The notes under the pieces are model-generated. The model made no database searches and was not told where the DNA came from. It saw only the letters and a list, made by a program, of their open reading frames with translations. A stretch of DNA of 64,000 nucleotides from positions 248,001 through 312,000 of the forward strand of contig JAFMAD010000001.1 in assembly GCA_029785195.1 (NCBI GenBank). Direction: 5' to 3'. The stretch is from Nitrososphaerota archaeon. Lineage in GTDB: Archaea > Thermoproteota > Nitrososphaeria > Nitrososphaerales > Gagatemarchaeaceae. Position numbers and translations under genes: made by a program. How positions within the stretch are numbered: position 1 is the stretch's first letter; every line of letters starts with the position of its first letter. Shown here in pieces: positions 1-64,000 of this stretch.

Positions 1-489
1 GAAGACGCTCCCTTCGACGCGGTGAAGAACTCATTCGCGAAGACTCAGATGCAACAGGGGAAGGGGATAGTGATCGGGGCAGGGGGGCGCGGCTACGACG
101 ACACCCTCTCCTCCGCGCTCCGGGGGGTCTGGAACGTAATCGAGGGGGTCAGGAAGTCTGGCTCCATCCTCCTGATAGCCGAGTGCTCGGAGGGGATGGG
201 GTCAACGGCGCTCGAGATGATGGTCACGGGGAGGCTGGGGGAGTGGGAGCGGAGGAGGGAGAGGTACGTAGACGGGATCGAGGAGGCGCACTACCTCAGC
301 AGGCTGAAAGACGAGTACGACGTCCTCCTCCTTTCGGGGCTCCCAGATACCTACGCCAGGTCGAAGCTGGGGCTGGCCACGGCCAGGGGGTCGGGGGAGG
401 CAGTCGGTAGGCTCCTGAACAAGGTGGGGCGCTCGGGGAAGGTCAACGTCGTCCCGAGGTCACCCGAGTGCCAGGTTGAACTAGGGTAG
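1..489 (+). CDS. LarA/DUF2088-like protein, C-terminal part (5' end outside window)
   Basis: The reading frame is open from the first base, so this is the C-terminal end of a gene that begins upstream. A GTG at 22 could be mistaken for its start. The segment VIGAGGRGYDDTLSSAL, followed by GSILLIAECSEGMGS and an ending rich in Val and Pro, resembles the C-terminal domain of the nickel-dependent lactate racemase (LarA/DUF2088) family. In that family a Gly-Gly-x-x-x-Asp segment and an 'ec.EG.G' loop are typical. The catalytic N-terminal half is not visible, so substrate and activity cannot be judged. The next gene is convergent and its 3' end overlaps this one by 9 nt. The family call is a motif resemblance only. 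Confidence 0.5.
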   Translation, partial: EDAPFDAVKNSFAKTQMQQGKGIVIGAGGRGYDDTLSSALRGVWNVIEGVRKSGSILLIAECSEGMGSTALEMMVTGRLGEWERRRERYVDGIEEAHYLSRLKDEYDVLLLSGLPDTYARSKLGLATARGSGEAVGRLLNKVGRSGKVNVVPRSPECQVELG

Positions 490-1659
490 AGGGATGGTCC
501 CCACGTTGTGGGGGATGGGGAGGCACAGGAACGCGACTACGATCAGGCCGACCAGGAGCCAGCGCCTTGACCGCGAGAGACCCGACACTTCGTCCATCAG
601 CTTAGGCTGGGACGGGCGTCCGACGAGGACAAGGCCAAGCAGGGCCACCCCCCAGTAGGTCGGGGTGTCTATGGCCAGCAGTGCGAGGACGCCAAGGTAA
701 GCCGCCGCCCGTGACGCCCTGGAGGAGAGGGCGACGGTGGTGAGCATCCCCCCGTCATAGAACGCGAGGGGGAGGGAGCAGAGGAACACCAGGATAAAAC
801 CGACCGTGGCTCCGTCGGCAATCGGCGAAACAGCCACGTATCCAGACGGGACCGCGTGGACGAAAGGCGAGAGAACCGAGTAGACGCCCAGCTGGATCAG
901 GTTGGGGTTGACGGTCACGGTCGTGTTTGCGAGGGTTGTGCTCGAGAACGGGACGGCAGACTGCACGGAGGTCACCGTGCCGACGGCGAAGAGGAGGATC
1001 GTGAGCCCGAGCATTGCCAGCGGCCCGGCGATCACGGTGTCGAAGAGGCTGTCGCGGTTGAGGGCCGGGGCGCGCTGGGACGACGCGAACCCCCATGACG
1101 GGGTGAAGGGGGGGAGGATAGGGATGCCGGGGACGAGGTAGCTACTGGCGTGCCCCGCGTCCCTTGTCCGAGCGACGAGCCGCTGGCCGAGCTCGTGGGC
1201 GCCCAGGATGACCGCCATCGTCGCGCCGTAGGCGAAGAAAGAGACATACGGCGAGATGTCCGGGATGAGGGCCTGGTAGACCTCCTGCTGCAGCAGGGCG
1301 GAGAAGACGAGCGCGGCGAGCGTGAAGAAGAGGAGGAGCGCGGGGAGGCGCGACAGCTTCCGCGTGCCCTGGTCTGCCTTCCTGAGGACCAGGACGCACT
1401 CCTCGGCGGTACCGGTCAGCTCGGGCCTGAAGCCAAGAGCCGCCGCCTTCCCCTTTAACTCCATGAAATTACGCTTCGTGGAGCCGTCGTAGGCGACCTG
1501 GAACTCGAGCTCACCGTCAGGTAGGACGAAGTGCTGCTTGACCTCGAAGAGGCCTCGGACTATTCGCTCCGCGTCTTCGGTGTTGGAGGACAAGCAGAGC
1601 CCCCGCCCGACCGTTCCGATAATAAAGACATTAGCGCGGCCTGCCCGGCCAAGAGTCAT
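481..1659 (-). CDS. M50 (site-2 protease)-like membrane protein with degenerate active site
   Basis: This is a 392-residue polytopic membrane protein. Residues 1-100 form a soluble domain and the rest carries several hydrophobic segments. The core resembles the archaeal/EGY-type S2P family: GAHELGQ at about residues 153-159, then a Pro-rich region, then NRDSLFDTVIAGPL, then a late FYDGGM near residue 302. Active M50 enzymes have HExxH plus a distal Asp that together bind zinc. Here the second His is replaced by Gln (Q159), while the first His, the Glu and the distal Asp are kept. Intramembrane proteolysis is therefore doubtful, and a pseudoprotease or chaperone-like role, as known for some plant EGY proteins, is an inference. 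Confidence 0.72.
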   Translation of the reverse strand: MTLGRAGRANVFIIGTVGRGLCLSSNTEDAERIVRGLFEVKQHFVLPDGELEFQVAYDGSTKRNFMELKGKAAALGFRPELTGTAEECVLVLRKADQGTRKLSRLPALLLFFTLAALVFSALLQQEVYQALIPDISPYVSFFAYGATMAVILGAHELGQRLVARTRDAGHASSYLVPGIPILPPFTPSWGFASSQRAPALNRDSLFDTVIAGPLAMLGLTILLFAVGTVTSVQSAVPFSSTTLANTTVTVNPNLIQLGVYSVLSPFVHAVPSGYVAVSPIADGATVGFILVFLCSLPLAFYDGGMLTTVALSSRASRAAAYLGVLALLAIDTPTYWGVALLGLVLVGRPSQPKLMDEVSGLSRSRRWLLVGLIVVAFLCLPIPHNVGTIPLP

Positions 1660-1868
1660 CGGCGCAGTCGGCGATCTGCGGGCAAGCTCGCCTTCGGGTA
1701 TCCAGATTCGCAGACAGGGCTAACCCGCCGAGGCCACGGCTCTCTTACTCGGCTTCATGATGACACCCCCGGCGCACGCTAGTGGGACCCTCCGAGCTCC
1801 GGCATGGCTGGGGGACGGGCCACTCTTTCCCCCGAGAGGAGCGACGAGCATTTGTGCCGGCCAGGAAG

Positions 1869-1876
1869 CTTTAATC
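1869..1876 (+). promoter_or_regulatory. TATA-like box for the N-acetyltransferase gene
   Basis: CTTTAATC lies about 30 nt before the TTG at 1903. This spacing recurs through the window and supports a leaderless start there rather than the upstream ATG at 1804. Confidence 0.5.
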
Positions 1877-1902
1877 GGCCGTGGTCGGCGAGTTCCACTG
1901 GC

Positions 1903-2406
1903 TTGCAGAAGGCCGTGGTTGCGAGGGTCGGAGAGTACGAGATAAGGCGGTGTGACAGGTGCGACGTCCCCGCGGTCATACAGATCAACGAGGAGGCGCT
2001 CCCGGAGCACTACTCCGATTACTTCTACTATGACATCCTAGCCGAGTTCCCCGAGTCCTTCCTGGTGGCAGAGATAGACGGAGGGGTGATCGGGTACGTC
2101 ATGGGCCGGATGGAGTATGGGTTCTCTCACATTCGGAAGCTGGGGCTCGCGAGGAAGGGGCACATCGTTTCCGTCGCCGTGAAGGAACCGCATCGAGGGA
2201 AGGGGGTGGGCTCCCTTTTGGTGAAGACGGCCCATGAGGCCATGGCCGCGAGGGGAGGGACGGAGTGCTACCTGGAGGTCCGCGTCTCTAACGCCGAGGC
2301 AATCAACCTCTACCAGCGGCTCGGCTACAAGACATCGGGGCGGATGGAGGGGTACTACAAGGACGGGGAGGCCGCCCTCGTCATGGTCACCCCGCTGGAG
2401 AAATGA
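1903..2406 (+). CDS. Archaeal N-alpha-acetyltransferase (Ard1/Nat, RimI-like GNAT)
   Basis: This GNAT-fold enzyme should transfer acetyl from acetyl-CoA to protein N-termini. Features typical of the archaeal Ard1 family are the N-terminal INEEALPEHYSDYF segment, RKGHIVSVAV (beta4), HRGKGVGSLL (the acetyl-CoA pyrophosphate loop, R/QxxGxG/A), YLEVRVSNAEAINLY and GYYKDGEAALVM. These are very close to the layout of the Sulfolobus Ard1 enzyme. The frame is open from an ATG at 1804, but that extension is Arg/Pro-rich and unconserved in type, and the TATA-like box at 1869 favours TTG 1903 (167 aa). The last codons overlap the ATG of the DNA ligase gene, so the two are probably co-transcribed. Confidence 0.88.
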   Translation: MQKAVVARVGEYEIRRCDRCDVPAVIQINEEALPEHYSDYFYYDILAEFPESFLVAEIDGGVIGYVMGRMEYGFSHIRKLGLARKGHIVSVAVKEPHRGKGVGSLLVKTAHEAMAARGGTECYLEVRVSNAEAINLYQRLGYKTSGRMEGYYKDGEAALVMVTPLEK

Positions 2407-4064
2407 GGAGCGCCCCCTTCCTTGGGCTGGCAGAGACCCTTGAGAGGGTCAAGGGGACGAGCAGCAAGAAGGAGAAGGTCGCGTTGCTGTCTTCGTATCT
2501 CAGGGGGCTCGGGGCGGAGGACGCTACAGTCGCCGCGAGGGTAGCGTCTGGGAGGGCGTCCGAGCGCGGGAGCAAGGACGAGGCGCAGGTGGGGTACTCC
2601 ACCCTCCTGGGGGTGCTGCGGGAGGTCACGGGCGCCACGGAAGGGGACGTCTCGAGGTCATATCTGAATCACGGCGACCTCGGAGAGGTGGCGGAGGACC
2701 TCCTGGCGAATAAGAAGGCTCAACCCCTCTTCGCCGAAGAGCTGACGCTCGGCGACCTCGATGCGGGGTTCTCGAGGCTGCGCTCGGCCAAGGGCGAAGG
2801 CTCAGCGTCGGCCAAGAAGAGGATAGTGAAGTCGCTCCTCCTTGCCGCCACCCCCCTAGAGGGGAAGTATCTGGTGAAAGCGCTCACGGGCGAGATGAGG
2901 ACAGGGCTGGTCACCGGCCTCCTCGAGGAAGCGATAGGGGCGGCCTACGGGCTGTCCAAGGAGGAAGCGGCCAGGGCCCACATGGTCCTGGGGGACGTAG
3001 GGGCTTTCGCAGGGAGGGCGGCGGCCGGGACCGCGGCTTCGGTCAGGATCGAGCCATTCAGGCCGGTCAACTTCATGCTCGCCGAGCCGTTCGCCACCGC
3101 CCGCGGAATATCGGAACACTTCGCGAGGACCGTGTACGCCGAGTACAAGTACGACGGGGTCAGGGCCCAAGTCCATCGGGCCGGGGGGGAGGTCAGGATA
3201 TACTCCAGGAGGCTCGAGGACATCACGTCGAGCTTCCCTGAGATCGTCGAGTCTTTCCGCGGAGGGGCGGGAGAATTCATTCTCGACGGCGAGGCGGTCC
3301 CCTTCGCGGACGGCCGCCCTCTCCCGTTCCAGCTCCTGCAGAGGCGGCTCAGGAGGATGGAGGATTTCGAGGAAGCGGCTAGGAGGGCTCCTGTCACCTA
3401 CTTCGCCTTCGACATACTCTTCAGCGGAGGGGAGGAGACGGTCCACCTGCCCCTCTCCCAGAGGCGGAGGATCCTGCGGGAGGTGGTCGCGGGGACTCCG
3501 GCGCGCCTGGCCGAGACGTCCGACGTCAAGAGCGAAGAAGAGGTGCAGGCTGCGTTCAGGCGCAGCCGGGAGCTAGGGTATGAAGGGCTCGTCGTGAAGG
3601 ACCCGGAGGAGCCCTACGCCATGGGGAAGAGGGGGTCAGGGTGGGCGAAGCTGAAGGAGGAGCTCGACACCCTGGACGCTGTCATAGTCGCGGCCGAGTA
3701 CGGCCATGGGAAGAGGGCAGGGGTCATTTCTGACTACACCTTCGCGGTGAGGGACGGTGGCGAGCTGAAGACGGTCGGCAAGGCGTACAGCGGCCTGACC
3801 GACAAGGAGATTCAGGAGATGACGCGCAGACTGAAGGAGATCACCCTGGAGGACTTCGGGTACCGGCGGACCGTGAGAGCCGAGATCGTCGTGGAAGTCG
3901 CCTTCGACAGCGTCCAGCGCAGCGACAGGCACGACTCAGGGTACGCGCTCAGGTTCCCCAGGATAAAGAGGATAAGGACGGACAAGGGTCCCTCTGATAT
4001 AGACGACATCGGGAAGGTCGAGAGGATCTTCAGAGGTCAGAAGCTGAAGGTGGACGAGGTCTAG
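2403..4064 (+). CDS. lig: ATP-dependent DNA ligase
   Basis: This 553-aa enzyme seals nicks using ATP in replication and repair. It has the archaeal/eukaryotic ligase I layout: an alpha-helical DNA-binding domain (about 1-215), the adenylation domain with motif I EYKYDGVRAQ (adenylated lysine K249), then EGLVVKDPEEPY (motif IV) and GWAKLKEE (motif V), and a C-terminal OB domain ending in FPRIKRIRTDK. The length is normal for an archaeal ligase. The ATG at 2403 overlaps the TGA of the acetyltransferase gene by 4 nt (ATGA), which indicates translational coupling in a nat-lig operon. Confidence 0.97.
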   Translation: MRSAPFLGLAETLERVKGTSSKKEKVALLSSYLRGLGAEDATVAARVASGRASERGSKDEAQVGYSTLLGVLREVTGATEGDVSRSYLNHGDLGEVAEDLLANKKAQPLFAEELTLGDLDAGFSRLRSAKGEGSASAKKRIVKSLLLAATPLEGKYLVKALTGEMRTGLVTGLLEEAIGAAYGLSKEEAARAHMVLGDVGAFAGRAAAGTAASVRIEPFRPVNFMLAEPFATARGISEHFARTVYAEYKYDGVRAQVHRAGGEVRIYSRRLEDITSSFPEIVESFRGGAGEFILDGEAVPFADGRPLPFQLLQRRLRRMEDFEEAARRAPVTYFAFDILFSGGEETVHLPLSQRRRILREVVAGTPARLAETSDVKSEEEVQAAFRRSRELGYEGLVVKDPEEPYAMGKRGSGWAKLKEELDTLDAVIVAAEYGHGKRAGVISDYTFAVRDGGELKTVGKAYSGLTDKEIQEMTRRLKEITLEDFGYRRTVRAEIVVEVAFDSVQRSDRHDSGYALRFPRIKRIRTDKGPSDIDDIGKVERIFRGQKLKVDEV

Positions 4065-4079
4065 GGCGGGCTCTGCTCC

Positions 4080-4085
4080 TTATAT
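4080..4085 (+). promoter_or_regulatory. TATA box for the prepilin peptidase gene
   Basis: TTATAT lies 24-30 nt upstream of the TTG at 4110, as expected for a leaderless archaeal transcript. Confidence 0.55.
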
Positions 4086-4109
4086 CCGCTACTCCCCCTG
4101 GGAGGACGG

Positions 4110-4727
4110 TTGTACGCGGAGCTCCTCATAGCGGCCTCCTTCGCGCTCGCCGCTTACCAGGACGTAAAGGACAGGGCGGTGAGCGACCTCGTCTGGATCC
4201 CGGCCGCGGCCGCGGTGGCCCTGACGCTCTATTCCTTCTTCGTCGCTGGGGGGGCGGGCCTGGGGTTCTACCTCGTGAAGCTCGTGTTGATCGGGGGGCT
4301 GGCGCTCGGATTCGCTTTCTTCGGGGGGATCGGCCAGGCCGACGGGATCGCCATCGCGGTGGTAGCCTCGGACCCCTACCCCCTCTCCCCGCTGGCGCCA
4401 CTGATCGGGGCGGCCGTGGTCGCGGCCGCTCACATATCGTACGAGTTCGCAAGAGGTAACGCAGGGAGGCGGAAGACTGTCCCGATGGAGCAGTTCCTTA
4501 GAGAGCAGAGGTGGATCCCAAAGGCCATCGTCTCGGGTGGGGTCAGGACAGAGGTGAGCAGGGACGTCAACGTCGCCAGGGACGAAGTGGAGGCGTCGGG
4601 GAAGTCTGACGCGGCGGTGGAGGTGACCTACGGGGTCCCCACTGTAGCCTACCTCGCTATCGGGTTCGTCGCCTACGTCGCCTACATGCTGCTGTTCAAT
4701 TACGCCGCGTTCGCCGCCCTGCCTTAG
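4110..4727 (+). CDS. A24 family (archaeal prepilin) peptidase
   Basis: This 205-aa membrane protein has about five hydrophobic segments. The first catalytic aspartate lies in YQDVKDRAVSDLVW after the first membrane helix, and the second in GGIGQADGIAIAV. This matches the two-Asp arrangement of A24 aspartic peptidases that process archaellin or type IV pilin signal peptides. A soluble loop (about residues 115-175) precedes the last helix. No pilin or archaellum gene is adjacent, so the substrate is unknown. The start TTG is chosen from the TATA spacing. Confidence 0.8.
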   Translation: MYAELLIAASFALAAYQDVKDRAVSDLVWIPAAAAVALTLYSFFVAGGAGLGFYLVKLVLIGGLALGFAFFGGIGQADGIAIAVVASDPYPLSPLAPLIGAAVVAAAHISYEFARGNAGRRKTVPMEQFLREQRWIPKAIVSGGVRTEVSRDVNVARDEVEASGKSDAAVEVTYGVPTVAYLAIGFVAYVAYMLLFNYAAFAALP

Positions 4728-4740
4728 GCCCCGCCCACAG

Positions 4741-4748
4741 GTTAAATC
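4741..4748 (+). promoter_or_regulatory. TATA-like box for the P-loop kinase gene
   Basis: GTTAAATC lies 26-33 nt upstream of ATG 4774. Confidence 0.5.
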
Positions 4749-4773
4749 TGCAGCGCGAAGAGCCGGGGCGCCT

Positions 4774-5364
4774 ATGATGTTCGTAGCGTTCGAAGGGTTC
4801 TCTGGGACCGGCAAGACTTCACTCGCGATGAGGATGGAGGAGATGGGGTGGCTGAGGCTCCAGGAGTCGGCGCACGCCGTGGATCGGCGCGTCCCTGTAG
4901 CTGACAGGGCCGACACCGCCGCGGACTTCAGCCTGCTGGGGGCCACGATGGGATACGCCTCGATAATATCGAGCCAGCGAGAGAAGAGGAACATCGTCTC
5001 CGAAGGTTACCTGATATCTGACCTCGCGTACGCCAAGATCAGGTTTGAGCTGGGGAAGAGCGCCGCATACCCCTTGATGCTTTCGATGGTGAAAGGTATC
5101 CTCTCCGAGCCCAGGCTCAGGCCCGACCTGTACATACTCCTGAAAGCAGGGGACGAGACGATAAACAGCAGGCAGCTGAAGAAGGACGATCGGGAGAGGA
5201 ACCCCACGGAGTTCTTCAGGACTAGGTACTACACGGCGCTCGCCGAGATCCATGCGGAGCTGGGCGAGGACGCGCTAGAGAAGGTGGAGACAGACTCTGA
5301 CCTGGATGCGACGCTCAAGGAAATCGTCGGCATCATCGGGAAGCGCAAAGTGAGCTCTGCATGA
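4774..5364 (+). CDS. Thymidylate-kinase-like P-loop kinase
   Basis: This is a 196-aa P-loop NTPase. A Walker A motif (EGFSGTGKTS) is near residues 7-16, and a basic lid-like stretch RQLKKDDRERNP lies at about 132-143. The overall layout resembles deoxynucleoside-monophosphate kinases or related nucleotide kinases. The typical thymidylate-kinase DR(Y/F/H) motif is not clear, so the substrate is unassigned. A second ATG at 4777 is an equally possible start. The stop overlaps the next ATG at 5361 (ATGA), so the two genes are likely translationally coupled. Confidence 0.65.
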   Translation: MMFVAFEGFSGTGKTSLAMRMEEMGWLRLQESAHAVDRRVPVADRADTAADFSLLGATMGYASIISSQREKRNIVSEGYLISDLAYAKIRFELGKSAAYPLMLSMVKGILSEPRLRPDLYILLKAGDETINSRQLKKDDRERNPTEFFRTRYYTALAEIHAELGEDALEKVETDSDLDATLKEIVGIIGKRKVSSA

Positions 5365-6200
5365 ACACGAAGGAGTGGGAAGCGTTCCTGCTCGGGGCGA
5401 CCGAAGAAGTCCGGAGGCGTTTGTCCCCCCTCGCTTCCAGGGGAGGTCGCGGCAGGACGGTAGGGGTCGGCGCGGCCGGGGACCGGACCATCTACGCCGA
5501 CCGGCTCGCGGAGGACACCCTGCTGGACGAGTTGCGGAAGGTGGGGGGAGTAAAGGTGTTGAGCGAAGAGGCGGGGGACGCCGGGGAGGCCGAAGGCGGC
5601 ACCCTGGCGGTGGTGGACCCGCTTGACGGATCGTCGAACTTCGAGCGCGGCATACCGTTCTTCTGTACATCGGTGGCGGTCGTCGAAGCGGGGACGCTCG
5701 ACTCGGTGACTGTGGGTGTTGTCAGAGACCTAGTGACAGGCGATGTATACTCTGCACGGAGAGGAGGGGGAGCGAGAAAGAACGGCAGAGCGATCAGGAC
5801 GAGCAAGGCGGCCGAGGTCGCCGAGGCGGTGGTGGGGGTAGACCTGAGCAGAGGCCCGCCGGGGCTGGCTGAAGGGCTCGCCCCCCTGCTCGGCAGGGTG
5901 AAGAGACAGGTGCACCTGGGAGCCAACGCGTTGGAGATGTGCTACCTCGCGGAGGGGAAGACGGACGCCTTCGTCGACCTGAGAGGGACGATGAGGATAA
6001 CCGACTTCGCCGCAGCCTACCTGATCGCAGCCGAAGCTGGGGCAGTCGTCACCGACGGCTTAGGCGGGAAGCTCTCCCCGGAGTTCGACCTCGCGCACAG
6101 GTTCAGCTTCGTGGCGTCGGCGAACCCCGCCGTCCATCGGGAGATCCTGAGACTTTGCCGTGGATGGGTTTCAGCGGTGGAAACGCGCCCGAAAACCTAG
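5361..6200 (+). CDS. Inositol-monophosphatase / FBPase (class IV)-family phosphatase
   Basis: This 279-aa protein is a Mg-dependent, Li-sensitive-type phosphatase. The metal-binding motifs are intact: LSEEAGD (about 70-76) and VVDPLDGSSNFERG (about 88-101). The later ITDFAAAYLIAAEAGA replaces the usual W-D-x-A segment, which is typical of archaeal bifunctional IMPase/FBPases. Candidate substrates are fructose-1,6-bisphosphate or inositol-1-phosphate. Because CysQ-type PAP phosphatases belong to the same superfamily and a sulfotransferase cluster follows within 6 kb, hydrolysis of 3'-phosphoadenosine-5'-phosphate is an alternative, but only as an inference. Confidence 0.83.
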   Translation: MNTKEWEAFLLGATEEVRRRLSPLASRGGRGRTVGVGAAGDRTIYADRLAEDTLLDELRKVGGVKVLSEEAGDAGEAEGGTLAVVDPLDGSSNFERGIPFFCTSVAVVEAGTLDSVTVGVVRDLVTGDVYSARRGGGARKNGRAIRTSKAAEVAEAVVGVDLSRGPPGLAEGLAPLLGRVKRQVHLGANALEMCYLAEGKTDAFVDLRGTMRITDFAAAYLIAAEAGAVVTDGLGGKLSPEFDLAHRFSFVASANPAVHREILRLCRGWVSAVETRPKT

Positions 6201-6327
6201 CCAAGCTCGCGAAAGAGAACGCCTCTTTGCCAGAGACGCGCCCCTGAACAGGGGCCGGGAGGGCTGGGGACTTGCCGGGGCCGCCGAGGGGCTGGGGGAG
6301 CTCCGGCCTCCCGACGGCCGGATGGCG

Positions 6328-7194
6328 TCATCCGTGGCGCGCGAGCGCCTTGACCGCCCTCGTCACCAGCAGCCTCTTCTGAGACCTGTTCACGTACGTA
6401 GCGACGTCCAAACGCCTTACCCCTCTCCGGTCGAGATACCCCCTGAGCATCTGGAGCCCCTGCCTCGGTGAGCGAGCCGTGAGGGCGACACTCCTCCCCA
6501 GCGCGTAGGGCCAAAAGTATCCCAGGGCGTACATCCCTCTCCCGTAGAGCAGGCCTTTTGAGATGGAGGTGGGTCTGGAGATGACGCTCGCGATGTCTGA
6601 GAACGACCTGGTGGAGTAGCCAGACGCCTGCGCCTTCAGATACAACCAGCTCTCCCAGCCATACTCCAGGGGAAACCGCATCGTGTTCGCGTCCCTCCAG
6701 AAGCCAACCCTGATCACCATCCCCGACCCCCTGGGGGACGACTCGGCCGACCTCTCCCCGACGACGCAGCCGCTCGCCACCGCCAGACGGGGATCCTCCA
6801 GCATTCGTCCTATCACGGCGGCCAGATACCCCGGGGGGAGCGAGTGGTCTCCGTCGAGCTTCATGACGAAGTCTAGCGGCGCCTTCCATCTCGCCAGGAC
6901 GCCGAGCCCGCGGTTGAGGACCCGGGCCAGCTCAGGCCGGCCCACGTAGCTCTCTTCATGGGGCTCGAGATGGACCACCTCCAAGTCGAAGGAGTAACTC
7001 CCTCTGGCGGCGTCAAGGAACCCGCCGGTCCCGTCCGTCGACCCGTCGTCCACCACGACCACCACCGAGGGCCTCAACGACTGGGCCTCTAGCGACGCGA
7101 GGGCCCTCCCCAACCCCCTCTCGTTTCTGACCGCCATGAAGACACCCACTGTCGCACCGTCACCCCGGTCACCTGCGCCCTGGTCGCGTTGCAC
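6328..7194 (-). CDS. Family 2 glycosyltransferase (GT-A fold)
   Basis: This 288-aa protein begins with a nucleotide-sugar-binding fold: VGVFMAVRNE near residue 16, VVVVDDGSTDGTGG (the first acidic motif), and FVMKLDGDHSLPPGYL, which carries the DxD-like metal site. A C-terminal hydrophobic/amphipathic part and a basic tail (SQKRLLVTRAVKALARHG) may dock it on the membrane. It should add a sugar to a lipid-linked or polymer acceptor. It is divergent from the nucleotide-sugar dehydrogenase gene, sharing a 60-nt intergenic region, and marks the left edge of the glycan cluster. Confidence 0.85.
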   Translation of the reverse strand: MQRDQGAGDRGDGATVGVFMAVRNERGLGRALASLEAQSLRPSVVVVVDDGSTDGTGGFLDAARGSYSFDLEVVHLEPHEESYVGRPELARVLNRGLGVLARWKAPLDFVMKLDGDHSLPPGYLAAVIGRMLEDPRLAVASGCVVGERSAESSPRGSGMVIRVGFWRDANTMRFPLEYGWESWLYLKAQASGYSTRSFSDIASVISRPTSISKGLLYGRGMYALGYFWPYALGRSVALTARSPRQGLQMLRGYLDRRGVRRLDVATYVNRSQKRLLVTRAVKALARHG

Positions 7195-7215
7195 TCGGCG
7201 CGACTATTCGACAAT

Positions 7216-7225
7216 CATAATAAAG
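7216..7225 (+). promoter_or_regulatory. TATA-like box for the nucleotide-sugar dehydrogenase gene
   Basis: CATAATAAAG is an A/T island in the 60-nt divergent intergenic region, about 30-38 nt before the TTG at 7254. Confidence 0.45.
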
Positions 7226-7253
7226 TCCACCAGGGGCTGCGACCAAGAGAAGC

Positions 7254-8735
7254 TTGGCTGGCCCATCGAAGGAAGGGAACCTCGCGGAGACGCTCAACTT
7301 CCCGGCGGGGGCGCTCGCGCGGGGCCTGGAGGGGGGGAAGGTGAAGGTCACTGTTGTGGGACTCGGGAGGATCGGCCTCCCCACCGCCGCGCTCTTCGCC
7401 GAGTCAGGGGCGAGAGTCACGGGCTTCGACGTGGACCCCACGGTGGTCGACGAGACCAACGCAGGGAGGTGCAAGTTCGTAGACGAGCCGGGGCTAGGGG
7501 ACCTGGTGAAGAAGCACGCCGTGGGCCGCACCCTAAGGGCGACCACCTCCCCAGACGACGCCTTTGACTCGGACTTCATCGTCATCTGCGTCCCGACCCC
7601 CGTCGACCAGGGGAAGACGCCAGACTACTCCGCGGTCAGGCGCGCCGCCGAGGAAATCGGGGTGCGGCTCAAGAGGGGGACGGTGGTGGTCACGGAGAGC
7701 ACCGTAGGACCGGGGGTTGTGGAAGGGATGATAGGCCCCATCCTGGAGTCGAAGTCTGGCCTGGAGGCCACCTCAGAGTTCGGCCTGGCGGCGTGCCCTG
7801 AGAGGTCTGACCCTGGCAAGATACTCAAGGACATGAGGTCGCTCCCCAGGATAATAGGAGCTACCGGGCCCGGGTGCGCCGCGGCCGTCGTGGAGCTCTA
7901 CAGGCGCGCCCTGGGAGTCGAACCCATCCGCGTGTCGTCCCCGCGGACGGCGAACGCGGTCAAGCTGACCGAGAACATATTCAGGGACGTGAACATAGCC
8001 CTCTCCAACGAATTCGCCATACTCTTCGAGGGCCTTGGCATTGACGCGATGGAGGTGATAGACGCGTGCGCGACGAAATACAATTTCGTCCCACACTATC
8101 CGGGCATCGGGGTCGGGGGCCCTTGCCTCCCGAGTAACTCATACTACATGATCGCAGAGGCCATGAAAGATGGGAGCATCCCCTATCTTGTGAGGATGGC
8201 CCGGGAGATAAACGACAGGATGCCCGAGCACGTCGTTGAGCTGACTTCGCAGGCGCTGAACGCGGTGGGGAAGACGGTGAAGGGGTCCAAAGTGACCGTG
8301 CTTGGGGTCGCGTACAAGCCAGACGTAAGGGACGTGCAGCTCACACCGGTCGAGAAGGCGATAAGGAGGCTGACCGCGATGGGGGCGAAGCTCTCTGTTT
8401 ACGACCCGATGTACAGGGGAGAGACGGTTATGGGGATGAAGGTGGCAGAAAGCGCCCTGGAGGCCGCGGCTGGGGCAGACTGCCTGCTGCTGGCGACGGC
8501 GCACACGGAGTTCAAGAAGCTCGACCTGAAGGCGCTGTCGAAGGCCATGAACAAGGCCGCCGCCTTCGTAGACGGCAGGGACGCAGTCGTCCCCTCCTCG
8601 GCGACGAGCGCGGGGTTCTTCTACTGCGGGGTCGGACGGAGCCTCGTGCCCCCGGAGAGGCGAGAGCCCACGGAGGCGCCGAACGACACCGCGGGGGCGG
8701 GAGTCAGACGGCGAGCCCCCTGGCCGCGGCCCTGA
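7254..8735 (+). CDS. Nucleotide-sugar dehydrogenase (UDP-ManNAc/UDP-Glc dehydrogenase family)
   Basis: This 493-aa NAD-dependent enzyme oxidises C6 of a nucleotide sugar to the uronic acid in two steps. The N-terminal Rossmann motif is VTVVGLGRIGLPTA. The active-site cysteine lies in GIGVGGPCLPSNSYYM, which is closer to the WecC-like than the UDP-glucose branch. The C-terminal UDP-binding domain begins at GVAYKPDVRD. An Arg/Pro-rich tail of roughly 45 residues extends past the usual domain end and overlaps the convergent AsnB gene by 32 nt. The product, a UDP-uronic acid, fits the surface-glycan context. Confidence 0.9.
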   Translation: MAGPSKEGNLAETLNFPAGALARGLEGGKVKVTVVGLGRIGLPTAALFAESGARVTGFDVDPTVVDETNAGRCKFVDEPGLGDLVKKHAVGRTLRATTSPDDAFDSDFIVICVPTPVDQGKTPDYSAVRRAAEEIGVRLKRGTVVVTESTVGPGVVEGMIGPILESKSGLEATSEFGLAACPERSDPGKILKDMRSLPRIIGATGPGCAAAVVELYRRALGVEPIRVSSPRTANAVKLTENIFRDVNIALSNEFAILFEGLGIDAMEVIDACATKYNFVPHYPGIGVGGPCLPSNSYYMIAEAMKDGSIPYLVRMAREINDRMPEHVVELTSQALNAVGKTVKGSKVTVLGVAYKPDVRDVQLTPVEKAIRRLTAMGAKLSVYDPMYRGETVMGMKVAESALEAAAGADCLLLATAHTEFKKLDLKALSKAMNKAAAFVDGRDAVVPSSATSAGFFYCGVGRSLVPPERREPTEAPNDTAGAGVRRRAPWPRP

Positions 8736-10548
8736 CCTTCTCCTTCCCCCCTTCGACGAACTGCTCGTGCCAGACGTGGAACGCGTAGACGTGCCAGAGG
8801 AGGGACAAGGTGCTATAGGACCCCCCAGCGGCCGGCATCAGCCTCTTCAGGGCGTCCACGTCGAAGTACTTCTTCACCGCCTGGGACCCTGACACGACCC
8901 TCCTTATCTCCTCGCCGAACTCCCCCGGCCACCACTTCACTATGTTGAGGCTGAAGCCGTGCTTCGGCTTCCTGAAGCAAAACTCCGGAAGCACCCCCGC
9001 CATGGCCCTCCGGAGCGTCATCTTCCCCTCGCCATGGCCGTAGTTGTAGCGGTAAGGGACAGGGAGCATCAGGTCGAGCAGCTGGTTGTCGAGGAGTGGG
9101 ACCCTCACCTCGAGGGAGTGGGCCATCGACGTCGCGTCCTCGACCGCGAGGAAGTCGTCAGGCAGCTTGGTCCCAAACTCAGCGGAGGTCGCCTGCTGCA
9201 CGAAGTCGGCGCCGGCGTCGCCGAAGTAAGAGCTGCGCATCCTTTCGGTCAGGCGGTCCCTGAATTCGGTTATCGGCGCGGAGAAGACGGTGTCGTCCAG
9301 AGTCCCGTACACAGGGGACACCACGGTGAGGTATGAGTGGGCCCTGTCGTTGACTTTGGCCAGAAGCGCCTTCCTCCTCCCGGTCGCGAGGGCCGACAAC
9401 ATCGAAGCGCCTGGGACCTTCATCATCTGCTGGGCCTTCCGGAAGGCGGTGAACCTCGCGGAGGTCGGGTATCCGAAGAAGAGCTCGTCCCCGCCGATCC
9501 CGCTCAGGCAGACCTTCGCGTACCTGCTGGCGAACTCGTCGATGAACCAGTAGTAGGTGTTGAGCTTCGGCTGCTCTGAGTGCCATATCATCTCCGGGTA
9601 CAGGTCCAGGGCGGCTCTGTCAGAGATGACGAGCTCATGGTGGTCCGTTCCGAAATGGTCGGCGACGCGCCGCGCGTCGGCAAGCTCGTCGTCATCGTGC
9701 CCGAAGCCGAGGCAGAAGGTCTTCAGAGCGCGCGGGTAGTGCTTCGAGGCGAAGGCGACCACCGTCGAGCTGTCCAGCCCCCCGGACAGGAAGGAGGTCA
9801 CTTCGACGTCAGAGACAAGCTGCCGCTTCACCGACTGCTCGAGAGCGTCGCGGACCGCCTCAGCGGTCGGGACCGGGCCCGCGCTCACTGCAGGGGGGCG
9901 CCAGTAGGGCGTGACGGCGCCGGTGCTGGAGTCGAAGTACGAGCCTGGCTGGACCTTGTAGACCCCGGAGAAGAGGGTGAGCTCGAACGGGACGTAGTAG
10001 AGGGACACCAGGTAGTACAACCCTTCCCTGCTCACCCCTGCTTCAACGTCAGGGTGGGCAAGGAGGCCCTTGACCTCGCTGCAGAACGCGAAGTCCCCCG
10101 TCCGCGTCTTGGTGTAGTAGAGCGGCTTCACCCCGACGCGGTCCCTCGCGAGGACCAGCCTCCTTTCCTTGACGTCCCATAGGGCAACGGCGAAGATCCC
10201 GTCCAGCATGGCGAACACCCCCGTCCCGTACTCTTCGAAGCCGTGGAGTATCGCCTCCGTGTCGGACCTCGTCCTGAAGCGGTGGCCCTTCGCCTCCAGG
10301 ACCGCCCTCATCTCGGCGAAGTTGTAGATTTCGCCGTTGAAGACTATGGAGAGGGACTCGTCCTCGTTGAAGATCGGCTGGTGACCGCCCTCGACGTCGA
10401 TTATGCTCAGGCGGTTCGAGAAGATCGCGACTCCTCGGTCTACGTACTCGCCGTAATCGTCCGGACCACGGTGCTTCGTAAGGGCGGACATGGCCCTGAG
10501 GAGCTCCTTCGTGGCCTGTCCCCCTACGCACCCGCCTATGCCGCACAA
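8704..10548 (-). CDS. asnB: Glutamine-hydrolysing asparagine synthase-family amidotransferase (AsnB-like)
   Basis: This 614-aa protein starts MCGIGG, so Cys2 is the class II glutaminase nucleophile after Met removal. It continues with the N-terminal glutamine amidotransferase domain (SDTEAILHGFEEYG) and a C-terminal synthetase domain with the SFLSGGLDSS pyrophosphate loop and SGIGGDELFFGYP. It could make asparagine. However, AsnB homologues inside polysaccharide clusters often amidate uronic acids, and its position next to a nucleotide-sugar dehydrogenase supports that reading. The sequence alone cannot decide between them. Confidence 0.9.
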   Translation of the reverse strand: MCGIGGCVGGQATKELLRAMSALTKHRGPDDYGEYVDRGVAIFSNRLSIIDVEGGHQPIFNEDESLSIVFNGEIYNFAEMRAVLEAKGHRFRTRSDTEAILHGFEEYGTGVFAMLDGIFAVALWDVKERRLVLARDRVGVKPLYYTKTRTGDFAFCSEVKGLLAHPDVEAGVSREGLYYLVSLYYVPFELTLFSGVYKVQPGSYFDSSTGAVTPYWRPPAVSAGPVPTAEAVRDALEQSVKRQLVSDVEVTSFLSGGLDSSTVVAFASKHYPRALKTFCLGFGHDDDELADARRVADHFGTDHHELVISDRAALDLYPEMIWHSEQPKLNTYYWFIDEFASRYAKVCLSGIGGDELFFGYPTSARFTAFRKAQQMMKVPGASMLSALATGRRKALLAKVNDRAHSYLTVVSPVYGTLDDTVFSAPITEFRDRLTERMRSSYFGDAGADFVQQATSAEFGTKLPDDFLAVEDATSMAHSLEVRVPLLDNQLLDLMLPVPYRYNYGHGEGKMTLRRAMAGVLPEFCFRKPKHGFSLNIVKWWPGEFGEEIRRVVSGSQAVKKYFDVDALKRLMPAAGGSYSTLSLLWHVYAFHVWHEQFVEGGKEKVRAAARGLAV

Positions 10549-10681
10549 AGGAAAGACCTTGCGAGCCGTGCTTCAGGAGTACTAAAGGATGAGCAGAAGA
10601 AGCGCCCCGACGAAGACGCGGAGCGACAATCAGCTTAAAACTCGGCCCGAGCATCTGGCCGGGAAGCATGAGAAAGGCGGC

Positions 10682-11578
10682 ATGGGCCAAGGCGAACAGG
10701 TCGCTTCCGTGGAGGCGCAGGGGTGCAGCCGCCCCGGGACCGTGGCCGCCCATCCCCCCGGTCGACGGAGCGCGGCCCTCCGCCCGGCCAGGCGGGCGCC
10801 CGAATTGAGGATCGACGTCTGCGTCCCCTCGCTGAGGCCGCTGCCGGGCGAGTTTACGCGCCACCTGGAAGAGGTCATCCCTGTCAACAGGATTGTGGTT
10901 GACTCCACGAAGGGGCGGGGGCGGTCGAGGCAGAAGCTCGTGGACCAGGTCGAGACCGAGTTCTTCGCCTTCATCGACACCGACGTCATCCTGATGCCGA
11001 ACTGGTTCGGTGACGTCACCTCCGCGATGACTGACAGGACAGGGGCGGTTGAAGGGAGGCAGTCCGCCGACACCGGGAACAGGGATGCAGACCATGTCCT
11101 TTCCGCGATGGGCTCGCTCAACAGGGCGCTAGGGAGGGAGGGGCCCCTCGACACCATAGACAGGGCGTTCACAGGGGCGACCCTGGTCCGGACAGCCGCA
11201 GTGCGGGGGATCAGGTTCCCCAACATACACTACTACGAAGACGAGTACATGCGCCTGTACATAGAGAAGAACGGGTACAAGTGGATAAGGACGCCAGGGG
11301 AGAACTACGTGCACAGGCTGTCCGGGCGGGACATGGCGGCCGAGACGTACGAGAGCGCGAAGTGCGGATACCTGCTGGGGCTGCTCACCCCAGCCGACCA
11401 GCTCAAAAGGCTCCTCCTCCAGGAGCCGTTCAAGGCCGCCTATATCCTCGCCAGGTCCGGAGACGTCGCGGCCGCCAGGCAGCTCATGAAGCGGAGGATA
11501 GATTCGACCAGGGGCGTCCTGCACGCCTACGTGCAGCACCTCAGCCTTGACGGCGCAGGATACGCCACCGAGAGCTAG
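10682..11578 (+). CDS. GT-A-like glycosyltransferase paralogue 1
   Basis: This roughly 298-aa protein has a disordered, basic N-terminal stretch of about 40 residues, then a GT-A-like core: RIDVCVPSLRP, GRGRSRQKLVDQVETEFFAFIDTDV (read as two adjacent blocks; the IDTD forms a DxD-type metal site), TLVRTAAVRGIRFP and YEDEYMRLYIEKNGYKW. It is clearly homologous to the protein at 15545-16459, sharing VCxPxL, the R-rich helix, VRxAAVRGIR and the ED-Y-RLY block. ATG 10682 is preferred; the frame is open from 10589. It is likely to transfer a sugar in the same pathway as its neighbours. Confidence 0.72.
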   Translation: MGQGEQVASVEAQGCSRPGTVAAHPPGRRSAALRPARRAPELRIDVCVPSLRPLPGEFTRHLEEVIPVNRIVVDSTKGRGRSRQKLVDQVETEFFAFIDTDVILMPNWFGDVTSAMTDRTGAVEGRQSADTGNRDADHVLSAMGSLNRALGREGPLDTIDRAFTGATLVRTAAVRGIRFPNIHYYEDEYMRLYIEKNGYKWIRTPGENYVHRLSGRDMAAETYESAKCGYLLGLLTPADQLKRLLLQEPFKAAYILARSGDVAAARQLMKRRIDSTRGVLHAYVQHLSLDGAGYATES

Positions 11579-11653
11579 CGAAGGCCCACCTCGGCCGGGG
11601 CCGCCGCTCGGGACGCGCCTGGCTGGAGACCCGGCGGCGGGCCAGAAGAAACG

Positions 11654-11661
11654 TTTCTAAA
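11654..11661 (+). promoter_or_regulatory. Promoter element of sulfotransferase 1
   Basis: TTTCTAAA sits in the block AACGTTTCTAAAG, 27-34 nt before the in-frame GTG at 11688. A near copy (AACGTTTTCAAAG) precedes sulfotransferase 2. Confidence 0.5.
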
Positions 11662-11666
11662 GCGTC

Positions 11667-12659
11667 GTGCCAACTCGTGCCACTGCCGTGACCGGAGCCG
11701 CCTCGGACTGGAAGCCCAACCTGTTCGTCCCAGGCTTCCCGAAGTGTGGCACGACCGCGCTATGCGACTACCTGAAGCAGAACCCCGAGGTGTACGTGAT
11801 GAGCCCGAAGGAGCCGAACACTCTGGTAGAAGGCGAGAGGATGCCCCGGTGGGGGCCGAGACAGGTCAGACTGATGCGGCCGTATTATCCGATCCTGGAC
11901 TTCAAAGCGTACAAGAGGCAGTTCGAACGGCACCGGGACGTCCGATACAGGGCCGAAGGGTCCCAGAACTACATCTTCCCCCCTCGGTTTCCGGCGAAGC
12001 TGAAGAGCTTCTCCCCCGACGCGAAGCTCCTCTTCATGATACGGGAGCAGAAGAGCAGGCTCGTCAGCATGTACTACTTCCTCTACACAGAGCATGGAGA
12101 ACCGGACTTCATCAGGTGGGCGAGCGAACGCCTTGAGCCGGAGGTCGACAAGTTTCTCTTTCGGAGGAAGCTCGCTAGCTTCCACGCCCTCTTCGGAGAC
12201 GCCATGAGGGTGATCCGAAACGAGGCACTGGAGCGGTCCCCTCAACCGACGATGGACGAGGTGTTCGAGTTCCTTGGCGTAGCCAAGGTCAAGGTGGACA
12301 GGGTCAGCTCGAAGGTGGGGGAGCTGAAGTCGCTGAGTCCGACGCAGAGGGCCGCTCGGTCGAAGCGCGCCCGGTTCGTCCGGGACGTCCGCCTGCCTGC
12401 CACCTACCTTTGGAACGTCGCCGACCCTGGACGGAGCTCTCCGGCTCTGAACCGCCTTTTCCAGCTACACCCGCTGAGGAGGATGATGAGAGGGGAGAGC
12501 GAGCAGAGGAGCAACCCTGTAGCCCGCCGAGTCGACGGGCTCCCTGAAGAGGGCAAGATCCCGCCGGGGCTGGCGGAGAAGCTCGACGAAGACTACGCCG
12601 AGACCGTCGGATTCTGCAGGGACAGGCACCTGCTCTTGGCGGACGGCGGTCGCGACTGA
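11667..12659 (+). CDS. Sulfotransferase family protein 1 (PAPS-dependent)
   Basis: This protein of up to 330 aa should transfer sulfate from PAPS to a sugar hydroxyl. The 5'-phosphosulfate-binding loop is FPKCGTTALCDYL just after the start. The 3'-phosphate region probably lies in AKLLFMIREQKSRLVSMYY, and EVFEFLGV is the usual late sulfotransferase helix. The frame begins at GTG 11667, but promoter spacing favours GTG 11688 (323 aa). It is followed 200 nt later by a second, diverged copy. Bases 11705-11826 are identical to 12871-12992 of that copy, while the remainder differs extensively. Confidence 0.85.
   Translation: MPTRATAVTGAASDWKPNLFVPGFPKCGTTALCDYLKQNPEVYVMSPKEPNTLVEGERMPRWGPRQVRLMRPYYPILDFKAYKRQFERHRDVRYRAEGSQNYIFPPRFPAKLKSFSPDAKLLFMIREQKSRLVSMYYFLYTEHGEPDFIRWASERLEPEVDKFLFRRKLASFHALFGDAMRVIRNEALERSPQPTMDEVFEFLGVAKVKVDRVSSKVGELKSLSPTQRAARSKRARFVRDVRLPATYLWNVADPGRSSPALNRLFQLHPLRRMMRGESEQRSNPVARRVDGLPEEGKIPPGLAEKLDEDYAETVGFCRDRHLLLADGGRD
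11705..11826 (+). repeat. 122-nt perfect direct repeat, copy 1 (sulfotransferase PAPS-binding segment)
   Basis: This block is base-for-base identical to 12871-12992 (offset 1166). It encodes DWKPNLFVPGFPKCGTTALC and the next 20 residues. Identity ends abruptly on both sides. Confidence 0.95.
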
Positions 12660-12807
12660 AGGGGCTGGAAGGCAGACGAGCGCCTCTTGGCGGAGCCGGG
12701 GGTTTAGGGGAGCGGATGAAGGGCCCGCCCGCCGGAGCCTTCGATTCACGCAGCGGTACGACTGAGGGCGCCGGCCAGAGACGCCGCATGCGCAGAGCCG
12801 GAAAACG

Positions 12808-12815
12808 TTTTCAAA
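12808..12815 (+). promoter_or_regulatory. Promoter element of sulfotransferase 2
   Basis: TTTTCAAA within AACGTTTTCAAAG resembles the box at 11654. ATG 12863 is about 50 nt downstream. A GTG at 12830 in the same frame opens a 9-codon reading frame that stops 2 codons before that ATG. Confidence 0.4.
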
Positions 12816-12862
12816 GGCGTGGCGCCATCGTGCCTGCTGGATTGAACAGGAGCGCCTGAGAG

Positions 12863-13816
12863 ATGGGCCAGGACTGGAAGCCCAACCTGTTCGTCCCAGG
12901 CTTCCCGAAGTGTGGCACGACCGCGCTATGCGACTACCTGAAGCAGAACCCCGAGGTGTACGTGATGAGCCCGAAGGAGCCGAACACTCTGGCGATAGGC
13001 ATCGACCTCCCGGCATGGGCCAGGGACCACCATCAGCTGAAGAGGCCGTACTTCACCTACCTTGACATGGACCAGTACCGCGGGCAGCTCGAAAGGAGGG
13101 GAGGGTTCAGATTCCGGGTCGACGGGAGCCAATCATACATATGGCCCCCTGAGTTCCCGCAGCGGCTTTGGCGGTTCGCTCCAGGGGCGAAGCTCCTGTT
13201 CATGATAAGGGAGCAGAAGGAAAGGCTGCTGAGTCTCTACTTTCATGGCTTCACCTATCACCTTGAAGCGGACTTCGGCCGCTGGATAGAAAGGAGGTTC
13301 AGGCCGCAGGCCCGCCCCTTCTTCTTCAAGGAGATGCTGACTTCTTACCATCAGCTGTTCGGAGACGCCGTGAGGGTGGTGGACAACGGGTCCCTTTCGG
13401 ACCGTCCGACTCAGGTGATGCGCGAAGTGTTCGAGTTCCTCGGCGTGGGGGAGGCGGAGGTCGAGCCGCTGCGCTCGAACATGGGGAAGCTGAAGTCACT
13501 AGACGAGGGAGAGCGGAGGACCGCAGCGCCATATCTCAGGCTCACCAGGACGGTGATGGCCCCGGCCAAGTACTTCCTCAACTTGGCGGATCCTGAGGGG
13601 AAGGCGCCGCTCCGGAAAGCCCTCGGGGAGCTCAACCCGCTGAGGAGGATTGGAGGATACCAGACGAGCCCAGGGAAGGCGAGGGGACCTGCGACAGGCG
13701 GCGCAGCGGCGACGGGGAAAATCCCGGCGGACCTTGCTTCCCAGCTGGACGACGACTACGCAGCCACCCTGGAGTACTGCAGGGCGGAACACCTCTTGTT
13801 GGGAGCCGGCGGGTGA
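12863..13816 (+). CDS. Sulfotransferase family protein 2 (PAPS-dependent)
   Basis: This 317-aa paralogue of the preceding gene keeps the same FPKCGTTALCDYL loop, AKLLFMIREQKERLLSLYF and EVFEFLGV. Outside the identical first 40 codons, the two proteins align at perhaps 40-50 percent by eye, with different residues in the central acceptor region (FRVDGSQSYIWPPEFP against YRAEGSQNYIFPPRFP). The two enzymes probably sulfate different positions or acceptors. The C-terminal 40 residues are Gly/Ala-rich before a conserved LDDDYAATLEYCRAEHLLL end that matches LDEDYAETVGFCRDRHLLL of copy 1. Confidence 0.85.
   Translation: MGQDWKPNLFVPGFPKCGTTALCDYLKQNPEVYVMSPKEPNTLAIGIDLPAWARDHHQLKRPYFTYLDMDQYRGQLERRGGFRFRVDGSQSYIWPPEFPQRLWRFAPGAKLLFMIREQKERLLSLYFHGFTYHLEADFGRWIERRFRPQARPFFFKEMLTSYHQLFGDAVRVVDNGSLSDRPTQVMREVFEFLGVGEAEVEPLRSNMGKLKSLDEGERRTAAPYLRLTRTVMAPAKYFLNLADPEGKAPLRKALGELNPLRRIGGYQTSPGKARGPATGGAAATGKIPADLASQLDDDYAATLEYCRAEHLLLGAGG
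12871..12992 (+). repeat. 122-nt perfect direct repeat, copy 2
   Basis: See copy 1 at 11705-11826. The first mismatches flanking the block are C/A before it and T/C after it. Confidence 0.95.
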
Positions 13817-13879
13817 GCGCTCGCTCCGAGCCGGGCGGCTCGACCGCGGGACGGGTGGTTCGGCCCGGATGCGCTCGGG

Positions 13880-15367
13880 CTAACTGTAGACGATTCGTGG
13901 GATCCTCGCTATGCGCTCTCGGGAACGCTTGTCCACAGAAGCGAGGAGGCCGAAATAGGCGCACATCCCCAGAGCCACCAGCAAGATGAGCCTGAACCCA
14001 TAGTCGATGGTCGGCATCCCGGCGGCCAGGAAGTATGGGACGGCCAGTCTGATCACGACGGCCATGAAGACGGCCGACCCCGAGTAGTAGACCAGAGGCT
14101 TCATCGTGCCTGCGAAGGGCGCCAGGCCAAGTCTTCTGAGCTTGATGGACGCGAAAGCCGCGAGAAGGACGAGCTGATCCAGCGCCCACAGCGTTATGAT
14201 GAACGGGTACGAGTATCCCAACCCTCCCCCCACGTATACTATAGCCACCACGCTCGCGATATAGGAGACGCCGTACACCAAGTTGACCGACGGGACGAAG
14301 AAGAGCGACCCCCTCAGAAGGTTCCTGTGCCTGTTCCCCTCAGCTATGTCCGAGGTGTCCTTGCCCATGAGGGAGTAGTCCAGGAGTATGAAGATTGCGT
14401 TCGCCAGGGCCCCGAAGGCGAGGAGAACGAGCGGGACCGAGGTCACGACGTACTGCTTGGAGAGAAGATACAGGAAATCTGGAGAGAGCGCCGCGACCCC
14501 GACAGCCATAGGGACGCCGACCATCATCATCAGGTCGAACAGGGACCCGATCATACGCTCCCCACCCCCCCGGAGGAGCATCGGGTAGAGGGCATAGGAG
14601 AGGTATCGCGAGTACCCGACCATCGAAGCTATGACGAACGCTGCCTGGAAGTATCCCGTGAGCACGTACCCCCCGGTCACAAGGAACACCGCGTATGTGT
14701 CGGCTAGCGTGACTATCGCGGGGACGGAGTCGAACAGCGGGAGCCACGCGCTCTTGAGCCACATCTTGAGCTGGCCGAAGGAGAACGACCCCTCGAACGT
14801 CCCCCTGGCGAAGTAGGTCCCCAGCCCTGCCTGGACTACGTTGGAGAGGGACAACGAAAGCAGCACCCCGGGGAGGCCCCAGCCGAGGACGAAGATCAGG
14901 AGGTATCCGACCGCGAGCTTCGACGCCTCGGTGGAGAGGAGGGTGTATGCGGTCGCCTGCGGCCTGTGGACCGAGAGTATGGCGTTCGCGGTCCGGTACC
15001 AGTACGCCACCGGGACCAAGGCCAGGGCCGAGAAGAAGAGCGAGGCGCTCGACGCGATCGCGCTCCCTCCCGCAAGGGCGAAGAGGGCGAAGACAGCGCA
15101 CCCGCCGAGCGACAGGTAGAGATTGCCCACTATCGCGGTCTTCCCGAACTTCCCGCCTCTTCCGGTATCCCGCGGTATCCAGTAGCTTATCACCGAGACC
15201 GGGTACCCCGCGAAGGCGACGACGTCTGTGACGACCTCCAAGAGGCCGAACTGCGAAGTCGTCAGGCGGTGCGTCACCATCGTTGTGAACACGAGGCCGG
15301 TGACTATGCTGATCATCCACGCCCCGAAGACGACAGCCCCGGTGCGGCGTGGAGCTATCCCTGCCAC
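13880..15367 (-). CDS. Wzx-type polysaccharide flippase (MOP superfamily)
   Basis: This 495-aa integral membrane protein is composed of about 12-14 hydrophobic segments. The N-terminus (GAVVFGAWMISIVTGLVFTT, then HRLTTSQFGLLEV) has the look of Wzx/RfbX oligosaccharide flippases, in which the first helix is followed by a loop naming the 'lg..eyG' region. It should move lipid-linked glycan units across the cytoplasmic membrane. It lies between the sulfotransferases and the second GT-A-like gene, on the opposite strand, consistent with the cluster's role in surface glycan assembly. Confidence 0.85.
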   Translation of the reverse strand: MAGIAPRRTGAVVFGAWMISIVTGLVFTTMVTHRLTTSQFGLLEVVTDVVAFAGYPVSVISYWIPRDTGRGGKFGKTAIVGNLYLSLGGCAVFALFALAGGSAIASSASLFFSALALVPVAYWYRTANAILSVHRPQATAYTLLSTEASKLAVGYLLIFVLGWGLPGVLLSLSLSNVVQAGLGTYFARGTFEGSFSFGQLKMWLKSAWLPLFDSVPAIVTLADTYAVFLVTGGYVLTGYFQAAFVIASMVGYSRYLSYALYPMLLRGGGERMIGSLFDLMMMVGVPMAVGVAALSPDFLYLLSKQYVVTSVPLVLLAFGALANAIFILLDYSLMGKDTSDIAEGNRHRNLLRGSLFFVPSVNLVYGVSYIASVVAIVYVGGGLGYSYPFIITLWALDQLVLLAAFASIKLRRLGLAPFAGTMKPLVYYSGSAVFMAVVIRLAVPYFLAAGMPTIDYGFRLILLVALGMCAYFGLLASVDKRSRERIARIPRIVYS

Positions 15368-15544
15368 TATGGCCCTGACACCCTGGCAGGCCTGGAGCTT
15401 CCGGGCGCCAACCCTCCGTCCCTCCTACGTGACCGCTATTTTCCTTTCCTGATGCCGCCGGTCATGGGCCTTGACAGAGCCGTGCGGGGGGTCGTGCCTC
15501 TCCTGGAATCAGGAGAGGACCACTCAAGGCCCCGGCACCCAACA

Positions 15545-16459
15545 ATGGTTATGAATGTCGGCGTCTGCTCTTTGACGGCTTTGGAACGCTCTTCAGACGG
15601 GGCGCCCCTGGGGTCGCTTGGTTCATCACGAGACGTGTCGCCCGCCCGTGCCACCCCTGCGGCGCCACCGATGACGCCGTTGGCCCCGCCGAGCCGGAGG
15701 GCGCTGCGCCTTGCCGAGCCGGCCAGGAGGAGCGTCCCGGCCCCTTCCCCTCAGGTCCCGGGAGCCCCTGAAGAGAAGGAGGCGCGGGAAGTCCTTGACG
15801 TGTGCATCCCCACTCTCCATGGCGCCTCCGTGAGGCTGATGGAAGACATCAGGCGCTTCTTCCCGGGGAGCCGCGTGCTCACAGAGGTGGGACGACCGAG
15901 GTGGGCGGCACGGCAAGCTCTCATAGACAGGGTGGAGTCGGACTGGTTCGTTTTCACTGACGACGACAACAGGCTCACGCGGGGGATAATGGAAGACGCG
16001 TCAGCGCTGATGAAAGACGGCAGGGTAGGCGCGGTCACCTTCCACGGCAAGGATCTAGACCCGAGGTGGCCCTCGTACGGGCAAGGCCCTATGGGGCTCA
16101 CCCTGATACGGGTCGCAGCCGTGAGGGGGATCCGCATCCCCCCGATGATTTCTGGCGAGGACAGCTACATCCGCCTGTACGTCGGCAAGATGGGCTACAG
16201 ATGGATGGAGCTGCCGGGCCCCTACTATGAACACCACCGCCTGAGGACTTTCAGAGACGGCTACGAGCGCGGGTTCTGGGGGTACGCCATCGGGAGCGTA
16301 AGGCTCAGGACCGAGATACCTTACATCTTGTTTCTCTGGCCACTGAGGGTCCTCAAGGACCGCCCCCGCTACTTCTTCTTCTGCATGGCGAGGAGGCTGA
16401 ACATAATACGCGGGGCGGTCCACGCGCGGCTGGTCGGCGTAGCAGAGAGGGTCCGTTGA
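15545..16459 (+). CDS. GT-A-like glycosyltransferase paralogue 2 with Pro/Ala-rich N-terminus
   Basis: This roughly 304-aa protein is open in frame from 14966, but the antisense part overlaps the flippase gene and is not credible. A TATA-like GGTTATGAA near 15548 makes TTG 15572 or 15581 good alternative starts to ATG 15545. An N-terminal linker of about 70 residues is rich in Pro, Ala and Arg. The core has LDVCIPTLHG, RWAARQALIDRVESDWFVF, TDDDNRL (DxD-type), LIRVAAVRGIRIP and GEDSYIRLYVGKMGYRWME. It is homologous to the protein at 10682-11578. Its stop overlaps the TTG start of the deacetylase gene (TTGA). Confidence 0.7.
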   Translation: MVMNVGVCSLTALERSSDGAPLGSLGSSRDVSPARATPAAPPMTPLAPPSRRALRLAEPARRSVPAPSPQVPGAPEEKEAREVLDVCIPTLHGASVRLMEDIRRFFPGSRVLTEVGRPRWAARQALIDRVESDWFVFTDDDNRLTRGIMEDASALMKDGRVGAVTFHGKDLDPRWPSYGQGPMGLTLIRVAAVRGIRIPPMISGEDSYIRLYVGKMGYRWMELPGPYYEHHRLRTFRDGYERGFWGYAIGSVRLRTEIPYILFLWPLRVLKDRPRYFFFCMARRLNIIRGAVHARLVGVAERVR

Positions 16460-17205
16460 TAGCACGCATCAGAAACGGCCTGGCTATGCTCTCTCCTGCC
16501 CTCGGCTACGGGCTCGACATCGAGAGGGGGGGAACCACCGCCTTCCTAATCACGGTAGACTATGACACTGCCCAGAAGGCAGACTCGGAGGAAGCCCACA
16601 TAGAAGGTGCCCGCCTGATTCTCGACCTTTCGAGGAGGTTCGAGGTTCCCGTGACGTGGGCGGTGTGCGGAGAGAGGGCAGACCGCGACATCTCTCTCTT
16701 CGAGGAGGTCAAGGCGAGCCTCGGAGAACTTGCGTACCACACCTATTCGCATCGTCTGATACCCCAGATGAGCTCAGAGGAGCTGCAGGAGGACCACCGG
16801 AGATGGGTCGCGCTCGTCGGGAGGAGCCCGACGTCGCTGGTCTTTCCGCACAACGAGGAAGGCATGTTCCCTGAGCTCGTCAGGCTCGGTTTCAAGGCGT
16901 TCCGACCTCGGGCTCATAGGGTGGGGATCCCCTACGCGAGCCAGGGGATGGTGGCGGTCCCCCCGGTGACCGCGTTCGGGCCCGACACGGACTACCGGGT
17001 GCTCCTCTCCTATGTGGGGCTCTGCAGAAGATACGGTGCGGTCGCCCATTTCTGGACGCACCCCTGCAACGCGAAGCGAGCTCAGGCCGAACCGCTCTTC
17101 CGCGCCGCGGCGGACTTCGAAAGGAAGACCCTGAGCCAGTTCGCTCTCGAAACCCAGGACCGCCTCGAAGCGAGGAGCGACGGGGTCGCGCGCCTCGGGG
17201 GGTAG
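16456..17205 (+). CDS. NodB-type polysaccharide deacetylase
   Basis: This 249-aa protein has a distorted TIM-barrel carbohydrate esterase 4 core. FLITVDYDTAQ carries the first catalytic/metal Asp pair (motif 1), GELAYHTYSHRL gives the HxxxH motif 2, and FPHNEEG and FRPRAHRVG provide later motifs. It would remove N- or O-acetyl groups from the glycan made by the cluster. There is no signal peptide, so it likely acts in the cytoplasm or on the inner face. The TTG start overlaps the preceding TGA by 3 nt, indicating co-translation with the glycosyltransferase-like gene. Confidence 0.83.
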   Translation: MIARIRNGLAMLSPALGYGLDIERGGTTAFLITVDYDTAQKADSEEAHIEGARLILDLSRRFEVPVTWAVCGERADRDISLFEEVKASLGELAYHTYSHRLIPQMSSEELQEDHRRWVALVGRSPTSLVFPHNEEGMFPELVRLGFKAFRPRAHRVGIPYASQGMVAVPPVTAFGPDTDYRVLLSYVGLCRRYGAVAHFWTHPCNAKRAQAEPLFRAAADFERKTLSQFALETQDRLEARSDGVARLGG

Positions 17206-17443
17206 GCGCGCTCGGTCGCAGAGGGGGCGTGCTAGTCCGCGGGACGATGACGTCTGGATGCGGGACAGGCGGCGCGTACGAGTTTCGGCAGGAACTACCT
17301 CTGCCTACGTCGGGTCGGTCCGCCTGCGTCCGGGGGGCGAGGATCGCCCAAGGCTATCCATGACAGCGCTCATATGAAACGAACACAGAGAAGAGGCTAC
17401 TGCCAGAAAGCGGAGGGTGCCCGCCGTGTCGGGGGTCTCTTGT

Positions 17444-17716
17444 CTACGCCTTCGCGGTTTCGTCCTTGCTCGCCTGAGCGGGCGCGGCGGGGGTCGAAGG
17501 CGGCGTGTCAGGGATGTCAGTTATAGGCTCAGGCGGAGGGGTCGTCGCCATCGTGTATCCGATCCAAGCAAGGATCGCAAGGAGGACAAGGACCGCTACG
17601 AAGGCCGTGATCTCCAGCACGACCAGCGGGAAGTAGAATATCAACAGGCCGTACACGATTATGCCGATAACGCTGCCTGCGAAGATACCGCCGCCTATTG
17701 CCCTATCGTTGGCCAT
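17444..17716 (-). CDS. Small two-helix membrane protein with Pro/Ala-rich tail
   Basis: From ATG 17716 this is a 90-aa protein beginning MANDRAIGGGIFAGSVIG, followed by a long hydrophobic hairpin (GIIVYGLLIFYFPLVVLEI and AFVAVLVLLAILAWIGYTM). The tail is soluble, with many Pro, Thr and Ala. An ATG 15 nt upstream (17731) is less likely because the TATA box at 17741-17750 would be only about 15 nt from it. Function is unknown. It resembles small membrane proteins seen in other Thaumarchaeota, but I cannot name a family. Confidence 0.68.
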   Translation of the reverse strand: MANDRAIGGGIFAGSVIGIIVYGLLIFYFPLVVLEITAFVAVLVLLAILAWIGYTMATTPPPEPITDIPDTPPSTPAAPAQASKDETAKA

Positions 17717-17740
17717 GAAGCGGGCCTCCACCCTGAAGGC

Positions 17741-17759
17741 GCAGATATAACGGTTGTGG
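17741..17759 (-). promoter_or_regulatory. Promoter (BRE-like plus TATA) of the small membrane protein gene
   Basis: On the minus strand this reads CCACAACCGTTATATCTGC, with TTATAT about 30 nt from ATG 17716. The first 12 bases, CCACAACCGTTA, recur at 27354-27365 before another small membrane gene. Confidence 0.55.
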
Positions 17760-18051
17760 GGGCGAGGATAGGATTTCCTGCGCGTTGAGGGCCGTCCGGA
17801 AGGGGAGCCTAGGTTCGTGGGAGGCGGTTCCCTGCGGGGGAAATCTGGTCGAGCGGCCTGGCCGCGAATACGGCGAGAGCCCCGACGACCCTCAGCGGCG
17901 TCGGCGATGATGGGTCTGGCGTGTCAGAAAAGATTCGCCGGGGGCGCACCGGCCCCGCGGTCAGGTTCGGGGGAGCGACGGCGCCCTCCTAAGCCCGCTC
18001 GCATCGATGGCCGGGGCCCCTGGTATGGAGCCTGCTTTGAGCGGGACGGCT
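17760..18051. other. Intergenic region, no gene seen
   Basis: Roughly 290 nt between two small minus-strand genes, beyond the promoter at 17741-17759. I see no convincing reading frame. A TCCGGAAGGGGAGC stretch near 17795 superficially recalls SRP RNA helix 8 but has no matching surroundings. Confidence 0.4.
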
Positions 18052-18192
18052 CTACTTCCCGGTGATTCGGAACAGGGTTGTCCCGCAGGACGAGCACTTG
18101 CCTCTGATGGCGTGGCGCCCGTTCTTGAAGGTGACTTCCTTCGGCGAGTCGATTTCCCTGCTCTTCTTCTCTTTGACGCAATAGGCGTTCAT
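18052..18192 (-). CDS. DUF5679-like zinc-ribbon peptide, one Cys pair incomplete
   Basis: This 46-aa protein begins MNAYCVKEKKSREI and continues through KEVTFKNGRHAIRGKCSSCG to LFRITGK. The layout matches the short DUF5679 zinc-ribbon family, in which an N-terminal CxxC and a C-terminal CxxC hold one zinc. Here the C-terminal pair (C33, C36) is present, but the second residue of the first pair is Glu (C5, E8). The frame stays open upstream to 18561, but a TATA-like element (ATGATATCG) about 28 nt from ATG 18192 supports the short form. Function is unknown. Confidence 0.68.
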   Translation of the reverse strand: MNAYCVKEKKSREIDSPKEVTFKNGRHAIRGKCSSCGTTLFRITGK

Positions 18193-18594
18193 GGGCCTGT
18201 AAACGCGTCGGTGGGCGATATCATGACATGGGCCGCATGAATTCAACCATCGTGATAACATGTCTTGACCAAAGACCGGCGGGAGGGCGACCATCTCGGG
18301 CCCCCGGTACCGCCGAAAACGATGAGGAGAGGGACCTGGACCACCGCCCTTGCCGGGACGGACCCTCAGCCCCATGTTCGATCGGCGATGAGTGGAGGAA
18401 GAGCGTCCATGAAGGCGGAGCGCTCTGTCGCCTCCGAAGTTGTGAGGGAGGACATCGGACAAAAGGCGCCGGCCCTGCGCCCACCGGGAGTCGTGCCGCG
18501 AGCTGTCGAAGCCTTTCAGAGGAGAGAAGCCCCCTACGCGGGGGGGACGCCAGATGCTCAAACCTAATCAGGGAGGCGGCCCCAAGCGCCGCAG
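18193..18594. other. Intergenic region between divergent genes
   Basis: About 400 nt hold the promoters of the zinc-ribbon gene (minus) and the hemerythrin gene (plus; AACCTAATC near 18559-18567). Overlapping open frames exist on both strands but show no recognisable protein. A C-run/G-run pair near 18530-18547 may form a weak hairpin. Confidence 0.35.
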
Positions 18595-19050
18595 ATGGAA
18601 GGTGAGGGAGGCGCTGCCTTCAGACCCCGCGAGATGGGCGTCGGCGCTCTGGTGAGGAAGTTGGCGGAGGAGCATGCGTTGATGAGCGATGCCCTCGAGC
18701 GCGCGAAGGAAGCGTCGAAGAGAGGGGACATCAGCGCCGTGAGCCGTGAGCTCCAGGCGATCGACCCGGTCTTCAGGCAGCACATAGCAGACGAAGAGGC
18801 GCAGATCCTCGGTCTCCTGGTGCGAGAGCTAGGACGACAGGGGGCGGCGGAGGCGATCAGGGTCTTCCAGCAGCATCAGCCGATGTACAGGCTCATGTTG
18901 AAAGTTAAGGAACTGGCATCGAAGCCTTCTGAGGAGCTGCGAGAAGGCGGGGACAGCCTGGCGGAGCTCTTCGAGGCGCACGCTAGGGCCGAGGAGACGC
19001 GGGTGTTCCCCGTGGCCGCCGCGCTGGGGGGCGCTGAGCGTTCTTCCTGA
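18595..19050 (+). CDS. Hemerythrin-like (HHE domain) protein
   Basis: This 151-aa helical protein has metal ligands spaced as in HHE domains: KLAEEHALM, then FRQHIADEEAQIL, FQQHQPMY, and LFEAHARAEETRVFP. These supply His and Glu for a di-iron site that binds O2 or NO or senses redox state. ATG 18595 fits a TATA-like element about 30 nt upstream; an internal ATG at 18634 is an alternative. The 3' end overlaps the convergent thioesterase gene by 68 nt. Confidence 0.8.
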   Translation: MEGEGGAAFRPREMGVGALVRKLAEEHALMSDALERAKEASKRGDISAVSRELQAIDPVFRQHIADEEAQILGLLVRELGRQGAAEAIRVFQQHQPMYRLMLKVKELASKPSEELREGGDSLAELFEAHARAEETRVFPVAAALGGAERSS

Positions 19051-19516
19051 CCATGTACCAGGTCCCCAACGACTTCGCGCAGACCTTTCCCCTTGCGTCC
19101 CTGACCTCCCCCTCTGCCGTTGCCACCCTCCCTCCCGCCCTCACCACCCTTCCCAGGACGTCGAACGGGCCCTTGGACAGCGGCTCCAGGAAGTTCACCT
19201 TCAGCTCCATGGTCAGCTGGTCTGTCCCTGGGTTGACTGTCATGACCGCTATGCCGCAGGCGTTGTCGAGCGAGTACATGACTATCCCGCCGTGGACGAT
19301 ACCTCCCCTCCTGGCGACCGCGCCGCTGAACGGGAACCTGAGCTCAACGCTGCCGTCTCCGACCTTGACCACCTTGTAGCCGACGGCTCGGAAGAGCTCG
19401 CTGTCCCTCGCCATCGCCTTCTCTACCTCGGCCTCCACGTCCGCCCCCGCCTGTCTGGCGGCCGCGAAGAGCCCCTTGAAGCTCCCTGTCTGCTCGAGGA
19501 GTCTGTCGAAGCTCAC
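18983..19516 (-). CDS. PaaI-type hotdog-fold thioesterase
   Basis: This 177-aa protein has a hotdog fold with the characteristic RRGGIVHGGIVMYSLDNACGIA (the HGG loop and following helix, quoted as two overlapping parts), DQLTMELKVNFLEPL and GRVVRAGGRVATAEGEV. It would hydrolyse an acyl-CoA thioester. An N-terminal extension of about 50 residues precedes the domain. The last 20 residues (QRPPARRPRGTPASPRP) are low complexity and overlap the hemerythrin gene on the other strand. Confidence 0.83.
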   Translation of the reverse strand: MSFDRLLEQTGSFKGLFAAARQAGADVEAEVEKAMARDSELFRAVGYKVVKVGDGSVELRFPFSGAVARRGGIVHGGIVMYSLDNACGIAVMTVNPGTDQLTMELKVNFLEPLSKGPFDVLGRVVRAGGRVATAEGEVRDARGKVCAKSLGTWYMVRKNAQRPPARRPRGTPASPRP

Positions 19517-19620
19517 GTCGTGGGGCGGCTTCCAGCAGGGCGTTTAACCCTTGCAGGCCTTCGGTCCCTGACCTGGGAGCGCTTATTGATGCGGACCGAG
19601 CGGCAGCCGGAGGTGAAGCG

Positions 19621-19779
19621 ATGAACTGGAGAGTCAAGGAGAGGCTACTGGCGATGGGTGTGATCATCTCCGTCCTCAGCCTCGCTCTGATGGTCGCCAA
19701 GGGGGCCGGAGCCCCGTTGGAAGGGATGTTCGGGCTTGGGCTGGTCCTGCTTATCCTGGGCGTGTTCTGGAAGCGCTAG
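19621..19779 (+). CDS. Small two-helix membrane protein (52 aa)
   Basis: ATG AAC TGG begins a 52-codon frame encoding MNWRVKERLLAMG, a hydrophobic helix (VIISVLSLALMVA), a short Gly/Pro turn, and a second helix (FGLGLVLLILGVFW) ending in KR. A TATA-like GCTTATTGA at about 19584 lies some 30-37 nt upstream. The hydrophobic pattern and basic ends are typical of a genuine small membrane protein. Function is unknown. Confidence 0.6.
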   Translation: MNWRVKERLLAMGVIISVLSLALMVAKGAGAPLEGMFGLGLVLLILGVFWKR

Positions 19780-19965
19780 GAATCAGACCCTGGGAGCCGC
19801 ATCGTTGGCCGAAGCGAGCCTATCGCGACGGCCCCTGACTACGAGGGGAGTCGAAGGGACCGCACGGCGGCCCCGTCCGCCAAAGCCGGCCGGTTGGCAT
19901 AAGAACGTGTTTCTATCCCCGAGTTCGACGCGCGGTGGTGAAGCGCGACGGTCTGGCAGACGATT

Positions 19966-20121
19966 GTGGTCCACTTCAGGGACGGGACGACGGATAAGCT
20001 GGACACCGCCGACCCGGACGCCGCCGCCGTCGCCATCACAGCTTGGAGGCTCGACGCCAGGACGGTAAAGATAGTGAGGCAGACAGGCGACCTGCCCGCC
20101 GAAGTCATCTACACGGCATGA
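19966..20121 (+). CDS. Short hypothetical protein (51 aa)
   Basis: The GTG-initiated frame encodes VHFRDGTTDKLDTADPD, then an Ala-rich helix-like stretch, then TVKIVRQTGDLPAEVIYTA. This looks like a compact beta-strand/helix/strand unit rather than noise. No ATG is available, because the frame is closed by a TGA at 19938. A TGTTTCTATCCCC element at 19908-19920 may be its promoter. Function is unknown. Confidence 0.45.
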   Translation: MVHFRDGTTDKLDTADPDAAAVAITAWRLDARTVKIVRQTGDLPAEVIYTA

Positions 20122-20187
20122 GCCGTGGGGTCCAGAGACAACGGCCACCCTCCTTGAACGAAGCTATATGGAGACCGGGGAGATACC

Positions 20188-21513
20188 CTACGCCTTCGCA
20201 GCTACCTTCTCTACTGAGCCCTTCTGGGTAATCTGCTGTATGATCCCCGCGGCCACAGTCGAGCCCGAGTCGCGGAGCGCGAATCTTCCGAGCTCTGGGT
20301 ATTCCTTGAAGGTCTCGGCCACTATGGGCCTTAGTGGGGTGATCTTCACTATCGCGGAGTCCCCTGTCTTGAGGGTCTTCGGCTTCTCCTCAGTCGCCTG
20401 GCCGGTCCTCGGGTCTATCTTCGCGACGAGCTCGCTGATGGTGGCCGCCGTCTGGCTAGTCGCGAGGTGCATCACGGGGGTGTACCCTGCGGCGATGGCG
20501 GTCGGGTGGAAGACCACGATGATCTGAGCCTGGAACTCCTTGGCGATGGTCGGAGGCGCGCTCGGCGGCCCAAGCACTGAACCGCGCTTGAAGTCACCTT
20601 TCGCGACGCCTCTGAGGTTGAAACCGATGTTGTCCCCGGCCACGGCTTCCTGCATCTGTGTGTGGTGGGTCTCTATGGACTTCACTTCCGCGGTGAGGCC
20701 TTCGGGCATGATCATCACCGGGTCGCCGACTTTCATCTTCCCCGTCTCGACGCGTCCCACAGGGACTGTCCCTACGCCCGTGATCGTATACACGTCCTGG
20801 ACAGGGAGGCGGAGGGGCTTGTCGACAGGCTTCGGGGGTTCGACGAACTCGTCCAGCGCCTGGAGGACGGTCGGGCCCTTGTACCATGGCATGTTCTCGG
20901 ACGCCTTCACAAGGTTCTCGCCAGTCCAACCTGAGACAGGTATGAAGCGTATCTTGGAGACGTTATACCCGACTGTCTTCAACAGGTTCTCGATGTCCTG
21001 CTTCGCCTCGTTGTAGCGCTGCTCCGAGTACTTCACAGTCTGGTCGTCCATCTTATTGATGCAGACCACGAGCTGCGAAACACCAAGGGTCCTCAGGAGG
21101 AACGCATGCTCTCTGGCTTGGCCTCCTGAAGCGAGCGCAGCGTCTGCCTCGCCCTTCTTCGCGGAGACGACGAGGACGGCGGCGTCCGCCTCTGAGGCGC
21201 CGGTGATCATGTTCTTGATGAAGTCCTTGTGCCCCGGAGCGTCGATCAGAGTGTAGAAGTACTTCGGCGTCTCGAAGCGCTGGAAGGCGAGGTCGATGGT
21301 GACACCGCGCTCCCTTTCGTCCTTCAGCTGATCAAGCACCCACGCATACTTGAACGAGTCGCCGGCACCGGTCTTCTCGGACTCCTTCGCAAACTCCTCG
21401 ATCATCCTGTTGTCGACGACGCCTAGGTCGAACAGGAAGTGGCCCATCGTCGTGGACTTCCCGTTGTCCACGTGGCCGGTCACTATCAGGTTCAGATGAG
21501 GCTTATCCGCCAT
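20188..21513 (-). CDS. tuf: Translation elongation factor 1-alpha (aEF1A)
   Basis: This 441-aa GTPase delivers aminoacyl-tRNA to the ribosome. The G1 motif is GHVDNGKST (about residues 13-21), with Asn17 where most EF-Tu/EF1A proteins have His. G3 is DAPGHKDFIKNM, G4 is CINKMD, and domains 2 and 3 follow with GTVPVGRVETGKMKVGD. The length is normal. It is not next to rps10 or the rps7 gene, which lie elsewhere or outside the window. A TATA-like CTTATATAC on the minus strand (21551-21559) gives a short leader of roughly 15 nt. Confidence 0.97.
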   Translation of the reverse strand: MADKPHLNLIVTGHVDNGKSTTMGHFLFDLGVVDNRMIEEFAKESEKTGAGDSFKYAWVLDQLKDERERGVTIDLAFQRFETPKYFYTLIDAPGHKDFIKNMITGASEADAAVLVVSAKKGEADAALASGGQAREHAFLLRTLGVSQLVVCINKMDDQTVKYSEQRYNEAKQDIENLLKTVGYNVSKIRFIPVSGWTGENLVKASENMPWYKGPTVLQALDEFVEPPKPVDKPLRLPVQDVYTITGVGTVPVGRVETGKMKVGDPVMIMPEGLTAEVKSIETHHTQMQEAVAGDNIGFNLRGVAKGDFKRGSVLGPPSAPPTIAKEFQAQIIVVFHPTAIAAGYTPVMHLATSQTAATISELVAKIDPRTGQATEEKPKTLKTGDSAIVKITPLRPIVAETFKEYPELGRFALRDSGSTVAAGIIQQITQKGSVEKVAAKA

Positions 21514-21550
21514 GCTAAATCAGTCCTTACAATGAAACGACCTCTGTCCA

Positions 21551-21559
21551 GCGTATATA
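21551..21559 (-). promoter_or_regulatory. TATA box of the aEF1A gene
   Basis: The minus strand reads CTTATATAC about 40 nt upstream of ATG 21513. Confidence 0.5.
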
Positions 21560-21577
21560 AGCGTAGCGTGAAGCGGT

Positions 21578-21847
21578 TCACTCATCCAGAACACGAGCAA
21601 GGAGGAGACGGAGCGATGGCCACGGAGAAGGCGCGTCTTTCGCGCGTGGGTTCTCTCTCGGAGAGTTATTCGTCGTCCTTATCGTTGTGGGGGCGGAGTT
21701 CCTATGAATCCTCACGGCGGCTTGGAGACTCGGCCCTGACAGCCCGTTGAACGTCTCCACGTACCAGAGGGCGAAGGCAGTGACAGCGATGGCAACGATG
21801 ACGGCCGAGACAATCCAAACGACCCAGTCACCCCGTCCCTTAGCCAC
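21578..21847 (-). CDS. Possible small membrane protein (89 aa)
   Basis: The first 35 residues (MAKGRGDWVVWIVSAVIVAI and then AVTAFALWYVETFNGL) form a convincing membrane helix with a polar, basic start. The remaining 50 residues are low complexity and may not be translated as such or may mark a decayed 3' end. There is no clear TATA box. Two inverted repeats lie just upstream at 21866-21921. The call is tentative. Confidence 0.35.
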   Translation of the reverse strand: MAKGRGDWVVWIVSAVIVAIAVTAFALWYVETFNGLSGPSLQAAVRIHRNSAPTTIRTTNNSPRENPRAKDAPSPWPSLRLLLARVLDE

Positions 21848-22008
21848 CTCCGTTCCTTCCCGACTTTGTCCTGACTATGGACAAGGAGGCGAGATTGGGC
21901 CCTGTCCCGACTTCTGGACAGTTCCGTGAAGTGATCATTGCCCGGTCTGACGACGGACGTGACACAGTTTATGAAGAGGTTAAACACCTTGCCGTATAGG
22001 AGGGCACG
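21848..22008. promoter_or_regulatory. Regulatory region with two TGTCC-type inverted repeats and the ddn-like promoter
   Basis: TTGTCCTGACTATGGACAA (21866-21884) and CTGTCCCGACTTCTGGACAG (21902-21921) are inverted repeats with the same half-site, TGTCC/GGACA, and centres about 36 nt apart. GGTTAAAC at 21978-21985 is the TATA-like box for the TTG at 22009. The remaining sequence shows no gene. Confidence 0.5.
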
Positions 22009-22422
22009 TTGAGCAGCCCAAACGACTGGAACGCAGGAGTCATCGCGGAGTTCCGCAGGAACCATGGGAAGGTGGGGGGAAACTTCGAAGGCGCACCCAT
22101 CCTGCTTATCCACCACAAGGGTGCGAAGACCGGTAAAGCGAGGGTCAATCCGGTGATGTACCTCAAAGACGAAGGGAGGTACCTGGTCTTCGCGTCGAAG
22201 GGAGGGGCAGAGACAAACCCTGACTGGTACCACAACCTGATGGCCCGCCACGAGGCTGAGATAGAGGTCGGGGATGAGAAGTTCAGTGTCAGCGTGCGGG
22301 AGGTCAAGGGCGAGGAGAGGGACGTCATCTATGCAAGGCAGTCCTCCCTATACCCTCAGTTTGCTGAATATCAGAGGAAGACCAAGAGGAAGATCCCTGT
22401 AGTGGAGCTCAGACCGAAGTAG
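22009..22422 (+). CDS. Deazaflavin (F420)-dependent nitroreductase-family protein
   Basis: This 137-aa split-barrel protein matches the Ddn/TIGR00026 family: NGG-like WNAGVIAEFRRNHGKVGGNF, ILLIHHKGAKTGKARVNPV (which contains the 'G.kTG..r..p' signature), YLVFASKGGAETNPDWYHNL, and a C-terminal YARQSSLYPQFAEYQRKT. It likely uses F420H2 to reduce a small molecule. TTG 22009 fits the TATA spacing and there is no good ATG. Confidence 0.85.
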   Translation: MSSPNDWNAGVIAEFRRNHGKVGGNFEGAPILLIHHKGAKTGKARVNPVMYLKDEGRYLVFASKGGAETNPDWYHNLMARHEAEIEVGDEKFSVSVREVKGEERDVIYARQSSLYPQFAEYQRKTKRKIPVVELRPK

Positions 22423-22558
22423 CCTCCACCGTTGCCGCCGGAGATTTGCAAGCCCCTCAAGGGCCTCGCTTGGTCTTGGGAAGCGCGGCGGGGGCGAGGT
22501 TCCTTTGTTGGGTCCGCGGCCGTGCGTCGCCACCGTCCGATACACGGCGACCGCTAGG

Positions 22559-22565
22559 CTTATTC
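22559..22565 (+). promoter_or_regulatory. TATA-like box of the amidohydrolase gene
   Basis: CTTATTC lies 23-29 nt before GTG 22588. Confidence 0.45.
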
Positions 22566-22587
22566 GGAATCGTGCGAAGTTGGAGAC

Positions 22588-23412
22588 GTGAACAGAGCCA
22601 TCGACGCTCACATCCACCTCTCGCGGAGACCCGACGACCTGCTACGAAGGTATGCCGATCATAATGGGTTGAAGTACACTCTGGACGAGCTCCTGGAAGA
22701 GATGCGCGAGAACGGGGTCGAAAGCGGGCTGCTTCTCAGCCCGCCCATGGAGTCTGGAGGCATCCTCCCCAACGAAGAGGTCCTGGCGTTGTGTCGAAAG
22801 AGCGGAGGCGTCCTCCACCCCGTCGTCACGGTCGAGCCGACCAGGAGGGAAGTCAGGGCGGCTCTCGAGCTCGCCAGAGACAACAGGGGGGTAGTGAAGG
22901 GGTTCAAGGTGAGGCTAGGATATGTGGACGCAGCCGCGGACAGCCCAACCTTCGAAGGGCTTTACGACTACGCCGAAGCCGAAGGGCTCCCGGTGATGTT
23001 CCACACCGGGGACACCGCGACGAGCGACGGCGACCTCGTCCGCTCGCACCCGCTCTCACTCGACGCTCTGGCCAATAGGCGGGAGGAGCTGAAGATCGTC
23101 ATCTGCCACTTCGGGAACCCTTGGATCGAAGACACCGCGGAGCTGATCTATAAACATCCGAAGGTCTATGCGGACATATCGGGGTTGACCACCGGGGGAG
23201 GGGCGTACGGAAAGAAGCTCGCCGCCCTTCTCGCCAGGAAGCTCAGCGAGGCGGTGTACTTCATAGGCGGAGGGGAGAAGGTCCTCTTCGGGACGGACTA
23301 CCCGGTGACGCGGCACAGGGACGCGTTCGAGCTGGTAAAGCTGATGGATGCTGACGACTCGGACAAGGAGCGGATACTATGGCGCAACTCGAAGGAGGTC
23401 TTCGACCTCTGA
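22588..23412 (+). CDS. Amidohydrolase-2 family metal-dependent hydrolase
   Basis: This 274-aa TIM-barrel protein has AIDAHIHLSRRP (the HxH metal site) at the N-terminus, VMFHTGD in the middle, VICHFGNPW, and VLFGTDYPV, where the Asp is the catalytic/metal residue. This is the pattern of decarboxylating or hydrolytic amidohydrolase-2 enzymes such as the ACMSD/resorcylate family. The specific substrate is unknown. The following GNAT gene begins inside its last 34 nt in another frame. Confidence 0.83.
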   Translation: MNRAIDAHIHLSRRPDDLLRRYADHNGLKYTLDELLEEMRENGVESGLLLSPPMESGGILPNEEVLALCRKSGGVLHPVVTVEPTRREVRAALELARDNRGVVKGFKVRLGYVDAAADSPTFEGLYDYAEAEGLPVMFHTGDTATSDGDLVRSHPLSLDALANRREELKIVICHFGNPWIEDTAELIYKHPKVYADISGLTTGGGAYGKKLAALLARKLSEAVYFIGGGEKVLFGTDYPVTRHRDAFELVKLMDADDSDKERILWRNSKEVFDL

Positions 23413-23897
23413 GCGAGGGGGAGACCCAGATAGACGAGGCGCCTCTAGGGTCGAGGGGGACCCTCTGGTCCATCCTTGAGGAGAGCTTCGAGGGACTTTA
23501 CCTGAGGCACTCCAAGAGGACCCTGGACGAGATTGAGACCGTGAGGGTCGCGCGCCGGTCAGGGGCGCCCGTCGGGTTGATCATGGTGAAGAAGCTTGCG
23601 CCCAAGGTCGGGTATGTCTACTACGTCGCCGTCGCCAGGTCAGAGAGAGGGAAGGGGATAGCAGCGATGCTCCTGGAAGACGCCCTGGAGAAGTTCAAAT
23701 CTGAAGGAATCGACGATGTTTACGCCAGCGTCGAAGAAGACAACGTCCCGTCGGGGAGGCTCTTCGCCGCGCATGGGTTCTCTAGGACAGGAATGGTGGA
23801 AGTGGCGAAGAGGTTCGGGGCTCTTCACGCGGTGAGCATGTACAGGGTGATGATGGTCGTCCCCGGGGAGGTCCTACTCCACAAGAGCCTCCCATAA
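23379..23897 (+). CDS. GNAT family N-acetyltransferase
   Basis: This 172-aa GNAT protein contains VGYVYYVAVARSERGKGIAA (beta4 plus the acetyl-CoA loop R/QxxGxA), DDVYASVEEDNVPSGRLFAAHGF and an C-terminal strand YRVMMVV. The acceptor is unknown. The ATG at 23379 overlaps the end of the amidohydrolase gene by 34 nt. A later start is possible because the first 25 residues are variable in character. The two genes are likely co-transcribed. Confidence 0.78.
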   Translation: MAQLEGGLRPLSEGETQIDEAPLGSRGTLWSILEESFEGLYLRHSKRTLDEIETVRVARRSGAPVGLIMVKKLAPKVGYVYYVAVARSERGKGIAAMLLEDALEKFKSEGIDDVYASVEEDNVPSGRLFAAHGFSRTGMVEVAKRFGALHAVSMYRVMMVVPGEVLLHKSLP

Positions 23898-24438
23898 GCG
23901 GCCCGAAAGAGTGGCCCGACTCACGGCCATTAGACCGCGCGTCTCCCCTTGGTGGAGAGGTCCGTCATGGTGGACGGCGGTGCCGAACGAGCACGCTCAG
24001 CCAAGGGTCCGGCTGGTCCCCCCGGTGCTCTTCGGCCGTCCACGCCTTCAAGCCCTGTAGACGTTCTCTATGACGCCGAAGGGTTCAGCAGGTGGTGGAG
24101 GGAGCCGATGTCGTTGCCTTCGAGAACGCCCCCCTAGGAGACGAGACTTGGTCCTCGCTGTCGGACCGCGACATCGTGAAGAGTCAGTGGGTCCCAGCAG
24201 TTCTTGCAAGACACTTCCGTGGGGGCACTCTCCTAGGCCCCGAAGTGGAGATCATACGCCGCCTGCTCGAGGTTGACGATGGCCCTCTTGGTCCTCCGCG
24301 GCCAGGAGAACGAGCGTCGGTAGCTTCGACAGAGGAGAGAAGACCGGCCGGACGGCGACCTCGCCCCTTCTGTGAAGATGTTGAACACGAGGAAGCCTCG
24401 AGGCCGTGGCGGGACCGCAATCGCGCCCCCGGGGAACG
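23898..24438. other. Intergenic region with possible decayed coding sequence
   Basis: About 540 nt without an intact gene. Two plus-strand frames look protein-like in sequence: DVLYDAEGFSRWWREP (about 24057-24104) and, in another frame from about 24092, ADVVAFENAPLGDETW continuing through LARHFRGGTLLGPEVEIIRR to about 24290. This could be the remnant of one frameshifted gene. I do not recognise the family. Confidence 0.3.
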
Positions 24439-24445
24439 GTATATC
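24439..24445 (+). promoter_or_regulatory. TATA box of the M20 peptidase gene
   Basis: GTATATC lies 27-33 nt upstream of ATG 24472 and argues against the upstream in-frame start at 24406. Confidence 0.55.
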
Positions 24446-24471
24446 TACGGTGGGTTCGGTCAGGGCAGGCC

Positions 24472-25704
24472 ATGAAACCAGAAGCGCTGGGCAGGGTCGA
24501 GTCGGCCGTTGACGGCCAAGCTCGAAAGATGCGAGACTTCTTCACTGACATGCTCAGGATAAACGCGGTCAACCCGCGCATGGGAGGGCCCGGAGAGAGG
24601 GAGAGGGCGGGGTTCATCGAGAAGTTCCTGAAGGAGAACGGGTTCTCGGTGGAGCGCGTCGACGTCAAGGACGACGGAGCGCCTGGGGGGACCAGGCCGA
24701 GCATCTCCGCGAAGATAGCGGGGAGGGACTCCCGGCGCACCCTGTGGTACATCTCGCACATGGACACCGTCCCTGAAGGGAGCAGGAGCCTATGGAAGAC
24801 TGACCCGTTCGAGCCGGTGGTCAAGGACGGCAAGGTCTACGCCAGGGGGGCCGAGGACAACGGCCAATCGCTGGTCGCTTCACTCTTCGGCCTCCTCGCG
24901 CTCAAGGAGGTCGGCGCGGAGCTCCCCTTCGACGTGGGTGTCTGGTTCGTGGCGGACGAGGAGTTCGGAAGCGACTACGGGATCAAGGCCCTCCTTGGGA
25001 GGAAGGTCTTCAAGAAGACGGACCTGGTGGTCGTGCCAGACGCGGGGACGCCTACAGGCGCAGATATCGAGATAGCGGAGAAGGGACTGCTCTGGATGAA
25101 GGTGACCACCGAGGGGAAGCAGGTCCACGCCAGCCTCCCTAAGAAGGGGCTCAACGCGCACAGGATAGGGATGAAGCTCGCCCTGGAGATGGACGATGCC
25201 CTCAATGGCAAATACACGGAGAGGAACAAGCTCTTCGACTACCCCGTCTCGTCATTCGAGCCAACGAAGGTCGAACCCAACGTGGGGAACATCAACACCA
25301 TCCCAGGCGAAGACGTCTTCTACTTCGACTGCAGGGTCCTCCCCGAATACGACCTCGAATCCGTGGTGCGAGACATGAAGTCGACGGCCTTGCGGGTCGA
25401 GCGTAGATACGGCGCGAAGGTCAGGTTCGAGAAGGTGCAGATGGAGCCAGCCGGACCGGCGACAGACACCGACAGCGAGGTCGCGGTCCTCCTGGAGAAG
25501 GCGGTCTCGGCCGTAGCAGGCGTCAAACCGAGGTTCATCGGGATCGGAGGGCAGACAGTCGGGAACCTATTCAGGAAGTCTGGGATACCTACGGCGGTGT
25601 GGAGCACCATCGACGACGTCCCTCACGAGCCCAATGAGTACTCGAAACTTGCGAACCTCGTCAACGACGCCAAGGTCTTCGCATCCGTGCCGCTCCTATA
25701 CTAG
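24472..25704 (+). CDS. M20 family metallopeptidase (ArgE/DapE/carboxypeptidase-like)
   Basis: This 410-aa di-zinc hydrolase has YISHMDTVPEG (first zinc His and catalytic Asp), YARGAEDNGQ (bridging Asp), WFVADEEFGSDYG (catalytic Glu pair) and VVVPDAGTP. A dimerisation lid domain follows (KGLLWMKVTTEGKQVHASLP, in which the His is conserved). It ends with GIGGQTVGNLFRKSGIP and VPHEPNEYSKL, which provides the last zinc His. Substrates may be dipeptides or N-acyl amino acids, and ornithine/lysine biosynthesis variants cannot be excluded. Start selection uses the TATA box and a good ATG. Confidence 0.9.
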   Translation: MKPEALGRVESAVDGQARKMRDFFTDMLRINAVNPRMGGPGERERAGFIEKFLKENGFSVERVDVKDDGAPGGTRPSISAKIAGRDSRRTLWYISHMDTVPEGSRSLWKTDPFEPVVKDGKVYARGAEDNGQSLVASLFGLLALKEVGAELPFDVGVWFVADEEFGSDYGIKALLGRKVFKKTDLVVVPDAGTPTGADIEIAEKGLLWMKVTTEGKQVHASLPKKGLNAHRIGMKLALEMDDALNGKYTERNKLFDYPVSSFEPTKVEPNVGNINTIPGEDVFYFDCRVLPEYDLESVVRDMKSTALRVERRYGAKVRFEKVQMEPAGPATDTDSEVAVLLEKAVSAVAGVKPRFIGIGGQTVGNLFRKSGIPTAVWSTIDDVPHEPNEYSKLANLVNDAKVFASVPLLY

Positions 25705-26120
25705 ATACAATGCTCGTCTCGGGCGGAGCTAAGACCGCGAGCCAAACGCGAACCAGGAGCAGCGGGCTCTGCATCTGAGAGGCGGCGCCGACTGTGCCCT
25801 ACTTCGACGTCTGGATGACCGGTGCCCATGCATCAGGCTCCTCTTCGATTGGTGGAGGGGCAGCTACGCATGCCTGAACCTCCGCCCCTCACTCCGACAA
25901 GCGCCATGACCACCGACCTCGTCCTTCCGATGACGAGCGGCCCCAGCCACCCAGTAGTGGGCTCGGCGAGCTCGATGGTGGAGGCTGCGGTTCCAAGTGC
26001 GTCCCCTGCGGAGGCGCCCAGGGAACTGGGAGGCGAGGACAGCACCCCGGAGAGGGTGCAGATAGCGGAGCAGAAGCCATAGAGTAGAGCCCGCGCCCTG
26101 AGAAAAGGGCCGCGGATAGT
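25705..26120. other. Intergenic region, no supported gene
   Basis: Overlapping open frames of up to 86 codons exist on both strands (for example 25822-26082 plus), but their composition is Pro/Ser/Ala-rich and no family or promoter pattern is visible. Confidence 0.35.
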
Positions 26121-26141
26121 GCCCTACCCTTCGGGTAGGGC
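26121..26141. terminator. Perfect 9-bp hairpin in intergenic DNA
   Basis: GCCCTACCC at 26121-26129 pairs with GGGTAGGGC at 26133-26141 around a TTC loop. It lies 55 nt upstream of the CcdC-like gene. No U-run follows, so it may be a structural or regulatory element rather than a terminator. Confidence 0.45.
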
Positions 26142-26170
26142 GCGATGCGGGGGTGCCTAGCCGAACAGCA

Positions 26171-26180
26171 GGTTTACATC
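26171..26180 (+). promoter_or_regulatory. TATA-like box of the CcdC-like gene
   Basis: GGTTTACATC sits about 25-30 nt before the cluster of TTG codons at 26197-26203. Confidence 0.4.
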
Positions 26181-26196
26181 GAATGTCGTAGCAATA

Positions 26197-26775
26197 TTGT
26201 TGTTGACCGCGTCCTCAGCGTCGGCGTCCTACTTCTTCATCATCGCCGTCCTTGCCGTAATCCTGCTGAGGGTCTCGAGGAGGGTCTACGCGACCCACAG
26301 GGGGGCCAGGTTCAGCATCTCCCGGACGTACGTCTACACAGGGGTGTATGTCATAATAGGGGCAGGCTTCTCCGCGCTGTCGTATTCTGAGGGGGTCCCC
26401 TACCTCCTCGCGCTCCCGGAGGCGATCCTCGCGGCTGCTGCGGCGGTCGGCTCGTATCATTACACCGACAGGAGGGTCGTCTTCTGGAAGGAAGGGGGGA
26501 CTCTCTACTTCAAGGGAGGCGTCATCATCTATGCGATTTACCTGGTCGCGCTCGTGGCGAGGCTCGGCTTGGACCTCGTGTTCCTGGGACCCGCGACGTT
26601 TGGATTCGCGGAGGCGGCACTGACAGGAGCCGGCCTTTACTCGACGATGGCCGCGGACCTCCTACTCACCTTCGGCGTAGGACTACTCCTAGGAAGGGCG
26701 GTCAGGCTGGCGAACCGCTACAGGAAGATAGCGAGCGGGGAGGAGACGGTCGAAGGTCGCCACGCCGCGCCCTAG
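26197..26775 (+). CDS. CcdC-like (DUF1453) membrane protein
   Basis: This 192-aa protein has about five membrane segments. Features in common with CcdC/DUF1453 proteins are a basic loop RRVYATHRGARF after helix 1, a Tyr/Gly-rich second helix, SYHYTDRRVVFWKEGGTLYFKGG, and a helix beginning VIIYAIYLVALVARLGLDLVF (split across two segments). The role of this family is uncertain; some members lie near cytochrome c maturation genes. TTG codons at 26197, 26200 and 26203 are all possible starts. Confidence 0.6.
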   Translation: MLLTASSASASYFFIIAVLAVILLRVSRRVYATHRGARFSISRTYVYTGVYVIIGAGFSALSYSEGVPYLLALPEAILAAAAAVGSYHYTDRRVVFWKEGGTLYFKGGVIIYAIYLVALVARLGLDLVFLGPATFGFAEAALTGAGLYSTMAADLLLTFGVGLLLGRAVRLANRYRKIASGEETVEGRHAAP

Positions 26776-26864
26776 ACATGCCAGAAGGGTCTGACCTGCC
26801 TTTGGCCGAAATCCGGGAGCGCGAGCAGGGTCGAGCTTCCTGCTCCACGCTTTATGCCTATCGC

Positions 26865-27071
26865 CTAGCTCGAAGATAGGTAGCTCCACATGATGACGCC
26901 GACGAGCATCACCAGCGAACCGGCGAAGCCCGTAATCAAGGCTCCCGCCATGTCAGAGCTCAACCCGAAGGTCTCGATGAAGGAGATCACGGGGGCCCGG
27001 ACCAGCCAGGCGAAGAAGCCCAGGGCGTAACCCACGAGCCAGAATCCGAACAGGATGAGTTTTCTTCCCAT
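26865..27071 (-). CDS. Small membrane protein (68 aa)
   Basis: From ATG 27071 the product starts MGRKLILFGFWLVGYALGFF and has two hydrophobic helices separated by a short loop containing SFIETFGLSSDMAG, with the second (LITGFAGSLVMLVGVIMWSY) ending in a Ser-rich tail. An in-frame start at 27098 would add nine polar residues. GATTTACC on the minus strand at 27107-27114 is a plausible promoter. Function is unknown. Confidence 0.6.
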   Translation of the reverse strand: MGRKLILFGFWLVGYALGFFAWLVRAPVISFIETFGLSSDMAGALITGFAGSLVMLVGVIMWSYLSSS

Positions 27072-27152
27072 GCTGTTTCGATGTACCGCATGGGGCACGG
27101 AATTCGGTAAATCGGGACGGGACAGTATTACTTTACGCCTTTGTTCAATTGT

Positions 27153-27323
27153 TTACAGCAGGAAGCCGAGCGCCGACAGCGCGTAGACTGTCAGCAAGCT
27201 GCTCACGGCACCGAGTGCGACTAGAAGGACCCCTTCGGCGAGGACCTTCCTTTCGTCGTCGTACTCGTCGCTGACGCAGACGCTCAGAAGCCCGCCGAAA
27301 AGAGACCCTGGTTCAGGGGGCAA
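27153..27323 (-). CDS. Small membrane protein (56 aa), TTG start
   Basis: A TTG at 27323 opens a 56-codon frame: MPPEPGSLFGGLLSVCVSDE, then a charged YDDERKVLAEG, then a hydrophobic helix (VLLVALGAVSSLLTVYALSA) ending LGFLL. The charged middle and hydrophobic C-terminal half look like a real single- or double-pass membrane peptide. The extended promoter CCACAACCGTTAAC lies exactly where expected, about 30 nt upstream, and shares 12 identical bases with the promoter of the small membrane gene at 17716. Function is unknown. Confidence 0.6.
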   Translation of the reverse strand: MPPEPGSLFGGLLSVCVSDEYDDERKVLAEGVLLVALGAVSSLLTVYALSALGFLL

Positions 27324-27350
27324 CCCGTCTCGGAAAGGGCTGCGCAGGCT

Positions 27351-27365
27351 AGTTAACGGTTGTGG
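27351..27365 (-). promoter_or_regulatory. Promoter of the 56-aa membrane protein gene
   Basis: The minus strand reads CCACAACCGTTAACT. TTAAC lies about 30 nt from the TTG at 27323. CCACAACCGTTA is identical to 17748-17759. Confidence 0.55.
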
Positions 27366-27403
27366 AGGCCCTGTCCATCACCCCCCGCTGGTCCTGCCGT
27401 CGC

Positions 27404-28675
27404 TCATCGCAGCGAGCCCCTCCATTTCGGAGGGACCCGGTCCGTGTAGACCACCTCCTTGGCGCCGACGAACTCGGAGAGCCTCTCGATAGTCTCTGCC
27501 AGCTCCCTCGAGACTTCGCTGTCGGCGGGGGCTCCCTTCTCTGCGTGGACGGAGTTGATGTGCAGCCTCTCTGCCCGCTTGTCCAAGCGGGGGTCAATCC
27601 GGCCTATCAGGCGGTCGCCGAAGAGAATCGGCATGACATAGGTCCCGAACCTCCGCCTTTCCTTCTGCAGGAACTGCTCCCTCACGTAGTCGAAGGCGAA
27701 GAGCGCCTTCGTCCGGGCGGTGCTGCTGACAAGGTTGTCAAACGGAGGGAGGAGCGACATGCGGGGTCGCCAGGAGTCGGTCGCGGCGAGGTCCAGGGAG
27801 CCGAGATCGTCCTTGTGGATGTACCTCGGCGCGCCGCGACCCGACCCCTCTACGCTGACCCGGTGGATCACAGACTCCTCCTCAAGGAGGCCGAGGGTCC
27901 TCCGCAACGTCCGGTAGCGTCCCCGGGGGAAGTAGTAGTTCACCTCAGGAGCTGTCGCCGTCCCCAAGGCAAGGATCGCCCGCTCTGCCGCCCGGCGCTC
28001 GTACTCTTCCTCGGTCAGTGGTGTGTCATCCACCCAGCGGGGGAGGAAGCCTTCGGTCAGGCCCCAGAGGTTCTGATTCCCCTCGTGCCCGACGACCATC
28101 ACCTCCCCCCTCATGTGAAGGTGGAAGAGCATCTCTCCGACGTCGCTTCCGGGGGCCCAGTCCTCGTTGCGCCTCTTCGTCCGGTGGTGATCCTTGAACT
28201 GGCTCACGAGGAGGGGCCCCCTTGCGAGTTCCCTCAGCACCCGCCGCCTCAGCTCGCGATGGGAGGTGAGGAACTCTGCGGCTTCCAAGCTCTGGTGCTT
28301 CCACGACCCGGCCAGCGAGCCCGGGTAGCGCCGCATCAGGGAGGAGTATATCGGATAGTCCTCGCAGCTCACGATCGCGGCGAAGGGGAGCCAGTGCTGG
28401 AAGAGCCTCTTCTCGTCCCACAGGAGCGCTTCGAGGTCGGCCGGGCGGAAGCCGCCGAGCCTCGCCCAGATGGAGAGGAGGTGCGAGGGGGCGACCACGG
28501 TCACCGGGTCCCACTGCACGTAGGCCAGGTCTTTCACCAGGGAGACGATGTCGTCCCTCGTCGCCGCGGTGGGGAGGGCGCCGGCGAGGCGCTGCTTGGT
28601 GACGGCAAGGCGCCTCACGGTCCCGATGGAGGCCGAGAACGCGGCTCGTGTCAACGGCCGGACCCTGCGCCCCAC
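27404..28675 (-). CDS. Winged-helix AlkZ/YcaQ-like protein (HTH_42)
   Basis: This 423-aa protein of the YcaQ/AlkZ superfamily starts with VRRLAVTKQRLAG, then LAYVQWDPVTVVAPSHLLSI (the Q and hydrophobic residues lining the DNA groove in this family), a winged-helix region in the middle, and the C-terminal MPILFGDRLIGRIDPRLDK. Family members are DNA glycosylases that unhook interstrand crosslinks or remove bulky adducts. The start is uncertain: 28675 overlaps the upstream gene by 25 nt, and GTG 28618 is an alternative. A second, shorter relative lies at 58579-59817. Confidence 0.85.
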   Translation of the reverse strand: MGRRVRPLTRAAFSASIGTVRRLAVTKQRLAGALPTAATRDDIVSLVKDLAYVQWDPVTVVAPSHLLSIWARLGGFRPADLEALLWDEKRLFQHWLPFAAIVSCEDYPIYSSLMRRYPGSLAGSWKHQSLEAAEFLTSHRELRRRVLRELARGPLLVSQFKDHHRTKRRNEDWAPGSDVGEMLFHLHMRGEVMVVGHEGNQNLWGLTEGFLPRWVDDTPLTEEEYERRAAERAILALGTATAPEVNYYFPRGRYRTLRRTLGLLEEESVIHRVSVEGSGRGAPRYIHKDDLGSLDLAATDSWRPRMSLLPPFDNLVSSTARTKALFAFDYVREQFLQKERRRFGTYVMPILFGDRLIGRIDPRLDKRAERLHINSVHAEKGAPADSEVSRELAETIERLSEFVGAKEVVYTDRVPPKWRGSLR

Positions 28676-29655
28676 TCCCCCAGGCGGGCAAGCACAGTCA
28701 GCGCCCTGAGGGTGACCATCTTGCTCGGTCTCCCTGGGACCTCAAGCGAGAATGGGACCGTCGCCTGTCTCGGATGGTCCCTGTCCCAGCGCCCCTGAGG
28801 ACTGTCAGGGTCCGGGTTGACCGAGTCGAGGAGCCACCTGCCGTCCGGTCTGCGCTTCGACTTCAGGAGCGAGACGGCGTAGTCCATCCTCCTGTCAGTG
28901 GTATAGCCCAGGGCGGTCATGAAATCGAGGCCGACGAGGATGTCGTAGTAGTAGTGCACAGGATAATGGAACAGGTACCATGGTTCGTATCGCTCCCCCT
29001 GTCGGTGAAGCTCTCGCTGGAGGAAGAACTCGGCCCCCTTCTCGACCGCTCCCTTCATCCCCCGCGTCCACTTCTGGCGGGGGTAGACAGCGAACGCGCT
29101 GAGCGGCTCCCATGAGTCCAGGTTGCGCCCTTTCGCCCTCTCTCCGTAGTTGAAGCAAGACCACCCTCCGAGCTCCGATTGGCTCTTCACGAACCACTCG
29201 AACGCGCTCTTCACCCTGGGGTGGTCGACGTACCCGAACTTCACCAGGGCCCTGGCGGCGTTACCTGTGGTGCAGAGGTGACCGCGCTTCGCGCCCTTCT
29301 CGCTCGACCCCGCGAACCCCCCGTCGTCCGCGGCGAACCTGTCAATCCAAAGCCGGCAGGACGCGTCGACCCTCGGGTCGGCTTTCGTGAGTCCGAGGTC
29401 CGCGAGGACTAGGAGCATCCAGTTGGTGGCCGAGTACTTCGGCTGATAGAGGCTCCGCTCCTCCTCCCAGAAGCCCCCTGGTCTCCGCCTGTCCATGACC
29501 TCCTTCGCCCAGCCAATGGAAGGGATTGCGGAGCGCGCCTCCCTGACTTCAGGGTCTGCTTCGCTCCTTCCGAGGAGCCCCGTAAGGGCGAAATACCTCA
29601 CCGAGGGCTGACCCTCCTCGAGGAGCCACGTCAGGGCGCCGTCCTGCGCACTCAT
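28651..29655 (-). CDS. Terpenoid-cyclase/prenyltransferase-fold (alpha/alpha barrel) protein
   Basis: This 334-aa alpha-helical protein has repeats of the squalene-cyclase/prenyltransferase toroid type: DDGGFAGSSEKG, ELGGWSCFNYGE and RRPDGRWLLDS are successive G/W-rich turns. Proteins of this type are often mislabelled 'nitrogen fixation protein NifH'. No DxDD cyclase motif is visible, so cyclase activity is doubtful. It is transcribed just ahead of the AlkZ-like gene with a 25-nt overlap, suggesting an operon. Confidence 0.7.
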   Translation of the reverse strand: MSAQDGALTWLLEEGQPSVRYFALTGLLGRSEADPEVREARSAIPSIGWAKEVMDRRRPGGFWEEERSLYQPKYSATNWMLLVLADLGLTKADPRVDASCRLWIDRFAADDGGFAGSSEKGAKRGHLCTTGNAARALVKFGYVDHPRVKSAFEWFVKSQSELGGWSCFNYGERAKGRNLDSWEPLSAFAVYPRQKWTRGMKGAVEKGAEFFLQRELHRQGERYEPWYLFHYPVHYYYDILVGLDFMTALGYTTDRRMDYAVSLLKSKRRPDGRWLLDSVNPDPDSPQGRWDRDHPRQATVPFSLEVPGRPSKMVTLRALTVLARLGEWGAGSGR

Positions 29656-29688
29656 GCCAGCGTGTTGGATGGGGGCATCCAGGCTGCC

Positions 29689-30384
29689 TCAGGAGAGGTC
29701 GACCAGGCTCTTCGCCGTCTCAGTCGGCTTCGTTATCATGGGCCAGTGCCCGGCTTCTATCTTCCTATAGGGCCCGTCAAGCTTCCCCCACTTCCCAGCG
29801 ACGATATCATCCACGGGGTCGCCGGAAAGGGTGCAGAAGACGTATGCTTCCTTGATCTTGTCGTAGTTCTCTGACAGCGTGATGGGGTCCTTCGCGAGCT
29901 TTATCGGCCAGGGGGTGGACATGGACATGAACCACCTCCTCTTTTCTCCGATGATGTCTTTGCCTATCGTGTGGACGGTCGCATCGGTCAGTGGGACCCC
30001 CAGCTTGTCTTCGGTGAGGGCCGGGAACTCGTTCGTCGGGTCGAACCCCCCCTGAGGGGTCCTGACCCGCTCGGGCCTGAACGCGTCGAGGTAGATCACC
30101 TTCTTCACCTTGTCGTGGGCCCTGTCAGAGACAGCGGCGGCAACTTTCCCCGCGAAGCTGTGCCCCACAAGGACGAAGTCGTCCAGCTCGTTATACCTTA
30201 TGACGTTGAGCACGTCGTCAATGGCGGTATCCATCCCGACGTCCTTGGACATGAGATGGACCCTCTCTCCCATCCCGGTCAGGGTTGCCTGATAGGCTTC
30301 GTGGCCGTCCTTCTGAAGCTGGGCAGCCACGTCCCTCCACACCCATCCCCCCAGCCAAGCGCCCGGGATCAGGACGTACTTCAT
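29689..30384 (-). CDS. Alpha/beta hydrolase (EstC/methyl-esterase-like)
   Basis: From ATG 30384 this is a 231-aa hydrolase starting MKYVLIPGAWLGGWVW, which contains the HG-like oxyanion region (here PGAW). VLVGHSFAG carries the serine nucleophile, and the catalytic His is in IEAGHWPMI near the C-terminus. This pattern resembles plant-type methyl esterases and EstC. A TATA-like GGCTTATGT on the minus strand, about 26 nt upstream, supports ATG 30384 over the in-frame start at 30405. Confidence 0.85.
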   Translation of the reverse strand: MKYVLIPGAWLGGWVWRDVAAQLQKDGHEAYQATLTGMGERVHLMSKDVGMDTAIDDVLNVIRYNELDDFVLVGHSFAGKVAAAVSDRAHDKVKKVIYLDAFRPERVRTPQGGFDPTNEFPALTEDKLGVPLTDATVHTIGKDIIGEKRRWFMSMSTPWPIKLAKDPITLSENYDKIKEAYVFCTLSGDPVDDIVAGKWGKLDGPYRKIEAGHWPMITKPTETAKSLVDLS

Positions 30385-30405
30385 GGCGGACGGCTCCCTC
30401 GTCAC

Positions 30406-31085
30406 CTACATAAGCCTCTGGAGGGCGCGTCGACTCCGCGGATGGGGGTCAGCGAAACTGTCCCGACCCCAGCCCCTCTGAAGGGCCCGGCCGAAGGCGC
30501 AAGCCCCCCTCGCCGGCAAGCTCGGGGAGGCAGGAAGAACTCCCTCAAGGATACGCATGGCTCAGGTGCCCGCGCTCCGGACGGCTCAAGCCCCTCGCGA
30601 TGTCGTCGCACCGCTTCGAATCAAGCTCCAGGCGGTAGATCTCGACGGGGGGTTGAGACGACGCCTCCCTATCAAGGACACAGGATCGTGCCCAGGAGGG
30701 CTCCGGAGCGAAAGAGCCCATGCGGCCGCGTTCGATGCCGTGAAAGCAGGTCGAAAGCTTTGGCGGGCCGTGGTCCGAGCGGCTTTGCTTGCGTGCTTCT
30801 TCGCCGTTCCTTCCATAACGGGGATACAAAATTCCTGTTTCTATCCCCCGGCGGGCACCAACCGCTTTCGTTCGAGATGTACGGCGCGGGAGCGACCTAC
30901 AGCCTCGGACATTACTACTGGCACCGGCACCCTTTGGGGCTCTGCGTTTGCTGCATGACCGGACATCCAGCTAACGGCTGACGGGGAGAAAGGTCGACAG
31001 GGGCACAAGTCGGGTACCGGCGCCGTAGACAGAAGGGAGCGTTGATATACTCGACGCGAGTCCCGACTCCGGCAAGGCCCCCACC
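30406..31085. other. Long gene-poor region upstream of guaB
   Basis: 680 nt. The only structured elements I can see are the inverted repeat GGGGATA (30820-30826) and TATCCCC (30842-30848), the short Cys/His-rich frame at 30877-30981, and a GTTGATATACTC box at 31040-31051 that is probably the guaB promoter. Longer open frames here (for example 30557-30958) have no recognisable content. Confidence 0.4.
30877..30981 (+). CDS. Possible 34-aa Cys/His-rich peptide
   Basis: ATG 30877 opens a frame ending at 30981: MYGAGATYSLGHYYWHRHPL, then GLCVCCMTGHPANG. It is rich in Tyr, His and Cys. TGTTTCTATCCCC at 30836-30848, identical to the element before the small ORF at 19966, lies about 30 nt upstream and could be its promoter. 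The evidence is weak. Confidence 0.25.
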   Translation: MYGAGATYSLGHYYWHRHPLGLCVCCMTGHPANG

Positions 31086-32186
31086 TTGCCAACAAGCTTC
31101 CTACGGAAACTCACCGATGCGCAGAGCGTCTTCACGTTCAGGGACTTCATACTCCTTCCTGGAAGGAGCGAAGTCGAGCCGAGCGGCATAGACCTCTCTG
31201 CTAGACTGACCAGGAACATAGGGCTGAAAGTCCCGCTCGTTTCGTCCCCCATGGACACCGTGACAGAGTGGAGACTCGCCCTCGAGATGGCGAGACTTGG
31301 GGGGGCCGGGGCGATACACAGGAACATGCCGATAGGCAAGCAGGTTGAGCATGCGAAGAAGGTGAAGGCGGCCAAGGTGGAGGCTCTGAGCGCGGACAGC
31401 AAGGGGAGGCCCCTCGTAGGGGCGTCTGTCTCCCCCCTCGACGCCGAGAGGTGCAAGGCATTGGATAGGGTTGCAGACTTCCTTGTCGCGGACGTCGCGC
31501 ATTTCCACACCTCCAGGGTCATGGACGCGGCAAGGAAGATCATCCCGGACCTTTCTTCTGATTTCATCGCAGGGAACGTGGGGACGAGCCAGGCAGCCTT
31601 CGACATCCTGGACGAGCTCCCGCGGGTCGACGGGTTCAGGGCAGGGATCGGCTCGGGTTCCATATGCATCACCTCGGAGGTCACGCGGGTCGGCGCGCCG
31701 ACCCTCTTCGCAGTGGCTCAGGTGGCCAGCGCGCTGGAAGAGAGGGGCGTCGACGTCCCGATAGTGGCCGACGGGGGGATAAGGGGGCCGGGGGACGCCG
31801 CGCTCGCCTTCGCCGCCGGCGCCTCGGCGGCCATGCTCGGCTCTATGCTCGCCGGGACCAAGGAGTCTCCGAGCCCCCTGATCAACAAGGAAGGGAAGAG
31901 GTACAAGGTCCATAGGGGGATGGCGAGCGCCTCCGCGAGGAAGGTCAGGTTCGCGGTCGACAGGTACAGCGTCCCCGCCAAGGGCCTGGACGAAGGCGTC
32001 GAGGCGTACGTCCCCTACGTCGGGGGAACGGAAGCGGTCGTGGCCAGGATGGAGAACGGGCTCAGGGCGGCTCTCGGATACGCCGGGGCGAAGAGCGTGC
32101 GAGAGATGTGGAGGAAAGCCACCTTCGGCTCGGTGAGCGCTGTCGGCGCCTCCGAACTGGGGGCGCACTCCATAGAGGTGAAGTGA
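31086..32186 (+). CDS. guaB: IMP dehydrogenase lacking CBS domains
   Basis: This 366-aa TIM-barrel enzyme oxidises IMP to XMP with NAD. It has VSSPMDTVTE near the start, GIGSGSICIT with the catalytic Cys at 194 (most IMPDHs have GPGS), IVADGGIRGPGDAALA, and a flap region with KVHRGMASASARK. The two regulatory CBS domains usually inserted in IMPDH are absent; the short spacing between barrel elements shows no room for them. A TTG start and a TATA-like box at 31040-31051 are proposed. The stop TGA overlaps the guaA ATG (TGATG), so guaB and guaA are coupled. Confidence 0.88.
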   Translation: MPTSFLRKLTDAQSVFTFRDFILLPGRSEVEPSGIDLSARLTRNIGLKVPLVSSPMDTVTEWRLALEMARLGGAGAIHRNMPIGKQVEHAKKVKAAKVEALSADSKGRPLVGASVSPLDAERCKALDRVADFLVADVAHFHTSRVMDAARKIIPDLSSDFIAGNVGTSQAAFDILDELPRVDGFRAGIGSGSICITSEVTRVGAPTLFAVAQVASALEERGVDVPIVADGGIRGPGDAALAFAAGASAAMLGSMLAGTKESPSPLINKEGKRYKVHRGMASASARKVRFAVDRYSVPAKGLDEGVEAYVPYVGGTEAVVARMENGLRAALGYAGAKSVREMWRKATFGSVSAVGASELGAHSIEVK

Positions 32187-33730
32187 TGGACCCCGGCCTG
32201 GCGGGCGGGATAGCCGTCTTAGACTTCGGGGGACAGTACGCCCACCTGATCTGCCGGAGGGTCAGGGCGCTTCAAGTGTACGCCGCCCTGGTCCCGCATT
32301 GGACCCCCCTGGCTGAGCTGAAGGAGGCCGGGGTCGCCGGCGTGATCCTTTCAGGGGGCCCATCGAGCGTCTACGCTCCAGGCGCGCCCGCCGCCGACCC
32401 CGAAATCTTCGAGGGGAACGTCCCCGTCCTTGGTATCTGCTACGGATACCAGCTGTTGGTGAAGGCCCACGGGGGCGAGGTGGCCGGTGCGGGGAGGAGG
32501 GAGTACGGGAGGACCAGGGTCAGGGTCTCAGATGGAGACAGGCTGTTCGAGGGGGTTGGAGGGGAGGAGCTGGCGGTCTGGATGAGCCATTCTGACTCGG
32601 CGACTAAGATCCCCGCGTCCATGCGGGTCCTCGCGGCGTCCGAAGCGTCCCCCTTCGCGGCTGTCCGGCTCCTCGGCGGGGAGCAGTACGGCGTCCAGTT
32701 CCACCCGGAGGTCTCGCACACAGACAAGGGGGAGAGGCTGCTCTCCAACTTCGTCCTCGGTGTCTGCGGGGCCGAAAGGAAGTGGAGCATGCTCGGGTTC
32801 CTCCAGCGGTCGGTCGAGGAGCTCTCGAGGCTCGATGGCAGGGTCCTCTGCGCCGTCTCCGGCGGGGTCGACTCCACGGTGACGGCCGCGATACTGTCGA
32901 AGGCCGTCGGGGACAGGCTGAGGTGCGTCTTCATCGATACGGGGCTCCTAAGGGCGGGGGAGAAGGAGAAGGTCGAAGGGGTGCTCAGAAGGGGGCTCGG
33001 CCTCAACGTCGCGTTCGTCGACGCCTCGGAGAGATTCCTCGGGGCCCTCGACGGGGTTGCCGACCCCGAAGAGAAGAGAAGGGTGGTGGGGAAGACCTTT
33101 GCTGACGCCTTCGAGGAGTTCGCCCGCGAGGAGGGACCGTTCGAACACCTCGCCCAGGGGACGTTGTACCCGGACGTGATAGAGAGCGGGAGGTCCACGG
33201 GGCCGGCGGCGGTCATCAAGACCCATCACAACGTCGGGGGGCTCCCTGCCGGACTCTCCATGCGGGTTGTCGAGCCGCTCCGAGAACTGTACAAGGACGA
33301 GGTCAGGGAGCTCGGGGGGCTCCTCGGCCTCCCGGAGGAGGCCATGAAGAGGCACCCGTTCCCGGGTCCGGGGCTCGCGGTGAGGGTCCTGGGGGAGGTG
33401 ACCCCCGAGAAGCTCCGCGTCTCCAGGGAGGCAAGCAGGATAGTTGAAGAGGTCCTGGAGGAAGACGGGGCGTACTCCGACGCGTGGCAGGCGTTCGCCT
33501 ACGTGGGGGACGACAAGGTCACCGGGGTCCTGGGAGACGAGCGGACGTACGGCTTCCAGGTGGTGGTCAAGGTAGTCGAGTCGGTGGACGGGATGACCGC
33601 GGATTGGAGCAGGCTCAGCTCCGGGACGCTGGAGAAGATCTCGACGAGGATCACCAACGAAGTGCAGGGGGCCGTGGCTGTAGCCTACAACATCTCGTCG
33701 AAGCCCCCGGCCACCATCGAGCCCCAGTGA
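32186..33730 (+). CDS. guaA: GMP synthase (glutamine-hydrolysing), fused
   Basis: This 514-aa enzyme converts XMP to GMP. The N-terminal class I glutaminase has LGICYGYQLL (Cys nucleophile) and FHPEVSHTDKG (His/Glu), and the ATP-pyrophosphatase domain has AVSGGVDSTVTAA. The C-terminal dimerisation domain ends RITNEVQGAVAVAYNISSKP. Both activities are in one chain, whereas many Euryarchaeota use two subunits. The ATG at 32186 overlaps the guaB stop; the frame extends upstream to 32108 inside guaB, which is not used. Confidence 0.96.
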   Translation: MDPGLAGGIAVLDFGGQYAHLICRRVRALQVYAALVPHWTPLAELKEAGVAGVILSGGPSSVYAPGAPAADPEIFEGNVPVLGICYGYQLLVKAHGGEVAGAGRREYGRTRVRVSDGDRLFEGVGGEELAVWMSHSDSATKIPASMRVLAASEASPFAAVRLLGGEQYGVQFHPEVSHTDKGERLLSNFVLGVCGAERKWSMLGFLQRSVEELSRLDGRVLCAVSGGVDSTVTAAILSKAVGDRLRCVFIDTGLLRAGEKEKVEGVLRRGLGLNVAFVDASERFLGALDGVADPEEKRRVVGKTFADAFEEFAREEGPFEHLAQGTLYPDVIESGRSTGPAAVIKTHHNVGGLPAGLSMRVVEPLRELYKDEVRELGGLLGLPEEAMKRHPFPGPGLAVRVLGEVTPEKLRVSREASRIVEEVLEEDGAYSDAWQAFAYVGDDKVTGVLGDERTYGFQVVVKVVESVDGMTADWSRLSSGTLEKISTRITNEVQGAVAVAYNISSKPPATIEPQ

Positions 33731-33734
33731 GAGC

Positions 33735-34721
33735 ATGACGCGTCCAAGACGACCGCGGGGGCTGGCCGAGCTGCACGTCCACCTCGGCGGCTCCGTGGAT
33801 CCAGCCGTGATGTGGGAGATCGCCCACGCGCAGGGGATCAGGCTCCCTACGAAGGACTACTGGAGGTTCGTCGACATGGTCACGGTCGACGGGGCGAAGG
33901 GGAAGACCTTCGACGAGTACCTCGCCCTCTTTCGGTGGACGGAGCTCATCCAGTCGAGCCCCCTAGCCATCGAGAGGTCGGTGTACCAGACGATCGCCGG
34001 GGCGTACAGGAAGAACAACATCACCCTCCTCGAGCTCCGCTTCAACCCCATGAAGAGGAACAGGGGAGGGGAGCAGGACTTGGACCAGATAATGATGGCG
34101 GCTGTGAGGGGCCTGGATAGGGCGTCCCTGGAATATCCGGTCAAGACCGGGCTGATCGTCTGCCTTGACAGGACCTTCGACCAGAGGCTGAACGAGATAC
34201 TCGTGGACAAGGCGATCCTGTTCTCCGGGAGGGGGGTGGTCGGGGTCGACATAGCTGGACCTGCGCACAAGGGGTTCAGGTACGCCGACTACGCCGGGAC
34301 GTTCAGGCGGGCGAGGGAGGAAGGGCTCGGCCTCACGGTCCACGCCGGGGAGGACGAGGGGCACGAGTCGGTCCGCGAGGTCCTAGAGCGCCTGGACCCT
34401 GACAGGGTGGGCCACGGAGTGAGGGCGACCGAGGACGAAGAAACCATGGACCTCCTTGTGAGGAGCGGCGCCGTGCTGGAAGTCTGTCCGACGTCGAACC
34501 TCAGCACCGGGGTGCTGAGCGGGGTGGGGGAGCTGAAGCGCGTCTTCGGGAAACTGAAGTCCCATGGGGTGAAGTTCACGATCAACACCGACGGACCGGA
34601 GATGCTGAAGACCAACCTGCGCGAGGAGGTGGACTTCCTGGTGAGGAACGGAGTCATCACGCCCGAGGAGGCGGTCGAGGCGAACAAGTCGGCGTTCGAC
34701 GCGTCCTTCGTCAAGGGTTGA
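33735..34721 (+). CDS. Adenosine deaminase-family protein
   Basis: This 328-aa TIM-barrel metal enzyme should convert adenosine or a related adenine compound to the inosine form, feeding guaB. LAELHVHLGGS supplies the HxH zinc ligands, TVHAGEDEG the His and catalytic Glu, DRVGHGVRA the catalytic His, and FTINTDGPEML the zinc Asp (D286). The following residue is Gly287, whereas classical adenosine deaminases have a second Asp that contacts N7. This suggests altered substrate choice. It starts 4 nt after the guaA stop, so it belongs to the same operon. Confidence 0.85.
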   Translation: MTRPRRPRGLAELHVHLGGSVDPAVMWEIAHAQGIRLPTKDYWRFVDMVTVDGAKGKTFDEYLALFRWTELIQSSPLAIERSVYQTIAGAYRKNNITLLELRFNPMKRNRGGEQDLDQIMMAAVRGLDRASLEYPVKTGLIVCLDRTFDQRLNEILVDKAILFSGRGVVGVDIAGPAHKGFRYADYAGTFRRAREEGLGLTVHAGEDEGHESVREVLERLDPDRVGHGVRATEDEETMDLLVRSGAVLEVCPTSNLSTGVLSGVGELKRVFGKLKSHGVKFTINTDGPEMLKTNLREEVDFLVRNGVITPEEAVEANKSAFDASFVKG

Positions 34722-34756
34722 CAAACGCAAAGGTTTGAAAGGAGAGCCGACCGGGC

Positions 34757-35494
34757 GTGTCGAAGTTGGATCCAACGGAGAAGGAGGCCGCTGTCGGCGA
34801 GTACAAGGTCAACTACGCTTCATTGGGGAACGGCGAACCACTCTTCCTGCTCCACGGCAGCGAGCCGAAGGAGAGCTGGAGGGTGTGGGAACCCCTTTTC
34901 CCGCTGGCGGACACCTACAAGCTCATCGCGCCAGACCTCCTTGGCCATGGGAAGTCCTCGAAGCCGCTGGAGACCCCCGACCACAGGTTGCAGGCGCACA
35001 TGCTCAAGGACCTGGCGGACAGGCTGGGGGTGCACCAGGCTGGGATGATCGGGGGCGGGTGGGGGGGTCAGGTCGCCCTCGAGTTCGCCCTGGAGTGGCC
35101 AGACTGCGTCAGCCTCCTCGTCCTTCTGGCGAGCTCCTACGACGTGGAGCAGATCCCCAGGCTGCAGAAGCTGAGGAAGCCGGCTCTCATCATATTCGCC
35201 GAGGACGACATGCTCACCCAGTTGAAGGCAGGGTACCTCCTTAGGGACGCGATAGGGACATCGAGGCTGGAAGTCCTCGAGCCTGTGGCCAAGGACCCCA
35301 GGTACGATTTCCGCATGTCGCATAGGCTCCAGAAATTCAGGGGCCCCCAGGTCCTACAGCTCGCGAGGTCATTCCTCTCCAGGCCATGGGCGATGGTGGC
35401 AGAGCCTCCGGAGATGGAGAACGAGCTCCGGGGACAGGCGCTGAGGAAGGAAGACGAGAAGGACGGGGCCATCTGGAAGAAGACCTCGCCTTAG
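34757..35494 (+). CDS. Alpha/beta-hydrolase-fold protein lacking the serine nucleophile
   Basis: This 245-aa alpha/beta-hydrolase fold protein has EPLFLLHGSEPKESW (oxyanion region), APDLLGHGKSS, and a nucleophile elbow MIGGGWGGQVALEFALEWP. The usual G-x-S-x-G Ser is Gly101. Later strands include PALIIFAEDDML, where the acid residue is kept. No obvious catalytic His follows in the usual place. Ester hydrolysis by the normal mechanism is therefore unlikely, and a binding or other function is inferred. GTG 34757 follows an A/T-rich patch but no clear box. Confidence 0.75.
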   Translation: MSKLDPTEKEAAVGEYKVNYASLGNGEPLFLLHGSEPKESWRVWEPLFPLADTYKLIAPDLLGHGKSSKPLETPDHRLQAHMLKDLADRLGVHQAGMIGGGWGGQVALEFALEWPDCVSLLVLLASSYDVEQIPRLQKLRKPALIIFAEDDMLTQLKAGYLLRDAIGTSRLEVLEPVAKDPRYDFRMSHRLQKFRGPQVLQLARSFLSRPWAMVAEPPEMENELRGQALRKEDEKDGAIWKKTSP

Positions 35495-35584
35495 GCCCAG
35501 AAAGGAACCGCACCCAGCCGTGGGAGGCCCCTTCGCTGGTCCGCTCGTCGGTCCTGCGCCCCTTCGCCCGGGCGCCCGGAGAGC

Positions 35585-36196
35585 CTACCTAGAAGCCATT
35601 GCCACGCGTTCTTGTTCGTTCTTCTTCTTCACGGCGTAGCTGTTGGCGTCCCCGGCAGCGGCCTGGATTATCTCGTCCGCCAGGACCTCCTCCACCGTCT
35701 TCGGGGAGTTGAACGCGGACTCCCTCACCCCCTCTGAGATGAACCTCAGGGCGAGGTCGACCCTCCTCACCGGGGAGATGTCAACCGACTGGTGATAGAC
35801 CACGCCTCCGTAGCTCAGCCTCGTGGTGTCTTCGTTGGGGGATGAGTTCTCGATGGCCTTCACCAACTGCTGCACCGGGTTCTGGCCGGTCCTGAGCTCT
35901 ATGATAGAGAAGGATGTCTTGACGACGCTCAGCGCCTTCTGCTTCTTGCCGCCCATCCTCCCCGTGTTCTTGGCGTACTTCTTGCCGAAGTGCATCATCT
36001 CGTTGACGAGCCTCTCGACTATGTTGACCCTGGTCTTCCCGAACTTCTTGTGCTCGTGCCTCCCCCCCGAGTGCGGGATGAGGATCGGCCTCACGTTGAT
36101 CACCGTCTGGAGCCCCGGGTCTGTCACCTTGACCCCGGTCAGGTCCCACCTCTCCCAGAGCAGGAGGTTGGGGTACTCGAGCGCCTGCTTGCTCAC
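35585..36196 (-). CDS. rps7: Ribosomal protein S7 (archaeal uS7)
   Basis: This is the 30S head protein that nucleates 16S rRNA 3'-domain folding. From GTG 36196 the protein has 203 aa, beginning VSKQALEYPNLLLWERWDL. It contains VNIVERLVNEMMHFGKK, the RNA-binding IIELRTGQNPVQQLVKAIEN and a C-terminal basic KKKNEQERVAMASR. A longer frame to 36274 runs into rps12 and is not used. It follows rps12 by 2 nt, so the two are co-transcribed. Confidence 0.95.
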   Translation of the reverse strand: MSKQALEYPNLLLWERWDLTGVKVTDPGLQTVINVRPILIPHSGGRHEHKKFGKTRVNIVERLVNEMMHFGKKYAKNTGRMGGKKQKALSVVKTSFSIIELRTGQNPVQQLVKAIENSSPNEDTTRLSYGGVVYHQSVDISPVRRVDLALRFISEGVRESAFNSPKTVEEVLADEIIQAAAGDANSYAVKKKNEQERVAMASR

Positions 36197-36198
36197 GC

Positions 36199-36636
36199 CT
36201 ATCTCCTCGGCTTCTCCTTCCGTCCGTACACAAGCTCGTTTAGCGAGACGCCGTTTACCTTGAACACAGTCCAACGGACCCCTGGGATGTCCCCCATCGC
36301 CCTCTTCATCGACCCGCCTATCCCCTGCAGTATCACCTCGTCGTGCTCGTCCACGAAGTTCAGGGCGCCGTCCCCAGGCAGGAAGGCGGTCACCTGCTTA
36401 CCGTTCTTGACTATCTGGCAGCGCACGCACTTCCTGATCGCCGAGTTGGGCTGCTTCGACTCGACCCCGACCTTCTCGAGGACGATCCCCCTGGCCTGTG
36501 GGGCGCCTTCGAGGGGGTCCGCCTTGTAGTCCAGGCCGAGCTTCCGCCTCTTGTACCACTTGTTTGACCAGCGGAGCCTCTGGCGCTTGAGCGAAATCTG
36601 CCTCGCCGCAAACTCTCCGCGTGGTGAGCCGGACAT
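36199..36636 (-). CDS. rps12: Ribosomal protein S12 (archaeal uS12)
   Basis: This 145-aa decoding-centre protein has [33 protein letters not shown] and [14 protein letters not shown], all typical of the archaeal/eukaryotic form. The ATG at 36636 has its own TATA box (TCTATATACG on the minus strand, 36661-36670), so rps12-rps7 can be transcribed separately from the upstream RNA polymerase operon. Confidence 0.97.
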
Positions 36637-36660
36637 GCTTCAGACGCGGCCTTTTCCCAT

Positions 36661-36670
36661 CGTATATAGA
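36661..36670 (-). promoter_or_regulatory. Internal promoter for rps12-rps7
   Basis: TCTATATACG (minus strand) lies 25-34 nt upstream of ATG 36636, between nusA and rps12. Confidence 0.6.
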
Positions 36671-36674
36671 GCTT

Positions 36675-37133
36675 TCAAAGCAGTTCGGACGTAATCTGCA
36701 GGTTGCTCACTTCGAAGTAGCGCCTTGCGAGTAGCCTCACCTTCTCCGCGTTCTTCCCGCCTAGCCCAAGCACGGCTCCCTTCTTTCTTGAGTCGACTAC
36801 CACCACGACCCCCTTGGTCCCGTCCAGCCTCTCGCTGACGCGGACCTCCTGGACGAACTTCGCTCCTAGGGTGTTCCTGACCAGCCCATCTATGTCGTCC
36901 GCCCACTCTACGACCTCGACCGGCTTCCTCACCGCCCGCTCCAACTTCTTCACCGAAGCCCCCTCTTTGCCTATGGCGAGCCCCATCTGCCCTTGTGCTA
37001 CTACGAAGATGACTCTGTCCCTCTTCTCGTCGATGACACAGTCCCTGGCGGTTGCCCCCGTCATCCCCTGAAACATGGACATGAGGGAGAGCTCGTCGGA
37101 AGAGAGTTTGATTTCTGGCACCTGCGGAATCAC
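36675..37133 (-). CDS. nusA: Archaeal NusA-like KH-domain protein
   Basis: This 152-aa protein consists of two KH domains without the S1 and acidic domains of bacterial NusA. RVIFVVAQGQMGLAIGKEGA has the GxxG loop of KH1, and KKGAVLGLGGKNAEKV that of KH2. It binds nascent RNA and is normally encoded between rpl30e and rps12, exactly as here. Its start overlaps the rpl30e stop by 4 nt. Confidence 0.95.
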   Translation of the reverse strand: MIPQVPEIKLSSDELSLMSMFQGMTGATARDCVIDEKRDRVIFVVAQGQMGLAIGKEGASVKKLERAVRKPVEVVEWADDIDGLVRNTLGAKFVQEVRVSERLDGTKGVVVVVDSRKKGAVLGLGGKNAEKVRLLARRYFEVSNLQITSELL

Positions 37134-37432
37134 CGAATCAGCTGCTTGACGTCGGTGTCGCTCACGTTCCTGAGCGCCATGGCGGAGACCTTGTAGGGCT
37201 TCCCCACCAACCGCGCCAACTCCGCTGACGTCTGGGTCAGTTCAACGACCGGTACCCCGTTCTTCTTCGCCTCCTCCCTGAGCTTCTCCCCCAGGTCGCG
37301 GGGGATTGACCTCGTGATGAGGACCCCCTTGCTCCCCTTCACCGACGCGATGCTCTCCTTGGCGCCTATGGCAGTCTTGCCTGCCTTCATGGCCTCCTTG
37401 ACCACCTTGGAGAGTTGAGCGCTGTCCACCAT
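37130..37432 (-). CDS. rpl30e: Ribosomal protein L30e
   Basis: This is a 100-aa L7Ae/L30e-fold protein. It has KAGKTAIGAKESIASVKGSK near the N-terminus, then LITRSIPRD, VPVVELTQTSAELARLVGKP and a C-terminal VRNVSD-like end (ALRNVSDTDVKQLIR). It binds kink-turns in rRNA or mRNA. It is placed between rpoA and nusA, as in most archaeal RNA polymerase operons. GTG or ATG alternatives near the start do not change the domain. Confidence 0.93.
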   Translation of the reverse strand: MVDSAQLSKVVKEAMKAGKTAIGAKESIASVKGSKGVLITRSIPRDLGEKLREEAKKNGVPVVELTQTSAELARLVGKPYKVSAMALRNVSDTDVKQLIR

Positions 37433-37439
37433 GTCGCTT

Positions 37440-40400
37440 TCAGCTCATGTAGAGGTCGATCATCCCGGTCCCGACGGGTATCGGGAGCCCGACGATGACG
37501 TTCTCGGTGACGCCCTTCAAGTCCTCCACCTCGCCCTTCACCGCCGCCTCGGCGAGTGTCGGGACGGTGATTTCGAAGGCCGCCCTTGCGAGGACGCTGC
37601 TCTTCGTCCCTGCGATGCCGTGCCTGCCTATCTGTTGGATGTACCCCTTCGACGTCATCAGGTCGGCCACAAGGAAGATGTGGCGTATGTCTACCTCGAG
37701 CCCCTGCTCGTCGAGCGTGCTCATGAGCTCCCTGACGAGGGTGGCGCGGGCGGCCTCGATCCCAAGCACCTGCGCGACCTCGTGGACGTTGTTGGTGTAG
37801 ACCCTGGCCTGGTCGACCCCCTGGACCTGGACGACTTTGCCGAGGTTAGAACCAGAGGTCTGGATGAACCACTCCTCCCCCTCCTTCACCACGGTGACCC
37901 TGGTTATCCCGGGGATCCCCTTCAGCTTCATGTTGAGGATCTTGTTCCTGAGGGTGAAGAGGGCCGACAGGTCGGCTTCGGGCATGCTTACATGGATGAT
38001 GTTCGGGTTTCTCTTGTCCTGCTGGACCTTCCTCTTCCCGGTCTCGATCACCTTTGCGATCTCCTCGGGGGTGGTGTCCCTGTCCGCCATCATCTCCGGG
38101 CTGAGGTGGAGCTTGATCCCTTCGGTGGGGTCGACCTCGCTGAAGGCGACGACGTTCCCTACCTTGGTGAAGAGTATCTCCTTCGCCACCTTGACGGCCT
38201 TCTCGTTTTGGGCGGCGTAGTCCTTGGCGAGATAGATGTCCATCGATGGTTTCGCCGGAATCTTCCTTGCGTCAACCAGCTCCATCAGCCTCGGGAGCCC
38301 AAGGGTCACGTCCCTCTCGCGGACGCCTGCGAAGTGGAAGGTCCTCAGTGTCATCTGCGTGCCCGGCTCCCCGATCGACTGGGCGGCGACTATCCCCGAC
38401 GCCTCGCCCGGCTCCACCCTTGAGTAGTCGAGAGCCTCAGCCACCTTCTCCATCGTCTCCTTGAGGCCTTCGTCGTTCAGGTGAGAGCCCCCGAGCTTGT
38501 CGTTCAGCTCTTTGAGGAGCCTCTCGTTGAGCTGTGGCTGGTATTTCTTCAGGAGCTTCTCCAGCTCGGCCCCGTCTACCTTCCCCTTCGACTTGTAGGA
38601 GAGCTCTTCCGTCTCGACAAGCCGATCAAGGTTGATGGGCCGGCCATGGTCGCTCTTGGCGGGGTCGACGCCGTCCTCTCCGTAGAGGAACTGGATGATG
38701 TGCCCGTGAGGGTCCCTCACGGTGAGGTCGTACTCGACCTTCAGATGCTCCAGAGCGTTGACCAGCCTCCTCTGCATGTAGCCGCTCTGCTGGGTCCTTA
38801 CAGCGGTGTCTACGAGCCCTTCGCGGCCCCCCATGGCGTGGAAGAAGAACTCGGTGGGGGAAAGGCCGTCCCTGTAGTTGCTCTTGACAAACCCCTTCGC
38901 TGTCGGCGAAGGGTCGTTCCAGGCGAAGTGGCTGAGGGCCCTCCCCTTCAGGCCATGGCTGATCCTCTTCCCGCGGACTGACTGCTGCCCTAGGGCTGCT
39001 GTCATCTGGCCGACGTTGAGGCTCGACCCCCTCGCCCCTGTCCTGGCCATAATCATGCCTGAGTTCTCAGCAGGGAGCGCCCTGTCGGCTATCCTCCCCG
39101 CCTTGTCCCTCGCCTTCGCTAGCTCGTTGACTATGTACGCCTCAAGCGTGTCCTCGGCCGAGAGCCCCCTGGTCAGCTGCAACGAGCCCGCTTTGTACTT
39201 CTTCTGGAGGTCCGTCACGCTCGAGTAGGCCTCGTCGAGGGCGTCTGTGATCCCCTGCTTCGCCTCCGACGGGAGCTCGAGCTCGTTGAACCCGTATGTG
39301 AACCCCCTCCTCGTGAGGAAGTTCTTGAGAACCTTGAGTATCGAGTTGAGGAAGTTGCGCGCCTCCTCGTTGCCGTAGTCCTTGGCTATCCTGTGCAGCA
39401 GAGAGTCCGGTTCCTCGGCCCCTATGACAGCCTTGTCCACCACCCCGGAGACCAGCTCCCCGTCGCGGATGACGACGTCGTTGGAGGCGCCGGTCCTCTG
39501 CGCCTTCGCCCACTTCGAGGTGAGGACGTAGTTCATCCCCTTGGGGAGGAAGAGGGAGAAGAGCTGCTTGCCTGTGTACATCGGGCGGGGCCCCTTCACC
39601 GCCGGCTCCGGAAGGTCCCCGATGAAGTCCCCAACCAGCGCGAGGTTCGAGAACTCGGCGGTGGTGAGCATCGTCTCATCCCTTGTGAGCATGAAGGCAC
39701 CTGTGATGAAGTCCCTGATCCCCCCTATGATCGGGCCCCCGTACCTGGGCGAGAGTATCTGGTCTTGCACCTTCATGAGCATGAGGGCCTCGGACCTCGA
39801 CTCCTCGCTCTGCGGGACGTGGAGGTTCATCTCGTCTCCGTCGAAGTCGGCGTTGTATGGGGGGCAGACCGACGGGTGGAGCCTGAAGGTCCGGAACGGG
39901 AGGACCCGCACGAAGTGCGCCATCACAGACATCCTGTGGAGCGAGGGCTGCCTGTTGAAGAGGACGACGTCCCCGTCCATCAAGTGCCTCTCGACGATAT
40001 ATCCGGGCGCGAGTGAGTCAGCTAGCGCCTTCCTGTCGCTGGCGAAGTCCAGCCTGATCTTTACGCCGTCGGGCCTGATGACGTAGTTGGCCCCCGGGTG
40101 CTCGAAGGGCCCCTTGTTCACCAGCCCCTTCAGGTGCTCGATGTTGAACGGGGATACCTTCTCAGGTATCGTGAGCTTCTTGGCGACCTCGAACGGGACG
40201 CCCACCTCGCCTATGTCGAGGTTGGGGTCCGGGCTGATCACAGTACGGCTGGAGAAGTCCACCCTCTTCCCGGAGAGCGACCCCCTGAACCTCCCCTCCT
40301 TCCCCTTCAGCCGCTGGCTGAGTGTCTTCAGGGGCCTCCCTGACCGGTGGTGAGCCTGCGGAATCCCTGACACCTCGTTGTCGAAGTAGGTGGTGACGTG

Positions 40401-41228
40401 GTAGTGGAGCAGGTCGACCAGGTCCTGGACGATTAGGTGCGGCGTCCCCGACTCCTTGGACTCGCGCACCCTCTGGTTGACCCTGAGTATGTCGACCACC
40501 TTGTGGGTGAGGTCGTCCTCCGACCTGATACCTGATTCGAGCGTGATGGAAGGGCGGACGGTGAGCGGCGGGACCGGGAGGACCTGGAGGACGAACCACT
40601 CCGGCCTGGCCGACTTCGAGCTGAACTCGAGCAGCCCTAGGTCCTCGTCGTTTATCCTCTCCAAGCGCTCCCTGATGGCGACAGGGAGTAGGCGGGTCGC
40701 TCCCCCCTCCTCTGTTATCTCATGGAAGATCGTAGGCTTTGTGAACTCAATCTGATATTGCTGCTTTCCGCAGTGAGGGCAGAGCTTGACCTTCTTCGCC
40801 TTCGTCGCGATCTCCTTTGCGACCGACTCCACCAGGGAGGGGGTGAAGTCCGACTGGCTGGCCAGCTTTGTCCTGTAGGCGTCGAGCTCCTGCTGCGGGA
40901 GGAGGACCCTTCCGCAAGACCTGCATGTAGTCTGGACCAGCCTGTTGATCTCGTCGACGAAGGCGATGTGGAGGACCGGCTCCGCTAGCTCGATGTGACC
41001 GAAGTGCCCGGGGCACCTCCCCGCGGTGTTACCACAGGTGCCACACTTCTGTCCCGGTTCTAGCGTCCCTAGCCTGCTGTCCATCAGGCCCCCCTGGACG
41101 GGCATCCCGTCCTCGTCGTAGGTCTCTGGCTGGGTAATCTCCGCGACGGAGTACTTCCTGACCTCCGCGGGCGAGAAGACTGCGAAATTGATCCCGGCGA
41201 TCGTCTTGAGAGCTTGTTCCATTGACAT
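37440..41228 (-). CDS. rpoA: DNA-directed RNA polymerase subunit A, unsplit (A' + A'')
   Basis: This 1262-aa chain is the catalytic largest subunit. An N-terminal zinc motif CGTCGNTAGRCPGHFGH is followed by a second Cys set CRSCGR. The active site is NADFDGDEMNLHVPQ (Mg-binding Asp triad). The bridge helix/trigger loop region is GGREGLVDTAVRTQQSGYMQ. The A'' part continues with PGTQMTLRTFHFAGV and the C-terminal clamp. Most archaea split this gene into rpoA1 and rpoA2; here the two halves are continuous, as in Thaumarchaeota and Korarchaeota. It starts 3 nt after the rpoB stop. Confidence 0.98.
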   Translation of the reverse strand: MSMEQALKTIAGINFAVFSPAEVRKYSVAEITQPETYDEDGMPVQGGLMDSRLGTLEPGQKCGTCGNTAGRCPGHFGHIELAEPVLHIAFVDEINRLVQTTCRSCGRVLLPQQELDAYRTKLASQSDFTPSLVESVAKEIATKAKKVKLCPHCGKQQYQIEFTKPTIFHEITEEGGATRLLPVAIRERLERINDEDLGLLEFSSKSARPEWFVLQVLPVPPLTVRPSITLESGIRSEDDLTHKVVDILRVNQRVRESKESGTPHLIVQDLVDLLHYHVTTYFDNEVSGIPQAHHRSGRPLKTLSQRLKGKEGRFRGSLSGKRVDFSSRTVISPDPNLDIGEVGVPFEVAKKLTIPEKVSPFNIEHLKGLVNKGPFEHPGANYVIRPDGVKIRLDFASDRKALADSLAPGYIVERHLMDGDVVLFNRQPSLHRMSVMAHFVRVLPFRTFRLHPSVCPPYNADFDGDEMNLHVPQSEESRSEALMLMKVQDQILSPRYGGPIIGGIRDFITGAFMLTRDETMLTTAEFSNLALVGDFIGDLPEPAVKGPRPMYTGKQLFSLFLPKGMNYVLTSKWAKAQRTGASNDVVIRDGELVSGVVDKAVIGAEEPDSLLHRIAKDYGNEEARNFLNSILKVLKNFLTRRGFTYGFNELELPSEAKQGITDALDEAYSSVTDLQKKYKAGSLQLTRGLSAEDTLEAYIVNELAKARDKAGRIADRALPAENSGMIMARTGARGSSLNVGQMTAALGQQSVRGKRISHGLKGRALSHFAWNDPSPTAKGFVKSNYRDGLSPTEFFFHAMGGREGLVDTAVRTQQSGYMQRRLVNALEHLKVEYDLTVRDPHGHIIQFLYGEDGVDPAKSDHGRPINLDRLVETEELSYKSKGKVDGAELEKLLKKYQPQLNERLLKELNDKLGGSHLNDEGLKETMEKVAEALDYSRVEPGEASGIVAAQSIGEPGTQMTLRTFHFAGVRERDVTLGLPRLMELVDARKIPAKPSMDIYLAKDYAAQNEKAVKVAKEILFTKVGNVVAFSEVDPTEGIKLHLSPEMMADRDTTPEEIAKVIETGKRKVQQDKRNPNIIHVSMPEADLSALFTLRNKILNMKLKGIPGITRVTVVKEGEEWFIQTSGSNLGKVVQVQGVDQARVYTNNVHEVAQVLGIEAARATLVRELMSTLDEQGLEVDIRHIFLVADLMTSKGYIQQIGRHGIAGTKSSVLARAAFEITVPTLAEAAVKGEVEDLKGVTENVIVGLPIPVGTGMIDLYMS

Positions 41229-41231
41229 TCT

Positions 41232-44200
41232 CTACACCTTGTCCTTCAGCTGGAGCCTCGGCGCTATGTTAAGGCTCATCATCTCCTGGAGCAGCAGCTT
41301 GAACGCGTAAGCCACCACCACGGTGGATATCTTCGCCTGGTCGCCGTCTATCTTGCAGGAGTACTTCCTCTGCTTGGCGTCGTAGTAGGCTACTAGACCG
41401 CACTTCTCGCAGACGTAGATCTCAGTCTTGTCCGCCTCGTCCAGGAGCCTGTCCTTGAGGACCATGGAGGCGCCGTACGCGATGAGACAATCCCTCTCCA
41501 TCTCCCCGAACCTGAGTCCTCCGCCGCGAGCCCTCCCCTCGGTGGGCTGCTTGGTGAGCATCTGCACCTGGCCCCTCGCTCTGGCGTGTATCTTGTCCGC
41601 GACCATGTGGTGGAGCTTCTGGTAGTAGACGACCCCGACGAAGACGTCGGCGGCGAACTTCTTCCCTGTCTTCCCGTCGTACATCACCTCCCTCCCTGTC
41701 GGCTCGAAGCCTCTGCCTTTGAGGATGTTCTCCATCCCCTCGATGCTCTCCCCTGCGAACGCCGAGCCGTCGACAGGAGAGCCGCGGAAGGCAGCAGCCT
41801 TCCCCGCTATGGACTCGATGAACTGGCCCACAGTCATCCTGGACGGGAAGGCGTGCGGGTTGATTATCACGTCCGGGACAATCCCTTCGGCGGTGTAAGG
41901 CATGTCCTCTTGAGGGACCACCAGCCCGATGACCCCCTTCTGGCCGTGCCTGGACGCGAACTTGTCCCCTATCTCCGGGACCCTCATGTCCCTGACCCTG
42001 ACCTTGAACATCTTCCCACCCTCGACGTTCTCGGTCATGAAGATGGAATCGACCACCCCGGCTTCCGACGGGCGGACGGCGACAGAAGTGTCCCGCCTGT
42101 ATGGACCCTTGATCTCGAACTCCTTGTATTCCTCCATGAACCTCGGAGGGCTAGTCCTGCCGATGACCACGTCCCCGCCTGTCACCTGAGACTCGTGGGC
42201 TACGACCCCGTCCCCTTCAAGCAGACGATAGAACTTCTCGCCCCTGTAGCCGCGGATGTTGGAGTCGGCTGCCGGGACCTCGAATGAGTCGCGCATCCCG
42301 CCGAGGTACTGCTTGGCCTCGCCTTCATAGAGCCTGTAGAAGAAGGACCGGGCCATCCCCCTCTCGACGCTGGACCTGTTGAATATGATCGCGTCCTCTA
42401 TGTTGTACCCCTCGAAGGAGAGGACCGCCACGACGCAGTTGGTGCCGAGGGGGCGCTCGTCTATCTTCAGGAGGTCGAGCGTCCTGGTGCGGACCACCGG
42501 GGCCTGCGGGCTAACCAGCAGGTGCTGACGCACGTGCGGGGATATCGGATAGGTGGGGGAGCTGAAGCCGAGGCTCTGCTTCGCCATAGCAGACTCGTAC
42601 GTGTTCCTTGGAGACTGGTTGTGCTCTGGGTACGGGATTATGGACGCTGCGATGCCGAACATCGCCGCCGGGAAGAGCTCCATGTGGCTGTTCTTGGTCG
42701 TGACATCGTCGGCCCCCATGGACACCAGGCAGTTCTCCTCCTCGTTGGCGTCGATAAGCTCGATTACTCCCTGGTCCACCAGGTCCCGCCACGACAGCTG
42801 GCCTGTGCCCACCTTGTCGATTATCTCTGGGTTGAGGAGCGGACGGCCGCTTTCCACCAAGACCAGCGGCCTCAGGACCCTCCCGGAGCTGAGGCTGATG
42901 TACACACGCGGGTAAGCATTCTCGTTCACGGGACTGACATATAGGACGCTGGCGCTAGGATTGATCTGCCCCTCGCGCCTGAGCTTCCGGAACGCCTTCG
43001 CCATGCGCTCCCCGTCGTCGACATATCCCAGGAACCTCCCGTCCATGAATATCCTGCACCCCTCCACCTGCAACTTGCGGTCGGCGTCGCGGATCTGCTT
43101 GGCGCCGAGCTCCCAGAGCCTCTCCTCGATCTCCTGCGACGGTACGCTCACGGATATGATGGCAGAGAGGGCGAGGTTCTTCACCAGGCCGCAGTTCACC
43201 CCTTCGGGGGTCTCCGACGGGCAGATCCTGCCGAAGTGCGTCGCGTGCAGGTCCCTGGCCTCGAAGTTAGGCTGGCTCCTGCTGAGCGGCGATTGGACGC
43301 GTCTCAAGTGGCTCAAGGTGCTGAGATAGTTGGTCCTGTCGAGGAGCTGAGTCACCCCGACCTTCCCCCTCCCCCAGTTCCCAGTGGCTATGGCGTTGTT
43401 GAGCTTGTCCGTGATTATGCCGGTCCTGATCGCGGCGCCGACGACGTTCCCTCCCCGCTTCTGCCCCGTCCTCTCCAGCTGATACTTCATGTCCCTCACC
43501 AGGTTCCTGAAGGCGGTCCTGAAGAGGTCAGCCAGCATCTGTCCCGCGAATTTTATCACTTTGTTCCCGTAGTGGTCCTTGTCGTCCGCCTCGATCCAGC
43601 CGAGCCTCAGTTCGAGCAGCTTGCATGCGGCCTCGCCCATGAACATCGACTTGTCGAAGCGCCTGTCCTCGGTCTTCCCGAGATGAGGGAGGAGCCCCCA
43701 GTCGAGCATCGACTGAGCCCTCTTGACCCTGAACTCCTCGAGCATGCCGTGGGCGACCCTGTTTCCGATGAAGACCAGGGCGTCCTTCTCCGTGGGGGCC
43801 TCGCTCGCTTTGTCGAAGGAGACCTCGAGGAGGTCCTGAATCTCGGGCTTCGGAGACACCGCGTCGGCGATGTCCTTGTCCGACTTTATCCCGAGCGCGC
43901 GCATGACAATCACATATGGGAGGTCGACGGGGCAGCTTGGGACCTTGACATTGATGGCGCCGTCCTGCTTGAGGGTCAGCTCCAGCTTCGACCTGTACCC
44001 GACCACGGATGAGTAGACCCGCGACTTGTAGGTGGTGGCACCGGCGAGTTTCTCGGCGTCGACGAGGATCTTGTTGGGTGAGAGGTCCTCGAGCCCCACT
44101 ATAACCCTCTCCGCGCCGTGTATGATGAAGTACCCCCCAGGGTCGTTGGGGTCTTCCCCGGACTCCACGAGCTGATCCCTAGAACGGTTCGAGAGCTGGC

Positions 44201-44585
44201 AGAGCTCGCTCTTCACCATCACGGGCAGGTCACCGATGTGCTGGCGCGTGGTGTCGCGCGGGAGCCCCTCCTCTTCGATGGTCATTTCGAGGAGGATAGG
44301 CGCCGAATAGGTCAGGTTTCGCAGCCTCGACTCCATCGGGAGGATGCTGCTGACAGAACCGTCAATCTCTACGACACGAGGAGATCCCAGGGTCACCCTG
44401 CCGAACTTTATCTTGTACGGCGTGCTGACCGTCTCTATCTCCACCTGGCCTATCTCGTCGACGATGTTCTGCAGCCCCCTGGTCACAAACTCGTTGTAGC
44501 TGTTGAGGTGCTGGCGAGCTACCCCTTCCCTCTGGAGCAGGTCGCTCAGAATCACCCACGAGTTGTTCGCGATCTGTTTGCTCAA
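41232..44585 (-). CDS. rpoB: DNA-directed RNA polymerase subunit B, unsplit
   Basis: This 1117-aa second-largest subunit has ETPEGVNCGLVKNLALSA (fork/catalytic face), EVEGC-like regions, GDKFASRHGQKGVIG (nucleotide path), and a C-terminal zinc-binding CEKCG with a later single-Cys YSCKIDGD. The gene is not divided into B' and B'' as it is in methanogens. Its TTG start overlaps the rpoH stop (TTGA). Confidence 0.98.
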   Translation of the reverse strand: MSKQIANNSWVILSDLLQREGVARQHLNSYNEFVTRGLQNIVDEIGQVEIETVSTPYKIKFGRVTLGSPRVVEIDGSVSSILPMESRLRNLTYSAPILLEMTIEEEGLPRDTTRQHIGDLPVMVKSELCQLSNRSRDQLVESGEDPNDPGGYFIIHGAERVIVGLEDLSPNKILVDAEKLAGATTYKSRVYSSVVGYRSKLELTLKQDGAINVKVPSCPVDLPYVIVMRALGIKSDKDIADAVSPKPEIQDLLEVSFDKASEAPTEKDALVFIGNRVAHGMLEEFRVKRAQSMLDWGLLPHLGKTEDRRFDKSMFMGEAACKLLELRLGWIEADDKDHYGNKVIKFAGQMLADLFRTAFRNLVRDMKYQLERTGQKRGGNVVGAAIRTGIITDKLNNAIATGNWGRGKVGVTQLLDRTNYLSTLSHLRRVQSPLSRSQPNFEARDLHATHFGRICPSETPEGVNCGLVKNLALSAIISVSVPSQEIEERLWELGAKQIRDADRKLQVEGCRIFMDGRFLGYVDDGERMAKAFRKLRREGQINPSASVLYVSPVNENAYPRVYISLSSGRVLRPLVLVESGRPLLNPEIIDKVGTGQLSWRDLVDQGVIELIDANEEENCLVSMGADDVTTKNSHMELFPAAMFGIAASIIPYPEHNQSPRNTYESAMAKQSLGFSSPTYPISPHVRQHLLVSPQAPVVRTRTLDLLKIDERPLGTNCVVAVLSFEGYNIEDAIIFNRSSVERGMARSFFYRLYEGEAKQYLGGMRDSFEVPAADSNIRGYRGEKFYRLLEGDGVVAHESQVTGGDVVIGRTSPPRFMEEYKEFEIKGPYRRDTSVAVRPSEAGVVDSIFMTENVEGGKMFKVRVRDMRVPEIGDKFASRHGQKGVIGLVVPQEDMPYTAEGIVPDVIINPHAFPSRMTVGQFIESIAGKAAAFRGSPVDGSAFAGESIEGMENILKGRGFEPTGREVMYDGKTGKKFAADVFVGVVYYQKLHHMVADKIHARARGQVQMLTKQPTEGRARGGGLRFGEMERDCLIAYGASMVLKDRLLDEADKTEIYVCEKCGLVAYYDAKQRKYSCKIDGDQAKISTVVVAYAFKLLLQEMMSLNIAPRLQLKDKV

Positions 44586-44887
44586 TCCCTAGCCTCAACC
44601 ACGTACCGGTAGTAGACGCTCGTGCCGGCCGTCTCGCTGGTCCTCGTGATCCTGACGAAGTCTCCAGGTTTCGCGCCTATCTCCTTCACAATGGAGTCTG
44701 TCGACTGGATGTACGGGAACTGAGACGGAGAGGCGTTGAACCTCGCGACCACCTGCGCAGCCTCATCCTTGGTCAAAAGCTCGTGCTTGGGGATCAGGAA
44801 GTGGGTGCTGATCTTGAAGGCGGGGACCTCGTCCTCTACCTTCTTCCTCCTGACAGTCCTCTTGGTCGCAGCTTTCTGCTCTGTTAT
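44582..44887 (-). CDS. rpoH: RNA polymerase subunit H (Rpb5-like), non-canonical start
   Basis: This is the small assembly/DNA-contact subunit. Recognisable sequence runs from FKISTHFLIPKHELLTKDEA through PYIQSTDSIVKEIGAKPGDF to YYRYVVEARD. A TTG at 44776 would remove the conserved HFLIPKHEL, so it cannot be the full start. The frame is open back to a TAA at 44894-44896, and contains no ATG, GTG or TTG before the core. The best candidate is ATA 44887, eight bases after GGAGGT. Alternatively, a one-base shift in the CCC run at 44891-44893 would join ATG 44903 (MEVTG) to this frame. Either way, a basic N-terminal extension of about 25 residues results. Confidence 0.85.
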   Translation of the reverse strand: MTEQKAATKRTVRRKKVEDEVPAFKISTHFLIPKHELLTKDEAAQVVARFNASPSQFPYIQSTDSIVKEIGAKPGDFVRITRTSETAGTSVYYRYVVEARD

Positions 44888-44937
44888 GCCGGGTTACCTC
44901 CATCGATAATACAGACTAACTGGCTCGAACAATACAC
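44884..44937 (-). other. Short upstream ORF overlapping the rpoH start
   Basis: A 17-codon frame, MYCSSQLVCIIDGGNPA, starts at GTG 44937 and ends at TAA 44884-44886. The stop overlaps the putative ATA start of rpoH as ATAA, analogous to the ATGA overlaps elsewhere in the window. Whether it is translated is unknown. Confidence 0.3.
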
Positions 44938-44972
44938 GGAACAGGGCCCCTTCGAAGCCGATTTTGAACGCG

Positions 44973-44980
44973 TATTTAGA
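44973..44980 (-). promoter_or_regulatory. TATA-like box of the RNA polymerase operon
   Basis: The minus strand reads TCTAAATA inside an A/T-rich tract (CAAAATCTAAATACG). It would start transcription near 44950 and leave a leader of about 60 nt before rpoH, unlike the leaderless genes elsewhere. A second A/T patch, GTATTATCG (44904-44912), lies closer to the start. Confidence 0.5.
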
Positions 44981-45168
44981 TTTTGCGAACCTGGCCCGAA
45001 CCCGCCTTGAGCCCTCGCCGCGGGGGGACGGATGAGACGACCATCTCCCGGGCCTATATGTGTAGGCTCGGAGCTAGAAGGGCCCCGCCTGGCAGTCGAA
45101 CCGGCGCATCCTCCCCGTTCCATGGAGAAAAGGGATGGAACAGCGCGGTCAGCCTAGTCGGGTCCGGA

Positions 45169-46077
45169 TCAAGCCTTCAACTGTTCCGCCTGGTACACCG
45201 GCGTTCCCTCCTCAGGCCTCTGGACGATCCGGGAGAACTCGGCGTAGAGCGTCTTCGTCACCTCCCCTGCCCGCCCGCTCCCAATCTCCACGCCGTTTAC
45301 AGAACCGACGGCGAGGATCTCCGCTTTCGTCCCCACCAGAAAGACCTCGTCGGCTATGGTGAGTTCGAACGGGGTAATGTCGCGCTCCTCGACCTCCAGC
45401 CCGCTATCGGAGCAGAGCGAGATGACGCGCCGCCTCGTGATGCCGTGGAGGATGCCCGCGCTGGAGGACGGGGTCGAAAGCTTCCTCTCCTTGACTATGA
45501 AGATGTTGCTGACGCTCGCCTCGGAGACGAACCCCCTGTGGTCCAGCATGATGGCGTCGTCCGCCCCGGCGCTCGTCGCCTCGATCTTAGCGAGGATGCT
45601 GTTCATATAGTTCAAGGACTTTATCTCGTGAGAGGTGGCGTCGACTGCGTCCCTCCTGTAAGACGAGAAGATCATCTTGACCACCCTCGGCTCCCTGGGC
45701 CCGAGGACGCTGGCCATGGACTCGGCTATTATGAACACCGTCGGCTTCTTGCAGAGGGCCGGGTCGACCCCCAGGTCGCCGGCGCCCCTGGTCACAACGA
45801 GCCTGATGTAGGCGTCCCTCAGGCCGTTCTTCCTCATCGTCTCCAGGACCGCCTCGGTCATCTCGCTCTCGCTGAAAGGGAGCCTGAGCCTGATGACCTT
45901 CGCGGAGTCGTAGAGCCTGCTTATGTGATCGGCCAGCCTGAAGACGTTGCCGTTGTACGCCCTTATCCCTTCGAAGACGCCGTCCCCATATAGGAGCCCA
46001 TGGTCGAAGACCGAGACGACCGCCTTCGACTTCTCGACGAACCGTCCATCGACATAGACCAGCGACTCCCGGGTCAT
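45169..46077 (-). CDS. ilvE: Branched-chain amino acid aminotransferase (class IV PLP)
   Basis: This 302-aa fold-type IV PLP enzyme catalyses the last step of Ile, Leu and Val synthesis. VYVDGRFVEKSKAVVSVFDHG and LYGDGVFEGIRAYNG form the N-terminal domain; HEIKSLNYMNSILA contains the PLP-binding Lys; and FVSEASVSNIFIV and GILHGITRRRVI bind phosphate and substrate. ATG 46077 is chosen over an upstream start at 46188 because a TATA-like CGTTTTAAC lies 28 nt away and the extra 37 residues overlap the aconitase gene. Confidence 0.94.
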   Translation of the reverse strand: MTRESLVYVDGRFVEKSKAVVSVFDHGLLYGDGVFEGIRAYNGNVFRLADHISRLYDSAKVIRLRLPFSESEMTEAVLETMRKNGLRDAYIRLVVTRGAGDLGVDPALCKKPTVFIIAESMASVLGPREPRVVKMIFSSYRRDAVDATSHEIKSLNYMNSILAKIEATSAGADDAIMLDHRGFVSEASVSNIFIVKERKLSTPSSSAGILHGITRRRVISLCSDSGLEVEERDITPFELTIADEVFLVGTKAEILAVGSVNGVEIGSGRAGEVTKTLYAEFSRIVQRPEEGTPVYQAEQLKA

Positions 46078-46099
46078 TGGGACGCGGGGCCTCGGGGGC

Positions 46100-46108
46100 G
46101 TTAAAACG
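46100..46108 (-). promoter_or_regulatory. TATA-like box of ilvE
   Basis: The minus strand reads CGTTTTAAC about 28 nt upstream of ATG 46077. It sits immediately beyond the aconitase stop at 46115. Confidence 0.5.
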
Positions 46109-46114
46109 ATTTTG

Positions 46115-48808
46115 TCAATGTACGGATTTGGGGAGGCGACCGAAGACGTACGGGAGGACGCCGCCAGACTTGAGATACTCCATCTCAATCGCGTTGTCTA
46201 CCCTGACCAGCGCGCTGAACTTCTTCTCCCCGGCGATCCCCTTGGCGGTCACTTCGACAGTGGCCTTGGGGGATGCCATCCCTTCGATGCCGACGATGTC
46301 TATGGTCTCCTCGCCTGTGAGCCCGAGCTCCCTGACCCCCTCCCCATCCTTGAACTCGAGGGGGATGACGCCCATGGCTACCAGGTTGCTCCGGTGGATC
46401 CTCTCGAAGCTCTCCGCCAGCACCGCTCTGACCCCCAGGAGCTTCGGAGCCTTGGCCGCCCAGTCCCTGGAGCTCCCGGCGCCGTACTGCTTCCCCGCGA
46501 GAACCACGAGCGGGATCTTCTCCTTCGCGTACTTGGCGGCCGCGTCGAAGATGGTCATCACTTCCCCATCCGGCATGTGCGACGTGTAGCCGCCCTCCTT
46601 CCCCTTCGCCAGCAAGTTCCGTAGCCTGATGTTGCTGAAGCCGCCCCTTACGAGGACCTCATGGTCCCCCCTCCTGCTCCCATACGTCGACATGAGGGCG
46701 AGACCCACCCCTCGCTCCTTGAGGTAGACCCCGGCAGGGCTGTCTATCGGGATCGTCCCGGCCGGCGAGATGTGGTCCGTGGTCACCTTGTCCTCGAACA
46801 CCGCAATGACCCTCGCGCCTTTAACGTCGCGCTTCGCCGAAACCGACAGGCCGGGCTCGAACCATGGGGGGCGCCTGATATAGGTCGAACCGGGGTCCCA
46901 CGCGTATACATCCCCTGAGTACGACCCGAGCCCTTCCCACCTCTCGTCGCCCTTCATCGCGTCGGCGTAGCGCTTCTCGTAGAGGCTTGAGTCGAGGCAC
47001 TTCTCGACGGTCCGCTTGACCTCGTTCATGGACGGCCAGAGGTCCCTCAGATAGACCGGGCGGCCATCACTCCCCGTGCCGAGCGGGGTCGATGAAAAGT
47101 CGATGTCAATCCTCCCCGCGAGGGCGTAAGCGACCACGAGCATCGGAGACATGAGGAAGGACCCCTTCGCCAGGGGATGGATTCTCCCTTCGAAGTTCCT
47201 GTTTCCTGACAATACGGCGACCGCGTAGATGTCCCTCTCTCTGATCTCCTTCTCGACTTCAGGGGCAAGGGGCCCGGAGTTGCCGATACAACTGGTGCAC
47301 CCGTACCCTACGAGGAAGAACCCGAGCTTGTCGAGGTATGGGACCAGCCCGGCGCCTGTCAGATAGTCTGTGACCACCGTCGAACCAGGGGCAAGGCTAG
47401 GCTTGACCCAGGGCTTCACTGTCAACCCCTTTTCCACTGCTCTTTTGGCTATCAGGCCGGCCCCTACCATCACCGTGGGATTCGAGGTGTTGGTGCAGCT
47501 CGTTATGGCAGCTATGACCACCGAGCCGTCTGAAACCCCCGGGTGAGGCCCTTGGACCTGGACGACCGCCTGGCCCTGGGACGGGGCCGAAGACGCCCCC
47601 CCGCCAGACCCTCGGCCCCGCTGGCCGATGAACTCCCTGGTGAGAGAGGGGACGGACGCTAGCGTGTGCCTCTCCTCGGGGTTGCGCGGCCCCGCGATGG
47701 ATGGCTCGACCCTGTCGAGTTCTATCTGTATCACCTCGCTGTAACGCGGTTCCACCCCGGTGACGAAGAAACCGTAGCGCCTCGCGTACCTCGAGACGAG
47801 CTCGACCTGCTTCTTGGGCCGGGCGGTCCCTGTCAGGTATGCGATGGTGGCTGCGTCCACCGGGAAGAAACCGGACGTCGCCCCATACTCTGGGGACATG
47901 TTCCCGATGGTCGCCCTGTCGGGGACGGTCAGGTGGGCGTACCCTTCCCCGAAGTACTCGACGAAGGCGCCTACCACGTTCTTCTCCCTCAGGCGCTCGG
48001 TGACAGCGAGGACCAAGTCGGTGGGAGTCGCCCCTTCCTGGAGCGCCCCCGTGAACTTGACCCCGAGGACCTTCGGTATCGGCATATGGTACGGCTCGCC
48101 CAGCATGACCGCCTCCGCCTCTATCCCCCCTACCCCCCAGCCGAGGCAACCCACCCCGTTCACCATGGTGGTGTGAGAGTCGGTGCCGACGAGGGTGTCA
48201 GGGTACACCGTAAGGTCGTCCCCTTCTCCTGAGGTCGCGACCACCTGCGAGAGGTACTCGAGGTTGAACTGGTGGCAGATCCCCTTCCCAGGCGGGAAGA
48301 CTCTCATCCCCTTGAAGGCGGTCTGGGCCCACTTCAGGAGCGAGTAGCGCTCGGCGTTCCTTTCGTACTCCTTCTCGAGGTTGACCGAGAAGGCTGAGCC
48401 GCTCCCCCATGCGTCCACCTGGATGGAGTGGTCTATGACGAGGTCCACTGGCACGCGAGAGTTGATGGCGTTGGGGTCGATTCCCGCCGCCTTGGCCGCG
48501 TCGCGCATCCCCGCCAGGTCGACCACCAGCGGGACACCCGTGTAGTCCTGGAGGAGGACCCTGTGCGGCATGAACGGGGTCTCTGTCCCGACCGTCCTAG
48601 GCCACTGCGCGAGGGCGTGGGCCGCCTCCAGCGCGCCGTCGACCTTCCCCGAGTGGCGCACGGCGTTCTCAAGCAGCACGCGGATTGAATATGGGAGGCG
48701 TTCGACGTCGTACCCGAAGTCCTTGAGCCTAAGGATGTCGTAGACCGTCGCCTTGCCGTAAGGGGAATCGAACTTCTCGCGGACGCTGTCGAGGCCTTCT
48801 AAGGGCAA
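46115..48808 (-). CDS. acnA: Aconitate hydratase (AcnA type)
   Basis: This 897-aa monomeric [4Fe-4S] enzyme interconverts citrate and isocitrate in the TCA cycle. VGTDSHTTMVNGVG is the aconitase signature, SCTNTSNPTVMVGAG supplies one cluster Cys, and GYGCTSCIGNSGPL supplies the other two. The C-terminal swivel domain has DHISPAG, YGAGSSRDWAAKAPKLLGV with the conserved Arg, and GVIPLEF. Its length and order match the AcnA/IRP class. It faces ilvE in tandem on the minus strand. Confidence 0.96.
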   Translation of the reverse strand: MPLEGLDSVREKFDSPYGKATVYDILRLKDFGYDVERLPYSIRVLLENAVRHSGKVDGALEAAHALAQWPRTVGTETPFMPHRVLLQDYTGVPLVVDLAGMRDAAKAAGIDPNAINSRVPVDLVIDHSIQVDAWGSGSAFSVNLEKEYERNAERYSLLKWAQTAFKGMRVFPPGKGICHQFNLEYLSQVVATSGEGDDLTVYPDTLVGTDSHTTMVNGVGCLGWGVGGIEAEAVMLGEPYHMPIPKVLGVKFTGALQEGATPTDLVLAVTERLREKNVVGAFVEYFGEGYAHLTVPDRATIGNMSPEYGATSGFFPVDAATIAYLTGTARPKKQVELVSRYARRYGFFVTGVEPRYSEVIQIELDRVEPSIAGPRNPEERHTLASVPSLTREFIGQRGRGSGGGASSAPSQGQAVVQVQGPHPGVSDGSVVIAAITSCTNTSNPTVMVGAGLIAKRAVEKGLTVKPWVKPSLAPGSTVVTDYLTGAGLVPYLDKLGFFLVGYGCTSCIGNSGPLAPEVEKEIRERDIYAVAVLSGNRNFEGRIHPLAKGSFLMSPMLVVAYALAGRIDIDFSSTPLGTGSDGRPVYLRDLWPSMNEVKRTVEKCLDSSLYEKRYADAMKGDERWEGLGSYSGDVYAWDPGSTYIRRPPWFEPGLSVSAKRDVKGARVIAVFEDKVTTDHISPAGTIPIDSPAGVYLKERGVGLALMSTYGSRRGDHEVLVRGGFSNIRLRNLLAKGKEGGYTSHMPDGEVMTIFDAAAKYAKEKIPLVVLAGKQYGAGSSRDWAAKAPKLLGVRAVLAESFERIHRSNLVAMGVIPLEFKDGEGVRELGLTGEETIDIVGIEGMASPKATVEVTAKGIAGEKKFSALVRVDNAIEMEYLKSGGVLPYVFGRLPKSVH

Positions 48809-48888
48809 CGCAATCGGACCAGCGCGACCCCGCCCGGCTATTTGAATTTAGGTTTCCGACGCGCGGGCGCCCTGAGGGAAGGCGAGGT

Positions 48889-50349
48889 TCACTCTGGCTC
48901 GAGGGAGCCCTGGCGCGCACCCTCTCCCGCCGGATAGGTGGCGGCCCGCTTCCCCCTTAGCACCGAGGGGAGGATGGCGACCGCGTTGATGGCGGCAGAG
49001 ACTTCGAACGCGTAGTCCAGCCCCTTGGCGAAGAGGGCCTTGTCGAGGCCGGCTATGGCTGCAGGGTTGGCTGAGGAGATCACCGCGGTTATCGTCGAGT
49101 ATGGGAGCACGGCGGTCATCACGAGGAGGGCGATGTTGAAGCTAAGCACGTAACCCACGTTGAAGAATGTAGCCCTGACCGCTGACGCCACCCCCCTCTC
49201 TGCCGGCGGGACGGACCCCATGATCGAGCTCATGTTGGGGGAGCTGAAGACGCCGACCCCGAGCCCGAAGAGGACCAGGTACGCGGCGAGGACGACGTAC
49301 GGGGTCGAAACCGTCGTGGTCGAGAAAAGGAGGAGCGAGCCGCTCATCACTGCCAGGCCGGTGGTGGTGAAGGGCATATGCCCGCGCTTGTCAGAGAGCC
49401 GCCCGCTGAGCGGGCCCACGGCCAGGAACGCAAAGTCGAAGGGGATTATGGCGACGCCTGCGGTGAATGGGGACATCCCCCTTACGAGCTGGAGGTAGAG
49501 GCTCAGCAGGAGTATGACGGCGCCCCAGGCCAGAGAGTTCAACATCTGAGCCGTAACGCCCCCGGTGAACTCCCTGATCCTCAGGAGCCCGAGGTTCAGA
49601 AGCGGGTGGGGGACCCTCCGCTCCTGCAGGACGAAGAGGGCGAAGAGTGAAGCGGCCCCAGCCAGCAGCGCGCCTAGCTCGTCAAGTGGGAACGTGTCGT
49701 AAGCCGCATAAGTAAGGGCCAGGAGGAGCAGGACCACGGCCGCGGTGAACGTGAAGAAACCCGCCCAGTCCATCGGGACGCCCTTCTCAGGCCTGGAAAG
49801 CTCCTTTAGCCTGCGGCGCGCCCACACAGTCCCGAAGATGCCTATAGGGACGTTGATGTAGAAGAGGGCCCGCCAGTCCAGGAAGAGGAGAAGGAGGCCG
49901 CTGAGGGTCAGCCCGGCCATTGCCCCTACTCTGAAGGCGACCTGGTTTATCCCGAGGAAGAGCCCGAGCTGGTCGCTGGGGGTCGAGTCGGTGATTATGG
50001 CGGCGCTGTTGGCGAACAGTGCGGCCGAACCGAGCCCCTGCAGCATCCTGAAGACGATGACATAATCCGGGGAGGGGGAGATGCTTGTCAGCAGGGACCC
50101 GACGGTGAAGACGAGGAACCCCACCGTGTAGATCTTCACCCTCCCCATCATGTCGCTCACCCTCCCGACGAAGAGGAGGGCTACTGTGCTCCCGAAGACG
50201 TACGCCTGGGTGAACCATATCGCCTGTTCCGCCCCCGCCCCTAGCGCGGCGGCCACCTGGGGGATACCGATCACGATGATCCTCGAGTCGATCCCGGACA
50301 TGAGCACCCCGACGGTAGTGACGGTGATGACAGTCCACTTGTACTGCAA
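48889..50349 (-). CDS. MFS drug/metabolite exporter (DHA2, 14-helix type)
   Basis: This roughly 486-aa membrane transporter has KWTVITVTTVGVLMSGIDSR (helix 1 with the DHA2 Asp) and GRVSDMMGRVKIYT (the motif A loop between helices 2 and 3). There are enough hydrophobic segments for 14 helices. It likely expels drugs or metabolites using the proton gradient. The frame extends upstream to 50430 through the palindrome at 50403-50427; TTG 50349 is the likeliest start given its homologous N-terminus. It is divergent from the DUF255 gene. Confidence 0.88.
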   Translation of the reverse strand: MQYKWTVITVTTVGVLMSGIDSRIIVIGIPQVAAALGAGAEQAIWFTQAYVFGSTVALLFVGRVSDMMGRVKIYTVGFLVFTVGSLLTSISPSPDYVIVFRMLQGLGSAALFANSAAIITDSTPSDQLGLFLGINQVAFRVGAMAGLTLSGLLLLFLDWRALFYINVPIGIFGTVWARRRLKELSRPEKGVPMDWAGFFTFTAAVVLLLLALTYAAYDTFPLDELGALLAGAASLFALFVLQERRVPHPLLNLGLLRIREFTGGVTAQMLNSLAWGAVILLLSLYLQLVRGMSPFTAGVAIIPFDFAFLAVGPLSGRLSDKRGHMPFTTTGLAVMSGSLLLFSTTTVSTPYVVLAAYLVLFGLGVGVFSSPNMSSIMGSVPPAERGVASAVRATFFNVGYVLSFNIALLVMTAVLPYSTITAVISSANPAAIAGLDKALFAKGLDYAFEVSAAINAVAILPSVLRGKRAATYPAGEGARQGSLEPE

Positions 50350-50395
50350 CTTGATGCACGCGGCCCGTCTGGCCTGGACGTCCGACCGGACCAGA

Positions 50396-50434
50396 CGTGT
50401 TAAACGTTGTTCCGAACGGACAACGTTCAATTAG
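50396..50434. promoter_or_regulatory. Divergent promoters with a palindromic operator
   Basis: AACGTTGT (50403-50410) and ACAACGTT (50420-50427) form a perfect 8-nt inverted repeat, with a nested CCG-AA-CGG in the spacer (with one unpaired T, the arms extend to 11 nt). On the minus strand CGTTTAAC overlaps the left arm; on the plus strand CGTTCAATTAG overlaps the right arm and lies about 31 nt before TTG 50460. A bound regulator could block both TATA boxes. Confidence 0.6.
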
Positions 50435-50459
50435 ACGGAACCGCGCCCGGCCAGGGAAG

Positions 50460-52478
<2,019 letters not shown>

Positions 52479-52481
52479 ATG

Positions 52482-52489
52482 TTTTTATC
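52482..52489 (+). promoter_or_regulatory. TATA-like box of the 99-aa protein gene
   Basis: TTTTTATC lies 24-31 nt before ATG 52513 and overlaps the region just after the DUF255 stop. Confidence 0.5.
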
Positions 52490-52512
52490 GCCCCTCCGGG
52501 GGCGGAGGACAG

Positions 52513-52812
52513 ATGGCAGGTACCTGGGAGATAAGGGGGCTCTTCGGAAACGAATACGCCATGGAGCAGGCGATAGAGGAGCTCAAGAAGCAAGGGGGGC
52601 TGGAGTTGGTGGTCATAGACAGGCGGAACGTCTCCGTGCGGCTTGCAAGGAGAGACAGGGGCTCAGAAGACATGGTGAAGAGGACATTCGAGATACACCA
52701 TGGATTCACCGAGCACGAGGGCCCGCTGGGGGAATTCGACCGCCAGAGGCGCGAAGAGCGCGAGAAGAAGGAAAGGAAAGAAGAGGAGAAGCGCAGACGA
52801 GCCAAGGGCTGA
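52513..52812 (+). CDS. Hypothetical protein with charged C-terminal tail
   Basis: This 99-aa protein begins MAGTWEIRGLFGNEYAMEQA and has a small alpha/beta domain (about 1-60) of ferredoxin-like character: strand, helix IEELKKQGGLEL, then VVIDRRNVSVRLARRD. The last 25 residues are an almost pure Lys/Arg/Glu helix (REEREKKERKEEEKRRRAKG). I do not recognise the family. The gene is convergent with kdpC. Confidence 0.6.
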   Translation: MAGTWEIRGLFGNEYAMEQAIEELKKQGGLELVVIDRRNVSVRLARRDRGSEDMVKRTFEIHHGFTEHEGPLGEFDRQRREEREKKERKEEEKRRRAKG

Positions 52813-52816
52813 GGCT

Positions 52817-53293
52817 TCAGGAATATCCAGGGTAGGATGAAGGGTAGGCGGCGATGAGCGCCAGGTTGAGCTCCAGGACGTTGACGTAAGGGTCCCCAGC
52901 GATCCAAAGGGTCCAGTGCTCGTGGGCCATGACAAGCGCGTCGAGGTTCGGCACAGGTATGCCGGTGGCGTTTGAGACTCTCGGGACCTGCGACAGCGCC
53001 TCCGAGAGCGTGATGTCGGGGTCGACCCCCGATGCAGAAGCGGTGAGCGGGTTGGTCTCGTTCCTCCCATGGAAGAATATCGGGAGGGTGAAGCCGTTGT
53101 CGATGTAGTAGGAGCCTACGGTCCTCCCCCCTAGCTGGACCTGGCTCCCGTTTGCCTGATACGGGAACGCCGCCTGAGAGACGCCTGTGATCAGGAGCGG
53201 GTAGGCTAGCCCGCAGACGAGCATCGAAAGGACGGAGAGAGCGATCACGGGCCTGTAGGTCTTCCACCTGGACCCCTTTGCGCTCGTGGCCAT
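52817..53293 (-). CDS. kdpC: Potassium-transporting ATPase subunit C (KdpC)
   Basis: This 158-aa protein is anchored by one N-terminal helix (ALSVLSMLVCGLAYPLLITG). The family pattern is present: NPLTASASGVDPDITLSEAL, QVPRVSNATGIPV and GDPYVNVLELNLAL. It assists K+ pumping with KdpA and KdpB. The N-terminal loop is shorter than in bacterial homologues, which usually have about 190 residues. It follows kdpB by 5 nt in the same operon. Confidence 0.93.
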   Translation of the reverse strand: MATSAKGSRWKTYRPVIALSVLSMLVCGLAYPLLITGVSQAAFPYQANGSQVQLGGRTVGSYYIDNGFTLPIFFHGRNETNPLTASASGVDPDITLSEALSQVPRVSNATGIPVPNLDALVMAHEHWTLWIAGDPYVNVLELNLALIAAYPSSYPGYS

Positions 53294-53298
53294 GCCTC

Positions 53299-55458
53299 CT
53301 ACAGGACCCCCAAGAGCAGGTCGATCAGCTTGATGCCGATGAAGGGGACGACTACCCCGCCGACCCCGTAGATCAGGACGTTCCTTAGGAACAGCGACAT
53401 GGTGCTCGACGGCTTGAACGTCACACCGCGCATAGCCAGAGGGATGAGCAAAGGTATGACAACCGCATTGAAGATGAGGGCGGAGAGGACGGCTGTCTGA
53501 AGGTCTAGCCCCAGGATGTTGAAGGACTGGAGCGCCGGGAAGGCGGTCGCGAACATGACCGGGAGTATTGCGAAGTATTTCGCCACGTCGTTGGAGATGC
53601 TGAAGGCGGTGACGGCCCCCCTGGTCATGAGGAGCTGCTTGCCTAGGAGGACCACGTCTATAATCTTGGCTGGGTTGGATTCAAGGTCCACCATGTTCGC
53701 CGCTTCCTTGGCCGCCTCGGTGCCTGAGTTCATGGACAGGCCCACGTCGGCCGCAGCCAGGGCTGGCGCGTCGTTGGTCCCGTCCCCTATCATGGCCACG
53801 ATGTGGTTCTGGGCCTGCTCCTTCAGGACGATGCCGTACTTGTCCTCAGGCTTGACCTGGGCGACGAACTCGTCGATCCCCACCTCGGAGGCTATGCTCT
53901 TCGCGGTCAGAGGCTGGTCGCCGGTGATCATCACCGGCCTTATCCCCATGGAGCGGACGGCCTCTATCTTCTCTCTCGTCCCTGGCTTCAAGACGTCCTT
54001 CAGCCTGACCAACCCTATCACTTCGTGGTCTCGCGCGACGGCCATCGGCGTGTCCCCCTCGTAGGCGACCCTGTCCACGAGCTCCCGGAACCCCTGCGGC
54101 ACCTTGAACCCTGACTTCAGGAAGGCGTCGGGGGCGCCCTTCACGATCTCAGTCTCCTCCCCCGAGAGGTGCATCCCTTGTTCGCTGGCGTCCTCAAGGT
54201 AGAATTTGCGCCTAACCCTCTGGACGCTCCCTTTGGGGAGGACGAAGCTGGCCCCGAAGTGCAGCTTCACCCCGCTGGTCCTGGTCTGCGCCGAGAAGTC
54301 GTAGACCTCGGACAAGGTGAGGGCGTTGAGCTCCCTGGGGACGTACCCCTTCTCGTGCCCGAGCCTGATCACGCTACGCCCCTCCGGGGTGTCGTCGAAC
54401 CACGACGACAGGAACGCCGCTTCGCCCACCTCTTTCTCCGTCCTCCCCCCCAGAGGTATTATCTCGACAGCCTGCCTGTTGCCAACGGTGATTGTCCCTG
54501 TCTTGTCAAGCAGTATGGCGTCGGTGTCCCCCGCCGTCTCTATCGCACGGCCGGACTTCGCGACCACCTTCCTCTCATAGAGCCGGCTTATCCCAGACAG
54601 CCCGATTGCCGGGAGGAGGGCCCCGATGGTCGTCGGGAGGAGGCAGACGTAGAGGGCGAGCAGGACTGAGAGGTCGACCTTGAGCCCGAGGACGGCCGAT
54701 AGCGCGAGGATGGAGGCCACGATTATCGTGAATATGGCGGAGAGGCCGAAGAGGACCATCGTGATGGCGACCTCGTTGGGGGTCTTGGGGCGCTTGGAGG
54801 ACTCCACGAGGCGGACCATCTGGTCGAGGTAGCTCTCCCCTGGGTTCACAACCACCCTGGCGGTCATGGTGTCGCTTACGACCTTCGACCCTCCGATGAG
54901 GCTGTCTCCAGGGGCCTTCCGGACAGCTGCCGACTCGCCGGTGACGAGGGACTCGTCCACCATCGCTATCCCCTCCAGGACCTCCGCGTCCATGGGGACG
55001 ACGTCCCCCTTCTCGAGGAGGACCAGGTCCCCCTTCTGGAGTTTGGTGGACTCGGTGCGGACGACCTGCCGTTCCCACCCTTCGGTGACCACCTTCTTCG
55101 CGGGGACCTCTGTCTCGAGCTGCTTCAGGCTGCTCGCCGTGTTCTTCGCCTGCTGTTCGGCCAACGAGTCCGAAAGGGTGCTGAACCAGACGGTGACCAG
55201 GAGGATGGCCGCCACTTCGGCGTAGAACGCCCTGTCTTCCGGGGTGGCGAACGGGACGAAGGCGTAGGGGTACGCGGCCATGGCCGCCACCACGAAGAAT
55301 GTCAGCTCGACGATCAGCATCACCGGGTTGGCGAGGAGCGAGACCGGGCTCAGCCTTACGACCGAGTCGGCCAGGGTCTTGGTAGTAAGGGCGGAGGGGC
55401 GGCGTGCGAGCCTAGCCTTCCCCAGCACCCGGTCGAGGCCGGGGACTCTCCTAGCCAA
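53299..55458 (-). CDS. kdpB: Potassium-transporting P-type ATPase subunit B (KdpB)
   Basis: This 719-aa P-type ATPase energises K+ uptake. DAEVLEGIAMVDESLVTGES lies in the actuator domain, ILLDKTGTITVGNRQ holds the phosphorylated Asp, and MIGDGTNDAPALAAADVG is the hinge. Membrane segments flank these domains. The start overlaps the last 8 nt of kdpA, and the length is normal. Confidence 0.97.
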   Translation of the reverse strand: MARRVPGLDRVLGKARLARRPSALTTKTLADSVVRLSPVSLLANPVMLIVELTFFVVAAMAAYPYAFVPFATPEDRAFYAEVAAILLVTVWFSTLSDSLAEQQAKNTASSLKQLETEVPAKKVVTEGWERQVVRTESTKLQKGDLVLLEKGDVVPMDAEVLEGIAMVDESLVTGESAAVRKAPGDSLIGGSKVVSDTMTARVVVNPGESYLDQMVRLVESSKRPKTPNEVAITMVLFGLSAIFTIIVASILALSAVLGLKVDLSVLLALYVCLLPTTIGALLPAIGLSGISRLYERKVVAKSGRAIETAGDTDAILLDKTGTITVGNRQAVEIIPLGGRTEKEVGEAAFLSSWFDDTPEGRSVIRLGHEKGYVPRELNALTLSEVYDFSAQTRTSGVKLHFGASFVLPKGSVQRVRRKFYLEDASEQGMHLSGEETEIVKGAPDAFLKSGFKVPQGFRELVDRVAYEGDTPMAVARDHEVIGLVRLKDVLKPGTREKIEAVRSMGIRPVMITGDQPLTAKSIASEVGIDEFVAQVKPEDKYGIVLKEQAQNHIVAMIGDGTNDAPALAAADVGLSMNSGTEAAKEAANMVDLESNPAKIIDVVLLGKQLLMTRGAVTAFSISNDVAKYFAILPVMFATAFPALQSFNILGLDLQTAVLSALIFNAVVIPLLIPLAMRGVTFKPSSTMSLFLRNVLIYGVGGVVVPFIGIKLIDLLLGVL

Positions 55459-57118
55459 AGAAGTTCACCATCCCCTGGAAGTAAGTCAGAAGGGGCCCGA
55501 GAATGAGAAATGGGAGGAAGGTCAGGACGACGAGGAGGAGGATGCTCCCGACCAGGACGAAGGAGAAGGCGGCGCCGTCGGTCCTGAGGCTCTGCTCTGC
55601 GACCCTCTTCCTGCCTATCATCGACCCGGCCAGCGCAAGGAGGATGGCGATTGGGACATAGCGCCCAACGAACATCACCGCAGCGGTGGAGAGGTTGAAA
55701 AACTGGGTGTTGGCCGCCGCGCCGAAGAAGTCGGACCCGTTGTTGGCAGCCGAGCTCGCGAACTCGTAGAGCACCTGGGTGAATCCCACCGAGGTCGGGA
55801 GGGAAGAGAAGCCAGGGATGGCGTAGACCGCCTTCGTGGCGTAGGCGGCTATGGTCGGGAGCAAAACGGAGATCGGGTGCACCAGGAAGGCGGCCATGAC
55901 CAACTTGACGTCCCTGGCGTTGATCTTCGCGCCAAGGTACTCGGGTGTGCGGCCGGTCATGAGCCCGACCACGAAGACTGTGATGACGATGTACATTATC
56001 ATGTACATGACCCCCACCCCTTTGCCCCCCGGGGTCGCCTGGATCAGCATCCCCATGAACGCTGACATTATCCCCAGAGGGTTGATCCCTGAGAGGGAGG
56101 CGTTCACAGAGCCGGTGGTGACCGCCGTCGTGATGACCGTCCAGAAAGTGGAGAAGAAGCCCCCGAACCTCGTCTCTATCCCCGGCCCCACCACTGGAAT
56201 CGAACCGAGAAACGCTATGACAAGGTCGATCGCGAGGAGACCGTAGCTCGCGATCAGGATGGGCCTGGTCTCCTTCTTCTTCCCTATCAGCTCTCCGAAG
56301 ACGAAGATGAGGGTGGTAGGGATTAGGAGCATCAGGTAGATCTGCAGGACGTCGGTGGCTGGGTTTGGATTCTGGAACGGATACGCCGAGTTGGCGCCGA
56401 AGTAACCCCCGCCGTTCGTCCCAATCTGCATTATGGCGACGAGAGAGGCGACAGGGCCGACGAAGAGCGTCTGGGTCGCCCCCTCCACGGTCCTCACAGT
56501 GACGTACCCCCCTATCGTCTGTGGGACGCCGAGGGCTACGAGGACTAGGGCGGCCAGGATGCACAGGGGTAGCAATATCCTGGTGAGTACCCTCACGAAG
56601 TCCACGTAGAAGTTCCCCATGTGGGCGGAGCCGGGCTTGAAACCCCTCACCATCGCGGCCATCACACAGACACCGGTCGCGGCTGATGTGAACTGCAGGA
56701 ACTGGATAGCGGTCATCTGGGAGAAGTAAGACAGCGTCACCTCCCCCGCGTAGTGCTGGAGGTTGGTGTTGGTGGCGAACGATATCACCGTATTGAGCGC
56801 CAGGTCCCAGCTTACGCCTGGGAATCTCTGCGGGTTAAGAGGGAGGATCCCCTGACCTACGAGGATCGCGAACGCGATCGCCATCTGGGCCAGGTTGAGG
56901 CAGAGCGCGGCAAAGAAGTACTGCCTCCATCCCATGGCCATCGAGGGGTCGGCGCCGATGAGCCTGTAGACCCTCTTCTCGACAGGGTCCATGAGCCTGT
57001 CGAGGCGCGTCGGCGCGCCCGTAAGGACCCTTACCACGTAGGGGGCGAGGAGGCTACCGGAGATCAGGGCGGCAGCCAGGATGCCTATGACGGTGAGGGC
57101 CTGGATAGCGTCTATCAA
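55451..57118 (-). CDS. kdpA: Potassium-transporting ATPase subunit A (KdpA)
   Basis: This 555-aa K+ channel-like subunit has selectivity-filter repeats, including SFATNTNLQHYAGE and TNGGGYFGANSAYPFQNP. It has the expected ten or so membrane helices. It begins with a TTG at 57118, about 57 nt after the end of the AsnC-domain gene. No KdpF peptide or KdpD/KdpE genes are visible in the window. Confidence 0.97.
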   Translation of the reverse strand: MIDAIQALTVIGILAAALISGSLLAPYVVRVLTGAPTRLDRLMDPVEKRVYRLIGADPSMAMGWRQYFFAALCLNLAQMAIAFAILVGQGILPLNPQRFPGVSWDLALNTVISFATNTNLQHYAGEVTLSYFSQMTAIQFLQFTSAATGVCVMAAMVRGFKPGSAHMGNFYVDFVRVLTRILLPLCILAALVLVALGVPQTIGGYVTVRTVEGATQTLFVGPVASLVAIMQIGTNGGGYFGANSAYPFQNPNPATDVLQIYLMLLIPTTLIFVFGELIGKKKETRPILIASYGLLAIDLVIAFLGSIPVVGPGIETRFGGFFSTFWTVITTAVTTGSVNASLSGINPLGIMSAFMGMLIQATPGGKGVGVMYMIMYIVITVFVVGLMTGRTPEYLGAKINARDVKLVMAAFLVHPISVLLPTIAAYATKAVYAIPGFSSLPTSVGFTQVLYEFASSAANNGSDFFGAAANTQFFNLSTAAVMFVGRYVPIAILLALAGSMIGRKRVAEQSLRTDGAAFSFVLVGSILLLVVLTFLPFLILGPLLTYFQGMVNFFG

Positions 57119-57175
57119 CTATCTCAAGTTCCATTGCTTCACCTAGGGCCCTAATGTGAGTGTTTCGAAGGCGCC

Positions 57176-57466
57176 CTAGCGCCCCGAAATCCTTGGTTTC
57201 GAATCCCCGTTGAAACGCGGGCCCTTATGTGTATAGAGCACCATGGCGCTCACGGTACTCTTAATCCCCTTTATCTTGAGGATCTTGTTCTTCAGGATGT
57301 CCCTGAACTCTTCGATGTCTGCGGCTGACACTAGCGTCACGATGTCGAACTCCCCTGTCACCTCGTAAAGTTCCTCTATGTTCGAAATCTTGCTAAGCGC
57401 CTCGACCACGGCGTCCATGCTCGGCGAATCGACGAATATGTCCACGAAGGCAAGCATCTTGGCCAT
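57176..57466 (-). CDS. Stand-alone AsnC/Lrp ligand-binding (RAM) domain protein
   Basis: This 96-aa protein has only the effector-binding/oligomerisation domain of Lrp/AsnC regulators: AFVDIFVDSPSMDAVVEALS, YEVTGEFDIVTLVSAADIEE and IKGIKSTVSAMVLYTHKG. There is no helix-turn-helix. It sits directly upstream of kdpABC in the same orientation and may be co-transcribed, so it could sense a small ligand for the operon; that link is inference. A strong TATATAT on the minus strand (57504-57512) lies about 40 nt upstream. Confidence 0.87.
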   Translation of the reverse strand: MAKMLAFVDIFVDSPSMDAVVEALSKISNIEELYEVTGEFDIVTLVSAADIEEFRDILKNKILKIKGIKSTVSAMVLYTHKGPRFNGDSKPRISGR

Positions 57467-57503
57467 TGAGTAGGACCGTTGGTTCGGGCGGCCCGACTGT
57501 CGC

Positions 57504-57512
57504 CGATATATA
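57504..57512 (-). promoter_or_regulatory. TATA box upstream of the AsnC-domain gene
   Basis: The minus strand reads GTATATATC, about 40 nt from ATG 57466, giving a short leader. It may also drive kdpABC. Confidence 0.5.
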
Positions 57513-57555
57513 CGTTCGCAAAACCGAAGGAGAGCCTTGGCCGTCCTGTGCCAGA

Positions 57556-57564
57556 GCTAAATAG
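57556..57564 (+). promoter_or_regulatory. TATA-like box of the membrane protein gene at 57588
   Basis: GCTAAATAG lies 24-32 nt before TTG 57588. Confidence 0.5.
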
Positions 57565-57587
57565 CGTCAAGGGGCCGATGGGACAGA

Positions 57588-58214
57588 TTGAGCCCATGGC
57601 TCCTGGCAGCGCTGTTGATCCTGCTCATCTCCTTCGTCTCTAACATCTCCCCCTTCTTCGGGGCCTCCTACACCTTCTTCGCCACCCTCGACCTCTTGCT
57701 CTTGGGGTTCACCCCAGCCAACTTCCTCCTCGTCGTCGCCCTCTCGGCTGCCGGGGCGGCGCTTGGAAAGCTCGTGATCTACTATGGTGCTTTCGGCCTC
57801 AGGCGGTTCCTAGTCGGGAACAAGAACATCCAGCTGATTGGCAGGAACGCGTCGACCCGCACCTTCTACGCCGTCCTCTTCGTCACCGCTTTCATGCCCG
57901 TCCTCCCCCTGGACGACTTCATCTACATAGGGGCGGGGGCGACGGCGGTGTCGCTCCCCGGGATGGCCGCCGTGACCCTGGGGGCGAAGACGCTGAAGAG
58001 CGGCGCTGAGATAGCCGTCGAGTTCACAGTCCTGAAGGAGGTTGTCCAGGCGTTCACCTTCTCCAACATAGGGCTGACAGTCGTGGTCACGGCCGGGTTC
58101 ATGGCATTGGGGGTACTCGTCTATCGGCTCGACTGGGAGGCGCTCGTCAAGAAGTACCTCCACATCGAGCTGGACGAGAGCAGACCTTCCGACGCGGGCG
58201 CGCAAACCATATAG
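57588..58214 (+). CDS. Polytopic membrane protein, VTT/DedA-like character
   Basis: This 208-aa protein has about five hydrophobic segments. A re-entrant-looking region near residues 25-65 (SPFFGASYTFFATLDLLLLG, then a Gly/Ala-rich helix with GAALGKLVIYYGAFG) and a second conserved-looking MPVLPLDDFIYIGAG recall the VTT/DedA family, where acidic and Pro residues in paired re-entrant loops are typical. The assignment is by appearance. The TTG start is supported by the TATA-like box. Confidence 0.55.
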   Translation: MSPWLLAALLILLISFVSNISPFFGASYTFFATLDLLLLGFTPANFLLVVALSAAGAALGKLVIYYGAFGLRRFLVGNKNIQLIGRNASTRTFYAVLFVTAFMPVLPLDDFIYIGAGATAVSLPGMAAVTLGAKTLKSGAEIAVEFTVLKEVVQAFTFSNIGLTVVVTAGFMALGVLVYRLDWEALVKKYLHIELDESRPSDAGAQTI

Positions 58215-58216
58215 TT
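58208..58216 (+). promoter_or_regulatory. TATA-like box of tRNA-Leu
   Basis: CATATAGTT overlaps the stop of the preceding gene and lies 24-32 nt upstream of the tRNA 5' end. Confidence 0.5.
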
Positions 58217-58239
58217 TCATCAGCAGGGTCGACATTCGC

Positions 58240-58324
58240 GCGGGGGTCGCCCAGCCTGGTCAACGGCGCGAGGCTTAGGACCTCGTCCCTTAGGGGTTCG
58301 TGGGTTCGAATCCCACCCCCCGCA
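58240..58324 (+). tRNA. tRNA-Leu (anticodon TAG)
   Basis: This 85-nt class II tRNA has a 7-bp acceptor stem, GCGGGGG (58240-58246) with CCCCCGC (58317-58323) and discriminator A58324. The anticodon stem CGAGG/CCTCG encloses loop CTTAGGA, so the anticodon is TAG (58276-58278). There is a long variable arm around TCCCTTAGGGG and a T-arm GTGGGTTCGAATCCCAC. CCA is not encoded and no intron is present. Confidence 0.95.
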
Positions 58325-58578
58325 CTAAACCTCACATGAGACCGTCGGAGTTTCTGAATTCGGACGGGATTTGAACTCCGAGTTCGGTGCGGTACTCGTA
58401 ATCTGAACTCCTGCCCTCAGGAGGTGGGCATTCGCCTTTGGTTCGAAGACTTGTGGTGACGGTCGACGCCGACCCTTATATCGGGCTAGAACTTTACCTC
58501 AAATTCGGTCCGGGTTCGAGCAATAATCGTGGCACTGCCGACAGCAGATGATCCATCCAGTTTGGATGTAGAAGCTTT
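58325..58578. other. Intergenic region after tRNA-Leu with short inverted repeats
   Basis: GAACTCCGAGTTC (58373-58385) and CTCCTG-CCCT-CAGGAG (58408-58423) can form hairpins. A/T-rich stretches near 58475-58480 and 58520-58527 may be promoter elements of the downstream gene. No clear copy of the tRNA 3' end was found, so there is no proven attachment site. Confidence 0.4.
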
Positions 58579-59817
58579 TTGGCGACAAGATACGAAGGGA
58601 ACCGGTTGAACGAGGATACTAGCAGACCCATCTCAACTGGTGAGGAAGTCCAGCGGGTCACTTGGAAGCAAGTTACTGCTTTCAGGCTTGCAAGGCATCA
58701 TCTTACCCGGAGGGCGCCTTCGAGCGCGCTGACATCTGTCCCAGGAGAGATTTGTGGGGCGCAGGCGCAGCTGCTTTTGGCAGGTCAGGTGTCGATTTGG
58801 GCCCGCGTTCGAGGCGTAAAGCTTCCCGACTTGGGGGCCGCCCTTTGGAAGGAACGTAGCTTAGCGAGAGCCTGGTGCATGAGAAGGACGATGTTCATTC
58901 TCCCTTCGGACGAGCTGTCGACCTTCGTACGAGGAAGCGCCCTGCGGGCCGAGAGGGAGATGCGTTGGGTCTTGGGAAAAGGAGTTCCGAAACGGAAGCT
59001 TGAGGAGCTGGTGGGCGTGGTTCTGAATGCCCTGGACGAGCCAATCACTCAATCTGCTCTAGCCGTCAAGGTGTCGAAATCCATGGGCTACAAGGTAAAG
59101 TACAAGACCGGCGGCGTAGGGTGGGGAAACAGGAAGAAGGTTCCATGGGTGGACTTCGGCGACCTCGTCCTTCCGGCGAACTACCTCCTGCATCTTGCTG
59201 GCTCCAGAGGGGTCTATTGCTCCGGACCAAGCGAAGGCAATGAATCGACGTTCGTACGCGCAGACAGGTGGGTCCCGCACTGGAAGGATATCTCGCAAGC
59301 CGAGGCAGAGAGGGAGCTGCTGAGGCGGTACCTCACGGCATTCGGGCCAGCTACATTTTCCGACTTCGCCATCTGGACAGGGATGACAGCGGGAGACGCG
59401 AGAAGGATCTGGTCCCTCGGGAATGAGGACATGATTCCGGTTGACGTTGAAGGTTGGAACGCCATGGTGCTCCGGAACGACCTTCCGGGTCTGTTGAAAG
59501 CGCATTTGAACGGGCCGGTCGTAAGGCTATTGCCTTTCTTCGACTCCTTTCTTCTGGGGCACAGGTCACACCGTAATATTGTGGGACCTGTAGAACACAG
59601 GCTGGTCTACAGGCCACAGGGATGGGTCTCGCCGGTGCTTCTCTTGGATGGCAGGGCAGCAGGAGTATGGTCCCACGTCAAACGGAACAGCCGCCTTGAA
59701 GTAGGAATCAAACCATTCTCTAGGCTCCCTGCGAGAATCTCGTCCATGGCGCGCCAAGAGGCAGATGAACTCGGGGGCTTTCTAGGCTGCTCTGATGTCA
59801 GAGTGAAGATTTCCTGA
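58579..59817 (+). CDS. AlkZ/YcaQ-like winged-helix protein, compositionally distinct
   Basis: This 412-aa member of the HTH_42/AlkZ-like superfamily contains VTWKQVTAFRLARHHLTR, GAQAQLLLAGQVSIWARVRG (the groove region), RTMFILPSDELSTF and a C-terminal DSFLLGHRSH with later RPQGWVSPVLLLDGRAAG. It differs from the copy at 27404-28675 and is not its close duplicate. Third-codon positions use A and T more often than those of the neighbouring genes. This and the preceding tRNA gene suggest acquisition by transfer. TTG 58579 is the first start in frame. Confidence 0.75.
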   Translation: MATRYEGNRLNEDTSRPISTGEEVQRVTWKQVTAFRLARHHLTRRAPSSALTSVPGEICGAQAQLLLAGQVSIWARVRGVKLPDLGAALWKERSLARAWCMRRTMFILPSDELSTFVRGSALRAEREMRWVLGKGVPKRKLEELVGVVLNALDEPITQSALAVKVSKSMGYKVKYKTGGVGWGNRKKVPWVDFGDLVLPANYLLHLAGSRGVYCSGPSEGNESTFVRADRWVPHWKDISQAEAERELLRRYLTAFGPATFSDFAIWTGMTAGDARRIWSLGNEDMIPVDVEGWNAMVLRNDLPGLLKAHLNGPVVRLLPFFDSFLLGHRSHRNIVGPVEHRLVYRPQGWVSPVLLLDGRAAGVWSHVKRNSRLEVGIKPFSRLPARISSMARQEADELGGFLGCSDVRVKIS

Positions 59818-60011
59818 AGCACTCGGTCACTACGGCTGCAATCGGACCCGAACCTTCAAACAAGGATCCGAACTATAAGTTCACTGCGCACCCCCCGCAC
59901 GTTCACAACTTTCCCTGCCACCGCGCCCGTCAACGAGGCGGGCTTGAGTCAGCGGGCCCGGTAGACGGCTCCAGCGCTCAGGCGCTCCTGGCCGGACGTC
60001 AACAAGCCAGT

Positions 60012-60560
60012 TTAGGCGCTTGTCTCCCCGGGACCCCATCCGGAGGTCTGCGCCCAGTCGCGAGCGCTGCGAAGGATCGACCACACAATCAGCTCCTTGG
60101 CCAAGACGAAACCCTCCCTGTCGTCTCTGAACCTCGCGGCCGGCTCTTGCTTCACCTGGGAGCACTCCTCCGAGGCGTAGGGGCGCAGCCCAGAGGAAGT
60201 CCCTGAAGAGGAGGTTCAGCGCTTCGTCGAAGCTCCCGCTCTGACGCACGTGAGGTGCAACCGCCGCGTCCCCGGGGGGTTCGCGGAAGAAGCGCTTGGT
60301 CGAGTCTGGGTTGGATGCGTGGAAGCGACAGCCCAACGACTCCAGCGGCGAGAAGTACGGGCCCCGAGGCTCAAGGCGCAGCACCGAGACCTGGATGTCT
60401 ATGACCGGCTGGCGTCCAGCCCTGGGACAGACGTGGACCCGACGTGGTCGATCCTCACCGCGGTATCGCCCAGGACCTCCCTCAGCTTCGCCCCGACCTC
60501 GGCGAACTCGTGAGGCCAGGAGGGGTCGCAACCCACTATGACGATGGGGTCTTCGGCCAT
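60012..60560 (-). pseudogene. GrpB-family (UPF0157) gene broken by two frameshifts
   Basis: ATG 60560 starts MAEDPIVIVGCDPSWPHEF and reads to RIDHVGSTSVPGLDA, then hits a stop. The frame resumes after a one-base loss near 60403-60412 (GCC AG CCG where GCC AAG CCG would continue), giving PVIDIQVSVLRLEPRGPYF, then TKRFFREPPGD, then LNLLFRDFL. A one-base gain near 60188-60195 returns to the first frame: LRPYASEECSQVKQEPAARF, continuing to WAQTSGWGPGETSA and TAA at 60012. Joined, this is a full-length GrpB-like nucleotidyltransferase-fold protein of about 182 residues. Sequencing error is possible. An ORF spanning 59881-60531 in the middle frame is only partly meaningful. Confidence 0.75.
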
Positions 60561-60591
60561 GCCCGTCGTCCCAGGCGCCCTCGGCTATGCA

Positions 60592-61104
60592 TCACAGCCT
60601 CGGCTGCGCCAGCCCTGGCGCCTCGCCGTCGGCTTCGTTCAGGAGGGCGTGCTTGCCGAAGAAAAGGAGGTAGCTGACCACCACGAAGTCTAAGACGATG
60701 GCGACGTGCATCATCGTGCAGTAGACGCAGATCGCGTGAAGTATGCCCACCTCGACGAAGACGAGGTAAGGGACGATGATGAGCCCGATGAACCTCCAAC
60801 CGAAGAGCACCTCGAGCATCAGGTCCGACACGCGTTTGGACCCGAAGGCGATCAGGTAGACCATGCCGAGGTTCACCATGAAGTAGGCCATGGCGAGGAG
60901 CTCGAGCGGGACCCCGAAGACCCTGCTGTAGCTGCTGCTGAGCACCGCGCCGCAGTCGAGGTGGAGGCCGAAGAAGGTCCCCGTAGGACAGAGCGGGAGC
61001 TGCTGGTTGAGGGTATAGAAGATCACTAGGACCGTCCCCGATGCCCACAGCCCGAAGGCAGACATCGCGACGAGGACGAATAGTTTCAGCTTCGATATCC
61101 TCAT
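60592..61104 (-). CDS. Vitamin K epoxide reductase (VKOR) family membrane protein
   Basis: This 170-aa protein has four or five membrane helices. LPLCPTGTFFGLHLDCGAVL and SSSYSRVFGVPLELLAMAYF contain the loop cysteines and the conserved Ser/Pro region. HAICVYCTMMH contains the active-site CxxC. The enzyme reoxidises a thioredoxin-like partner and passes electrons to a quinone, supporting disulfide formation outside the membrane. No Trx domain is fused to it, so a separate partner is needed. Confidence 0.92.
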   Translation of the reverse strand: MRISKLKLFVLVAMSAFGLWASGTVLVIFYTLNQQLPLCPTGTFFGLHLDCGAVLSSSYSRVFGVPLELLAMAYFMVNLGMVYLIAFGSKRVSDLMLEVLFGWRFIGLIIVPYLVFVEVGILHAICVYCTMMHVAIVLDFVVVSYLLFFGKHALLNEADGEAPGLAQPRL

Positions 61105-61209
61105 GGGAGGATCCGGAGCCCCTGCGACATCCGTGCGCCCACACCAGTTCGCCTGGCTCAGGTGCCAGCGGACACCGTTTAAGGGAAGCCCTAGAACAGA
61201 TAGGCAACT

Positions 61210-61218
61210 CTTTTAGTC
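61210..61218 (+). promoter_or_regulatory. TATA-like box of the Hef-type helicase gene
   Basis: CTTTTAGTC lies 23-31 nt before TTG 61241. Confidence 0.45.
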
Positions 61219-61240
61219 GTTCGGAGAGCCATGCACATGT

Positions 61241-62794
61241 TTGCTTCCTGGCGGGCTCGAGCCTCGAGACTATCAGAAGAGGATAGCCGACGTGGCGTCC
61301 AAGACCAACACCCTCGTCGTCCTGCCGACGGGTCTTGGGAAGACCATCATCGCCATGCTGGTCGCCGAGAGGGTGCTGAGCTCGAGGCCGGGGTCCAAGG
61401 TGGTCGTGCTTGCCCCCACGAGGCCGCTCGTCCTGCAGCATCTGCGCTCCTTCAGTGAAGGGATGAAGCTCCCGGAGGGGTCGATGGCCGCCCTCACAGG
61501 GACGGTGGACCCTGGCGAGAGGGAGGTCATGTGGATGAGGTCCAGGGTGATCTTCGCCACCCCCCAGACGGTCTACAACGACGTCCGGCACGGAAGGGTC
61601 TCCTTGAAGGACGTCGCCCTCGCTGTGTTCGACGAGGCCCATAGGAGCGTCAGGGACTACACCTACACCAAGCTCGCGGCGGCGTACAAGGATGCCGCGG
61701 ACGCGCCACTGATTCTAGGGCTGACCGCGTCCCCCGGCGCCTCCAAGGATAAGGTGGACGAGATCAAGAGGAGCCTGTTCATAGAGGCGATCGAAGCCAG
61801 GAGCGACGAAAGCGACGACGTGAAGGGGTACGTCGAGAAGACGGCCGTCGAGCCCATCAAGGTCAAAGTCCCTGACGAGTACTACGACACAATCCTCAGG
61901 CTAAGGGAGCTGTTCAACGACAAGGTGAAGAAGCTCCTCGGCGGCGGCTTCCTCCGCAGCAACCGAGTGTCGAAGAAGGCGCTGCTTGAGGCGAGGGGGA
62001 CAATATCCGCGAGGCTGAAGGCCGCACAGGCCGGGGGGGGTCAAAAGGGGTACATCTTCGGCGCCATCATCAACCAGGCGCAGGCTGTGGCCATCCTCCA
62101 CGCCATCGAGATGATAGAGACCCAGGGGCCGGGGACCCTTCTCAGATACTTGGATAAGATGCGCGAGAGACCGGACAAGGGGAAGGCCATCTCGTCTCTC
62201 CTGAGGGACCCGGCGTGGGAGAAGGTTGAGGAGGAAGCTGCCAAGCTGAAGTCTTTCCCTCACCCCAAGGTGTCGGTGATGCTGTCAGTGGTCAAGACCC
62301 AGCTCGAGAAGAAGCACGACTCTCGTGTGATTGTATTCACCCAATACCGGGACACTATCGAGGATCTGGTGGAGGCTCTCGAGGAGGAAGGGGTCTCAGC
62401 AAGGAGGTTCGTAGGCCAGGCCGACAGGGAGGGGAGCAAGGGGATGGACCAGCGGGCCCAGACGGAGGCACTGGACAAGTTCAGGGAAGGGGAGTTCAAG
62501 GTGCTGGTGAGCAGCAGCATCGGGGAAGAGGGGCTGCACGTCCCCGACGTCGACCTGGTGGTCTTCTACGAGGCCGTCCCGTCGGAGATAAGATACATAC
62601 AGCGGCGAGGGAGGACTGGGAGGACGACAGAGGGGAGGGTCGTCATCCTCCTGGCAGAGGGGACGGTGGATGAGTCATACTACTACAGCACCCTGATGAA
62701 GGAGAACAGGATGAAGGAGCTTGTGAGACAGACCGGGGAGAAGGAGCCCCGCAGGAGAGCCAGAAACCCGACTCTGATGGACTTCTTGAGCTAA
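61241..62794 (+). CDS. Hef/FANCM-type superfamily 2 helicase without nuclease domain
   Basis: This 517-aa DNA helicase acts on forked or branched DNA at stalled replication forks. PTGLGKTIIAMLVAE is Walker A, AVFDEAHRSV is motif II, LGLTASPGA is motif III, and VFTQYRDTIEDLVEAL, SSIGEEGLHVPDVDLVV and IQRRGRTGRT are motifs IV-VI. An inserted helical domain lies around 190-330. The XPF-type nuclease and HhH domains of euryarchaeal Hef are missing; the protein ends NPTLMDFLS, which weakly resembles a PCNA-interacting motif. Convergent overlap with pyruvate kinase is 4 nt. Confidence 0.9.
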   Translation: MLPGGLEPRDYQKRIADVASKTNTLVVLPTGLGKTIIAMLVAERVLSSRPGSKVVVLAPTRPLVLQHLRSFSEGMKLPEGSMAALTGTVDPGEREVMWMRSRVIFATPQTVYNDVRHGRVSLKDVALAVFDEAHRSVRDYTYTKLAAAYKDAADAPLILGLTASPGASKDKVDEIKRSLFIEAIEARSDESDDVKGYVEKTAVEPIKVKVPDEYYDTILRLRELFNDKVKKLLGGGFLRSNRVSKKALLEARGTISARLKAAQAGGGQKGYIFGAIINQAQAVAILHAIEMIETQGPGTLLRYLDKMRERPDKGKAISSLLRDPAWEKVEEEAAKLKSFPHPKVSVMLSVVKTQLEKKHDSRVIVFTQYRDTIEDLVEALEEEGVSARRFVGQADREGSKGMDQRAQTEALDKFREGEFKVLVSSSIGEEGLHVPDVDLVVFYEAVPSEIRYIQRRGRTGRTTEGRVVILLAEGTVDESYYYSTLMKENRMKELVRQTGEKEPRRRARNPTLMDFLS

Positions 62795-64000
62795 TCCTTT
62801 CTTCCGACTACGGATACCTTGATGTGGTTCGTCGTCCCCTTGACCCCCGGGGTCCCAGAAATCACCACTATCAGGTCCCCCTTCCGTGCGAGCCCGAGCT
62901 CCTCGGCGGCTGCGTCCGCCCTGCCAAAGAGCCAGTCGACCGTCTTGGCTTGCCTCGTCACGATGGAGACCACGCCGCGGTACAAGCTGAGCCACCGGGC
63001 GACCTGGGCGCTGGAGCAGATCGCGACTATGGGTTGGCTGGGCCTGTTCATCGAGACCCTGCGGGCCGTCGACCCGGTCTGGGTGGGGGCGACGATGGCC
63101 TTCGCCCCGACGTAGTCAGCCAATCTGCAGGCAGCACGCGCGATGGCGGGCCCGGTCTCATGCGTCGTAGGAGAAAGGGGCGGGACTTCGTATGTGTGCG
63201 GGGACCTCTCGGTCGTCCGAGCTATCCTGTCTAGCATCTTCACAGCCTCCACCGGGTACTTTCCTACTGTCGTCTCGTCTGAAAGCATCACGGCGTCAGT
63301 CCCCTCGAGGATCGCGGTCGAGACATCGGTCACCTCCGCCCTGCTTGGGACGGGGGAGCTCACCATGCTCACGAGCATCTGGGTGGCAACGATCACCGGC
63401 TTTGCCGCGTCGTTGCACTTGGTGATTATCCTCTTCTGGATCTCAGGGACAGTCTCGATCGGGACCTCGATCCCCAGGTCTCCCCTGGCCACCATGATGC
63501 CGTCGGACTCGGCCAGGATTGAATCGAACGCCTTCACAGCCTCCATCTTCTCTATCTTGGCGATGAGCATGGGCCCGTCCTGGGGGAGGAGCCTCCTAAT
63601 CGAACGGAGGTCGGAGGCGGACCTGACGAACGAGGCCGCCACGAAGTCCACCTTCTGCCTGACCCCGAACTGGAGGTGCGTTTGATCTGTCTTGGTCGGA
63701 TAGGCTATCTCGAGCTTGACGCCCGGAGCGTTGACCCCCTTCCCCGAGCTCAGGACGCCGCCAGCCAGGACGGTGCATGCGACGGAGCTGTGTGAGGCGG
63801 CGTCCACCCTGAGCCTAATGACGCCGTCGGCGAGGTGGAGGGTGTCCCCCTTTTCAAGAGAACCGAGGAGCGGAGGGTAGTTCACAGGTATCCTGTGCGA
63901 GTCGCCCTCTGCGTCTGACGCGTCAAGGACCACCGCAGAACCCTGGGCTAGCTCGGCCGACCCGTTCGCCATCTTCCCCACCCTTATCTTCGGACCGGGG
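62791..64000 (-). CDS. pyk: Pyruvate kinase, C-terminal part (N-terminus beyond window)
   Basis: This glycolytic enzyme makes pyruvate and ATP from PEP and ADP. The window edge cuts the gene: the frame is open through 64000 and reads GPKIRVGKM just before the apparent ATG at 63981, which is part of the family's 'DLQGPKIR' motif. Visible parts include AKIEKMEAVKAFDSILAESD, GIMVARGDLGIEVPIE, ATQMLVSMVSSPVPSRAEV, AVMLSDETTVGKYP and a C-terminal domain. The missing N-terminus should be roughly 70 residues. Confidence 0.96.
   Translation of the reverse strand, partial: PGPKIRVGKMANGSAELAQGSAVVLDASDAEGDSHRIPVNYPPLLGSLEKGDTLHLADGVIRLRVDAASHSSVACTVLAGGVLSSGKGVNAPGVKLEIAYPTKTDQTHLQFGVRQKVDFVAASFVRSASDLRSIRRLLPQDGPMLIAKIEKMEAVKAFDSILAESDGIMVARGDLGIEVPIETVPEIQKRIITKCNDAAKPVIVATQMLVSMVSSPVPSRAEVTDVSTAILEGTDAVMLSDETTVGKYPVEAVKMLDRIARTTERSPHTYEVPPLSPTTHETGPAIARAACRLADYVGAKAIVAPTQTGSTARRVSMNRPSQPIVAICSSAQVARWLSLYRGVVSIVTRQAKTVDWLFGRADAAAEELGLARKGDLIVVISGTPGVKGTTNHIKVSVVGRKD

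Follow-up and report, generated by a model that had tools for sequence, protein, structure and literature searches.

The sulfotransferase pair and its locus

Two sulfotransferase genes, A and B, lie in tandem in the 64-kb window (the whole stretch of DNA analyzed, 64,000 nucleotides). The features of the locus are listed in Table 1. The reading frame of gene A is open already from a GTG at 11667; the GTG at 11688 was taken as the start to fit the orthologues in two related genomes (G012 and G015), which begin ∼7 residues before WKPN. The A and B sequences are 51% identical overall, and the predicted fold of gene B resembles PDB 3rnl and the heparan-sulfate sulfotransferases. Family matches, the PGFPKCGTT loop and the general fold link A and B to the PAPS-dependent PF13469/PF00685 sulfotransferases (PDB 3rnl, 1nst, 3-OST); 3rnl is distant (∼24% identity over the aligned part). 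The genome bin holding the window (G000; 1.6 Mb, 70 contigs, 78% complete) was searched with the gene B protein, which returned A and B as the only such genes, and with the family model, which matched gene A alone. Viral or phage relatives were sought and none was found.

The pair is embedded in a surface-glycan locus (Table 1). The 495-aa product of 13880-15367 looks, by its sequence, like a multi-span flippase, and the product of 5361-6200, which has a weaker match to CysQ (PAP phosphatase), may possibly clear PAP. G012 and G015 each encode an APS kinase and an ATP sulfurylase and can thus make PAPS; the G000 bin, 78% complete, yielded a partial APS kinase and no sulfurylase. The APS kinase of G015 (C1:578837-579289; locus L081) lies ∼7 kb from the pair, near the glycan locus.

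A palindromic element precedes each gene. The cores, GAAACGTTTC and AAAACGTTTT, have conserved flanking bases and lie 57-69 nt before each copy of the tract described below. The pattern occurs twice in 64 kb, once per gene, with 0.08 occurrences expected; in G012 and G015, too, each gene is preceded by a related element. The palindromes are candidates for a shared control element or regulator site.

Table 1. Coordinates of the sulfotransferase pair, its neighbors and the Nitrosocaldus tract (window positions unless a contig is named)
Feature	Position	Strand	Remarks
Inositol-monophosphatase-family gene	5361-6200		best NCBIfam match bifunctional FBPase/IMPase
GT2-like glycosyltransferase	6328-7194
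Nucleotide-sugar dehydrogenase	7254-8735
Asparagine-synthase-like amidotransferase	8704-10548	-
GT2-like glycosyltransferase	10589-11578
Palindromic element GAAGAAACGTTTCTAAAGCG	11645-11664	+	upstream of gene A
Sulfotransferase gene A	11688-12659	+	323 aa from GTG 11688; PF13469 E=4e-8, PF00685 E=3e-7
Probable converted tract, gene A copy	11705-11826	+	122 nt, codons DWKPNLFVPGFPKCGTT...KEPNTL
Gene A tail, unconverted and diverged	11827-12659	+	56% nt identity to tail B
Matching palindromic element GGAAAACGTTTTCAAAGG	12799-12816	+	upstream of gene B
Sulfotransferase gene B	12863-13816	+	317 aa; PF13469 E=2e-5, slightly short of cut-off
Probable converted tract, gene B copy	12871-12992	+	122 nt, same as gene A copy
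Gene B tail, unconverted and diverged	12993-13816	+
495-aa ORF	13880-15367	-	no Pfam match
Related glycosyltransferase within ORF	14966-16459
Polysaccharide deacetylase	16456-17205
G062 99-nt tract	contig 41 (locus L021), 5677 and 8303	-	mid-gene

The identical block and the part of the PAPS site it encodes

The original prediction, of a 122-nt identity confined to the start of two genes diverged elsewhere even at synonymous positions, was borne out. The match covers every one of the 122 bases, and the first base beyond either edge already differs. To the left of the tract there is no alignable sequence between A and B; on the right, identity over the adjoining 40 nt is ∼50% or less, followed in G015 by a length difference. 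The aligned tails are identical at 459 of 822 nt and at 121 of 274 amino acids, and 54 of their 117 same-residue codons differ. The longest run of identical codons is 40, against a maximum of 14 in 100,000 shuffles of the aligned codons. The block is the sole direct repeat of at least 40 nt, and the sole exact repeat of at least 18 nt, in the 64-kb window; a check of the G000 bin for further copies gave a count of exactly two.

The block had been described as the PAPS-binding segment, which holds for the 5'-phosphosulfate loop and not for the 3'-phosphate-binding part. It encodes N-terminal β1, the 5'-phosphosulfate loop (PGFPKCGTT), α1 and β2 only, with secondary structure taken from a moderately confident AlphaFold model (mean pLDDT 68). 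The PGFPKCGT sequence near the N terminus is invariant across 8 homologues and aligns with 3rnl and 1nst. The 3'-phosphate-binding part, MIREQKxRLxSxY, falls in the unconverted tail (codons ∼114-126 of gene B; MIREQKSRLVSMY in gene A). It was aligned with the matching region of 1nst, and R116, E117, Q118, R121, S124 and Y126 are invariant. Both motifs of PAPS-dependent sulfotransferases, the 5' loop and the 3' Arg/Ser, are present.

Comparison with related genomes

A search of 31 genomes of the genus found the A-B pair in four (G000, G005, G012 and G015), with constant gene order. Because of its 100% identity to the window over 19.9 kb, G005 was dropped as an independent genome; it probably represents the same population as the window and hence adds no independent support. 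G012 and G015 are separate species whose flanks are syntenic at ∼76% DNA identity. The case for conversion was built on only three informative lineages, G000, G012 and G015.

The comparison with relatives that the original prediction called for gave the same pattern in both species: the heads of A and B are identical over 121 nt in G012 and 120 nt in G015, and the tract edges in the three lineages agree within 3 nt. Each lineage (G005 with G000) has its own head sequence, common to A and B. Among the three, 22 of 39 head codons vary, yet A equals B within each genome. Silent differences between A and B in the block number 0 of 37 in G000, 0 of 37 in G012 and 0 of 36 in G015, and those between genomes 8 of 36 (G012-G015) and 12 of 33 (G000-G015). 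The tails of A and B differ silently at 39 of 106 codons in G012 and 44 of 110 in G015, beside the 54 of 117 in G000. Pooled over the three genomes, 0 of 110 puts within-genome silent divergence of the block below 2.7% (95% upper bound), ∼1/8 of the silent divergence between G012 and G015 (22%). The last copying in each lineage was thus recent relative to speciation.

The head tree groups A with B by genome and the tail tree groups by gene. The swapped topology was rejected by the AU test for the head (p=2.6e-7) and for the tail (p=1.06e-5). Before TGG, gene A of G000 has the codon GAC, as in the B-type codon of G015, which may give a weak hint as to the direction of conversion; no direction is claimed.

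A 240-aa ORF sits between A and B in G012 and G015, where the spacing is 1980-1989 nt vs 1166 nt in the window, and block identity is kept despite it. The ORF had no match in Pfam or NCBIfam searches; its sequence reads like a SAM-dependent methyltransferase (VLLVGAGQGESAAFYA). It is 87% identical in DNA between G015 and G012 and is not in the window genome (loci L019 and L020).

Other pairs of neighboring genes

In the Nitrosocaldus genome G062, an exact 99-nt tract is common to two other, otherwise diverged sulfotransferases at a distance of ∼2.6 kb. It lies in a different segment (RYRVDGSTSYTFNTDTAKRIKEFNPDAKIIMCI), and nt identity in its flanks is ∼40-75%. G062 is the only genome with both genes of that pair. 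The tract appears to show an independent localised conversion in a different family of the order, with short tracts recurring in this protein family. Such a pattern points to opportunistic short-tract conversion between neighboring sulfotransferases, and not to a head-specific device.

Within the cluster of A and B, the glycosyltransferase pair (10589-11578 and 14966-16459; 32% identical) has a longest exact run of 11 nt and carries no tract, so conversion is not a general property of the locus. Other closely spaced sulfotransferase pairs of the order were checked as well: that of G268 is evenly similar, with runs of 25-29 nt and no sharp tract, and those of G133 and G153 have no run of at least 22 nt and no sharp tract. 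In G127, of the same order, a 38-nt exact direct repeat was recorded at 3314 and 3866 (locus L077; 552-nt spacing), accompanied by a 22-nt run that keeps this register.

Probable recurrent gene conversion and the alternatives

In the head, paralogues within a genome are closer than orthologues between genomes. Orthologous positions are kept, as seen from the A-B order, the syntenic flanks and the tails that group by gene. Heads identical within genomes and different between them, at preserved positions, amount to concerted evolution. The localised gene-conversion tract that had been proposed is strongly supported by the within-genome identity, the between-genome difference and the AU tests, and it recurs in at least three lineages. 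On these sequence comparisons, A and B have very probably undergone recurrent, domain-limited gene conversion that has outlasted species.

The pair would be an old tandem one of a thaumarchaeal (Nitrososphaerota) genus, whose acceptor-side parts diverged before the sampled species split. The first 39-40 codons (a beta strand, the 5'-phosphosulfate loop and the first helix) would have been overwritten repeatedly by non-reciprocal homologous recombination, presumably of the RadA type. Strand exchange should need near-identity, so that the diverged tails could not pair and only the head still could; each conversion would in turn restore the identity that enables the next one. As only the head can pair and its identity is renewed at each conversion, the tract edge was probably inherited from the common ancestor, not reset at each event. 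Selection for two acceptor specificities may keep the tails distinct and both genes retained. Crossing over between the direct repeats, which are separated by 1.2-2.0 kb, would remove one gene; the retention of both in all carriers despite this deletion risk suggests that both are needed.

The head may also be a co-evolving unit under selection, both copies having to suit one common partner or cofactor pool. This is considered unlikely. Lineage-specific replacements are seen in the head (E/A, V/I, V/M and S/E), and on this reading they would be spread to both enzymes. If the reading were true, conversion would let two enzymes with different acceptors evolve a shared cofactor-side module in step.

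A dedicated 5' cassette, with a constant cofactor-binding head joined to variable acceptor tails for diverse sulfation, would fit the same head on different tails and the sharp, conserved edges close to a structural boundary (β1-loop-α1-β2). Extra heads were sought in the genome, genus and family, and none was found beyond two per carrier genome; a third head, a silent tail or a pseudogene is absent from all genomes examined. In all four genomes the gene order is unchanged and each tail groups with its own type, A or B; no reassortment was seen. Contrary to the division into constant cofactor head and variable acceptor part that had been suggested, half of the PAPS site belongs to the unconverted tail; the converted piece in Nitrosocaldus is a different segment. 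A swappable cassette that diversifies sulfation thus found no support and is very improbable.

Selection at the nucleotide level (an RNA element, an overlapping gene or codon constraint) might hold the copies identical without copying, as both open a coding region, where constraints on translation initiation would be common. It can hardly be credited, because the fourfold sites of the head drift between species about as fast as the tails, differing at 11 of 18 positions between G000 and G012 and 5 of 18 between G012 and G015. The 3'-phosphate motif, equally conserved, keeps its residues and not its codons in G000 (4 of 12 silent differences), which shows the effect of protein constraint alone. 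The one kind of element that would still fit is one that has to agree between A and B and can otherwise vary at will.

Collapse or chimerism in assembly could have made the second head out of the first, since short-read bins may merge repeats and the window bin is incomplete. However, the 122-nt repeat is close to short-read length with unique flanks, and two independent assemblies, including a contig of 1.7 Mb, show the same layout with different heads. Three distinct doubled heads in independent assemblies make collapse extremely unlikely.

Independent recent re-duplication in each lineage, of the head alone or of the whole gene with fast divergence of the tails, would also give within-genome identity and can practically be dismissed: orthologous tails, order and flanks are common to all lineages, rate alone is insufficient for tails ∼45% diverged beside zero head change, a head re-inserted in place is gene conversion renamed, and recent duplication of the whole gene, already rejected in the original prediction, is excluded by the grouping of the tails by gene.

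Relation to known systems

Between flanks that are too diverged to take part, recurrent conversion would keep ∼120 nt of A and B identical by recombination in at least three lineages of an uncultured archaeon, and so record how short a stretch can be maintained in this way. The sharp edges allow study of what halts conversion tracts, and full-length trees of such genes blend two histories and call for caution.

A possible reason for keeping two acceptor specificities is suggested, by analogy, by Halobacterium salinarum VNG1056C and VNG1057C, which have consecutive locus tags and sulfate different sugars of one N-linked glycan (PMC11980604). These are annotated as alkaline-phosphatase/sulfatase-like, and the analogy is functional only; conversion is not described in the portion of that source drawn on here.

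The closest precedent is mtrA-1/mtrA-2 of methanogens, a tandem pair of archaeal paralogues for which long-lasting gene conversion confined to one domain was described in many species (PMC4632066, Wang et al. 2015). In both systems one part is homogenised while the other stays distinct, and paralogues within a species are more alike than orthologues between species. They differ in that conversion covers the entire MtrA domain, beside a distinct fused transmembrane segment, whereas in A and B it covers only 120-122 nt, beside tails that are diverged homologues of each other; there is no relation between the enzymes or the pathways. Recurrent concerted evolution has been reported for 26 prokaryotic genes, including tuf and mtrA (PMC6053082, Wang and Chen 2018), which share with A and B a within-genome similarity above that between genomes. 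No sulfotransferase is named in the text of that study, and all seven of its archaeal cases are methanogens. The A-B pair joins these cases of long-lasting concerted evolution; its tract is unusually short, and it adds a non-methanogen archaeon to this short list.
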